A DNA stretch of 37,676 bases from a virus. Position 1 is the first letter of the stretch; every line of letters starts with the position of its first letter. Of this stretch, positions 1-37,676 are shown in pieces. The stretch lies in IMG/VR virus record IMGVR_UViG_3300008259_000241, positions 1 through 37,676 of that record, one strand, 5' to 3'. The notes below the pieces were generated by a model. That model saw only the letters and a list, made by a program, of their open reading frames with translations, ran no database searches and was not told the origin of the DNA. Made by a program: the position numbers and the translations under genes.

Positions 1-16
1 GAATAAAGTTCTTTTA
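1..16. repeat. 16-base overlap with the right end (circular contig junction)
   Basis: GAATAAAGTTCTTTTA occurs at 1-16 and again at 37661-37676. A gene reads through the join in frame, so this is most simply the residual overlap of a circular or circularly permuted sequence. A true 16-base physical terminal repeat is possible but less likely. Confidence 0.85.
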
Positions 17-2681
17 TCGCTGCGGACTTGCCAACATTATCGAGGTTTTGATACTCAGGAGACCGCAACAACGGTGCGATCCCGCGCTCGGCGATGATAC
101 CTAGTTCGCGGTTAACAAGGCGGTCGGTGTCAACATCGCCGGTGTTTGACCCCATTTTATAGGGCGCAATACCCAGACGATCCAACTCGCTCTCGACAAT
201 GTTCTTAGCTGGGCGGATTGTAACGCCGAGAAGCTGACGCAGTGCTGGGTCCTCTGTGGTCATCGGACCTTCGCGTGTCGGGCTTTCCCCTTCAGGAATA
301 TCAAGCGCCCGTTGTGCACCCGGAATTGATCTGGTCAGGGTTCCGAGGAAGCTGCCCTTTGTATCTCGGTAGACGGCCTCTTCTGGATTGTATTGGGCGT
401 AGAAATCTTTAAGCCCTTGCATCGGCGTGAAGATGGCCGAGCCGTAATCAGCGGCAAACTTACCGATAATATCTAGATATTTTTTGGGGTCCGAGCCTGC
501 GTCGGTAAGGTCTTTGATGAACTCATCAATAACATACAGGCCAGTACCCGCTCGGAACTGAGAGCCGGTTACCGCTTGAAAAATTTCTTTAGCGTCGATT
601 GCTTGGTCAAGCGTTTGGCCGTTTAGTTTGCCGTCGTTGTACCGCTTCAAAATATCCGCAACAAGAAGGTACTGCGGGAGCGGAAAATAGGCCTTCATGT
701 CCACGACGCGACCATCCGGCAACTTGGCTTCGCTCCACTTTTCACCGGCTGCATCGCTGTCGCGGAACAGATACGCCGCGCCAATCAAGCCAGTGCCGAC
801 GATAGCCTTGGACAAAACTTCAGGATCACCGGCCATCATCGCATCGCGGTTCTTTTTTGACAGAAGACGCGCTACACCCAGTGGGTTATACTCGGCCTGA
901 AAACGTATGGCGGAAACCATAAAGCGGGGGAACGGCGCAATCGTCACACCTGCGGGGCCAAGTGCTTCGACTGTACGAATAAAACCATCCGCAACTTTAC
1001 CCATAGCGTGATCAGTTTTTGGCGCGGCCCCGTAGGTAAAGTCCATCGTCTCCCGAAGCGCCGCGTCGATGGCGTCTTGCGGAATTTCGTCGAGACGTTG
1101 CGTGTCTACAATATCGTCGATGCTCATTCCGCGACGAGTTAATTCTCGACGTAGATAAACCGGGAACATCATGTTGCGTGTTGTTGTTTCGGTAACTCGG
1201 TTCACCAAGTTAAGGGTGTTGACGACTTTCTCGACTTTACCGAATTTGTCTTTAGCCACACCACCTGCAACATCCGCCGCGTATGTGGCGTTTAAGTCTT
1301 TGACAACCTTTGGGTAGTATGTGCGAAGCTGTTCGTAGAACTGCTTATTGCGTGCGGGTTGGAACCGATCAGTAAGAACAGCAAACGCATCCATCGCACG
1401 CGTCCCAACCGGGTCGTTCCGAAATGGGTTTGTAGCTGCGTTGATTGCGGTCGATGTGAGTGAAGTAGCCATGTCGATTGGTAGGCGCACAAGGGAACCC
1501 CATGTATTGCGCATGGTCGTAGCAAGCTGTGAAACCATGAGGCCACGCGTTGCGTCGGTCGTGCGCTTCCACAAGCTAAGTTCGTCCGGCGTTTTCACGC
1601 CAGCTTGCGCGACATCCGCCGCTTCTTTCGGGATATACCTACTCATCACCATGCGGGCGCGAAGAACACGCGCCGCTTCGGTTGCCGTTTGCTGCGAACC
1701 AGCCACGAAGTCCGTTAAATCTTCAGGATCAATCCCGGCCTGCTTCGCAAGTTCAAGGGTACGCTCCATAGGAAGTGTACCCGCGTTGAAGTGCATGAAG
1801 AAGAAGTCTTTAAGCGGAAGTTTTTCTGGGCGGGTTAGGCCCGTCTCTTTGAGGTAGTCAGTCTCAAAGCGCAGAACTTTATCTGTCACTTCTTGCGTAG
1901 CAATAGGCCGCGTCTGGCCCTTCCCGCCTAACGCTTCGATACCCGCTGCGCCCTGTTCTTCGGACATACGAGTACGAGGCACAACAGGGGCGGGCGCGAC
2001 AGGCGTGGCAACTGCGGCCATCTCTGGGGTGAGCGCAGTTTCCGGAACCGCAGCCGCAACTTCCTCCGCAACCGCGCCGGGGCCAGTAGTAAAGCGGCTG
2101 GCAGCCGCGTTAAATGCTGGCGCGACACGAGTGGCAACGGCCTGAAGTGGTTTAGCCACAAACGGAAGAGCGGTAGCCCCCGCGATTAAATAATCCGTAC
2201 CTGTTCCGCGACCTACTAAAACGTCACCGATAGCACGTTCGGTTTCTTCAACGCCGAGTAGACCTTCGGTAAAGGTTTTGAGATTTCGGACTACATCTTG
2301 GCCGTACAGGGCCGCGTCGCGTTCATCGAAACCGGGAAGCAGATCAGCTACAGTCGCAACACCGGAGGCAAGTTTGTCGTAGAGGCCTCCCGTAATTGTA
2401 GTCGGGGTATACGCGGTTAGTTCCGGTTGCCGGTTAGCAGTAACTCTAATTTCTTCGGCCGGTGCAACGCCTTGTACTTGATCAAAAGGTACTGCTGGCG
2501 CACGCACGATATTGGGCGCTGCAAGTATGGGGCCTTTATAATTCTTTGCAATCCAAGCATCGGCCGCAGCTTTAAGTTCGTCATCATTGCTAAGCGACGT
2601 TACACCGGGGAGCGTAATCGTCTCCCCAGTGGCAGGAATTTCCAGAAATACTGGTGCGCCTTTTGGCTTCACTTCAGCCAT
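1..2681 (-). CDS. Large putative internal virion (DNA-ejection) protein, N-terminal 893 codons
   Basis: The frame opens with ATG at 2681 (MAEVKPKGAPVFLEI) and has no stop before the left edge. With the 16-base overlap it continues in frame into the right end, giving a protein of about 981 residues. An Ala/Val/Pro-rich stretch at about residues 150-230 is followed by a long, mostly helical, charged region. A short hydrophobic segment (AIVGTGLIGAAYLF) lies at roughly residue 615. I recognise no catalytic motif. It is the last structural gene of the late block and follows two smaller Ala/Gln-rich proteins. Large helical proteins at this place in podovirus genomes are usually internal core or ejection proteins, so that role is inferred from size and position only. 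Confidence 0.72.
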   Translation of the reverse strand, partial: MAEVKPKGAPVFLEIPATGETITLPGVTSLSNDDELKAAADAWIAKNYKGPILAAPNIVRAPAVPFDQVQGVAPAEEIRVTANRQPELTAYTPTTITGGLYDKLASGVATVADLLPGFDERDAALYGQDVVRNLKTFTEGLLGVEETERAIGDVLVGRGTGTDYLIAGATALPFVAKPLQAVATRVAPAFNAAASRFTTGPGAVAEEVAAAVPETALTPEMAAVATPVAPAPVVPRTRMSEEQGAAGIEALGGKGQTRPIATQEVTDKVLRFETDYLKETGLTRPEKLPLKDFFFMHFNAGTLPMERTLELAKQAGIDPEDLTDFVAGSQQTATEAARVLRARMVMSRYIPKEAADVAQAGVKTPDELSLWKRTTDATRGLMVSQLATTMRNTWGSLVRLPIDMATSLTSTAINAATNPFRNDPVGTRAMDAFAVLTDRFQPARNKQFYEQLRTYYPKVVKDLNATYAADVAGGVAKDKFGKVEKVVNTLNLVNRVTETTTRNMMFPVYLRRELTRRGMSIDDIVDTQRLDEIPQDAIDAALRETMDFTYGAAPKTDHAMGKVADGFIRTVEALGPAGVTIAPFPRFMVSAIRFQAEYNPLGVARLLSKKNRDAMMAGDPEVLSKAIVGTGLIGAAYLFRDSDAAGEKWSEAKLPDGRVVDMKAYFPLPQYLLVADILKRYNDGKLNGQTLDQAIDAKEIFQAVTGSQFRAGTGLYVIDEFIKDLTDAGSDPKKYLDIIGKFAADYGSAIFTPMQGLKDFYAQYNPEEAVYRDTKGSFLGTLTRSIPGAQRALDIPEGESPTREGPMTTEDPALRQLLGVTIRPAKNIVESELDRLGIAPYKMGSNTGDVDTDRLVNRELGIIAERGIAPLLRSPEYQNLDNVGKSAAIKELY

Positions 2682-2689
2682 TTAAAATC

Positions 2690-3634
2690 CTACTTTTTTG
2701 TAACAAAAACGGGCTTGCCGGTTGCAGGTGGTAAAACACCGGCAAAACCATAAGGATTGGCGGGTGCTGGCGCTCTTTGGCCAGTGTCAATTTGAATACG
2801 AGGGTTCTTTGTGTTGATCCCAATGATACGGCCATCCTCTGTGCGTTGCAACGAGAAGGTCCCGCCACTGCCGCCACCACCTTCACGCGCCCGCGCATCG
2901 GCCCTTGCCATTTCTTGACGGCGTAGACCGAGGCTCTCGCGCTGGTATGCGTTCATGCGCTTCGGTACTGACATAATAAGTTCGTTTGTATCTTCGTTAT
3001 AAATTTCTACAGCGTCACCCGCATCAATCTCGCGTGTCTTGGGCGGCATCTTCTGGTCTGTAATGACAAATGAGCCATCGTTAAATGTCAGTCGGATATT
3101 GCCTGTTGCGGGGTCGCGGTCACGGTTAAACACTTGCTTCTGTCGGAACGCTTCTTCCTGCACAATCTTAAATGCCTCTGCCGGATCAGCATTCTCAAGA
3201 ACGCCGCGCTTTTCCTCTGGCAACGCCGAGGCGTACTGCTTAACGAATGCGCGCTGCTGCGCTTCTTGCTGCGCCGACTGTTGCAACTGTGCAATTTTAA
3301 GTTGCGCGTTCAGCTTTTCCATTTGTTGATTGCGAACATTCTGGAGAACAGCAGACGGATCAGCAGCGCCACGGCTACCTGCGGCCTGAAGCACTTGGCC
3401 GAGCGCAGTTATTTTTTCGCCAGTTGATAGCCTGCCGATACCGCCGCTCATGAGAGCCTGCATATCTTGAATGTACTTTGCCGTTGGCGAAAGCTGAGGC
3501 TCGGCTGAAGCGGCCATTGGCGCGATAGCTTGCGGAGCCATAGCGGGCATAATGCGAGGAGCCACCGCCGCGCCACCCGGAGGGGTGCGGTTTGGAATGA
3601 CTGACTGCATCAGGATTTCCATCGGGGTAGCCAT
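2690..3634 (-). CDS. Putative internal virion protein, 314 aa
   Basis: The ORF starts MATPMEILMQSVIPN and ends VFVTKK. The first 60 residues are rich in Pro, Ala and Met. Residues about 95-165 are a Gln/Ala/Lys helical, probably coiled-coil segment. The middle has a beta-type stretch (TGNIRLTFNDGSFVITD). A Gly-rich linker (GGGGSGG) near residue 255 precedes a short C-terminal domain. No enzyme motif is visible. It lies 8 bases upstream of the giant virion protein and 4 bases after the preceding gene. Gene order in the late block suggests a minor structural or ejected protein; this is inference. Confidence 0.68.
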   Translation of the reverse strand: MATPMEILMQSVIPNRTPPGGAAVAPRIMPAMAPQAIAPMAASAEPQLSPTAKYIQDMQALMSGGIGRLSTGEKITALGQVLQAAGSRGAADPSAVLQNVRNQQMEKLNAQLKIAQLQQSAQQEAQQRAFVKQYASALPEEKRGVLENADPAEAFKIVQEEAFRQKQVFNRDRDPATGNIRLTFNDGSFVITDQKMPPKTREIDAGDAVEIYNEDTNELIMSVPKRMNAYQRESLGLRRQEMARADARAREGGGGSGGTFSLQRTEDGRIIGINTKNPRIQIDTGQRAPAPANPYGFAGVLPPATGKPVFVTKK

Positions 3635-3638
3635 CTAA

Positions 3639-4487
3639 TTAACCACCTTTTCCAAATAGACTGAGGAGAGTACCAATCGTGGACGCAGCCGTTCCAACTT
3701 GGCCGAGCGTTGACTGGCCCGGCTGGGTTGTCGTTTGCGTCATTGGCGATGGAAGACCCTGCGAACCCATGAGCAAAGTCTGAAGCTGCTGCTGCGGGAA
3801 GCCGCGCTGTTCGAGGAAATCCTTATAGGCCAGATCGAGGTTCTGCTGAGCCATGCCGCGCTGCGCTTGGCCCGTACCCTGAAGCATCGCTGCATACGCC
3901 TGCTGATTGCCCAGCGCCTGTTGGCCAAAGCCAGACAAGGCTTGCGCACCCGCAAGCTGCTGACCCGGCAGACCCTGTGCAAACCCAGCGGCTTGCGTGT
4001 ATCCCTGATTATACAGGTTCGCCAGCGTTTGAGCCGTATTCAAATCTTCTTGGCCTGCAAGCTGCGCTTCGTAAACACCACGGCGTTCGTTACCGAATGC
4101 ACGCGACGCGGCCATCTGAGCCTTCGTTGCTGCGTCACGCTCGGCGCGGTTCTGCGCCAATCGAGCCATCGTGGCGTCGATGACGTTGGTCTGGAACGGC
4201 GACATGAAGCCAGAGACATCTTGCTGAAACTGCTGTGGCGTATATCCGGCTGCACGCTCAGCAACTTGGGTGGCTTGCTGAAGTTGCGGCATCCCAACTT
4301 GCTGGGTTGCAGCGTTGATCGCGGTCTGGAACGCCTGCTCTTCAGCGGGGCGGAAGCCTGCAACACGCGGCCCTTGATATGCCTGATAAGGGATAGCCGC
4401 GACTTGCTGCGCGGCTCCATAGTTACGCGCCAGAATATCCTGAATGAAAGGATTGAGTGCCTGTGCAGTGGTTGTAGTTGTCGCCAT
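3639..4487 (-). CDS. Putative Ala/Gln-rich virion protein, 282 aa
   Basis: I chose the ATG at 4487 (MATTTTTAQALNPFIQ) because a GGGGATT ribosome-binding sequence lies just upstream; an ATG four codons earlier overlaps that site. The protein is strongly enriched in Ala, Gln and Gly, with recurrent short motifs such as QQ-A and GFGQQALGNQQA. It ends in a Thr/Ser/Gly-rich tail with a small hydrophobic segment (TIGTLLSLFGKGG). Such low-complexity helical proteins often accompany podovirus internal core proteins. I do not recognise an enzymatic domain. It is followed immediately by the 314-residue protein in the same direction. Confidence 0.66.
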   Translation of the reverse strand: MATTTTTAQALNPFIQDILARNYGAAQQVAAIPYQAYQGPRVAGFRPAEEQAFQTAINAATQQVGMPQLQQATQVAERAAGYTPQQFQQDVSGFMSPFQTNVIDATMARLAQNRAERDAATKAQMAASRAFGNERRGVYEAQLAGQEDLNTAQTLANLYNQGYTQAAGFAQGLPGQQLAGAQALSGFGQQALGNQQAYAAMLQGTGQAQRGMAQQNLDLAYKDFLEQRGFPQQQLQTLLMGSQGLPSPMTQTTTQPGQSTLGQVGTAASTIGTLLSLFGKGG

Positions 4488-4560
4488 TATAATCCCCAAG
4501 CGGACTGACCGCCTAATCGTTCGTTATTAACACAAAAATAAACCGATTGACAGCCCCTTA

Positions 4561-5154
4561 CTACTGCACTTGCATCACAGACAAAAGGCAAGATGGCCCA
4601 GATGGCGCGAATGCCGTTGCGGCAGAGGCATGAAGTTCAAGGTTCGTACTATCAGCGGCCCACATCAGTTCAATGTAATCGCCAGCAACTAAGGAAAAGA
4701 AGTGGTCCCTGCCTGAAGCCATGTGCCCGCCATTGATGTCGCTTGTTGTCAGGAACGCACTCGCCGCAACATTAGTTCCGTTTTTCCTGAACCAAAACCA
4801 TGTTGTTTTTGCACTACTGTTGTTGGACAGAATTGTAAAATGGGCCGAAAAATTATATAGGCCGTCTTCTGTTACGACAATCCGAGATGCAGGAGAACCA
4901 ACGGAAACGCCGTTGCTATCTTCCGTTGTATCAAATGTAATCGTATAGGCCGTATTCGCAGCAGCAGGGCTTACGCTAGTAGTTTTCTTAAACTGGCCGT
5001 AGAACCCTTCGTATATCAATTTTGCTGGCGCATAGATACCGACATCCTCACCCTTGACGTAAGCGCCCTGCGCAAAACTCTCAATAAGACGATTGCGCTG
5101 GGCTTCATATTGAAAGTTATAGTCGGCCGGTGCTGGCGGTAGTTTGAGTTTCAT
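4561..5154 (-). CDS. C1q/TNF-like beta-sandwich virion protein, 197 aa
   Basis: The start ATG at 5154 overlaps the stop of the nozzle gene (ATGA), so I prefer it to the ATG 16 codons upstream. The first 60 residues are helical and linker-like (MKLKLPPAPADYNFQYEAQR). From about residue 70 the pattern resembles C1q/TNF-like jelly-rolls used in phage appendages: a strand YTITFDTT, then GLYNFSAHFTI, TTWFWFRKNGT, a long loop, and FFSLVAGDYIELMWAAD. Proteins of this kind often sit on capsid or tail surfaces and contact carbohydrate. Placement after the nozzle gene supports an appendage role, but the fold call comes from pattern reading only. Confidence 0.6.
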   Translation of the reverse strand: MKLKLPPAPADYNFQYEAQRNRLIESFAQGAYVKGEDVGIYAPAKLIYEGFYGQFKKTTSVSPAAANTAYTITFDTTEDSNGVSVGSPASRIVVTEDGLYNFSAHFTILSNNSSAKTTWFWFRKNGTNVAASAFLTTSDINGGHMASGRDHFFSLVAGDYIELMWAADSTNLELHASAATAFAPSGPSCLLSVMQVQ

Positions 5155-6632
5155 CGACGCCCGCCCGGTATTGCGTTGAGGCGCTGCGTCCCGATCCGCC
5201 AATCAGAGTTGTTGACGGCCGTTACCTTCATCTGAATTTGTCGGCCGTTGAAGCGGACGGACGTTGGGTTCGTCAAGCTGTATGGGCCGAAGGTTTGCTT
5301 CACATCATTAGGATAGTAGCGAGAGGAGAAGGTCGCAGTGACTTCGCCCTGATTGCGTTCGTCTGGGATCATCTCGTTAATATACAAGATGTTGTCGCCT
5401 TGTCCAATCTGCACGGGCCCTGTCTCGGCGTACACACTTTCCGATCCGTGGTTCATGCCGATCTCGTGGTCGTAGATGTAGCCGTCATCAGACACCATCA
5501 ATGGGTTGGCGAACACGCCACGGTCAATCCCGGCAGAACGGCCAAGCTGGCCGATGGACCAGTTGTTCTGGGCGTAGTTCCAGATCACATAGCGGTTATT
5601 CTCTTGGCTTGACGCGGACGGATAGAAAAACCACACTTCATCGAACTGCGAGTTGTTGACGGCGTAGGCCTTGCTGATCTGCGCTTGGTTGATGTCGGAG
5701 AACACATAGTCTGACACTTCGCACGGCACAGATTTGACGTAGCCGTCATACATGTAGAAGCCACGCGAACCCATCCAGACCGCGAAGTTATCCTGAACAG
5801 CAATAGCGTTCGGCCCCGCAAGACCGCAAGCACGGCCCGCAAACTCAGATGTATATACAAATGGCTGGCCAACGTAAGAAACGATATGCGCGTCAATGTC
5901 CGTGAGAACAAGAACCTGACCACGAACACGCTTGGCTGTGATAATTTTGCCACCCGTCTGTAGCTCTAGGCTACCAGCAAGGTTCGTAGAAGATGGCGTC
6001 CAGACCGTATTGTCTTCAAGATCAGACCATGCAATCTTGCGCGGATTGCCGGACGCGCCAAGAGCAAACATCGAGCGTTCGTTCGTGACAAGCACCCCAG
6101 TATTGGATGTCGGCGCGTTCGTTACGGCAACGGCCTTTGTCGGCGTTGTCGTGTCTAACTGCCACTCGTAAATCTTGCCGTCAAAGTTTGAACAGCCGAC
6201 GAGATACTCGCCCCATGTGTCGAGCGTCCATGTCGTAGCTGGCGTTACAACGCCAACGTCGGGGCGCGGCGTGCCGTAGTAGCCTGCGCTGTAGAGGCCA
6301 ACGCCGTAGCCACCGCCGACAGATGCGTTGGCGTTGCCGGGTGTAAACCCAGTCGGCGTGATGTCCACGATAACGCTGGACTGTGTGATGGCGTAGAGTT
6401 TGGAATGCGTGCCGACGCTGATATAGCGCGTGCTGTTGTTAGACCGCCAAGCGATCATGCCACGGGCTTTGCCGGTAAGAGCGGTAGTGGTTCGTTCCTG
6501 CCACCCGCCAACGGGACGCATCATCCCCTCGACCCAGCGCACAAGGTTCACGTCATACCACCGGCCGGAACTGTCAAGTTCGGTTCCGTTGCGGTAGACA
6601 CCCGGCGGGATACTGATAGGAATAAGCGCCAT
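5151..6632 (-). CDS. P22 gp10-like tail nozzle / packaged-DNA stabilisation protein, 493 aa
   Basis: The protein begins MALIPISIPPGVYRNGTELD, a typical opening for this family. Successive beta repeats rich in Trp, Gly and Tyr follow (for example GSRGFYMYDGYVKSVPCEVSD and VIWNYAQNNWSIGQL). Together they suggest a beta-propeller-like fold, as in podovirus nozzle proteins that close the tail tube after packaging. The RWYDVNLVRWVEGMMRPVGGW segment near residue 25 is a strong family-type signature. Length is normal for the family (about 470-500). It lies after the spanin genes and overlaps the next gene by an ATGA junction. Confidence 0.8.
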   Translation of the reverse strand: MALIPISIPPGVYRNGTELDSSGRWYDVNLVRWVEGMMRPVGGWQERTTTALTGKARGMIAWRSNNSTRYISVGTHSKLYAITQSSVIVDITPTGFTPGNANASVGGGYGVGLYSAGYYGTPRPDVGVVTPATTWTLDTWGEYLVGCSNFDGKIYEWQLDTTTPTKAVAVTNAPTSNTGVLVTNERSMFALGASGNPRKIAWSDLEDNTVWTPSSTNLAGSLELQTGGKIITAKRVRGQVLVLTDIDAHIVSYVGQPFVYTSEFAGRACGLAGPNAIAVQDNFAVWMGSRGFYMYDGYVKSVPCEVSDYVFSDINQAQISKAYAVNNSQFDEVWFFYPSASSQENNRYVIWNYAQNNWSIGQLGRSAGIDRGVFANPLMVSDDGYIYDHEIGMNHGSESVYAETGPVQIGQGDNILYINEMIPDERNQGEVTATFSSRYYPNDVKQTFGPYSLTNPTSVRFNGRQIQMKVTAVNNSDWRIGTQRLNAIPGGRR

Positions 6633-6667
6633 TTAATTACCTGTGCGTAAAGACTAAAGTTCTTATA

Positions 6668-6979
6668 TCACTTATTTGGGATTTTTACAGCCTCTTCCCA
6701 TGCTTCTATAGTTCGGCGGTGACGCAACGCGCAATCACCATATTTTGCAATTATATCAACTTCCCAAATAGCACGCTCTGGATCGGTCAGAACGGAAGGA
6801 GGATTTGGGAGAGGCGGACAATTACTTGCTAGGTTCGCTGGCGGCTGCGGCATTGGCGCGATTGATACCGCCTTCGAGCAGCCCGACAATGCGAGGATCA
6901 GGAGCGCAGTCAGCAGAGACAGCAGGCAAAGTCTTGTATATCTCGCGGATCGTCTCTCGCTCTCCGGCGACCACGACAT
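6668..6979 (-). CDS. Rz1-like outer-membrane spanin lipoprotein, 103 aa
   Basis: The gene overlaps the end of the Rz-like gene in another frame, the classical Rz/Rz1 layout. From the ATG at 6979 (MSWSPESERR) there is a hydrophobic stretch LLSLLTALLILALSGC with a lipobox (L-S-G-C). A Pro-rich mature start follows (APMPQPPANLASNCPPLPNPP), as expected of an o-spanin. An ATG at 7021 would add 14 residues; I favour the inner one because the signal peptide is then nearer the N terminus. Product role: outer-membrane partner that fuses the envelope membranes after endolysin action. Confidence 0.8.
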   Translation of the reverse strand: MSWSPESERRSARYTRLCLLSLLTALLILALSGCSKAVSIAPMPQPPANLASNCPPLPNPPSVLTDPERAIWEVDIIAKYGDCALRHRRTIEAWEEAVKIPNK

Positions 6980-7184
6980 CGGCTTTATCTCGTTCGGCTT
7001 GGTAAAGCGTAGAAACCTCATCTATCTTTCCTTGCATTTGTTGGCGTTGCTTTTGCGCCTTTTCCAGCGCCTTTGCGTATGCGGCATCACACTGCCAATC
7101 TCGGACTTTATACCCAGAAGCCGCACCAATAATAAGTGCGCCCCCTAGGGCATACAGCAAAATTGGCTTAGGGATTAAAGCCAT
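6822..7184 (-). CDS. Rz-like inner-membrane spanin, 120 aa
   Basis: MALIPKPILLYALGGALIIGAA gives one N-terminal membrane segment. It is followed by a Lys/Glu/Gln/Asp-rich coiled-coil (residues about 35-85) and a short Cys-containing tail. This is the usual i-spanin architecture. The 3' part overlaps the lipoprotein gene in a different frame. The start overlaps the end of the endolysin gene by 10 bases. It is expected to pair with the downstream lipoprotein to disrupt the outer membrane of a Gram-negative host. Confidence 0.8.
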   Translation of the reverse strand: MALIPKPILLYALGGALIIGAASGYKVRDWQCDAAYAKALEKAQKQRQQMQGKIDEVSTLYQAERDKADVVVAGERETIREIYKTLPAVSADCAPDPRIVGLLEGGINRANAAAASEPSK

Positions 7185-7786
7185 TTTGCGTACTTCTTGG
7201 TCTTCAGTTTACGGTCATCGAGGCCGTGCGTTCCACCATTGATCCGCTTTGTCAGGGCAAGAATGGCTGTGTCGTTGATGCCTTGGTCGCAGATGGACCA
7301 CAGCTTATTGCGGTCGAAGAACCACAAGGCGCTCTCGAAGCAGAGTTCACCTGCCACAAGGTCAGGGTCGTTTACAACTTCGGGTCGTCCGATGTAGTCT
7401 GCGAAAGCTTGGTAATTTGCTTTGCCAGTAAGTTGGAGAGCGCCACGTCCACGGTACTTCCAGCCATCCCCAGACGCTTCATCACCGTTGCCCATGCGAT
7501 TTGCATATACCCGATTAGCAATCTTTTTTGGCTGGCGTTCATACGCTTTAGCCATTGCATCAGTAGGGAAATACTTCCTAAAAATGCTGCGAAGTCCTTT
7601 TGCGCCATAGTTTAAATTCTCCGAGAACGCTTTGAAGCCGCCGCTTTCATGCGCAGTTTGAGCGAAGAAATGTGCAGCACGATTAGGTGATAGTTTATAA
7701 AAAGCCGCAGCTTTCTTAAAAGTACCCGGACCGAATGCGCCATCTGCTGTTACTCCGATCTTTTGTTGAAGATTAACTAGGCTCAT
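7175..7786 (-). CDS. Endolysin, glycoside hydrolase family 19 type, 203 aa
   Basis: The ATG at 7786 overlaps the preceding stop (ATGA), which decides the start (MSLVNLQQKIGVTADG). The first 30 residues resemble a small cell-wall-binding or crystal-like repeat. The catalytic region follows: HFFAQTAHESGGF contains the catalytic Glu, and GDGWKYRGRGALQLTGKANY is the second conserved block of GH19 chitinase/lysozyme domains. A late Trp-rich motif (ESALWFFDRNKLW) and KRINGG complete the family pattern. The enzyme cleaves peptidoglycan glycan strands. It is flanked by holin-like membrane proteins and spanins, forming a lysis cassette. Confidence 0.88.
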   Translation of the reverse strand: MSLVNLQQKIGVTADGAFGPGTFKKAAAFYKLSPNRAAHFFAQTAHESGGFKAFSENLNYGAKGLRSIFRKYFPTDAMAKAYERQPKKIANRVYANRMGNGDEASGDGWKYRGRGALQLTGKANYQAFADYIGRPEVVNDPDLVAGELCFESALWFFDRNKLWSICDQGINDTAILALTKRINGGTHGLDDRKLKTKKYAKWL

Positions 7787-8271
7787 TGCCCGGCCCTCCG
7801 CCAATCAGGGAAGTCGTCTGCGTCAACCACGCCGTCGCCGTTGGCGTCGTAGCGTAGGTCGTTGCGGTACTTTTCCCAAGGGGCCATATCGTCATCATCG
7901 TCGTCTTCTTCAGGCTCGTCAATAAAGACGGTGCCGTTTGGATCGCTGTATGGCTTGGTTGCTTCTGGTTCCGGCGCGGCTTCTGGCTCAGGTGCAGGCG
8001 CTTCCGGCTCTTTGTCACGCGCATTGGCGTTGAGGCTCAGACCGCCCAGCAGACCGACAAACGCACCGATGATTGTCTGGAACGCAGGGTTAATCATCTC
8101 AAGGATGGCCGTGCTATCAACAACGTCGTTGGGCACAAACAGACCGACGGCCAGTGTCAGCACGACAACAAGGATAACCGCCGACAGCGTGACGATGGCC
8201 ACGCGGATAACAAACTCAACGGTGTCGTTCACGCCGTCATGCTTGCTTTCAAAACTATTGAGGAAGTTCAT
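7783..8271 (-). CDS. Membrane protein with acidic tail and EF-hand-like loop, 162 aa
   Basis: The start at 8271 (MNFLNSFESKHDGVND) has a strong AAGGAG site at good spacing; the ATG 25 codons upstream has none. Two hydrophobic segments, about residues 20-50 and 65-85 (FQTIIGAFVGLLGGLSL), suggest a holin-like membrane protein. A Pro/Glu/Ala-rich linker follows, then a run of acidic residues (EPEEDDDDDDMAPWEK). The C terminus carries DANGDGVVDADDF, which matches a Ca-binding EF-hand or dockerin loop with Asp at positions 1, 3, 5 and 9. It overlaps the endolysin start. A holin role is plausible but unproven. Confidence 0.7.
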   Translation of the reverse strand: MNFLNSFESKHDGVNDTVEFVIRVAIVTLSAVILVVVLTLAVGLFVPNDVVDSTAILEMINPAFQTIIGAFVGLLGGLSLNANARDKEPEAPAPEPEAAPEPEATKPYSDPNGTVFIDEPEEDDDDDDMAPWEKYRNDLRYDANGDGVVDADDFPDWRRAGQ

Positions 8272-8563
8272 CACATTCTCCTTCATCTGGCTTCTTGGGC
8301 TTGATCGAGCCGCTGCCCTGCCCCGCCATAAGCCCTGCCAATGCACCTACGATAAACGTCGCTATCGGGTTGATCAGCTTAAAAAACTCCGCGTCGTTGG
8401 GGGACTGACCCTCCATCGGCTGCGATACAAATATCAGCGAATACAGCACTGTCGCCACGATGAACATCAGCGTGAACGACAGAACGACGCCGACGATGAA
8501 CCGCAGCAGTTCCTCTGGCGACCAGTATTTAACCTTCTTCGACACTCTCTTCACCCGTATCAA
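8255..8563 (-). CDS. Holin-like two-TM membrane protein, 102 aa
   Basis: Two membrane segments are evident: LLRFIVGVVLSFTLMFIVATVLYSLIF and ATFIVGALAGLMAG. A charged N terminus (MIRVKRVSKKVKYW) precedes them and a Lys/Asp/Glu tail follows. The second segment and its lead-in (KLINPIATFIVGALAGLMAG) resemble the corresponding region of the next gene (EMINPAFQTIIGAFVGLLGG), so the two look like diverged tandem paralogues. The start overlaps the lipoprotein gene by 35 bases; a GTG three codons in is an alternative. Position directly before the endolysin supports a holin or holin-regulator role. Confidence 0.68.
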   Translation of the reverse strand: MIRVKRVSKKVKYWSPEELLRFIVGVVLSFTLMFIVATVLYSLIFVSQPMEGQSPNDAEFFKLINPIATFIVGALAGLMAGQGSGSIKPKKPDEGECDELPQ

Positions 8564-8714
8564 TTAACCACTCTGTGCAATAGCCCATAGCAATGCACTT
8601 GGGCTTCTTGCAGATTTCCTCCTGCCAGTTCTCCGGGTCTTGGCAATCATAGCGGTAGCGATCTTCGCAGCCCATGAGGGCCAAGGCCGCGAGGGGTAGT
8701 AGAAACCACTTCAC
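8529..8714 (-). CDS. Small Cys-rich lipoprotein, 61 aa
   Basis: MKWFLLPLAALALMGCEDRYRYD shows a short signal peptide ending in a lipobox (L-M-G-C). The mature part is small and acidic with four further Cys (CQDP, ICKK, KCIA, YCTE), probably in disulphides. It resembles small phage lipoproteins beginning CEDRYRY that are found beside holin-type genes. Function is unknown; it could assist lysis or block superinfection. It lies directly after the membrane-anchored coiled-coil gene and overlaps the next holin-like gene. Confidence 0.68.
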   Translation of the reverse strand: MKWFLLPLAALALMGCEDRYRYDCQDPENWQEEICKKPKCIAMGYCTEWLIDTGEESVEEG

Positions 8715-8932
8715 TACCGATCTGCCTTATGATCCAACTTGTCTTCAATCCGGCGGAGGTGCATCATGACCTCATCAAACTTCTTGTCGATGGCATTGAA
8801 CTTTTCTTCGCCGTAATCCAGTTTCGTTTCAAGAATGGCGAGGCGATTGCTCAACTGCGTCCACACGCCAATAAGGCCAAAGACGCCAGCAATTAAAGTT
8901 AGAAGCGTATCAAACCCGAAGTTCATGTCCAT
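8714..8932 (-). CDS. Membrane-anchored coiled-coil protein, 72 aa
   Basis: MDMNFGFDTLLTLIAGVFGLIGVW gives one N-terminal membrane helix. It is followed by a heptad-patterned helix (LSNRLAILETKLDYGEEKFNAI to LRRIEDKLDHK). This layout resembles XhlA-type accessory lysis proteins, though there the helix precedes the membrane segment. The location at the head of the lysis cassette fits. No catalytic residues are seen. Confidence 0.62.
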   Translation of the reverse strand: MDMNFGFDTLLTLIAGVFGLIGVWTQLSNRLAILETKLDYGEEKFNAIDKKFDEVMMHLRRIEDKLDHKADR

Positions 8933-8942
8933 CGACTAAGAC

Positions 8943-9095
8943 CTATTCTACAGTCTGTTCTTGCGGAAGTTGGCCCTCCGCCTGTTCTTTGATCTTCATG
9001 AGAAGAGGAAACGCGCCCGACGACGTGGGCAGGTTGCCCAACGTCTGAAGGACGGCGTTGATCTCATCGACGGTCAGTTTAAGTTCGATTTCCAT
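8943..9095 (-). CDS. Small hypothetical protein, 50 aa
   Basis: The start ATG overlaps the stop of the 109-residue gene (TAATG). The product MEIELKLTVDEINAVLQTLG, ending in EQAEGQLPQEQTVE, looks like a small helical protein with no membrane segment. Coupled spacing and sensible codon use support it being real. Small proteins of this type are common between tail genes and lysis genes, without known function. Confidence 0.58.
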   Translation of the reverse strand: MEIELKLTVDEINAVLQTLGNLPTSSGAFPLLMKIKEQAEGQLPQEQTVE

Positions 9096-9424
9096 TATGC
9101 GCCCCAAGGAAGCGCAGGGCTTACGACGGGTGGATTGATCTGGTTGGCGATCTGCTCGGCCACGTTGGCTTCATACGCTGCAACTTGCTCTTCGCCAAGT
9201 GCATCTTTAACCCAACCGATTACCTGTGCTTCTGTCAGCGAGGCGTAGGGTGTGAACGTCGCACCTTCGTCGAGGTTGACGCCGACCGAGCCGTATACGC
9301 TGCCGATGTATGTGCCGTCGGTACCATTAAGGGTCCAGTGTACTGTGAAGACTACATCTGGTTCGCCTTCATACTCTGGGTATGCGTCCATCTGCACGAC
9401 GGCCCAAGTGTTTGTGATTGCCAT
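9095..9424 (-). CDS. Small tail-associated protein, 109 aa
   Basis: MAITNTWAVVQMDAYPEYEGEPDVVFTVHW is followed by GTDGTYIGSVYGSVGV and a helical C-terminal half (SLTEAQVIGWVKDALGEEQV). This two-part pattern is common in small phage proteins encoded directly after tail fibres, often seen as tail-fibre assembly-like or DUF7936-like proteins. The family name is from memory and moderately sure. It follows the S74 fibre gene by 3 bases, so it may help fold or attach the fibre. Confidence 0.62.
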   Translation of the reverse strand: MAITNTWAVVQMDAYPEYEGEPDVVFTVHWTLNGTDGTYIGSVYGSVGVNLDEGATFTPYASLTEAQVIGWVKDALGEEQVAAYEANVAEQIANQINPPVVSPALPWGA

Positions 9425-9427
9425 GTC

Positions 9428-11314
9428 TTAGTTTCCTTCTAGTTGTGCCAGTCGCGCTCTTACGGACTGGAGTTCTGCAATGAGGTTAGCAATGAGTTCA
9501 GGTGCAGAGTAATCCATAGCCTGCATTTCTTCTCCGTCCTTTTCGCCAGTGGCGATTGGCGTTTCGGAAACCTCTTGAGCCTCATGCGCAAGCAGACCAA
9601 TGAAACGGCTGCCATCCGCCTTCCAGCTACCCTGCACTGGCTTCAGCGCATCGATGTAGGCACCGCTATTGGCGATAGGCCCGTCGATATCCTTAAGGCG
9701 GTAGTCGGATGAAGTGTTGTAGAGGACACCAGTTGTGCCGTTCTGGCTAATAGTGCCGATGACTGAGGTGTCGTAGGTGAAGTATTGGAATACTGCACCA
9801 GAAGCGGTTCCAGCAACGTGCCTATTTCCAGAATATAGACCACCGGAACCAACCCAAAAACCATTCCCTGCAACAAATGCGCCAGCACTCGTCGTCCCCA
9901 CCATAAAGTTACCGCTGCTGTCAACGCGGGCGCGTTCTGTGCCGTTAGTGTAAACGATAAACGGCAGTGCTGCTGCTTGGTAAACAAACGCAGAACCGTC
10001 AGACCCCGCACCAACAGTGACACCAGTCGTATTCCCGTTGATGTACTTCGTGGCGACCTGAACGCTTCCCGCGCTGTTTAGAACCAGCTTTTCTGTAGGC
10101 GAACTCGTGCCAATCCCAAGGTTGCCGCTGGCGTCAAAGATGCCGACAACAGAGTTGAGTGGGTTGGTGAACCTAATGTCAGTTCCCGATATCTCTATTG
10201 GGACGGTTGCGCTATTAGCCGCATTAACTGGTAGCAACCGTATGCCTGTGGTCGAAACAGCGGACAGAACTTGAAAACGCCCACCGGTTACTTGCACATC
10301 CAGCCTTGCCGCTGGCGAACTCGTCCCAATCCCGACAAGGCCGCTGGCGTCGATACGCATACGTTCAGACCACGCAATAGTTGCGTCCGCTGCAACTGAT
10401 GTAGAACCTACAAAACGTATACTACCGTCTGATACCCACAAATCAATACGTGGCGAATAACCAGTAGCCGCAGCCTTATCCAATGAACTGTTGTAGTACC
10501 AATTACTAAACAGGCCGCTACCAACGCCAAAATCTACTAACGCCCCTCTTGCACCATTTCCAACCCTTGTTACGCCGATTGCAGATGCAACAAATGCCCC
10601 ATATGAATTAGTATTACTTGAGGCTACCTGTAATGGTGCCACTGGCGAACTCGTACCAATCCCGACGTTGCCGCTGCTGTCGATGCGCATCCGTTCTGCG
10701 GCGGATGTATAAAAAGTTTGTGTGCTTAACCCAGCGCCAGCGCCACCGAGGCGAACTTCACCGCTAATGAACTGGAGTACGTTGCGGTTTACTCCACCAG
10801 CGTCCTTAAAGTTAATAATACCGCTGTTTGGCAATACCATATTGCCGTTAACATCTAGCGTTGCACTTGGCGAAGTCGTGCCGATCCCCAGACGGTCGTT
10901 AGTATTATCCCAAAAAAAGCTAGCATTGTCCTGCGAGTACACGCCAGACGCACCGGCAAAGACAACCGAGCCAGCGGTGAATGCGGTGTTAGTTCCTGTG
11001 CCGCCCTTGGTAACAGGCAGCGTAGTGATCGTCGGCTCTTTGGCGTTAAGCTGCGTCTGGATGGCGGATGTCACGCCATCGAGATAGCTAAGTTCCGTAG
11101 GGCTAAGCGTTGCGCCATTGGCGGAGACGTTGCCTGCGATGGCTAGCGTTTTGCCCGCACCGACGTTTAAGCCGACAGATGTTCCTGTACCGGCCGCAGC
11201 AAAAAGCGCATCGACCTGATCGAGATCGGTATTGATTTTTGTCCCCCAAGTATCGGCGGATGCGCCAACTTCAGGTTTAGTCAATCCAAGGTTTGTTGTG
11301 GTTGTATCAGCCAT
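9428..11314 (-). CDS. Tail fibre/spike with S74 intramolecular chaperone, 628 aa
   Basis: The N terminus ([18 protein letters not shown], then [12 protein letters not shown]) is a common phage fibre anchor. The shaft carries beta repeats with the recurring motif GIGTSSP (four clear copies plus one degenerate), typical of trimeric fibres. The C-terminal 93 residues form a peptidase S74 chaperone. SDYRLK at about residues 536-541 holds the Ser and Lys of the self-cleavage dyad, followed by [12 protein letters not shown] and a C-terminal helix ([21 protein letters not shown]). The chaperone trimerises the fibre and is then released by autocleavage. This is likely the main receptor-binding protein. 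Confidence 0.88.
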
Positions 11315-11322
11315 TTAAGTCC

Positions 11323-12204
11323 TCACGCAGCTTGCTGCCATATTTCTTCTGTAACAGAAATTGGCGTCCATGTCTCGTTTGTTATTGATTGCGGTGTCCA
11401 AGTTTCTGCAATCGCTTCGACGGGTGTCCAAGTCTCAGATGTATCAGTCGCAGCAGTCCACGTTTCTGGCGTGATCGGCTCCGGCTCCCACTTCTTTGTG
11501 CCGTTAATCGTAACGCTAGACTGTGCGTTACAGTTAGCAGCGACCGTCATTCGGCGGTTTACAGTAACGCTTGTGGATGATGTCGCATTCGATGTGACGA
11601 GTACGAGGAACACACCTTGAAGCGATACGCTTACCGACGATGTGGCGGTTGATGCAATAGACGCATCGAATACACGATTGACGTTTACCGATACGCTTGA
11701 TGTCGCGGTGTCCGTTACGCTTGCAAGAGCAACTCTCTGCGCTGCAACAGACGTAGATGATGTAGCGGTCAACGACACCACGATGTCGGCGTAACGAATA
11801 GCCGAGACGCTGACCGACGATGTTGCGTTAACGGTCGCGGAAACGCTCTGGACGCGGTTAGCGGTGACGGATGTGGATGACTGCGCGTTAACGGTAGCCG
11901 CTGCCACAGCAATACGCTGAGCGGCTACTGAGACGCTAGATGTAGCCGTCGTCGTTACCGCCGCAACCGCAACCCGGTTGGCGGTGACAGTGGTGGTCGA
12001 TGTGGCTGTGGATGTCGCAGATACGCTCTGAACACGATTGGCCACAACAGTTGTGGGCGATACCGCGCTAGACGCGGCGGAAATACTTTGAACGCGGTTG
12101 GCGGTTACGACAGCACTAGACGCGGCTGTTACGGTGATAGACGCCTCTTTAGGGTCTATTCCATAATTACCGCGTCCGTATAGACCGCTGCCGTAGCCAG
12201 CCAT
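11323..12204 (-). CDS. Ser/Thr/Val repeat protein with C-terminal ETWTP repeats, 293 aa
   Basis: After a Gly/Tyr N terminus (MAGYGSGLYGRGNYGID) comes a series of about 20-residue units. Each has the pattern A-x-x-x-ATSS-x-SV-x-A-x-RV, repeated roughly ten times with variation. This predicts a beta-rich fibrous rod. The final 60 residues switch to a different repeat, spaced about 10 residues apart, of the form ETWTP (ETWTAATDTS, ETWTPVEAIA, ETWTPQSITN, ETWTPISVTE). Tandem DNA units are visible in the gene. It lies between a Gp80-like gene and the S74 fibre, so a tail or fibre structural role is likely. Confidence 0.7.
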   Translation of the reverse strand: MAGYGSGLYGRGNYGIDPKEASITVTAASSAVVTANRVQSISAASSAVSPTTVVANRVQSVSATSTATSTTTVTANRVAVAAVTTTATSSVSVAAQRIAVAAATVNAQSSTSVTANRVQSVSATVNATSSVSVSAIRYADIVVSLTATSSTSVAAQRVALASVTDTATSSVSVNVNRVFDASIASTATSSVSVSLQGVFLVLVTSNATSSTSVTVNRRMTVAANCNAQSSVTINGTKKWEPEPITPETWTAATDTSETWTPVEAIAETWTPQSITNETWTPISVTEEIWQQAA

Positions 12205-12208
12205 CTAC

Positions 12209-12589
12209 TTAGTCCAGATTGATGTCGAAGTCGCCCGCGGGAATACGGAGAACGTCACCGCTCGCAATCGTCTTGCTCGTGGTCAACGCACCATAGGCAA
12301 GCATATTGCCGCTCGTGGATGCGTCAAAGATTGCAGCATACGTCACTGTGCCCCACGATGCACTTGCAGTTGGGAACTCAACAGCCGCCGTATTGGACGC
12401 TTGGTTGGCCGTGACTGTAAACGCAATCGTCTGCCGAGCGTAAGAACCGCCAGAGACTTCCGTCCCTGTGTTACCTTCGCCGGGATCAGACGTGTACAGG
12501 CCGACGTACAAAGTCGCAGGCGCGGTGTAAGCCGTTGCGCCGAAAACGTGAAGGAGAACCTTGTTCTCAAGATAATTAGAAAAACTCAT
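12209..12589 (-). CDS. Gp80-like tail/fibre-associated structural protein, 126 aa
   Basis: MSFSNYLENKVLLHVFGATAYTAPATLYVGLYTSDPGEGNTGTEVSGGSYARQ follows the familiar pattern of small phage structural proteins (LYVGLYT, then GTEVSGG-YARQ). The remainder is beta-rich with GNMLAYGALTTSKTI and a DVLRIPAGDFDI ending. These proteins are commonly annotated as tail-fibre or Gp80 family. The start overlaps the stop of the adaptor gene by an ATGA junction, indicating translational coupling. Confidence 0.72.
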   Translation of the reverse strand: MSFSNYLENKVLLHVFGATAYTAPATLYVGLYTSDPGEGNTGTEVSGGSYARQTIAFTVTANQASNTAAVEFPTASASWGTVTYAAIFDASTSGNMLAYGALTTSKTIASGDVLRIPAGDFDINLD

Positions 12590-13206
12590 CCGAATGTCCT
12601 TATGCGGGGTTTAAGTTTAGACGAACCGATACGAGCGCGCTCGTCGGCGATGCGCATATCCTCTACCAGCTTCTCATACAGAGAAGTCCAGATGGCGGTG
12701 CGTTCATCTTCCTTCAAGTATGGCGCGGACTGAGCCAGCGTGCCATACAGGTAGATGTCCGGGCTTTCGGTCAGCAGCCAGTTAGTCGGCGCTGCGTCAG
12801 ACAATGGCGTCAGCTTGGAGTAGTAAAGAAGTTCCGCGTCGTAAGACCCATCGGGTTGCGGTAGAACTTCAAACTGCTGGCCGACGGTTGTGAAGAACAT
12901 CGGCTGGCCTGCGGAACTGTAGGACATGCTGTCTTCGAGAAGCTGTTCTGGCGTGACGTAGAGCAGCGGCGTGATAGGGTTTGTGTTCAACTGGAACCGG
13001 ATTGTTTCTTTCCAGTCAGCAGGAACAGCAAAGTACGGCGTATCCATAGTTGCGGTCGCACGCGTCACCATCTTGCGGTGACGGATTTGACGGGTCATCT
13101 GCGCTTCTGCAAGCGAGATAAAGTTCGGGATAGCAGATGCCAGATCGGACCGATTGAGCCAATCGGCGACTGCGGTCTTCAACTCTGAATACGTCGTAAT
13201 CGCCAT
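12586..13206 (-). CDS. SU10-like head-to-tail adaptor protein, 206 aa
   Basis: MAITTYSELKTAVADWLNRSDL and ISLAEAQMTRQIRHR are the typical opening of the SU10/T7-gp11-like adaptor group. The middle has PADWKETIRFQLN and a beta segment GQQFEVLPQPDGSYDAELLYYSKLTPL. The C terminus is helical (LYEKLVEDMRIADERARIG). Adaptors of this kind form a ring below the portal and connect to the tail nozzle. Position downstream of the capsid fits. The start overlaps the previous stop (TAATG). Confidence 0.78.
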   Translation of the reverse strand: MAITTYSELKTAVADWLNRSDLASAIPNFISLAEAQMTRQIRHRKMVTRATATMDTPYFAVPADWKETIRFQLNTNPITPLLYVTPEQLLEDSMSYSSAGQPMFFTTVGQQFEVLPQPDGSYDAELLYYSKLTPLSDAAPTNWLLTESPDIYLYGTLAQSAPYLKEDERTAIWTSLYEKLVEDMRIADERARIGSSKLKPRIRTFG

Positions 13207-13511
13207 TAAACAGTCCCCGGCCTAGTACGGAAGTAACGGTTGTCTGGATCATTCAACCATTTCTTCATGCGCTCTTGGTCTTGCGTTATACCTTGGCGCT
13301 CCAGTTCGTAATACACTGAAATCGGGATGCTGCCAACCTTTGTCCACTCACCCCAGCGTTCCGGCGCTTCGTTGAACTCGCGTTTGTTACTCTCGATGAT
13401 TGCGGAAACGTCTTGCTCTTTCGAGATAATCGCTTCGTCCGTCTGGGCGTCGTAATCATAGAAAGTTTTGACGCCTGTGAAAGCATCGTCGTTGATAAGG
13501 CGTTTATTCAT
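13206..13511 (-). CDS. Small conserved head-region protein, 101 aa
   Basis: I chose the ATG at 13511 (MNKRLINDDAFTGVKTFYDY) because GAGGG lies upstream at proper spacing; an ATG ten codons earlier runs through the hairpin region. The protein is acidic and helical, with EQDVSAIIESNKREFNEAP and a C-terminal basic end (NRYFRTRPGTV). Similar proteins follow the SU10-type capsid gene in other podoviruses, without a clear function. It is separated from the capsid gene by a strong hairpin. Confidence 0.65.
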   Translation of the reverse strand: MNKRLINDDAFTGVKTFYDYDAQTDEAIISKEQDVSAIIESNKREFNEAPERWGEWTKVGSIPISVYYELERQGITQDQERMKKWLNDPDNRYFRTRPGTV

Positions 13512-13530
13512 AAAACCCTCAATAGTTAGA

Positions 13531-13553
13531 TGAGGGGGCACAACGCCCCCTCA
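13531..13553 (-). terminator. Strong hairpin downstream of the major capsid gene
   Basis: TGAGGGGGC and GCCCCCTCA form a perfect 9-bp stem around a 5-base loop. It starts 17 bases after the capsid stop on the minus strand. No T-run follows, so it may act as an attenuator, an RNA-processing site or an mRNA-stability element that lets capsid message exceed downstream message. Confidence 0.55.
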
Positions 13554-13570
13554 CCCAGTTAGACCAAATC

Positions 13571-14533
13571 TTACGAGGTGGTCAAGTCAGCTACGATACC
13601 GTGCGCAGCTTGGTTGTTTACCTTCAAGCCGTACTCAACAAGGAGCAGAGCCTTCTCGGCGTCGCCCGTCTTGGCGAGGTCCATCTTCTGGATTGGACGC
13701 AGAACCGCCAACGATGCGTAATCGGGATCGACGACGAACGCGTCACGGTCACGCTGGAAGCGGTTAGGTACGATGTTGACTGTGCCGAAGTCGGACACAT
13801 ACACGTCGGCTGCGCCAACGATTTGCGCCTGCTGACCAGCAGGAACGTCACGGAAACGTGTTGCAATGCCGGTGAAGCCCGAAGCAACAGTTTTGTTGAA
13901 TGGACCAACCATCAACATCTTTGGCGTACCGCCCGAAGTCCAGACGCTCTGGATAACACCCTTCAACAGGGCTTCCGTGAACGCACGCTGCGTACCATCG
14001 GTACGAGCAGCAGTTGGCGTCGAGCCTACAGTTGGGTTAGCACCGCCCGAACCGAACGAAGTGTTCGAAGTCAACCATGCAGGCAGACCAGCAGTACGAC
14101 GTGCAGTTGTGGTGTTACCAGCAACAGAAGCTTGGTTGGCAAGCAATGCGCTTTCCATGTCGCGCTTCAGTTCCGAACCCAGCTTTGCAAGCTGATAGGT
14201 CATTTCGTTACGACGACCAGCTTTGTCAACTGCTTCAAGCGTACCGGAGATTACAACGTTCTTCGTGCTGATCTGCGTGTAGTTACCAACGCGAGCGGTT
14301 GGCGTAACAGCAGTGAACGAAGAAATGTCGTCACCTTCGAGTGCGGCGTTAGAAGCTGAAGCCGCAGCCAAAACGTCTGTCTGCCACTCGAAGTAGGTGT
14401 TCTTGACGCTCTCGCGGCCGATGTTCGAAATGAACGGAGTTTCTTCTGGCGAGATGTTATAGATAACGTTCGACAGGTCTTCACGAATACCGATAGCGGA
14501 GTACCGGGTAAAAGTATTTGCTACAATAGCCAT
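13571..14533 (-). CDS. Major capsid protein, SU10/DUF5309-like, 320 aa
   Basis: MAIVANTFTRYSAIGIREDLSNVIYNISPEETPFIS is characteristic of the SU10-like HK97-fold capsids (DUF5309-type). TYFEWQTDVLAAASASNAALEGDD and the RVGNYTQISTKNVVISGTLEAVDKAGR block are also typical. The GLPAWLTSNTSFGSGGANPTVG loop and the final EYGLKVNNQAAHGIVADLTTS complete the fold. Length is normal. A strong AAGGATG precedes the start. It follows the scaffold gene, as expected. Confidence 0.88.
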   Translation of the reverse strand: MAIVANTFTRYSAIGIREDLSNVIYNISPEETPFISNIGRESVKNTYFEWQTDVLAAASASNAALEGDDISSFTAVTPTARVGNYTQISTKNVVISGTLEAVDKAGRRNEMTYQLAKLGSELKRDMESALLANQASVAGNTTTARRTAGLPAWLTSNTSFGSGGANPTVGSTPTAARTDGTQRAFTEALLKGVIQSVWTSGGTPKMLMVGPFNKTVASGFTGIATRFRDVPAGQQAQIVGAADVYVSDFGTVNIVPNRFQRDRDAFVVDPDYASLAVLRPIQKMDLAKTGDAEKALLLVEYGLKVNNQAAHGIVADLTTS

Positions 14534-14548
14534 TAGTTCACATCCTTA

Positions 14549-15559
14549 TTAAATGAGTTTATCCAACAGGGCCGCTGCATCTGCAACACGGCCTGTACGC
14601 GCAAGGCGCTGGGACGCTTTCTTTACATCGGTAGAACGTGAGTTGACTTGAGTTCCTGAAGAACCGGGGCGAACGATCCGCGCAACCTTCTTCGGCTGGG
14701 CTTTCACTTTCTCCACTTTCTTCGAACCCTTATCAAACAACATAGCTTTGCGAAGGATCGAGACGTGACTGGCTTGAACAAGTGCGCTTAGGTCGCGTTC
14801 ACTAAACCCATTGTTTATAGCCCATTCACGAAGTTCCTTAGCTTCGCTTTGCATTGTACCTTCGTCTTTCCATTCAGGAATGACTTCGGTGAGTTTGGCG
14901 CGCTCTGACTGCACAATGTCAGCCAATGCCCGCTGTTGCTCTTTGGTCATCTCTTCAGCAATCCGCTGCTGTTCAGTATTAATAGCCTGAAGTTTAGCGG
15001 CCCGTTCCTGACGAGACTTATTCCAATGCCGTTCTAACCGCGCCGCCTCAATGGGGTCTTCGTTGTAAAGATTGTCCCAATCAGGCTCAGCCTCGGACTG
15101 CATCTCAAGTTGCGCTTTAAGCGCCGGAAGCAGTTCCGCGTATTGAGCGCGTTCCATTCGGATCGCTTCGGCCTCGCCATGGAACGACTTGCGTTCTTCG
15201 GCTAACGCCTGAGTTTTCCGTGTGTAATCCGAGTAACGAGAATAACCTTTCCGAAGTTCGTCAAGGGTGACTTCCGCTTCTTCACCGTCAAGTTTAACCT
15301 TGATGGTTAGATCGTCAGGAAGTTCCTGTTCGATAACCTCTTCGTTGTCGTCCTCTTCATTCGGGTCGGACTGGTCGTATTCATCTTCTTCCGAGTATTC
15401 CTCGGCTTCAGGTTCTTCCGCGTCGTCCTGAGCCTCTTCAGGCTCTTGCGCCTCGTCCGTGTCTTGGTTGTCCTCATCTGGGCCAAGCAGTTGGTCGATG
15501 GCTAACGTTGCTTCGTGGAGGCCGATCCCACCACTGGGGTTGCCGACTTGTTCCGTCAT
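14549..15559 (-). CDS. Capsid scaffolding protein, 336 aa
   Basis: The N-terminal third is very acidic (long runs of Asp/Glu between about residues 30 and 85). It is followed by a segment DDLTIKVKLDGEEAEVTLDELRKGYSRYSDYTRKTQALAEE that is typical of phage scaffold or head-assembly proteins. A long coiled-coil (about residues 120-230) and a basic C-terminal part (KKVEKVKAQPKKVARIVRPG) follow. Acidic N terminus, helical middle and basic end are the usual scaffold layout, where the basic end binds capsid. It lies just upstream of the capsid gene. Confidence 0.78.
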   Translation of the reverse strand: MTEQVGNPSGGIGLHEATLAIDQLLGPDEDNQDTDEAQEPEEAQDDAEEPEAEEYSEEDEYDQSDPNEEDDNEEVIEQELPDDLTIKVKLDGEEAEVTLDELRKGYSRYSDYTRKTQALAEERKSFHGEAEAIRMERAQYAELLPALKAQLEMQSEAEPDWDNLYNEDPIEAARLERHWNKSRQERAAKLQAINTEQQRIAEEMTKEQQRALADIVQSERAKLTEVIPEWKDEGTMQSEAKELREWAINNGFSERDLSALVQASHVSILRKAMLFDKGSKKVEKVKAQPKKVARIVRPGSSGTQVNSRSTDVKKASQRLARTGRVADAAALLDKLI

Positions 15560-15581
15560 ATAGCACCTTCTTTAGTAAATG

Positions 15582-15812
15582 TTAACTCCTCGATTTGGCG
15601 ACTAAGCCGTCGTCAAGGATTGCCTGTAGGCGGGCTTTCAACCGCTCAAGTCCTTTGAGCGTGTGAAACATGTCAGAGCGTCCGCTATAGTCAGTATGTG
15701 CTGACATGCGCCACTCTTCAAAAATATCTTTTTCCACTGCGGCGAATGCCTCCTTGAGAATGTCATCCTCAAGAAGGCGCTTTGCGTGGTTAGCTTTTGT
15801 TATGGGGTCCAT
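15582..15812 (-). CDS. Small hypothetical head-region protein, 76 aa
   Basis: MDPITKANHAKRLLEDDILKEAFAAVEKDIFEEWRMS is followed by a helical C terminus. It resembles small phage proteins placed before scaffolds and having the pattern A-LL-D-L--EAF--VE. The start overlaps the stop of the 800-residue gene (TAATG). Function unknown. Confidence 0.62.
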   Translation of the reverse strand: MDPITKANHAKRLLEDDILKEAFAAVEKDIFEEWRMSAHTDYSGRSDMFHTLKGLERLKARLQAILDDGLVAKSRS

Positions 15813-18214
15813 TAGATCAACGGCTCATATCTAGGGTTGGTCATCATCGCGGGCTGGGCTTGAGGTAGAAAAGCAGGGGACGGAGCAGGGGCCGCAGAAT
15901 TAAGAAGGCCATACCCCGGCTGGAAGAACATAGCTTCTGGGCCAAAGCCGTACCGCTCATAGTCTATGATGTTTGGATTGGCGCGCATATCTCGGCCTGT
16001 GCCAAAACCTACGCCTGTACCGAACGGGGAAACATACGGCGTTGTGGGGCCGGTGTCGCCGCCGCCTGCCAAAAGGTTTTTCAGAAGGTCGGCTCCGATA
16101 CCACCAATGGATATAAGTTGGGGTAGGGTTAGACCAGTGCCGAGAACGCCGTCCTTAGTAGAAGGCGGTGTGCCTGCTGTTTGCGTGGCGCTAAGCGCGC
16201 CCGGAATTATCGCAGGAATTGCGGTTTCAAAGCCCGGTATCGGTGCGGGTGCGGCCACTGCCTGCGGCGCGGTGACAACAATGGTGTCGTCTGCAATCGC
16301 AGGTTCCGACGGTAGGGGTTCCGGTAGCAGGCTCTTTGGTAGAAATTCCGTGGCGATAGGCTCGAACACGCCAGACAGCGCGCCGCCGTAGTTCGGCGTT
16401 GCCCTGTTTGCGAGTACGTTAATAGGGTCGAGACCGGCGTACATATCGACTGGCGGTAGCAACGCTTCCGGTAGCGGTTGTTGGGCAAACTGCTCGGCTG
16501 GCGTCTTATAGCCGCTTAGCGCACGCGAAGCCGCGTTGCCTGCTTCCGATAGAGCCGCTTGGCCGAGTGCGCCGCCCGCGCCTTGCAGTGCTTTTGATAG
16601 GCCGGTGACGACAATATCACCTGTGGCTTGCTTTGCTACTTCTTCGGCAGTCTTGCCAGCGACGTTCCCCAATGCTCCGCCGATTGCTTTATCAAGCCCA
16701 GTGCCGCTTACGATACCCGCAGATAGGCCGCCTAACGCCGCGCCTTTAAGAATATCATCACCCTTTAGCGCCGACCCCGCGCCGCCAAGTGCCGCGCCGA
16801 GGCCAATTTTACCCGCAGTACTTGCAAGAAGCGAGCCTGCCGACGCGCCCGCAGTCAATGGGATTGCGGCCAATGGCAACAGCGTGCCTGCCACATCCGC
16901 AATCTTGCCCAACGTGCTTTTGTTTTTCTTCTCATACGCAACCGTCTTAAATTCCCCAGACGGGTCTGCGGTTTGAATGCTGTAATTTGCTTTGCGGCCG
17001 AGCGTGTTGGTTAGGTTTTGGCCCAGTTCAGTTGCCTTGCGTGCAGCGTCGTAGCCGGTGCCCTCGAACACAACCTGCTTAGTGCGATGGTCAACGAGAC
17101 GTACCAACTGATTGGGCGTCATTGAGAAAACATTGCCGCCCATCTTTCCGGTGGGGTTGCCTTTGTTAGATATTGGCGCGGTGATGTACTGTATGTTTGG
17201 GTCTTCAATAACACCGCCCATCCGGCCACCGCCAAAGCCGCCTAGACCGCTTAGGTCCAAACCAGCTAAGCTGCTAAGATCAAACGGCGCGACTTCCTGC
17301 GTCATCGGCTGAACGGCGGGGAGGGGCTGTTGTGCTGCGGCGGGGGCCATCATGTCACCGCCGAGGAGGCCATAGCCACCGTCCATGATTGGTGCGGCGT
17401 CATACATCATGCGCCCGCCGTAGCGTGGCTCCGCAAGGGATTGATACATGGTTGGAAGTAACGCCATTACATCATTCCTTTCAAGGGCAGCGATAGGGGC
17501 CGCAAGAGGCGCTGCAAGAGGCGCTGCAAGAGGCGCTACGGTTTCGGCCTCGATAGTCGCAGGTTCTACGGCCGGGGTGTAAACTGGTTCTGGTGCGGGG
17601 GGAACAGCCGCAGCTTGAGCCTGTGCCGCAGCTTGCGCCGCTGCTTGTTCCGCAAGAGCGCGTTCCTGAGCGGCGCGTTCAGCGGCTGCCTGTGCTGCTT
17701 GCGCCCGTCTTTCATTAAGTTCTGTTTGCTGTCTTTGAGCGGCTGCTTCTGCGGCTGCGGCTCGTTCCGCGGCAACCCTTTCAGCTTGCGCTCTTGCTGC
17801 CAGTTCTTGAGCCGCGGCCACGCGCTGGGCTTCTGCGGCGGCGGCCTGTTGTGCGGCTACGCGCTGAGCATCGGCCTGAGCCGCTGCTTGCTCCGCAGCC
17901 GCTTGCTCCGCAGCCAACTGCTCTGCGGCGTAACGCTCCGCAGCCAACTGCTCCGCAGATATTTGCGGTGTGTTAAAACGATTAGTAATTGCGCCGATAA
18001 GGCCGTAATCCTCGGCCATAAACTGCGGAATATCGTTGACGCTGGTGGGGCTTTGGTAATCGTAAGTAGGGGTGGGTTCGGGTGAAGGCGCGTAATAAAC
18101 CGGCTCTGCAACAGGCGGGAAATACCGCCCTACGGCAGCGGCAATACCTCTCTGAAACGCAGGACCATCGAAATAGTCCGCGTTAAATTCCGGAAGATAA
18201 AAATCTTCAAACAT
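15812..18214 (-). CDS. Long Ala/Gln-rich coiled-coil virion protein, 800 aa
   Basis: The N-terminal 85 residues are Tyr/Pro-rich. From about 85 to 205 there is an almost uninterrupted Ala/Gln/Glu/Arg coiled-coil built from units like AEQLAAERYAAEQLAAEQ. A three-fold PLAA repeat follows near residue 230. A Gly/Ala-rich, hydrophobic stretch (about 450-590; for example AGASAGSLLASTAGKIGLG and AALGGLSAGIVSG) suggests membrane-interacting helices. The C terminus is Pro/Gly/Tyr-rich. It lies between portal and head genes, so it may be an internal core or ejection protein. The start overlaps the portal stop (TAATG). No enzyme motif seen. Confidence 0.68.
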   Translation of the reverse strand: MFEDFYLPEFNADYFDGPAFQRGIAAAVGRYFPPVAEPVYYAPSPEPTPTYDYQSPTSVNDIPQFMAEDYGLIGAITNRFNTPQISAEQLAAERYAAEQLAAEQAAAEQAAAQADAQRVAAQQAAAAEAQRVAAAQELAARAQAERVAAERAAAAEAAAQRQQTELNERRAQAAQAAAERAAQERALAEQAAAQAAAQAQAAAVPPAPEPVYTPAVEPATIEAETVAPLAAPLAAPLAAPIAALERNDVMALLPTMYQSLAEPRYGGRMMYDAAPIMDGGYGLLGGDMMAPAAAQQPLPAVQPMTQEVAPFDLSSLAGLDLSGLGGFGGGRMGGVIEDPNIQYITAPISNKGNPTGKMGGNVFSMTPNQLVRLVDHRTKQVVFEGTGYDAARKATELGQNLTNTLGRKANYSIQTADPSGEFKTVAYEKKNKSTLGKIADVAGTLLPLAAIPLTAGASAGSLLASTAGKIGLGAALGGAGSALKGDDILKGAALGGLSAGIVSGTGLDKAIGGALGNVAGKTAEEVAKQATGDIVVTGLSKALQGAGGALGQAALSEAGNAASRALSGYKTPAEQFAQQPLPEALLPPVDMYAGLDPINVLANRATPNYGGALSGVFEPIATEFLPKSLLPEPLPSEPAIADDTIVVTAPQAVAAPAPIPGFETAIPAIIPGALSATQTAGTPPSTKDGVLGTGLTLPQLISIGGIGADLLKNLLAGGGDTGPTTPYVSPFGTGVGFGTGRDMRANPNIIDYERYGFGPEAMFFQPGYGLLNSAAPAPSPAFLPQAQPAMMTNPRYEPLI
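17502..17537. repeat. Three perfect 12-bp tandem repeats
   Basis: GCAAGAGGCGCT occurs three times head-to-tail inside the 800-residue gene and encodes the PLAA repeat. Repeat number changes would keep frame. Confidence 0.85.
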
Positions 18215-19599
18215 TACATGATACCTTCCGGCGGTATTTCAGGTTGCATCTGCGCTTGTTGCACGGCCTGCGCCATCTGCGCGTTTTGCTGGGCCTGTTG
18301 GGCCTGCACAGCCGCACGTTCCATTTCGCCTTGCTGGCGTAGGAACTCACGGTCGCGCTGCATCAACGCTTCGATGTTGGCCGTGTTGACTTGCGCGCCG
18401 TACTTGGCTTCGATCTCGGCTGCCTTAATCATCATGTCGGCGTCGAGTTTGTCGCGCTCACGGTCGTCCTTGCGCAGCATCTCTTCGCGCTGCAACTCAA
18501 GTTCGGCTGCCTTCTTCTGGATGTCAGCGCGGATCGCTTCCATCTGAACCTGCGACAGCATCTCTTCCGGTGTCGGCTGCGGTGGAGCAGGCGGCGGGGG
18601 AGGCGGCATCATGGCTGGGTCTTTGAAGAACACAGTCGGGTCTTTGTATCCAGCCAGCGCCATCATCTGCGCCAGCGTATTGTAGTAACCCTGCATGTCA
18701 ACCAATGGAGCGCCCATCTGCATGAGCATCTCTTGCTTGGCGGCGACTTGGCCTAAGAACGCCATCTTCTCTTCGTTGCTGCCAGTGCCGAGAGCCACGT
18801 TCACTACAACGTCCATGTTCGCGTCCCATACACGCGGGTCAATCGGAACGAATGTGTTGCGCAAACGCACCATGCGCGGTGCGTCTTGGTTCTTAGTGAT
18901 AAGCTGTAACGACTTCTTGAACAGACCCTTCATGCCTGTCTCGGCGAAGATGCGGCAGATCAGTTCGATATGTTGCGCCGCAGCAGTAATCGTGGCTGCA
19001 ACAGCAGCGCGGGTCGAAGACTGAAGCGCGTTTGCATCCAGACCGGCCGCAGCCTTGGAAATACCTGTGCGGTTCTCGCGCAGTTCGTCCATGTACTGCA
19101 ACATCGGGAATGCTTGCTGTCCAACGAAGGGCATCGTGAACGGCTGCACCATACCCGGTGCGCGCATACGGATAATGCCACCGACTTCGGTGTTCATCAC
19201 GTCTTCAAGATTGACTTGGCCTTCGACTACACCCGTGCGTGGGTGGATCGACTGCGCCAAGCTGTCGAGCGTGTTGCGCAGGATATTCGACTTGATAAGC
19301 TGAATGTCCATCGTCACGTCGGCAATCGACATGCCGAAGAATGTGTGCGGCTCTGGATCAGGGCAGAAGTCTACGAACGGAATAAAGTCGCAGGGTTCGT
19401 AGTGAAGTATCTTGTTGGCCGTGCCAGCAACGCAGACGCGGCAAAGTTCCGCGATCCCGTCGCCGTCCATGTCAACATACACATAGCCCTCGATGTAAAG
19501 GACTTTGCGAGATGTCGTATCTGTGCGGCCTGTAATCTGAACGAAGGCTTGCGGGTTACGGTCGAAGGCTTCACTGAACGCACAGACGGCCCTTCTCAA
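18214..19599 (-). pseudogene. Portal protein, C-terminal 461-aa segment in a second frame
   Basis: This frame encodes the well-conserved C-terminal portion of P22-type portals: YIEGYVYVDMDGDGIAELCR, FCPDPEPHTFFGMSIADVTM, VGGIIRMRAPGMVQPF, FVGQQAFPMLQYMDELRENRTG and AGLDANALQSSTRAAV. The end is Gln/Met-rich and helical. The only start in the overlap is a TTG at 19599, with a TAG four codons upstream in the same frame. The family region between the ring core and this frame (including the usual PPEEF motif) is absent. The intact portal would need to join the upstream ORF by a +1 shift and still lack roughly 50-60 residues. Confidence 0.75.
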
Positions 19600-20389
19600 C
19601 TGTACGGACTACTGTACAATCGTAGGTGGCTGGCTGCGTTTGGCCCATCATGCCCATCGGCGTTTCGACCATCATCTCGCCGTAGGTAATCTCTACGTCC
19701 TTGACTTCGATATTGACATCGGCCTGAAGGACGGAGAAGGTGGCTTCGTCCAGACCCGTGAAGTAGTGGGTCGTGACATCTTTTTCGGTATCCCACCAGA
19801 CTTTCATGATACCGTTCTTACGGATCAGCGCGTCCTTAAATGTGGAATAGCATTCGTTGAATAGGTTGTTGTCGCGTGTCAGGCAGTAGTTAACATAATC
19901 CGTCGCCTGCTGCGCGCTATCAATATCTTCTGGGCCGTTCGGCGCAAACTCGACGACGTTGTTCGCCGCGAAAAATACTTTCATAATCGACGGCATCATG
20001 GCCTGCACGGTGTCGCGCACGTCCATAGAGATTGCCTGAGAGCGGCCTTCCTCTTCGTTGCCGAAGGGTTCGCCCTTGTAGTACTGGCCCGCAAGCGCAC
20101 GCTCCGGCGAGATCACATCGTCGATATAATCTTGCGCGTCGTCAATCTCGGCGGTGATAATGTTCTGAAGTTCTTCTTCCGATACAGGCTCTTCTACCTG
20201 CTCGTCTTCCATCTCTGGCTCTTCGATGGAAACTTCCGTACCATCGGCGAGTTCAATCTCGGTTTCTTTGGTCTTGTCTTCGCTATCGCCGTTTTCAGAG
20301 TTGGCGTTGGGAACCCCGGTATCTTGATACATACGGTTGTTCTTAGCCATCTCAGCCTTATTCGGCTTACGGTTATTGCGATATGCCAT
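19571..20389 (-). pseudogene. Portal protein, N-terminal 272-aa segment
   Basis: The N-terminal 70 residues are acidic. From there the pattern of P22-type portals is clear: ALAGQYYKGEPFGNEEEGRS, SMDVRDTVQAMMPSIMKVFF, VVEFAPNGPEDIDSAQQATD and DALIRKNGIMKVWWDTEKD. It ends VVRTVEKGRLCVQ then TGA, just where the family normally continues into a PPEEF motif. The next ORF overlaps by 29 bases in the +1 frame. Whether this is a sequencing or assembly deletion, a real split portal or a frameshifted gene cannot be told here. Confidence 0.75.
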
Positions 20390-20398
20390 ATTTTAGCC

Positions 20399-20575
20399 TT
20401 ACTTCTTTTTGGACTTGCCAGCTTCAGACAGAGCAATCGCTATAGCCTGTTTGCGCGATTTAGCCAAGGGAGCCTTTGCGGGGCCTTTGGGATTTACACC
20501 AGCGTGCAGTGTGCCGCGCTTGAACTCGCCCATGACCTTGGCCACTTTCTTGTCGGCCTTAGTTGGTTTCTTCAT
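20399..20575 (-). CDS. DUF6496-like small basic protein, 58 aa
   Basis: The start at 20575 (MKKPTKADKKVAKVMGEFKRG) follows an AAAGGTAAATG site. The end SRKQAIAIALSEAGKSKKK is the signature of a small protein family (DUF6496-like) found beside portal and terminase genes in many phages. It is highly basic, so nucleic-acid binding is plausible. It lies 9 bases before the portal gene. The start is at the stop region of the HNH gene. Confidence 0.74.
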   Translation of the reverse strand: MKKPTKADKKVAKVMGEFKRGTLHAGVNPKGPAKAPLAKSRKQAIAIALSEAGKSKKK

Positions 20576-20576
20576 A

Positions 20577-21002
20577 TCATTTACCTTTCGGCGCATACGC
20601 GCCGCGCTCACTCAAGTACACGATGGCCCTGTAAAGAATACTGGTGTTTTCTCTCGCGTGGCCTAGCATTAAATTACACATCGAACAAAGTATACCGCGA
20701 ACATCACCCGTCTCATGGTTGTGATCAACGGCAACTGGTCGCTTTCCCTTATACTCTATTGTATCAGATATTTCTACCTCACAAATAGGGCACGAAAAAT
20801 TCTGGTTGGTGAGGAGTGTTTGATACTCATCGACACTAAGGCCGTATCGCCGTTGGAGATTACGGGTATGGTTGTAGTCTGGCTGGGAGTCTCTGAAGCG
20901 GCGTTGGTGTTCACGCACACACGGCTTACAGACGCGTCTTTGAAAATAGAAGTCGTCAATCGGCTTTTCTTCGCCGCATTTCGGACAAGTCTTTGTTTCC
21001 AC
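20577..21002 (-). CDS. HNH endonuclease, recombination endonuclease VII type, 141 aa
   Basis: The start is GTG at 21002 with a GAGGGAGCG site upstream. Zinc-binding pairs occur at the N terminus (CPKCGEE and CKPC). The Endo VII core is clear: YGLSVDEYQTLLTNQNFSCPIC, then VDHNHETGDVRGILCSMCNLMLGHA with the catalytic DH-N and the second Cys pair. Such proteins resolve branched DNA or act as free-standing homing nucleases. It sits between terminase and portal genes directly under a strong promoter, a typical site for mobile HNH genes, but a packaging-linked nuclease role is also possible. Confidence 0.85.
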   Translation of the reverse strand: METKTCPKCGEEKPIDDFYFQRRVCKPCVREHQRRFRDSQPDYNHTRNLQRRYGLSVDEYQTLLTNQNFSCPICEVEISDTIEYKGKRPVAVDHNHETGDVRGILCSMCNLMLGHARENTSILYRAIVYLSERGAYAPKGK

Positions 21003-21151
21003 GAGTACGCTCCCTCTGGCCGTCTATAACCTAAAGTTCGCAGAAAAGCAAAAAAGTGGGGTGGCGGCGCGGTTAGAACGAAATGCAGGAGTTACATCAT
21101 ATCGTTCAGTCGCTATTACCGGTGGCAAAACCTCGCACACCCCATGATGCC

Positions 21152-21182
21152 CGGCAGGAAGAGGGAGAGAAAAAACCTGCCG
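21152..21182 (-). promoter_or_regulatory. Leader hairpin upstream of the head-gene transcript
   Basis: CGGCAGG and CCTGCCG form a perfect 7-bp stem around a 17-base loop. It lies just downstream of the promoter at 21192-21219, so it would be near the 5' end of the head-gene mRNA. No T-run follows. It may stabilise the message or be a protein-binding site. The rest of 21003-21215 shows no gene. Confidence 0.4.
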
Positions 21183-21191
21183 AGCAAAACA

Positions 21192-21219
21192 AATATATCA
21201 CAACATTATCTTATGTCAA
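21192..21219 (-). promoter_or_regulatory. Sigma70-type promoter at the end of the terminase gene
   Basis: On the minus strand TTGACA (21219-21214) is followed after 16 bases by TATATT (21197-21192). It is the best promoter match noticed in the window. It would drive the HNH, portal and head genes with a leader of about 180 bases. Confidence 0.6.
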
Positions 21220-22625
21220 ACAATCCCCTTTATATTCCTACGCAAGGCCCCGCTCTTGTTGGCCATCGAGTATCCATGCATGATCGTTGATATATCGGTG
21301 GCGAGGCACAGGCACAACGCATCCGCCTTATCCGGCGACGAAAGCCCGCGCTTCTTCATGCTCTCCTTACTCTCGACCTGCATCTTGCCCGACGAGGTAA
21401 AGGTGTATCGCGGGGCCGCCAACTCGGCGAACAACTGCTCATCCTTCGGTATCTTCACGTCACGGTTCGCCAGCCAGCCTTTGCACTTGAACCACAACTC
21501 GGCGCGTAGGTTGGCGTAAGTCCCTTTCATTGCAGGACTTTCCGCGACGTTGATCCCTCGCGCTGGCAGACCCAGTTCGCGCAGACGGTCGAGGACACCA
21601 GCACCCAACCCGATACTATCAACCAATATCTCTACTGGCTGCTCCGATGGCGTCAGCGCCTCAAACTCGGCCACGACTGCGCCTGTTAGCTGCATCAGGT
21701 CCAGACCTTTCCAAGTCTGTATCTCTTCCACAACCGGGCCGCGCCGTTTAGCGAGGGCGCTGGCATCCGAACCCATACGCGCAACGTCTAGGCCCCATAC
21801 GCTTTTTGTGGCTGGGCTAATCTTAATCTCGCGGTTCATGGCGCTGTCGATCAACTCAACGGGAATGACCGTATCTTCTTCACGCGGTGGGAAGTTACCG
21901 AGAACGCGCACATGGTATGCGGGGCTGTCCTCGCCGTAGCGTAACTGCATTTCCTTAACGAACGCATCGGACACACGCGGGCTGTCGAGGCAGCTAACGT
22001 GGAAGGTTTTCCATTCGCCCTTCAGACGATTGTGCGTATCGTAAAATAATCCGGTGTTTCGCGTAGGGTTGCCGAGAAGAAGCGTCGTCGCATTGTGGCC
22101 AGACATAGAACCGGACGCAGCTTCATACACACTTTCAGGTATACCGGACGCTTCGTCCGCGACGAGCAATACGTTGTCGGCGTGGATACCCTGCAAGGCT
22201 TCAGGCGTTTCTGCTCGGCTCGTTCTGGCGGAGATAAAGGCTTCACTGGCTGCGGCCTTCAATTCGATACGGTCGGCCTTGACTTCGATCAGCGTTTTGA
22301 GAACGTCGGGCAGTTCATTCACCCATCGCTTCAGTTCCGCGAACATCGCATCGAACAACTGTGCGGATGTCGGCGCAGTCACAACAACCTTCACCGGATA
22401 CCGCGTCAGAAAGTAATGAAGCATGGCCCAGCTTGCGGCTGTCGATTTGCCGACGCCGTGGCCTGAGCGGACGGAGATACGGCGCTCGCCTGAACTAATC
22501 GCTTTGAGAAACTCGACTTGCCAAGGGTCTGGCTTGGTCCTTAGAATATCGCGCACGAACCCTACGGGATCATCGCGGTACTTCTTCAAGAACTCCAGAA
22601 AGAAGTTCGGCTCAGATTTCGTCAT
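21216..22625 (-). CDS. terL: Terminase large subunit, 469 aa
   Basis: The ATPase domain has Walker A (GHGVGKST, about residues 54-61), followed by VVVTAPTSAQLFD, Walker B (NVLLVADEASGIPESVYEA) and a coupling motif (LLLGNPTRNTGLFY). The nuclease domain shows VWGLDVARMGSDASAL, VDSIGLGAGVLDRL and SSPDKADALCLC, which supply the metal-binding Asp residues. The protein packages DNA into the prohead through the portal. It overlaps the serine recombinase stop by 14 bases. The small terminase candidate lies 3 kb away on the other strand. Confidence 0.92.
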   Translation of the reverse strand: MTKSEPNFFLEFLKKYRDDPVGFVRDILRTKPDPWQVEFLKAISSGERRISVRSGHGVGKSTAASWAMLHYFLTRYPVKVVVTAPTSAQLFDAMFAELKRWVNELPDVLKTLIEVKADRIELKAAASEAFISARTSRAETPEALQGIHADNVLLVADEASGIPESVYEAASGSMSGHNATTLLLGNPTRNTGLFYDTHNRLKGEWKTFHVSCLDSPRVSDAFVKEMQLRYGEDSPAYHVRVLGNFPPREEDTVIPVELIDSAMNREIKISPATKSVWGLDVARMGSDASALAKRRGPVVEEIQTWKGLDLMQLTGAVVAEFEALTPSEQPVEILVDSIGLGAGVLDRLRELGLPARGINVAESPAMKGTYANLRAELWFKCKGWLANRDVKIPKDEQLFAELAAPRYTFTSSGKMQVESKESMKKRGLSSPDKADALCLCLATDISTIMHGYSMANKSGALRRNIKGIV

Positions 22626-23292
22626 TCTTATCTCCCCTTATTACGCGTGCGATTGTTTGATGGCTAACCGATATACCATGACGCTTTGCTACGATAATAG
22701 CAATATCGCGGTAGCTATGGCCTTTAACGCGTGCGGCTTTCATTGTAATCAATGCGTCCTGCGCGTTTGGTTCTGGATGCAGCTTGGCCTTGCGGCCTGT
22801 GCCTGACTTCTTAAATCCAAATGGCACTTTGCCACCGACGTATCCACCTTGTGACTTCTTCGCTCTCTTACCAGCGGTGACACGTTCTCTGATACGGCGG
22901 CGCTCCTCGCCGGAGAAGACGGCCATGATCTCTAGCATGAAGCGTCCGTTCGGGTTGGCCTTGTCCATCACATTGCCGTAGCCGTTGATGATGAGATTAA
23001 TGTTCGCCGTCTCCCAGTCGGCAATCACGTTTAGTGCGTCTCTCGCATCGCGAAACATACGGTCTAGCTTCGATACGATGACGGTATCGCCCGGCCGGAG
23101 GAACGCCAGCTTGCAGCCTTCTTCTCGGCGTAGCAGTGGGACACCGCCGGAGACGCCGCGTTCTTCGTAGATGTGCATCAGTTCCAAATTATGTGTGAGC
23201 GCGATGCCTTGGATTTGGCGTGCTTGGTCGTCGAGCGATGTGTTCTCGATCTGGTCTTCAGTCGAGACGCGAGTGTATCCATAAACTGCCAA
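22612..23292 (-). CDS. Serine recombinase/resolvase, 226 aa
   Basis: The start is a TTG at 23292 with GGGAG upstream; an ATG further upstream is out of frame. The resolvase domain begins AVYGYTRVSTEDQIENTS with catalytic Ser at about residue 10. It continues through VIVSKLDRMFRDARDALN (arginine-containing active-site helix) and MLEIMAVFSGEERRRIRERV. The C-terminal part (SYRDIAIIVAKRHGISVSHQTIARV) is a helix-turn-helix. The length matches small resolvases or invertases, not large integrases. It may resolve genome multimers or integrate; no attachment site is identified. It sits at the head of the late block. Confidence 0.88.
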   Translation of the reverse strand: MAVYGYTRVSTEDQIENTSLDDQARQIQGIALTHNLELMHIYEERGVSGGVPLLRREEGCKLAFLRPGDTVIVSKLDRMFRDARDALNVIADWETANINLIINGYGNVMDKANPNGRFMLEIMAVFSGEERRRIRERVTAGKRAKKSQGGYVGGKVPFGFKKSGTGRKAKLHPEPNAQDALITMKAARVKGHSYRDIAIIVAKRHGISVSHQTIARVIRGDKNDEI

Positions 23293-23399
23293 CGTATTTC
23301 TCCCGTTCTTTGTTGTCCATCGCTGTTACAATTTATTGTTACAGTTTGGCAAGCAAAAAGTTAGGAATTTTTTGGAAGGCATTATGTTAAATGCAAGGG

Positions 23400-23509
23400 T
23401 ATAGGGGGGTGGGGGCCACACTTCGGTGTCTGTTTAGTTATACGCACACGCCCCCCGCGCAAGGGCGGGGGCGGGGGGGTCAAAATCAAAGCACCCCCTC
23501 CCCCCTATA
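23400..23509. repeat. G-rich/C-rich inverted repeat with possible G-quadruplex
   Basis: TATAGGGGGGTGGGGG at 23400-23415 is matched by CCCCCTCCCCCCTATA at 23494-23509 with one mismatch. Between the arms, 23463-23479 has four successive G-runs (GGGCGGGGGCGGGGGGG), which could fold into a quadruplex. Confidence 0.7.
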
Positions 23510-23629
23510 TGTAAAAAAGCACGCATTTCTGCGGGTTACAGACTGTAACAGTGTATTAGTGTTGGACCAAATGGGTTCGGAGACGCACAAGAAACGAGGC
23601 GCGGCGCTGTCTCTCCACCACCTTAAAGC

Positions 23630-23656
23630 GGCACATTGTGCCTGTGGCATTATAAT
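23630..23656 (+). promoter_or_regulatory. Candidate early promoter with operator palindrome
   Basis: TATAAT at 23651 is preceded by the perfect palindrome GGCACA-T-TGTGCC (23630-23642), which overlaps the expected -35 zone. No good -35 hexamer is seen, so activator dependence or a different promoter type is possible. It points toward the rightward early genes. Confidence 0.4.
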
Positions 23657-23688
23657 ATATAGGCGAGGCAATCACATTCGGATGTGAT

Positions 23689-23717
23689 TTGATTGGTTAC
23701 TATTTTTTACCAATCAA
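23689..23717. promoter_or_regulatory. A/T-rich hairpin in the early leader
   Basis: TTGATTGGT (23689-23697) pairs with ACCAATCAA (23709-23717) around an 11-base loop containing a T6 run. A second perfect hairpin, AATCACAT/ATGTGATT with a TCGG loop (23670-23689), abuts it. Both would be in the 5' leader of the early transcript. Confidence 0.4.
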
Positions 23718-23790
23718 TAAAATTATATATCTTTACTAAGCGGAACAATGTTCCTATTGATAATGCATCAACAGCAAAGAGGGAATGACA

Positions 23791-23904
23791 ATGGCTTTTG
23801 ATTTATCACAGTATATACCGTTCAATGCTTTCGCGTTCGTATGGATAGTAAGCATGTTGGCAGGTTTCGCCTATGCTTGCCGCAACAATAAAGAGGGGAA
23901 GTAA
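23791..23904 (+). CDS. Very small single-TM membrane protein, 37 aa
   Basis: MAFDLSQYIPFNAFAFVWIV continues as SMLAGFAYACRNNKEGK. One membrane helix spans about residues 12-30, followed by a basic tail. AGAGGGA precedes the ATG at good spacing. It is the first gene after the divergent control region. Early phage membrane microproteins often alter host envelope functions, but no function can be read here. Confidence 0.6.
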   Translation: MAFDLSQYIPFNAFAFVWIVSMLAGFAYACRNNKEGK

Positions 23905-23906
23905 TC

Positions 23907-24092
23907 ATGCGACTAGCTAACCTTACCGCGTTTCAACGCTACACCGCTAACCTTGAACGCCACAACATACCATTTGCCGATAGGCTGGCCCGCCTTGACG
24001 TAGCAATCGACCATTCGGCGCTATGGCTATCACCCCGCGAATATAAGCGGTGCAATGCTTTCGTCGCTAACTACGCAACACAAGGGGAGTAA
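23907..24092 (+). CDS. Small hypothetical early protein, 61 aa
   Basis: MRLANLTAFQRYTANLERHN is followed by a helical, Arg-rich body and ends NAFVANYATQGE. An AGAGGGG site overlaps the end of the preceding gene. No motif is recognised. It is tightly spaced with its neighbours in the early block. Confidence 0.58.
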   Translation: MRLANLTAFQRYTANLERHNIPFADRLARLDVAIDHSALWLSPREYKRCNAFVANYATQGE

Positions 24093-24094
24093 TC

Positions 24095-24316
24095 ATGAAC
24101 TATTATAAAATCAATTCCAGCGGCTCTAAGATATGCCTTGACGCTAACGGCTGGCATATCTGGACAAACACACAAGGCCGCCTAATCGTCAACGGTCCAG
24201 ATGAGAGCAACCGCCTATTAGACTTTGCGACAGTCGATGACGGTATCAACTGGTTATTCTTGACAGGCCGCCAAGAAATAGCGCGCATTGTCAACAAGGC
24301 CAAGCATGAAGCCTAA
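24095..24316 (+). CDS. Small hypothetical early protein, 73 aa
   Basis: MNYYKINSSGSKICLDANGW leads into a beta-type segment (HIWTNTQGRLIVNG) and a helical end (LTGRQEIARIVNKAKHEA). AAGGGGA lies upstream at suitable spacing, inside the end of the preceding gene. No family is recognised. Confidence 0.58.
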   Translation: MNYYKINSSGSKICLDANGWHIWTNTQGRLIVNGPDESNRLLDFATVDDGINWLFLTGRQEIARIVNKAKHEA

Positions 24317-24326
24317 CACCACCGGA

Positions 24327-24344
24327 CGGCGGAGCAATCCGCCG
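24327..24344 (+). promoter_or_regulatory. Intergenic RNA hairpin with GNRA loop
   Basis: CGGCGGA-GCAA-TCCGCCG is a perfect 7-bp stem closed by a GCAA tetraloop. It lies in the only sizeable gap of the early block (24317-24382). There is no T-run, so RNA processing or stability is more likely than termination. Confidence 0.5.
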
Positions 24345-24382
24345 CGAGGATGGCGCTAGTGCCAATTAAGGAGTGAGAGATT

Positions 24383-24646
24383 ATGACAGACAATACATGC
24401 AACGGCTGGCGCAATGCCAACACTTGGACAGTAAACGTATGGTTCGGCGACCAGTGGGCAGAATTGGCGGAGGATGGCTTTGACTTCTCCCCCGAATACT
24501 TGCGCGATATGGTTGAAGAGGATGTTTATAGCTTAATCGGTAAGGATAGCACCGTTGCCGGTTTCATTTGGGATATGCTTGACCTCAACACTGTTGATTG
24601 GGACGCCTTGCGCGACCATTACGCACCAGTAGGAGCAGACGCATGA
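24383..24646 (+). CDS. Small phage protein of the GW-N-TW-V-W type, 87 aa
   Basis: The N terminus CNGWRNANTWTVNVWFGDQW resembles a widespread phage family that begins G-W-x-N-x-x-T-W-x-V-x-L/V-W (I recall DUF7249-like). A helical, acidic body follows, ending in FIWDMLDLNTVDWDALRDHYAPVG. GGAGTGAGAG gives a good ribosome site. Function of the family is unknown. Its stop overlaps the next start. Confidence 0.65.
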   Translation: MTDNTCNGWRNANTWTVNVWFGDQWAELAEDGFDFSPEYLRDMVEEDVYSLIGKDSTVAGFIWDMLDLNTVDWDALRDHYAPVGADA

Positions 24647-24867
24647 AATACGCACGCACCTGCACCGCTTGTGGCGCTGGCATGAACGAGGGATACGTCA
24701 TTGAGGGCGCAAACGAGCATTATTGCAGCGACGAATGCTTGCACAAAAACGTAACGCCCGAAGATTTTGCAGAATTTTATATCGGCAATAAAGATGAGGA
24801 CGATGACGTGGGCGACATCGAAATATTTTGGACTGAATGGGAAGAAGAAGAGGAACTTGCAGCATGA
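24643..24867 (+). CDS. Small zinc-finger-like acidic protein, 74 aa
   Basis: I use the ATG at 24643 (MKYARTCTACGAGMNEGYVI) because it overlaps the upstream stop (ATGA). CTACGAGM supplies one Cys pair and HYCSDECLHK a second, giving a treble-clef-like zinc site. The C-terminal half is very acidic (DEDDDVGDIEIFWTEWEEEEE). Possible roles include DNA mimicry or binding a host factor; this is speculation. It overlaps the following gene by ATGA. Confidence 0.66.
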   Translation: MKYARTCTACGAGMNEGYVIEGANEHYCSDECLHKNVTPEDFAEFYIGNKDEDDDVGDIEIFWTEWEEEEELAA

Positions 24868-25001
24868 TTAAACCACAACAAGCCGCGCCATTAGGCCGCA
24901 AGGGCCGCGTATCATCCGATAATGCTTGGCCGTTGCGTAATTCAGACGGCCTCACCTTCGCAGAAGCCAAGCGCCTAAGAGAGCAGGGGCAAAGCAAATG
25001 A
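24864..25001 (+). CDS. Small hypothetical basic protein, 45 aa
   Basis: MIKPQQAAPLGRKGRVSSDN leads to AWPLRNSDGLTFAEAKRLRE. ATGA overlaps at both ends argue that it is translated. The mixture of basic residues and the helix TFAEAKRLREQG suggests a small nucleic-acid-binding or adaptor protein. No family recognised. Confidence 0.55.
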   Translation: MIKPQQAAPLGRKGRVSSDNAWPLRNSDGLTFAEAKRLREQGQSK

Positions 25002-25177
25002 CCGACGATGAATTGCCCGAACGATACATCGAACGAGCAGGCGAAACCTTGGCCTACCGCCTGATGGAATATCTGGAGTTTCTTGGCGTGGTAACCGCCG
25101 ACCATGTAAACTATCTGCGCTACCCGCCGATAGAATTGATCGAGGATGCAGAAAAAGCATTAAAGGATGAACAATGA
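24998..25177 (+). CDS. Small hypothetical helical protein, 59 aa
   Basis: MTDDELPERYIERAGETLAY continues through LMEYLEFLGVVTADHVNYL and ends LIEDAEKALKDEQ. It is acidic and helical. Both ends overlap neighbours through ATGA. No family recognised. Confidence 0.55.
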   Translation: MTDDELPERYIERAGETLAYRLMEYLEFLGVVTADHVNYLRYPPIELIEDAEKALKDEQ

Positions 25178-25353
25178 CAAGTGAAGAATTTAAAGCAACA
25201 CGCGAGATGCTGAAACTGACGCAAGGCCAGCTTGCATATCGGATTGGGCTGTCCGAAAGGTCGGTCCGATACTATGAACAAGGCGGTCGGTCTGTGCCCG
25301 CTCCAGTCTCTATCCTCTTAGAGACGTTTCTAAGGGGTCTGGAGCGTGCATAG
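25174..25353 (+). CDS. XRE-type helix-turn-helix regulator, 59 aa
   Basis: MTSEEFKATREMLKLTQGQL begins a compact XRE domain. The recognition region is QLAYRIGLSERSVRYYEQGG, the standard HTH pattern, and the tail PAPVSILLETFLRGLERA completes the fold. It is a minimal DNA-binding protein with no dimerisation or cleavage domain. It is coupled by ATGA to the previous gene. Palindromes near 23.3-23.6 kb and 26.34 kb are possible targets (inference). Confidence 0.78.
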   Translation: MTSEEFKATREMLKLTQGQLAYRIGLSERSVRYYEQGGRSVPAPVSILLETFLRGLERA

Positions 25354-25385
25354 CTACAATCGGGATAGTTACCTAGCAATTTCCC

Positions 25386-25430
25386 TATATGCCTCTCTAT
25401 GGGCTTTATATGGGCTTATAGAGGCATATA
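25386..25430 (+). promoter_or_regulatory. 11-bp inverted repeat just before a membrane-protein start
   Basis: TATATGCCTCT (25386-25396) and AGAGGCATATA (25420-25430) are perfect complements. The 23-base loop holds two near-copies of TATGGGCTT. The 3' arm ends 4 bases before the ATG at 25435 and would hide the start region in RNA. It may also be a protein-binding operator. Confidence 0.6.
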
Positions 25431-25434
25431 AGCT

Positions 25435-25671
25435 ATGACATGGCGTTCTATTGTCTGGTGGCTGGTGGGAATGCCCTATGTATTCGCGCTTATGCTTGCA
25501 CCCGCAGCATTTGTGGCGGGGATTGTGGCGCTGCCCTTCTATCTGTTGGGCAGCGGCTGGCAAATCGCCTTCGCCTGCACCGCATTTGCCACGGCGCTAG
25601 TCTTGGCGGTATATTTAACACGGCTTGTTACACAGCATGAAAAGGAATTAGACGATGGCCGGACATATTAA
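25435..25671 (+). CDS. Two-TM membrane protein, 78 aa
   Basis: Hydrophobic segments WWLVGMPYVFALMLAPAAFV with AGIVALPFYLLG, and IAFACTAFATALVLAVYL, give two or three membrane helices. The end (TQHEKELDDGRTY) is charged. The start sits just after an 11-bp inverted repeat and has a weak ribosome site, so translation may be controlled. It overlaps the next gene by 17 bases. Function unknown; superinfection exclusion or an early holin-like role are guesses. Confidence 0.58.
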   Translation: MTWRSIVWWLVGMPYVFALMLAPAAFVAGIVALPFYLLGSGWQIAFACTAFATALVLAVYLTRLVTQHEKELDDGRTY

Positions 25672-26179
25672 ACGACGCACGATTGCATCGAACTTGGACA
25701 AGGTTGGCGAGACTGTTTTGCTGGAGAAGATTGCATCCGGCCTGACAATGGCTGGCCTTGCCCGTGAACTCAACATCAGCAACCTATCCCTCTATCATTG
25801 GATACGCAAAGACCCAGACCGAGAGGAGCGGTTCAAACAGGCGCGCGCAATCGCGGCTGACCAATGGGCCGACGAGTGCCTCGACATTGCCGATGCCTCG
25901 GACAACACATCGGCCAATGCTGACAGGCTCAAGATCGAGACGCGCAAATGGCTGGCCGGTGTTGCTGCTCCTGAGAAGTTCCAAGCCAAGCCGACCACAG
26001 CGGTCCAAGTCAACGTGAACCAACTTCATCTTGATGCACTGAGGCAGCTAAACTTGGCGTCATCAAATCCTCATGAGCAAATCGAGCAAGAAGCCACCAT
26101 AGACATCACACCCCCAAAGCAAGTCGGCTCCCATAACCTCGATGCAGACGACTTGCCGGGTGTGTTTGACGACGATTAA
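25655..26179 (+). CDS. Putative terminase small subunit (Sf6-like), 174 aa
   Basis: The N-terminal region TVLLEKIASGLTMAGLARELNISNLSLYHWIRKDPDREERF is a helix-turn-helix of the Sf6 small-terminase pattern. The following helix (QARAIAADQWADECLDIADA) and TRKWLAGVAAPEKF also match. The acidic tail (DADDLPGVFDDD) may contact the large subunit. It recognises packaging sites in relatives. Unusually, it is encoded on the plus strand at the end of the early block, away from the large subunit. AAAAGGAATT precedes the ATG. Confidence 0.76.
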   Translation: MAGHIKRRTIASNLDKVGETVLLEKIASGLTMAGLARELNISNLSLYHWIRKDPDREERFKQARAIAADQWADECLDIADASDNTSANADRLKIETRKWLAGVAAPEKFQAKPTTAVQVNVNQLHLDALRQLNLASSNPHEQIEQEATIDITPPKQVGSHNLDADDLPGVFDDD

Positions 26180-26192
26180 CGGAAAACTGCCA

Positions 26193-26472
26193 TTCGGGAC
26201 GGGTTTGAAAAGTTCGGGACGCTTTGGGGACAATTCGGGGACGGATAAAACCCAGCTTCTAGGCGGCTCGGGACGCTCGGGACGGGTTTGTTGGCGTATC
26301 CGTTGCCATAAGTAAGTAACATTGTAAATTGACCATGGGTAACACTGTTACTGTCATAAGAGCGGATCAACTCAGAATTATCCGTCCCTTCCGTCCCGAG
26401 CCGCAGAAGTCCTCATATTTATCCGTCCCGAAAGCGTCCCGAAAGCGTCCCGAACTTTCTCGTATCCGTCCC
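26193..26472. repeat. Large imperfect inverted repeat of CGGGACG units
   Basis: Left arm about 26206-26291, right arm about 26380-26472. Matching segments include AGTTCGGGACGCTTT, GGGACGGATAAA and GGCGGCTCGGGACG-type blocks, in the same order when one arm is reverse-complemented. About 90 bases separate the arms. Confidence 0.75.
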
Positions 26473-26490
26473 CAAACTCATAACGGCCAA

Positions 26491-26514
26491 GAAAAAGGGG
26501 ACCGAAGCCCCCTC
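26491..26514 (-). terminator. Rho-independent terminator for the primase block
   Basis: On the minus strand GGGGC-TTCG-GTCCCC forms a short stem with a stable TTCG-type loop and is followed directly by TTTTT. It lies 60 bases after the DUF3310 stop. Confidence 0.65.
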
Positions 26515-26573
26515 AATCTACTTTACGTTAGCGTAAACCTTAAATCGACAGCGCCAACATATATGTGCGCATT

Positions 26574-26864
26574 TCAATCTTGGCTGCACATCTTTTCCTG
26601 CGCAGCGATGAGCCGACCAAGATACCATTGGGCCTTTTTCAAGTCCTCAACGGGCTTCCCTTTCCTCTCATAGCGCCACATATATTTCATGATGTTGCCC
26701 TTGAGGTAGCCAGCATATGCCTCCGGAGCCATCGACGCTTCGATCCCTTCGATAGCCTCGATGGCTCCGGACTTATAGTGCGGAGGGCTATTGACCACAT
26801 CGACCACATCGTCATTGAGCGCATCCCTCACATCCTTATACCGCATAAAATCGTTCCCATACAT
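26574..26864 (-). CDS. DUF3310 family protein, 96 aa
   Basis: VVNSPPHYKSGAIEAIEGIE is the family hallmark (N-x-P-x-H-Y then I-E-x-I). It is followed by YLKGNIMKYMWRYERKGKPV and EDLKKAQWYLGRLIA. DUF3310 proteins are small and common in phage replication blocks; nucleotide-related functions are proposed but not established. The start overlaps the stop of the primase gene (TAATG). Confidence 0.85.
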   Translation of the reverse strand: MYGNDFMRYKDVRDALNDDVVDVVNSPPHYKSGAIEAIEGIEASMAPEAYAGYLKGNIMKYMWRYERKGKPVEDLKKAQWYLGRLIAAQEKMCSQD

Positions 26865-29341
26865 TACACGTCCTCCCCATCATCTGCTTTGAAGTTAATC
26901 TCAAGGCCGAAGAAATCCTCCGACCCTTCATCTATCATGGCGTTGATGACCATATAGTCCTCGTCGCCAATGAGAAGTTCAAGGCCACGGAACACACGCT
27001 TCGTTCGTGTCGCCCGGTCTTTTGCGTGGTCATAGCCATGCGTCTTCATCTCTGCGGTGAACTTACGCTGTGACCAGTCCTTCCCCTTGGCTTCATTGTT
27101 ATCCTTGCACCAATCGCGGAAGTCATTGAACGCTTCGGTCGTGCCCATCTCATTGTCTTCGCCAGCCACGCAACGCTCCGTGATCCAGCGGGCCAATGCG
27201 TCCTCTCCTGCGAGATACTCATCGGTAGCTTGGATAACGACCTTTGGCGGGTTCAACCCTTCAGACAGCCAAGCCTTAGCGCCTTCGATAATCCATGCTA
27301 GGATCGCAGGATATTCTTCCTTCAGCTTATCGGGTAGGTCCATGTCCTTAACGATAGGCTTAGTCTCGAACGGGATCAGGTGCATACGCCGACGCATAGC
27401 GTCATCCACGTTAGTAATCTCCGGCTTCGTATTGCCTGCGATTACAAGCGTGAACTGCGGCGTGAACTCAAAGTTATCCTGCCGCATGAAGCGGGCACTG
27501 ATCTTGTCCCCGCCAGTAAGCGACTTCACCTTGGCTTCGTCCCACTTGCGCGACGGGTCAATCTCCTGCGCGTGCACGAGCCTCGCACCCATCAACGACG
27601 CCAACTCTGTGGGGTGTCGCTGATTGTTCGACGCCAAGAATACGTCCGCACTGGCCACGGTGGCATAATCGCCAAGGATATTGCCTATCGCTCCAAGGAA
27701 GGTTCCTTTGCCATTGCCGCCGGACCCGTGGGCGAAAGCAAGCACATGCTCCTTCGTAGATCCCGTCGCCGAATACCCAGCCAACCTTTGAAGGTAAGTG
27801 ATTAACTCACTGTCACCGTTGCACGCCTCATTGAGGAACGCTTGCCATTGCGGGGCTGGCTTGCTGAAGTCCGCCTCGACCGATGTGCATTTTGTGCACA
27901 TGCGAGAACGGTCATGAGGAAGCAACTCCCCTGTCTTCAGGTCCACCATACCCGACCGGGTGTTGAGGATATAGATGTCCGCGTCTAGCTGCTCCGTCGT
28001 GGCCTGCATCGACGGCTCAACCGCAGCCAGCTTCGCCACGTTTGCAATCACATTGTATGACGCCACACGTTGAGCAATTCTCTCACCCTTTTGCGGGCTT
28101 TCAATGTTCTGCAACGCCTCGGCCGACGCGTTCGCGCAGACCTTGCGCACAATGGACAGGTGCTTGTTCGCCACGTCCTTGGCCCACTTGTTGCCATCCC
28201 ATGCGACCCAGCCCATGCCGCCCACAACGTATCGGATGTCCGAAACGTGTAGCCGAGCAACGCGCTGCGCGAGAGCTATGTCGCTATACTCAATCGGCGT
28301 TTCACCCGCAGACGCCACCATGCCGAAGTCGTCGTCGTCAAAGTCCGTCACATCGAACTCATCGACCTCGCGTTTGTAGCCGAAGGCTACAGCCTTACCG
28401 GCCAGCCAATCCCAACCCAACTCATAGGGCGGGTGCATACGGCCGAAGTCCGCTTCGATAGTATCGAGCGAGTTAACCCCGTCTTCCCAACGCTCGGCCC
28501 AAGATGCGAATATCTCGAACGCGTCCGGCTCATGGTCTGGGCCACACGCCGCCTTGATGGCATAGCCCATACGGATATAGTCATCGCGGTCAGGGAAATG
28601 CTCAGTCTTGTTTGGGATGGCAGCCACGGCAGCGGCCACATGTGTAATGCTTGGCGCGGTGAGCGACACCTGATCGACCGACTGCCGCTCGACTGCCTTC
28701 TGCGCCGTCTTATCCGCGTGGATAATCTCGCAGCCCATCATCTCCAACGTCTCCGTCAGGTCCGCAAAGAACTGCTCAATCTTTTCCCGCGTGACCTTCT
28801 TCAACCCGGCAGGGCCACGTTGCGTCAGGTCCACATCAAGACTGTATGGCTCCTTGGTGATAGGGTGAATACCTGCGATGACGTACTGCTGCCCGTCACC
28901 TAGAAATTCTACAAGCTGCTCGACGCCCCTGTCATCACGGAACCGCACCTGCATCCGGCCGATCTTTTCGTCGGTGCGATACATGAACAATCGCTTGGGG
29001 AAACGACCGATACGCATCGGGGCTTTGCCCAATGCCTTCACCGCCATATCACCAATGACCCTAGCCAGCCCCTCGTTAACAACATCAATGTCAACCGCAG
29101 GATATTTGCTTGCCTTCAAGCCGATATTAGCGTGGCTGCGGTCCCACCGTTCAACATCATTCGGCGTCGGCACATAGTCCTGCCAGCCGTAGCCGCCCCA
29201 TGTGCCCTGCGCATTCTGCCGACCGGGTGCTTTGCCTGCCTGATCCGCTTGGATTTTGGACATGGCAGATAGTTCCGCGTTTGGCGGAATTACCGACACA
29301 AGGTCGGTGAACCCGACCTCATACAGTGTCTTAAATTTCAT
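26864..29341 (-). CDS. Primase-polymerase / D5-type SF3 helicase, 825 aa
   Basis: The N-terminal 200 residues resemble a bifunctional primase-polymerase domain (KYPAVDIDVVNEGLARV supplies the Asp pair; QYVIAGIHPITKEPYSLDVD follows). A linker with DDYIRMGYAIKAACGPDHE and FEIFASWAERW is a primase C-terminal type motif. The helicase has Walker A GSGGNGKGT at about residues 533-541, then LASLMGARLVHAQEID (Walker B region) and FTLVIAGNTKPEI (sensor). A winged-helix-like region follows. It primes and unwinds phage DNA and partners the phage polymerase. The stop overlaps the DUF3310 start. Confidence 0.86.
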   Translation of the reverse strand: MKFKTLYEVGFTDLVSVIPPNAELSAMSKIQADQAGKAPGRQNAQGTWGGYGWQDYVPTPNDVERWDRSHANIGLKASKYPAVDIDVVNEGLARVIGDMAVKALGKAPMRIGRFPKRLFMYRTDEKIGRMQVRFRDDRGVEQLVEFLGDGQQYVIAGIHPITKEPYSLDVDLTQRGPAGLKKVTREKIEQFFADLTETLEMMGCEIIHADKTAQKAVERQSVDQVSLTAPSITHVAAAVAAIPNKTEHFPDRDDYIRMGYAIKAACGPDHEPDAFEIFASWAERWEDGVNSLDTIEADFGRMHPPYELGWDWLAGKAVAFGYKREVDEFDVTDFDDDDFGMVASAGETPIEYSDIALAQRVARLHVSDIRYVVGGMGWVAWDGNKWAKDVANKHLSIVRKVCANASAEALQNIESPQKGERIAQRVASYNVIANVAKLAAVEPSMQATTEQLDADIYILNTRSGMVDLKTGELLPHDRSRMCTKCTSVEADFSKPAPQWQAFLNEACNGDSELITYLQRLAGYSATGSTKEHVLAFAHGSGGNGKGTFLGAIGNILGDYATVASADVFLASNNQRHPTELASLMGARLVHAQEIDPSRKWDEAKVKSLTGGDKISARFMRQDNFEFTPQFTLVIAGNTKPEITNVDDAMRRRMHLIPFETKPIVKDMDLPDKLKEEYPAILAWIIEGAKAWLSEGLNPPKVVIQATDEYLAGEDALARWITERCVAGEDNEMGTTEAFNDFRDWCKDNNEAKGKDWSQRKFTAEMKTHGYDHAKDRATRTKRVFRGLELLIGDEDYMVINAMIDEGSEDFFGLEINFKADDGEDV

Positions 29342-29562
29342 TAGTTTAAATCCCTCTTTTCAATTTGGTCCCGCTTCTGCATCAGCATGTCTACCGCTGC
29401 GTCTATTATATAGAGTTCGGCATCATGCCCTGCTTCGGCTATCAGTTTATACACGGAGGTCGATATTATTACGCCGCGGTCAAACTCTTCTTCAAAACCG
29501 ATGATGAATACTGGAACGAAGTCCACTTTTTGTTCTTCGTCTTTCCATCTTATCTTGTCCAT
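29341..29562 (-). CDS. Small hypothetical acidic protein, 73 aa
   Basis: MDKIRWKDEEQKVDFVPVFI is followed by GFEEEFDRGVIISTSVYKLIA and a helical end. It looks like a small alpha/beta domain. Its stop overlaps the primase start (TAATG), showing tight coupling with replication genes. No family recognised. Confidence 0.57.
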   Translation of the reverse strand: MDKIRWKDEEQKVDFVPVFIIGFEEEFDRGVIISTSVYKLIAEAGHDAELYIIDAAVDMLMQKRDQIEKRDLN

Positions 29563-29564
29563 TA

Positions 29565-29834
29565 CTAATCCCCTTCGGCGTCAGCGCCTTCAACCGCAAT
29601 GTTGAGCGGAACGATGTCGGCGCGATCCAAGTAAGAACGGCCAGTGTAAATGATATTGTTGTCTGCATGGATTTGCGCCGTGGTTCTGTCAGCCAGAAGC
29701 GACTGTGCATAGAGCAGAAGGTCGTAGGCATCAATCTTGCCTTCGATATAAACTCTGTTAGCGATCCGTTTGGCGTAGCCATGTGTGTTGTTGGCGATCC
29801 ACTCGGCCAGTTGTGCTGCTAATACCTGTTTCAT
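29565..29834 (-). CDS. Small hypothetical protein, 89 aa
   Basis: MKQVLAAQLAEWIANNTHGY continues through YIEGKIDAYDLLLYAQSLLA and ends in an acidic stretch (VEGADAEGD). Its ATG overlaps the stop of the upstream 51-residue gene (ATGA). No domain recognised; role may relate to replication by context only. Confidence 0.56.
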   Translation of the reverse strand: MKQVLAAQLAEWIANNTHGYAKRIANRVYIEGKIDAYDLLLYAQSLLADRTTAQIHADNNIIYTGRSYLDRADIVPLNIAVEGADAEGD

Positions 29835-29986
29835 TTCAAATGCTCCCCTGCTTCAATCCGATCCGCCAGCCAACGTGTGCTGCGCTCAAACATATTCATC
29901 TTGCCAGTGCGAAGCCACGCAATGATTGCGTCTTTCTCGTTCACGACAGGCGGTTTCTCTTCATTAGTTTTTGTTGGACGTGTCAT
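29831..29986 (-). CDS. Small hypothetical protein, 51 aa
   Basis: The product MTRPTKTNEEKPPVVNEKDA continues as IIAWLRTGKMNMFERSTRWL and ends ADRIEAGEHLK. The start overlaps the stop of the HTH gene (TAATG) and the stop overlaps the next start (ATGA), so it is almost certainly translated. It is helical and basic. No family recognised. Confidence 0.57.
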   Translation of the reverse strand: MTRPTKTNEEKPPVVNEKDAIIAWLRTGKMNMFERSTRWLADRIEAGEHLK

Positions 29987-30756
29987 TAAGTTAACTCCTT
30001 CATTATGAAACCTTTTGTCTCAGCGTAGGCGATGAGGTCGTCGAGCCACATCACGCCTTTCCCTGCGACGTAATACTGATTGATGCCACGATGCGGCACA
30101 TTCTTAACGTCGCCCCATGTGTGCGGCGAATGCTCATACATTTTTATATCCGCACGATGGACTGACGCATGGTAGCGGCGAAGAAAACGCGCAGCCTCGG
30201 CCGCAACTAATTTTGCCCGGCCGCTAAACTCACGCCGTGCAACTTCGCCGTCTTCCTCAATCTTGAGCGGAGTAGGCTTAGCGTTTTGTGCGAGCCAGTC
30301 CACCCTCGACATCGATGACAGCCCTGTTTCTTTAAGCCAACCCATAACGGTTAAGCGGTCGGTGTTATATAACCGCATCAGTTCGGCGCGGGTCATGGTC
30401 GGGGCCATCTTGCAGAAGTTATGCGGGATGGCCTTCACCGTTCCGCGTGGATCGACAACGATCTCCGTAAGTTCGAGTTCCTCCATCCAACGGGAAACCA
30501 CCGACCTAGCACGACCGTAGTGCTTAACGAGTTGCGTCTGGTTCATGGTCTTCGCCAGTTCTATTAAGTCATCCGGCGGTGGCATCCTGCGTATGACGAC
30601 GCCACGCTTTAGCCCTAGCTTTCTACGCCGACCATCAATCGCGTCGATTGAACGGCCAAGCGCCTGCGCAATCTGCGCGTGCGTCAGCTTATTCTCGTAA
30701 AGTTCTATGAGAGTAGCGTCCTCTTCCGACCGCCACGGGGTAAAACTGTTGTCCAT
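29986..30756 (-). CDS. Multi-HTH DNA-binding protein, 256 aa
   Basis: I use the ATG at 30756 (MDNSFTPWRSEEDATLIELY), which has AAGGGAG upstream; the one 18 codons earlier lies before that site. The first region (WRSEEDATLIELYENKLTHAQIAQALGRSIDAI) is a Myb/SANT-like or GcrA-type HTH. A second HTH-like unit is TQLVKHYGRARSVVSRWMEEL and a third TRAELMRLYNTDRLTVMGWL. The C-terminal 60 residues are different (SPHTWGDVKNVPHRGINQYY). It is a candidate regulator or origin binder at the head of the replication block and is divergent from the polymerase. Confidence 0.7.
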   Translation of the reverse strand: MDNSFTPWRSEEDATLIELYENKLTHAQIAQALGRSIDAIDGRRRKLGLKRGVVIRRMPPPDDLIELAKTMNQTQLVKHYGRARSVVSRWMEELELTEIVVDPRGTVKAIPHNFCKMAPTMTRAELMRLYNTDRLTVMGWLKETGLSSMSRVDWLAQNAKPTPLKIEEDGEVARREFSGRAKLVAAEAARFLRRYHASVHRADIKMYEHSPHTWGDVKNVPHRGINQYYVAGKGVMWLDDLIAYAETKGFIMKELT

Positions 30757-30900
30757 GATCTCCCTTACATGCTTGTTACCTCTCTTGGGTGGCACAGGTT
30801 GAATATCCAATGCAAGAACTTTTTTTTGTTGACGGCGCTATGCGTTTTGTGCCAGCTATATGGAAAGCAAACGTGATACCGACAAAAAAGAGGGAAGAGT
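30757..30900. promoter_or_regulatory. Divergent promoter region of replication genes
   Basis: This gap separates the HTH gene from the polymerase gene. TGGCACA (30790-30796) and TGTGCCA (30848-30854) are inverted copies of the half-sites forming the palindrome at 23630-23642. A T8 run and TTGACG (30829-30834) lie between them. No -10 at standard spacing is obvious. AGAGGGAAGA before 30901 is the polymerase ribosome site. Confidence 0.5.
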
Positions 30901-33663
30901 ATGGTTGTAAGTATCGACTTCGAGACGCGCAGCGCCGTCGATCTCCGCAAGACGGGCGTCTATAAGTACGCCGCCGACCCATCGACCGACATCTGGTGCA
31001 TGGCTTACAAGGCTCCGTGGTCTGACGACGTGCTGGTATGGCAGCCGGGCGATGAACGGGATACCTATCTCGAAGATTGGATCATGGCGGGCGGGTTGCT
31101 TTCGGCGTGGAATAGTCAGTTCGAACGCACAATCTGGAACGAGATCATGGTCGGCCGCTATCAGTGGCCCCGCACCAACATTAAGCAATGGCGCTGCACG
31201 ATGGCGCAGGCCAGCGCGATGGGGCTGCCTCGCGCACTAGGTCAAGCGGCTGCGGTCCTTGGCGTTGAAGAACAGAAGGACAAGACTGGCGCGGCCCTTA
31301 TGCTCCGGATGGCACGGCCGCGTAAGGTGAACGCTGACGGCAGCTACACATGGTGGGACACGAAGGATAAACTCGATACGCTAGTAGCGTATTGCAAACA
31401 GGATGTTAAAACGGAACTGTCCGTCGCCGAGACACTGCACGCAATGCCTGACGCTGAGCGTCGTCTTTATCAGCTTGACCAGCGCATCAACGACCGAGGC
31501 GTGGCCCTCGACGTTGACCTCGTGCACCGTGTCAAGGCACTGGCTGAGAATGCCCGCGTAGAAATTGATGCGGAGATACAACGCCTCACTAAGGGGCAAG
31601 TCAAAGCCGCAACAAACGCTATGGAACTGACAGCGTGGCTCAACGCGCATGGCATTCAAGCCAAGTCCGTTGACAAGCAGACCGTTGGTCGGCTGCTGTC
31701 CTTTGACCGCATGCACCCCGTGATCCGTGAGGTTCTGAAACTCAGGCAGAACGGAGCCAAGTCCAGCACGGCCAAGTATGATGCGATGCTGCACGCGGTC
31801 AACGCGGACGGACGGATGCGCGGTCTTCTCGTTTATCACGGCGCGGCAACTGGCCGCTGGTCGGGCAAGCTGGTGCAGCCGCAGAACTTCCCACGTCCGC
31901 AAAAGAAACAAGACGAGTTGGATGAAATCATCGCCAAACTTAAAGCGGACGAAGATGTGTCGGCGCATGGGGCCGGAACGGTCCTAGCTTCCGACTTGTT
32001 GCGTTCGATGTTGGTAGCCGACGAAGGCCATCGGCTTATGTTCGCCGACTATTCAGCGATTGAAGCCCGCGTTCTTGCGTGGGTAGCAGGACAGCGCGAT
32101 CTTGTTGAGACGTTCCAAAATGGCGGAGACGTGTACAAAGAAATGGCATCGGCCATCTACAACGTGGATGTGGGGAACGTCACTGACGCACAGCGGCAGG
32201 TTGGTAAGATGGCAATCCTTGGTTGTTTCGAGGAAGATACTCTTGTCTTGACAGAACGAGGATGGCAACCTATTCTGTACCTAACGACACAGGACAGGGT
32301 ATGGGATGGTGAAGAATGGGTGACGCATCAAGGGGTAGTGTATCAGGGGCACAAGGAAGTTCACCGGGTCAATGGGGTCGGTGCGACGCCGGACCACGAA
32401 ATACTGACGGAACATGGGTGGCGGGAGTGGCGAAAGGTCCATACAAACCCTTCCCTGCTGAAGTCGGCGCTGTCTTTGGTGAACTTACCATCCGTGAGTG
32501 GGTTAACCACAAACGCGCATGGCATCCGCGCTGCGAATGCTCTTGCGGGTGGATTGGCGTCATTGATCGACACAATATCCTGCGCGGTAAATCGTCCCGT
32601 TGCAACTATTGCGCGAAGCGTAAGTCTGGCGTTACGCAGAAGAAATATCGCGGCTATGCAGGCATTGTTCCCGATGACTTTCACCGCGAACGGTTACTCA
32701 ACCGCATATCCTCGTGCATTCAACGTTGTGAGAACCCAAGCAACGCCGGATGGAAACACTACGGCGAACGAGGTATCAAGGTATACCCGGAATGGGTACG
32801 AGACCGAAAAGCGTTTCTCTCTTACCTTCTCACACTTGATGGGTGGGATTTACCGCATCTGGAACTGGACCGCATCGACAACAACGCGGGCTATCAGCCG
32901 GGCAATCTCCGCTTTATCACGCGGTCTGAAAATATGTTTAACCGCCGCACAACGGAAACTATGCAGAACGAAATCAACCGTTTGCGTGCGGAAGTCGCAT
33001 GTTTACGACGTGAGTTACGCGGGGCCGAGGAACCGCTTCACGATCCTGACTGACCTTGGCCCTTTGATTGTCCATAATTGCGGCTATGGCATGGGGGGCA
33101 AACGCTTCGCCGAACAGTGCGCCAGCATGGGCATAAAGGTAGACGAGAACGAAGCCAAGCGCATCGTGTCCGTTTATCGGGAGAAGAATAATAAGATTGC
33201 GCAATACTGGCGTGATGTTGAACAAGACTTTGTAGAGATGGTGAGGGATGCGGGCCGTGTTGGGTCGGTTCGTCTTCCTCTTCCTAGCGGGCGGTCGCTT
33301 ACTTACCACAGTCCGCGCATCATTCAGCGAGAGACACCTTGGGGGGCTATGCGCGACACAGCCCAAGTCGATACGCTGAATAGTGTGACGCGTCAGTGGG
33401 TATCCCAGATTATCTGGGGTGGCCTATTGACGGAGAACGTGGTGCAAGCAACCGCCCGCGACATGATGGCCACGGCCATGATGGCGTTGGAAGTCAAGGG
33501 CTACAATGTCATCCTGTCCGTCCACGATGAAATCATCTGCGAAGTGCCAGATAATTTTGGTTCGCTTGACGAAATGATTGACATTATGACACGAGTTCCG
33601 GCATGGGCGGAAGGCTGCCCGATAAATGCTGAGGGTAAGGAAGGGAAGAGATACCGCAAATGA
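30901..33663 (+). CDS. Family A DNA polymerase with an intein in motif B, 920 aa precursor
   Basis: The 3'-5' exonuclease has SIDFETR (D6, E8), LSAWNSQFERTIWNE and YCKQDVKTE (about residues 6, 74 and 162). The polymerase domain has motif A FADYSAIEARVLAW (D383), motif B RQVGKMAILG (R432, K436) and motif C SVHDEIICEV (H875, D876). Motif B is interrupted after G441 by a 285-residue intein; the sequence resumes CGYGMGGKRFAEQC. Precise splicing would restore AILGCGYGMGG and leave a 635-residue enzyme, normal for T7-type phage polymerases. Unspliced protein should lack polymerase activity. It overlaps the next gene by ATGA. Confidence 0.92.
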   Translation: MVVSIDFETRSAVDLRKTGVYKYAADPSTDIWCMAYKAPWSDDVLVWQPGDERDTYLEDWIMAGGLLSAWNSQFERTIWNEIMVGRYQWPRTNIKQWRCTMAQASAMGLPRALGQAAAVLGVEEQKDKTGAALMLRMARPRKVNADGSYTWWDTKDKLDTLVAYCKQDVKTELSVAETLHAMPDAERRLYQLDQRINDRGVALDVDLVHRVKALAENARVEIDAEIQRLTKGQVKAATNAMELTAWLNAHGIQAKSVDKQTVGRLLSFDRMHPVIREVLKLRQNGAKSSTAKYDAMLHAVNADGRMRGLLVYHGAATGRWSGKLVQPQNFPRPQKKQDELDEIIAKLKADEDVSAHGAGTVLASDLLRSMLVADEGHRLMFADYSAIEARVLAWVAGQRDLVETFQNGGDVYKEMASAIYNVDVGNVTDAQRQVGKMAILGCFEEDTLVLTERGWQPILYLTTQDRVWDGEEWVTHQGVVYQGHKEVHRVNGVGATPDHEILTEHGWREWRKVHTNPSLLKSALSLVNLPSVSGLTTNAHGIRAANALAGGLASLIDTISCAVNRPVATIARSVSLALRRRNIAAMQALFPMTFTANGYSTAYPRAFNVVRTQATPDGNTTANEVSRYTRNGYETEKRFSLTFSHLMGGIYRIWNWTASTTTRAISRAISALSRGLKICLTAAQRKLCRTKSTVCVRKSHVYDVSYAGPRNRFTILTDLGPLIVHNCGYGMGGKRFAEQCASMGIKVDENEAKRIVSVYREKNNKIAQYWRDVEQDFVEMVRDAGRVGSVRLPLPSGRSLTYHSPRIIQRETPWGAMRDTAQVDTLNSVTRQWVSQIIWGGLLTENVVQATARDMMATAMMALEVKGYNVILSVHDEIICEVPDNFGSLDEMIDIMTRVPAWAEGCPINAEGKEGKRYRK
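32224..33078 (+). mobile_element. Intein within DNA polymerase (codons 442-726)
   Basis: Block A is CFEEDTLVLTERGWQPI, starting with Cys442. Block B is GVGATPDHEILTEHGW with Thr496 and His499. Block F is SHVYDVSYAGPRNRFTIL. Block G is GPLIVHN, ending in Asn726 and followed by Cys727 as the +1 residue. All residues normally needed for class 1 splicing are present. Blocks B and F are separated by about 200 codons with no recognisable in-frame endonuclease; that stretch is instead the coding region of an HNH gene in another frame. The in-frame linker is open but low in similarity to any domain I know. Confidence 0.9.
32427..33053 (+). CDS. HNH homing-type endonuclease inside the intein, different frame, 208 aa
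   Basis: The likely start is GTG at 32427, right after splicing block B; an ATG at 32316 would add 37 low-complexity residues that overlap block B. The N-terminal part VGAVFGELTIREW leads to a zinc-binding motif (CECSCGWIG, CNYCAKRK). The catalytic part is RISSCIQRCENPSNAGWKHY, GERGIKVYPEWVRDRKAFLS, HLELDRIDNNAGYQPGNLRF and ITRSENMFNRR, matching phage HNH proteins. A short coiled-coil tail (EINRLRAEVACLRREL) overlaps splicing block F in the other frame. It is expected to cut intein-free polymerase genes. The frame is +2 relative to the polymerase. Confidence 0.86.
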   Translation: MAKGPYKPFPAEVGAVFGELTIREWVNHKRAWHPRCECSCGWIGVIDRHNILRGKSSRCNYCAKRKSGVTQKKYRGYAGIVPDDFHRERLLNRISSCIQRCENPSNAGWKHYGERGIKVYPEWVRDRKAFLSYLLTLDGWDLPHLELDRIDNNAGYQPGNLRFITRSENMFNRRTTETMQNEINRLRAEVACLRRELRGAEEPLHDPD

Positions 33664-34805
33664 CAGCACACGCAAAGTTTGGCGCGTCCAATGCGAAGCG
33701 CCGCATCAATTGCCCCGGCTCACTCAACGCCGAGGCTCCGTTCCCTAACGAGAGTTCACCTTACGCCGAACTTGGTACGGCTGCGCACGAACTGGGTGAG
33801 TTCTGCTTGGTCAATGGACATGAAGATGCCTTCGCCTTCATTGGCCAAGAGCATAACGGCCACAAGGTTGACGACAACATGGCGCGTGCGGTGCAGGTCT
33901 ACATCGACTACATTCGAGATGTGGCCGCATCGGAACCAAGCATCTGCCGCTATGAGAAACGCTTCAGCCTAGATAAACTTGATCCGCCCATGCCGATGTT
34001 CGGCACGGCCGACTGCATCATCTACGGCAAAGAGAGCGGAACGCTGTACGTCATCGACTATAAGCACGGCCAAGGTGTAGCAGTCGAAGTCGCGGACAAC
34101 GAGCAGCTTAAATATTATGCGCTCGGTGGCATATTAGAGATTGGCGAGAAGGCTCCGGTCAACAAGGTTGTGACGGTTGTCGTGCAGCCACGCGCCATGC
34201 ACCCCGACGGGCCAGTGCGGCAGCACAGCTACAGCCGTGACGACATACTGGACTTCGGCACAGAACTTATTGACGCAGCCTATGCGTCTCTGAAGCCGGA
34301 CGCACCACGCATCTCTGGCGATCACTGCAAGTTCTGCCTTGCGGCGGGGACTTGTTCGGCCCTGCGCAACAACGCCCTTGAAGTCGCACAAGACGAGTTC
34401 GGTACAGTACGAACCGTCAATGACCTAACCCCACAGGAAGTTGCGGACTATCTGCAAAGGGTTCCGCTGATCGAAGAGTGGATTAAATCTTTGCGCCGCC
34501 ATGCCAATAGCTTGTTGGAAACTGGCGGTGGTCTTCCCGGCTACAAGCTGGTTGAGAAACGACCGACCCGCCGCTGGCGTGTTGAAGAAGAGTTTGTGGC
34601 TTGGGCCACAGAAGAAGGTCTCGATGACGACGACATCTACGAAAAGAAGTTGAAGTCGCCACCGCAGATCGAGCGTGTTGTGGGCAAGAAGAACTTGCCC
34701 GCATCGCTCGTCATAGCTGTATCATCCGGCACATCAATGGTCGCTGATACAGATAACCGTCCGGCTGTAGCCTCGTTGGCCGCAGACGATTTCACCGTTG
34801 AATAA
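33660..34805 (+). CDS. DUF2800 family PD-(D/E)XK nuclease-like protein, 381 aa
   Basis: MTAHAKFGASNAKRRINCPG and YAELGTAAHELGEFCLVNG are typical N-terminal signatures. The nuclease core is MPMFGTADCIIYGKESGTLYVIDYKHGQG, with D and D-x-K motifs and then EQLKYYALG. A Cys cluster (HCKFCLAAGTCSALR, with a further Cys missing compared with Cas4-type clusters) follows. RecB/Cas4-like proteins of this kind occur with polymerase and SSB genes in phages and probably act in recombination or end-processing. The start overlaps the polymerase stop (ATGA). Confidence 0.84.
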   Translation: MTAHAKFGASNAKRRINCPGSLNAEAPFPNESSPYAELGTAAHELGEFCLVNGHEDAFAFIGQEHNGHKVDDNMARAVQVYIDYIRDVAASEPSICRYEKRFSLDKLDPPMPMFGTADCIIYGKESGTLYVIDYKHGQGVAVEVADNEQLKYYALGGILEIGEKAPVNKVVTVVVQPRAMHPDGPVRQHSYSRDDILDFGTELIDAAYASLKPDAPRISGDHCKFCLAAGTCSALRNNALEVAQDEFGTVRTVNDLTPQEVADYLQRVPLIEEWIKSLRRHANSLLETGGGLPGYKLVEKRPTRRWRVEEEFVAWATEEGLDDDDIYEKKLKSPPQIERVVGKKNLPASLVIAVSSGTSMVADTDNRPAVASLAADDFTVE

Positions 34806-34815
34806 GGAAACACCG

Positions 34816-35376
34816 ATGTCAAAAGTTATTACACCAGAAGCAATCATCTCTTACCCGCATGTGTTCGAACCACAGACACCTCCGGGTGCAAGTGAGCCAG
34901 TCTATTCTTGCTGCCTTGTATTCCCTGACGGCACTGACATGTCTGAACTCAAGGCGACGGCGGCTGCTGTGGCCAAGGAGAAGTGGGGAGACAAGACTAA
35001 ATCGTTGATGGAAGGCGGCAAAATCCGTATGCCTTTCCGCAACGACGGCGAAGAGAAGGGCTATCCAGAAGGCTCGATCTTCATGAACGTCAAGTCGAAG
35101 CAGGCCCCCGGTGTTGTCAGCAAGTTTGCTGGCGAGAACGGCAAGCCCGCTCCGATTACAGACCCTAAAGAAATCTACCCCGGTGCGAAGGTCCGTGCCT
35201 CGCTGCGCGCTTATGCGTACAGCGTGAACGGCAACAACGGTGTTGCGTTCTCTCTCGGCAATCTTCAGAAGGTGGCGGACGGTCCTCGTATGGATGGCCG
35301 TCTGTCCGCTGCGGACGAGTTCACTGCGACGGAGCGTCCGTCCGCAGACATCTCGGACCTTGACGATTTGCTTTAA
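34816..35376 (+). CDS. DUF2815 family ssDNA-binding-like protein, 186 aa
   Basis: The start at 34816 (MSKVITPEAIISYPHVFEPQ) has AAGGAAAC upstream; the ATG six codons earlier overlaps the previous stop. The family pattern includes SCCLVFPDGTDMSELKATAA, PFRNDGEEKGYPEGSIFMN and YPGAKVRASLRAYAY. It ends in an acidic, hydrophobic tail (ISDLDDLL), as in SSBs that recruit partners. It likely coats single-stranded DNA in replication and recombination. It is the last gene of the rightward block, before a terminator. Confidence 0.84.
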   Translation: MSKVITPEAIISYPHVFEPQTPPGASEPVYSCCLVFPDGTDMSELKATAAAVAKEKWGDKTKSLMEGGKIRMPFRNDGEEKGYPEGSIFMNVKSKQAPGVVSKFAGENGKPAPITDPKEIYPGAKVRASLRAYAYSVNGNNGVAFSLGNLQKVADGPRMDGRLSAADEFTATERPSADISDLDDLL

Positions 35377-35389
35377 GTGAAATGGAAGG

Positions 35390-35421
35390 GCCGGGGAGTT
35401 TGGAAGTCGCCCCGGCTTTTC
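35390..35421 (+). terminator. Rho-independent terminator after the SSB-like gene
   Basis: GCCGGGG (35390-35396) and CCCCGGC (35410-35416) pair perfectly around a 13-base loop and are followed by TTTT. It ends the rightward polymerase block. Confidence 0.8.
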
Positions 35422-35425
35422 TAGG

Positions 35426-35485
35426 TAGGGGCGGTAGGTCTGGGCTTTCCCGGGCGCTTACTTCGGTACGTTAAAGCCGCCCCTA
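35426..35485 (-). terminator. Possible terminator of the leftward late block
   Basis: TAGGGGCGG (35426-35434) and CCGCCCCTA (35477-35485) form a perfect 9-bp stem around 42 bases. It directly follows the helicase stop. With the adjacent hairpin it separates the convergent blocks. No clear T-run follows on the minus strand. Confidence 0.5.
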
Positions 35486-36769
35486 TCAATCTAAAGCCTC
35501 AGAGATCATCTGGGCTTTCTTGGCTAAGGTCTTAGCTACAATCTCATCAACAGAATTGACAAGGCCGAACGTCCGCACGATGACGGGCTTTGTCTGGCCG
35601 ATACGGTGGCAACGCTTAGCCGCCTGTGCGTTCACTGCCGGAACCCAATCCATCTCGACAAACGCCACCTGATTGGCTGCTGTCAGCGTAATCGCCGTAG
35701 AACATGCGGTGATCTGGCCGATGAATACCCGCACCTTCGGGTCAGTCTGGAAGTCATCAATCGCCGCTTGACGGTCGGCTGTCGGCATACCGCCTGCGAC
35801 TACCACAGGGTTGAAGTCTTTCAGCCTATCGTAAAGCGTCTGTATCGCGTCGGTGTGGTAGGCGAAGATGACAATCTTATCGTAAGCATCATCGGCCAAT
35901 TCGCCCGCTATCTGTGTGGCGATGGGCGCTGCCTTGGCCACACCTGTCAGCCGTCTTAATGACGCGATATGCGGGGCGATGCTCTCGATCTCCGCAGCCA
36001 AGTCCTGATTAGTAAGCGAATGCGCAAGGATCATATCGACGGCTTCAGCTTGGCGTGGGTCGTCGATGTGTTTCCTGTCGCTCCAGTTATCTATCTCGAC
36101 GGGTGCGGTCTGCCACCAGATAGGCGGCAAATCTTTCAGCACAACTTCGCCCTTGCGGCGCAGCATGATTGCTTTCAGCACGGTCTTAAACTCTTCCATG
36201 CGTTCGGCCTTGTTGCCAAGGATTTGAAGACCGAACTGGCCGCTCCATGTCTTGCAGAAATATGTTGTGTATTCGGCGAAGTTCAGAGGGTACTGCCAAA
36301 TCGCTTTGAGATGCGTCCAGAAATCGCTGACATTATTAGGGATGGGAGTACCGCTAAGAAGCCAAACACGATCAGCAAACTTAACAAGACCATCACCGCG
36401 ACAGTACTGACCATATAGATACTTTGTGCGCTTAGCAGTACGGTTCTTAAGATAATGCGCTTCATCCAGAACAAGAACGTCTGGCTCAAACTTGGCAATC
36501 TCATTGCGGACCTCCTTCGACTGTGTGATTTTATCATAGCTGAAGACTTTGACTTCGCGCTCGACGGTTCCCCATCGCTCGAACTCACGCCGCCAGTTGA
36601 TCTTGGCAATGGCCGGGCAGATCACGACGACCTTTGTTAAGCCGAGTACATCACAGGCTGCTATCACTTGAAGTGTTTTGCCAAGGCCCTGCTCATCGGC
36701 AAGGAACGCGGCCGGGTTCTTACAGAGAAAGTCTGCGCCGACCTTTTGGTAATCGAATAGATGGTTCAT
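35486..36769 (-). CDS. SNF2/DEAD-type superfamily 2 helicase, 427 aa
   Basis: I choose the ATG at 36769 (MNHLFDYQKVGADFLCKNPA) because GAGAGGGAAGAC precedes it; a longer start would lie within the RuvC gene without such a site. Walker A is DEQGLGKTLQ (K31), Walker B is VLVLDEAHYLKN, and motif III is VWLLSGTPIPNN. The second domain has KIVIFAYHTDAIQTLYDRL, QVAFVEMDWVPAVNAQAAKR and CHRIGQTKPV (motif VI). This is the minimal SNF2-like helicase common in phages, often for replication or recombination. It overlaps RuvC by 50 bases. Confidence 0.88.
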   Translation of the reverse strand: MNHLFDYQKVGADFLCKNPAAFLADEQGLGKTLQVIAACDVLGLTKVVVICPAIAKINWRREFERWGTVEREVKVFSYDKITQSKEVRNEIAKFEPDVLVLDEAHYLKNRTAKRTKYLYGQYCRGDGLVKFADRVWLLSGTPIPNNVSDFWTHLKAIWQYPLNFAEYTTYFCKTWSGQFGLQILGNKAERMEEFKTVLKAIMLRRKGEVVLKDLPPIWWQTAPVEIDNWSDRKHIDDPRQAEAVDMILAHSLTNQDLAAEIESIAPHIASLRRLTGVAKAAPIATQIAGELADDAYDKIVIFAYHTDAIQTLYDRLKDFNPVVVAGGMPTADRQAAIDDFQTDPKVRVFIGQITACSTAITLTAANQVAFVEMDWVPAVNAQAAKRCHRIGQTKPVIVRTFGLVNSVDEIVAKTLAKKAQMISEALD

Positions 36770-37247
36770 CGTCTTCCCTCTCGGCGGCGTAGCAGGCGAG
36801 AAGCGCAGCTTCGGCCCGGCCGTCATCCTTTTTGCGTGCGAAGAGATGAGCGTAATCCGGGAACAACTCTTGTGCCCGCTGACGACTGCCGTCCTTCCCT
36901 CCGAACGTGCGCATAGACTTAATCCAAGTCGCAGGCGGTATCAACTCAAAAGATACAGACAGGCCAGCAAGGACACCTTCGACGATACCACCGGCCCTGC
37001 CAAACGCGTAGGTCGAGGAAACCCCTTGCCCCGGCATAGCCCACGTTTTCTCAAGTAGAGCCTTTTCGTTTCCGGTTACATGTGGGCGAAGCGCATCGGC
37101 CAGCATGTGTGCGTCAACCTGATTGACGACACGCGGCCCGCGCTTGACCTTTAGAGTAGGCATGTCGATGATGACAAGTTCTCGGCTATCCTTATCCAGA
37201 ATAGCTATTGCTCCGAACGCGCCCGGATCAAGTCCCCATATTTTCAT
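36720..37247 (-). CDS. RuvC-like Holliday junction resolvase, 175 aa
   Basis: MKIWGLDPGAFGAIAILDKD has the first catalytic Asp (D7). ALLEKTWAMPGQGVSSTYAF carries the catalytic Glu, and KKDDGRAEAALLACYA the C-terminal Asp/Glu set. The RNase H-type fold is complete at this length. Phage RuvC-like enzymes resolve branched DNA before packaging. It lies at the end of the late block with the SNF2 helicase, so late recombination-intermediate clearing is plausible. Confidence 0.86.
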   Translation of the reverse strand: MKIWGLDPGAFGAIAILDKDSRELVIIDMPTLKVKRGPRVVNQVDAHMLADALRPHVTGNEKALLEKTWAMPGQGVSSTYAFGRAGGIVEGVLAGLSVSFELIPPATWIKSMRTFGGKDGSRQRAQELFPDYAHLFARKKDDGRAEAALLACYAAEREDDEPSIRLPKGRRRLSL

Positions 37248-37264
37248 GGGCGATGTGTATAGTA

Positions 37265-37396
37265 TTAGAAGCTAGTTCGCAAGTGACTGCGTGGCCCCAA
37301 AGACTTACGATGGCGAAGCCCGTCGGGTTTGTGGCGACGCTTAGACTTTGGCTGCGGCCGCCATGACATATCTTTGACACCACTCTTCTTGGCCAT
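37265..37396 (-). CDS. Small very basic protein, 43 aa
   Basis: The product MAKKSGVKDMSWRPQPKSKR continues as RHKPDGLRHRKSLGPRSHLR and ends TSF. Its ATG overlaps the stop of the large virion protein (TAATG). It is packed with Lys, Arg and His, suggesting a nucleic-acid-binding microprotein. It lies 17 bases before the RuvC gene. Coupling makes translation likely, but no family is recognised. Confidence 0.52.
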   Translation of the reverse strand: MAKKSGVKDMSWRPQPKSKRRHKPDGLRHRKSLGPRSHLRTSF

Positions 37397-37676
37397 TACT
37401 CGCCTTTCGTATAGACCTTATAGTCGCCGGGATCGGTGAACTGAGCGCCGACAGGAAGCGCGTCGTACTGTTCTTGGCTCTTCATAAGAGGGGCCTTGCT
37501 TAACTGGCGAAGAAGTTCTGGCGCGCCCATGCCCGTGCGAGATTGAAATTCGCGGGTGAGCATGATTTTCTCTTCGCGTTTCATGGATTTGTATCGCTTG
37601 AGTAGAGCAAGTTCCGGGTTTTCCGCGTTGAACTTAGCGTTGGCAGCCTCACGCGCTTTGGAATAAAGTTCTTTTA
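37396..37676 (-). CDS. C-terminal part of the same large putative internal virion protein
   Basis: Reading leftward from the right edge, the frame gives KELYSKAREAANAKFNAENP and continues to a TAA at 37396. The first codons are the same bases as positions 1-16. The Ser codon that completes the junction is in frame with the protein running off the left edge. The final 88 or so residues are charged and helical and end in YKVYTKGE. Taken alone, an internal ATG at 37584 would give a 62-residue ORF, but the upstream codons remain open and the circular join makes this the tail of the 981-residue protein. The stop overlaps the start of the next small gene (TAATG). Confidence 0.75.
   Translation of the reverse strand, partial: KELYSKAREAANAKFNAENPELALLKRYKSMKREEKIMLTREFQSRTGMGAPELLRQLSKAPLMKSQEQYDALPVGAQFTDPGDYKVYTKGE
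37661..37676. repeat. Right copy of the 16-base terminal overlap
   Basis: Identical to positions 1-16. See the left copy for interpretation. Confidence 0.85.

Follow-up and report, generated by a model that had tools for sequence, protein, structure and literature searches.

The textbook intein combines a splicing domain with an in-frame endonuclease, which raises the question of what kind of element occupies a viral DNA polymerase gene in which the intein frame encodes no endonuclease and an HNH endonuclease gene runs through the same nucleotides in another frame. The gene lies in a 37,676-nucleotide stretch of viral DNA (IMG/VR record IMGVR_UViG_3300008259_000241), hereafter the window, and its features are listed in Table 1. 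Our analysis of the locus and its relatives suggests that the element is very probably a mobile mini-intein in a phage polymerase, overprinted by a separately translated HNH homing endonuclease.

Table 1. Features of the interrupted polymerase gene, in window coordinates.
Feature	Position	Strand	Remarks
Family A DNA polymerase ORF (polA)	30901..33663	+	920 aa; reads through the intein
Polymerase N-extein	30901..32223	+	C-terminal end VGKMAILG
Intein	32224..33078	+	Cys1 to Asn285, 285 aa
N-terminal splicing half	32224..32493	+	Block A CFEEDTLVLT and block B TPDH; confident Hint part of the model
Block B	32386-32397	+	TPDH
Intein-frame linker	32494..32982	+	Stop-free, unconserved, predicted disordered
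C-terminal splicing half	32983..33078	+	Block F YDV at 33004; block G VHN ending at 33078
Polymerase C-extein	33079..33660	+	First residue Cys+1 (CGYGMGG)
HNH endonuclease ORF	32316..33053	+	+2 frame, 245 aa; stop TGA 33051-33053
Conserved HNH core	32454..33050	+	199 aa; basis of alignment and tree
Putative zinc ligands, HNH frame	32538..32612	+	Cys-x-Cys (32538-32546), Cys-x-x-Cys (32601-32612)
HNH motif region	32760..32906	+	YGERGI (32760-32777), DR (32868-32873), N (32904-32906)
Favoured HNH start codon	32316..32318	+	ATG across GAA-TGG; alternatives GTG 32418 and GTG 32427

The polymerase product matched DNA_pol_A in three stretches (Pfam, E 2e-31), as expected for the polymerase A family named in a preliminary description of this DNA. 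The intein begins at Cys442 of the product (TGT at 32224) and ends with the His-Asn pair at 33073-33078, followed by Cys+1 at 33079; the limits (32224-33078) and motifs (Cys442, TPDH, YDV and HN/C) first proposed for it were right. It carries the intein signature of an N-terminal Cys/Ser, block B TxxH, C-terminal His-Asn and C/S/T at +1, and residues C1, T55, H58, H284 and N285 were invariant across 24 aligned members. AlphaFold modelled both splicing halves confidently (mostly pLDDT above 84) and the middle as disordered, and the best PDB matches were the DnaB, gp41-1 and RecA mini-inteins (probability 0.97-1.00), the disorder of the linker limiting the E-values to 1e-3 to 1e-1. Together the two ends are predicted to adopt the Hint fold, in agreement with the complete splicing domain that had been proposed, all blocks of which are present. 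The unconserved, disordered linker likewise upheld the claim that the polymerase frame lacks an endonuclease. Downstream of polA lie genes for an exonuclease, a Gp2.5-like SSB/annealing protein, a helicase and a Holliday junction resolvase (33660-37247), and a similar replication module also surrounds the intein in Jerseyvirus and Dhillonvirus. In the 89% relative L018 the intein C-terminus (about 717-745) has IVQTC in place of IVHNC, with loss of the terminal His-Asn, which may reflect a copy that no longer splices or an error of assembly.

The +2 frame ORF carries CxC...CxxC cysteines, YGERGI and LDRIDNNAGYQPGN. Searched separately, its product matched PHROG 374 (HNH endonuclease family, E 1.2e-33), and a Pfam search returned no match to any HNH model. 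Four cysteines, YGxRG, DR and N were among the invariant columns of 26 aligned HNHs. The AlphaFold model of the product was confident (mean pLDDT 86), and we did not equate its fold with a solved nuclease as a PDB search with the model gave only non-significant matches, PacI among them. The ORF is fully nested within the intein, and its stop lies 1-70 nt upstream of the intein end in all 30 of the elements listed. The preliminary description had placed it between blocks B and F; the frame, motifs and zinc cysteines were confirmed, but the ORF overlaps block B at its 5' side and block F at its 3' side, so that both splicing halves are partly double-coded.

Across the whole HNH ORF the intein frame of the window contains no stop codon, as had been noted. 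We measured how unusual this is by holding the HNH protein fixed, shuffling synonymous codons and counting stops in the intein frame and in the third frame. The shuffles predicted a mean of 4.1 intein-frame stops (P(0) = 0.0014), whilst the third frame contained 14 stops against 12 expected. Relatives behaved similarly, with none observed where 1.4-6.4 intein-frame stops were expected for each clade 1 element (all except L036), 1.9-12.2 for clade 2 and 9-15 for Javan-type elements, and with clade 1 third-frame stops agreeing with expectation; as elements within a clade are non-independent, per-element P values are not to be multiplied. Overall, the intein frame was stop-free over the HNH gene in all but one (L036) of several dozen relatives from cultured phages, viral contigs and prophages. 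The exception, a Salmonella-phage-type contig (L036, 3900-4100), has an upstream indel joining the N-splicing half to the HNH frame and a single intein-frame stop, and was the sole frame-broken element seen. Free-standing HNH homologues averaged 6.1 stops in the clade 1 search and 9.0 and 12.9 in the clade 2 search. Since identity among many embedded HNHs has fallen to 40-50% and their free-standing homologues do not keep this frame open, the open intein frame must be maintained. Chance openness and codon bias were ruled out by the synonymous shuffling, the third-frame control and the free-standing homologues, and a sequencing frameshift by dozens of independently sequenced relatives with the identical arrangement.

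The two frames differ in the constraint that they appear to be under. Between the window and its more diverged near pairs (L016-L019), omega was 0.13-0.26 for the HNH frame, and for the intein frame in the overlap, at HNH-synonymous changes, it was 0.58-1.07. These ratios, which supply the two-frame dN/dS comparison proposed at the outset, indicate that the HNH frame is under purifying selection and that the intein frame is near-neutral within the overlap. With one glycine excepted, the invariant columns of the 24 inteins all fell in the splicing ends, whose blocks are invariant despite double coding.

To define the distribution of the arrangement, relatives were collected by tblastn with either frame and from viral contigs and bacterial genomes. 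The identical layout was found by tblastn in EBPR siphovirus 2, Sodalis SO-1, Vibrio 97.13, Pseudomonas MR14 and Dhillonvirus and Jerseyvirus phages, and the intein-frame query matched 145 Salmonella phage records. In APSE-1, Caulobacter RLK and Streptococcus Javan255 the HNH lies in the other alternative frame (+1), and thus two relative frames exist. Viral contigs and bacterial genomes yielded dozens more elements, including prophage-like loci in Erwinia, Clostridium, Gardnerella and others, and from reading the translations the host genes were polA, at several sites, and SNF2-type helicases. Several candidates were set aside: long HNH ORFs that might have represented in-frame inteins (L052, L256, L278 and others) were upstream read-through or proteins with additional domains, and the nuclease of Klebsiella phage L343 was free-standing. 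In Moraxella phage Mcat21 (L010, 2731-3663), a short mini-intein in a thyX-like gene is followed by unrelated sequence, the host gene being possibly broken or rearranged.

In the HNH tree, window-type sequences formed one supported clade, elements of the other frame in polA and helicases fell into one or two further clades, and the Javan type stood apart, though on a long branch; the embedded rel+1 HNHs formed one clade (SH-aLRT 96), and the closest outgroups of the embedded HNHs were free-standing genes. The layout thus occurs in at least two HNH clades with opposite relative frames, and the separation of these clades suggests that it likely arose at least twice. Phage helicase genes (in L188, MR14 and Vibrio phages) harbour a different intein, in which a DUF559 (Vsr-like) nuclease lies out of frame, with 0 intein-frame stops against 4-12 expected, so that the architecture is not tied to one nuclease family. 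Two genomes hold more than one such element: a single contig (L034/L182) has one polA with two inteins, their out-of-frame HNHs drawn from both clades in opposite relative frames, and Pseudomonas phage MR14 (L004 and L338) has an out-of-frame HNH intein in polA and an out-of-frame DUF559 intein in a helicase.

The insertion also bears the marks of mobility. Among 80 close polA homologues examined, 70 of the 77 that were scorable had the empty site VGKMAILG|CGYGMGG, and two of the remaining seven had a variant uninterrupted site, which fits an element inserted precisely and in frame at a host site that is conserved and has empty alleles. The intein of the window was 96-99% identical to those of L015/L016, and the adjacent polA 77-88%; an intein far more alike than its flanks is as would be expected of a mobile element. 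The DNA itself therefore shows two open frames, with the HNH gene wholly inside the intein and both products under selection, as well as empty sites and indications of horizontal transfer.

From these observations we infer splicing, HNH translation, cleavage and homing as follows. The polymerase mRNA would be translated straight through in the extein frame, and the Hint domain formed from both intein ends would excise the intein and restore the polymerase, the stretch separating the splicing halves acting merely as a linker, probably unstructured, that contains no stop. Translation started separately within the intein, in the +2 frame, would give a free-standing HNH nuclease, which would presumably cleave polA genes lacking the intein at VGKMAILG|CGYGMGG or close by, and repair after the cut would copy the whole element into the empty gene. 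The most likely HNH start is ATG 32316. In 31 clade 1 relatives, the stretch of HNH frame that begins one codon ahead of the conserved Trp and runs as far as the HNH core contained 0 stops where the intein protein would lead one to expect 62, and the base that creates ATG across xxA-TGG was A in 27 of the 31 against 15 expected (the remaining four lack it); both results point to this codon. Selection for a Shine-Dalgarno sequence was rejected, as anti-SD pairing upstream of ATG 32316 was not stronger than the intein protein itself imposes (mean z -0.31, non-significant). This result, the four relatives lacking the A, and the want of a Pfam HNH match or a significant PDB match for the HNH product weigh against the proposed reading.

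Other explanations were weighed against overprinting by a separately translated nuclease. It is unlikely that a once in-frame HNH domain was shifted out of frame by two compensating ancestral indels to become a separate nuclease. Such a history accounts for the location between the splicing halves, but no in-frame HNH homologue was found among the fetched loci, the arrangement occurs in two different relative frames and with two nuclease families, and the nearest outgroups are free-standing genes. Production of the HNH by programmed frameshifting, as a fusion to the N-terminal part of the polymerase or intein rather than by internal initiation, is quite unlikely. The absence of a strong ribosome-binding site and an HNH frame that stays open upstream over the splicing half in 31 of 31 relatives, as a frameshift product needs, are compatible with it; against this, we rejected the mechanism because no conserved slippery heptamer was found, clades 1 and 2 would require opposite shifts, and in APSE-1 and RLK the clade 2 HNH frame is interrupted by stops a short way before an NTG start.

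It is very unlikely that only the intein functions, the HNH ORF being an accident or a remnant in decay and the open frame a by-product of codon bias. The middle of an intein requires no particular sequence, as this explanation assumes, but the purifying selection on the HNH frame, the conserved nuclease residues and a stop avoidance that exceeds codon usage and leaves the third frame unaffected all argue for a maintained gene. Phage group I introns typically carry HNH genes, and Sodalis phage SO-1 gp38/gp39 (L002, 1502-4690) has been annotated with a type I self-splicing intron. An origin of the element as a group I or other self-splicing RNA intron is nevertheless hardly credible: Rfam intron models gave 0 matches in the window region and ten relatives carrying the element, on which ground it was rejected, and the intein blocks are conserved in the protein frame, which has a predicted Hint fold and is open throughout. 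This evidence supports an intein rather than an intron in SO-1. The findings that the preliminary description had named as fatal to its proposal (homologues with an in-frame endonuclease, a sequencing frameshift or related HNH frames riddled with stops) were not encountered, and the stop-free intein frame whose conservation in homologues it proposed to test was seen in all relatives but L036.

Several known systems share parts of this arrangement. Canonical inteins, such as the SPbeta bnrdE intein with its LAGLIDADG nuclease, similarly combine self-splicing with a homing endonuclease between blocks B and F. Their endonuclease is in the frame of the splicing domain and covalently part of the intein, unlike the +2 frame HNH of the polA element. 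The SPbeta intein, whose other frames are full of stops, was rejected as an older precedent since it is an ordinary in-frame LAGLIDADG intein. The polA mini-intein of Ruminococcus phage NatCom_23091 has the same insertion site and splicing blocks and also lacks an in-frame endonuclease; unlike the window intein, it has no HNH in any frame. Phage group I introns also interrupt a host gene with an element bearing a separate HNH gene, but are removed as RNA by a ribozyme, which Rfam did not find in the polA element. Split inteins with a free-standing endonuclease gene between their halves, reportedly described by Dassa et al. in 2009, likewise pair a splicing domain with a separately translated endonuclease; in those systems the host gene is broken into two ORFs, whereas polA here remains one ORF via dual coding.

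The closest published precedent is the ShiLan domain, a hidden HNH in a mycobacteriophage DNA methylase (Arsenault, Gosselin, Gogarten 2025, PMC11855218). Like the polA element, it is a complete HNH gene in another frame within a stop-free in-frame insertion of a phage gene, with a disjunct distribution; it has no splicing domain and is thought to remain in the host protein (PMC11855218), whereas the polA HNH is enclosed by a full Hint intein. A literature search for out-of-frame inteins, whose coverage lay outside doi 10.1101/2025.01.02.630785 (non-canonical actinobacteriophage inteins) and Gorbalenya 1998, returned the ShiLan papers only. The suggestion that the arrangement is a distinct class of mobile element stands as regards a recurrent architecture, but not as one monophyletic class, given several likely origins, two nuclease families and the related out-of-frame element without a splicing domain already published (PMC11855218).

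The nuclease gene is thus concealed by its overlap with the intein. It occurs both in prophages and in cultured phages (Salmonella Jerseyvirus, E. coli Dhillonvirus and APSE-1), and annotation has mostly overlooked it; of the ORFs annotated at the HNH position, SO-1 gp39 is called an HNH endonuclease and APSE-1 P46 is given no function. The layout accounts for inteins of ~285-300 aa with a meaningless middle, indicates that an intein can carry a homing gene with no need for a fused fold, points to splicing domains tolerant of long unrelated linkers, and offers a natural example of extended dual coding on one strand in which the two constraints can be told apart. Its presence in cultured phages makes the role of the hidden gene in homing directly testable. 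Since many unrelated phages share this double arrangement, a single stretch of DNA apparently supplies both a self-removing piece and a means of spreading it. On balance, we favour the view that overprinting may be a general, repeatedly evolved way for phage inteins to gain mobility. On this view, the linker of a mini-intein can receive a free-standing nuclease gene of one fold or another (HNH or DUF559/Vsr-like), in whichever of the two alternative frames, after which intein and nuclease would spread together as a stable unit read in two frames. If so, splicing would be decoupled from nuclease folding and each product would be free to evolve separately.
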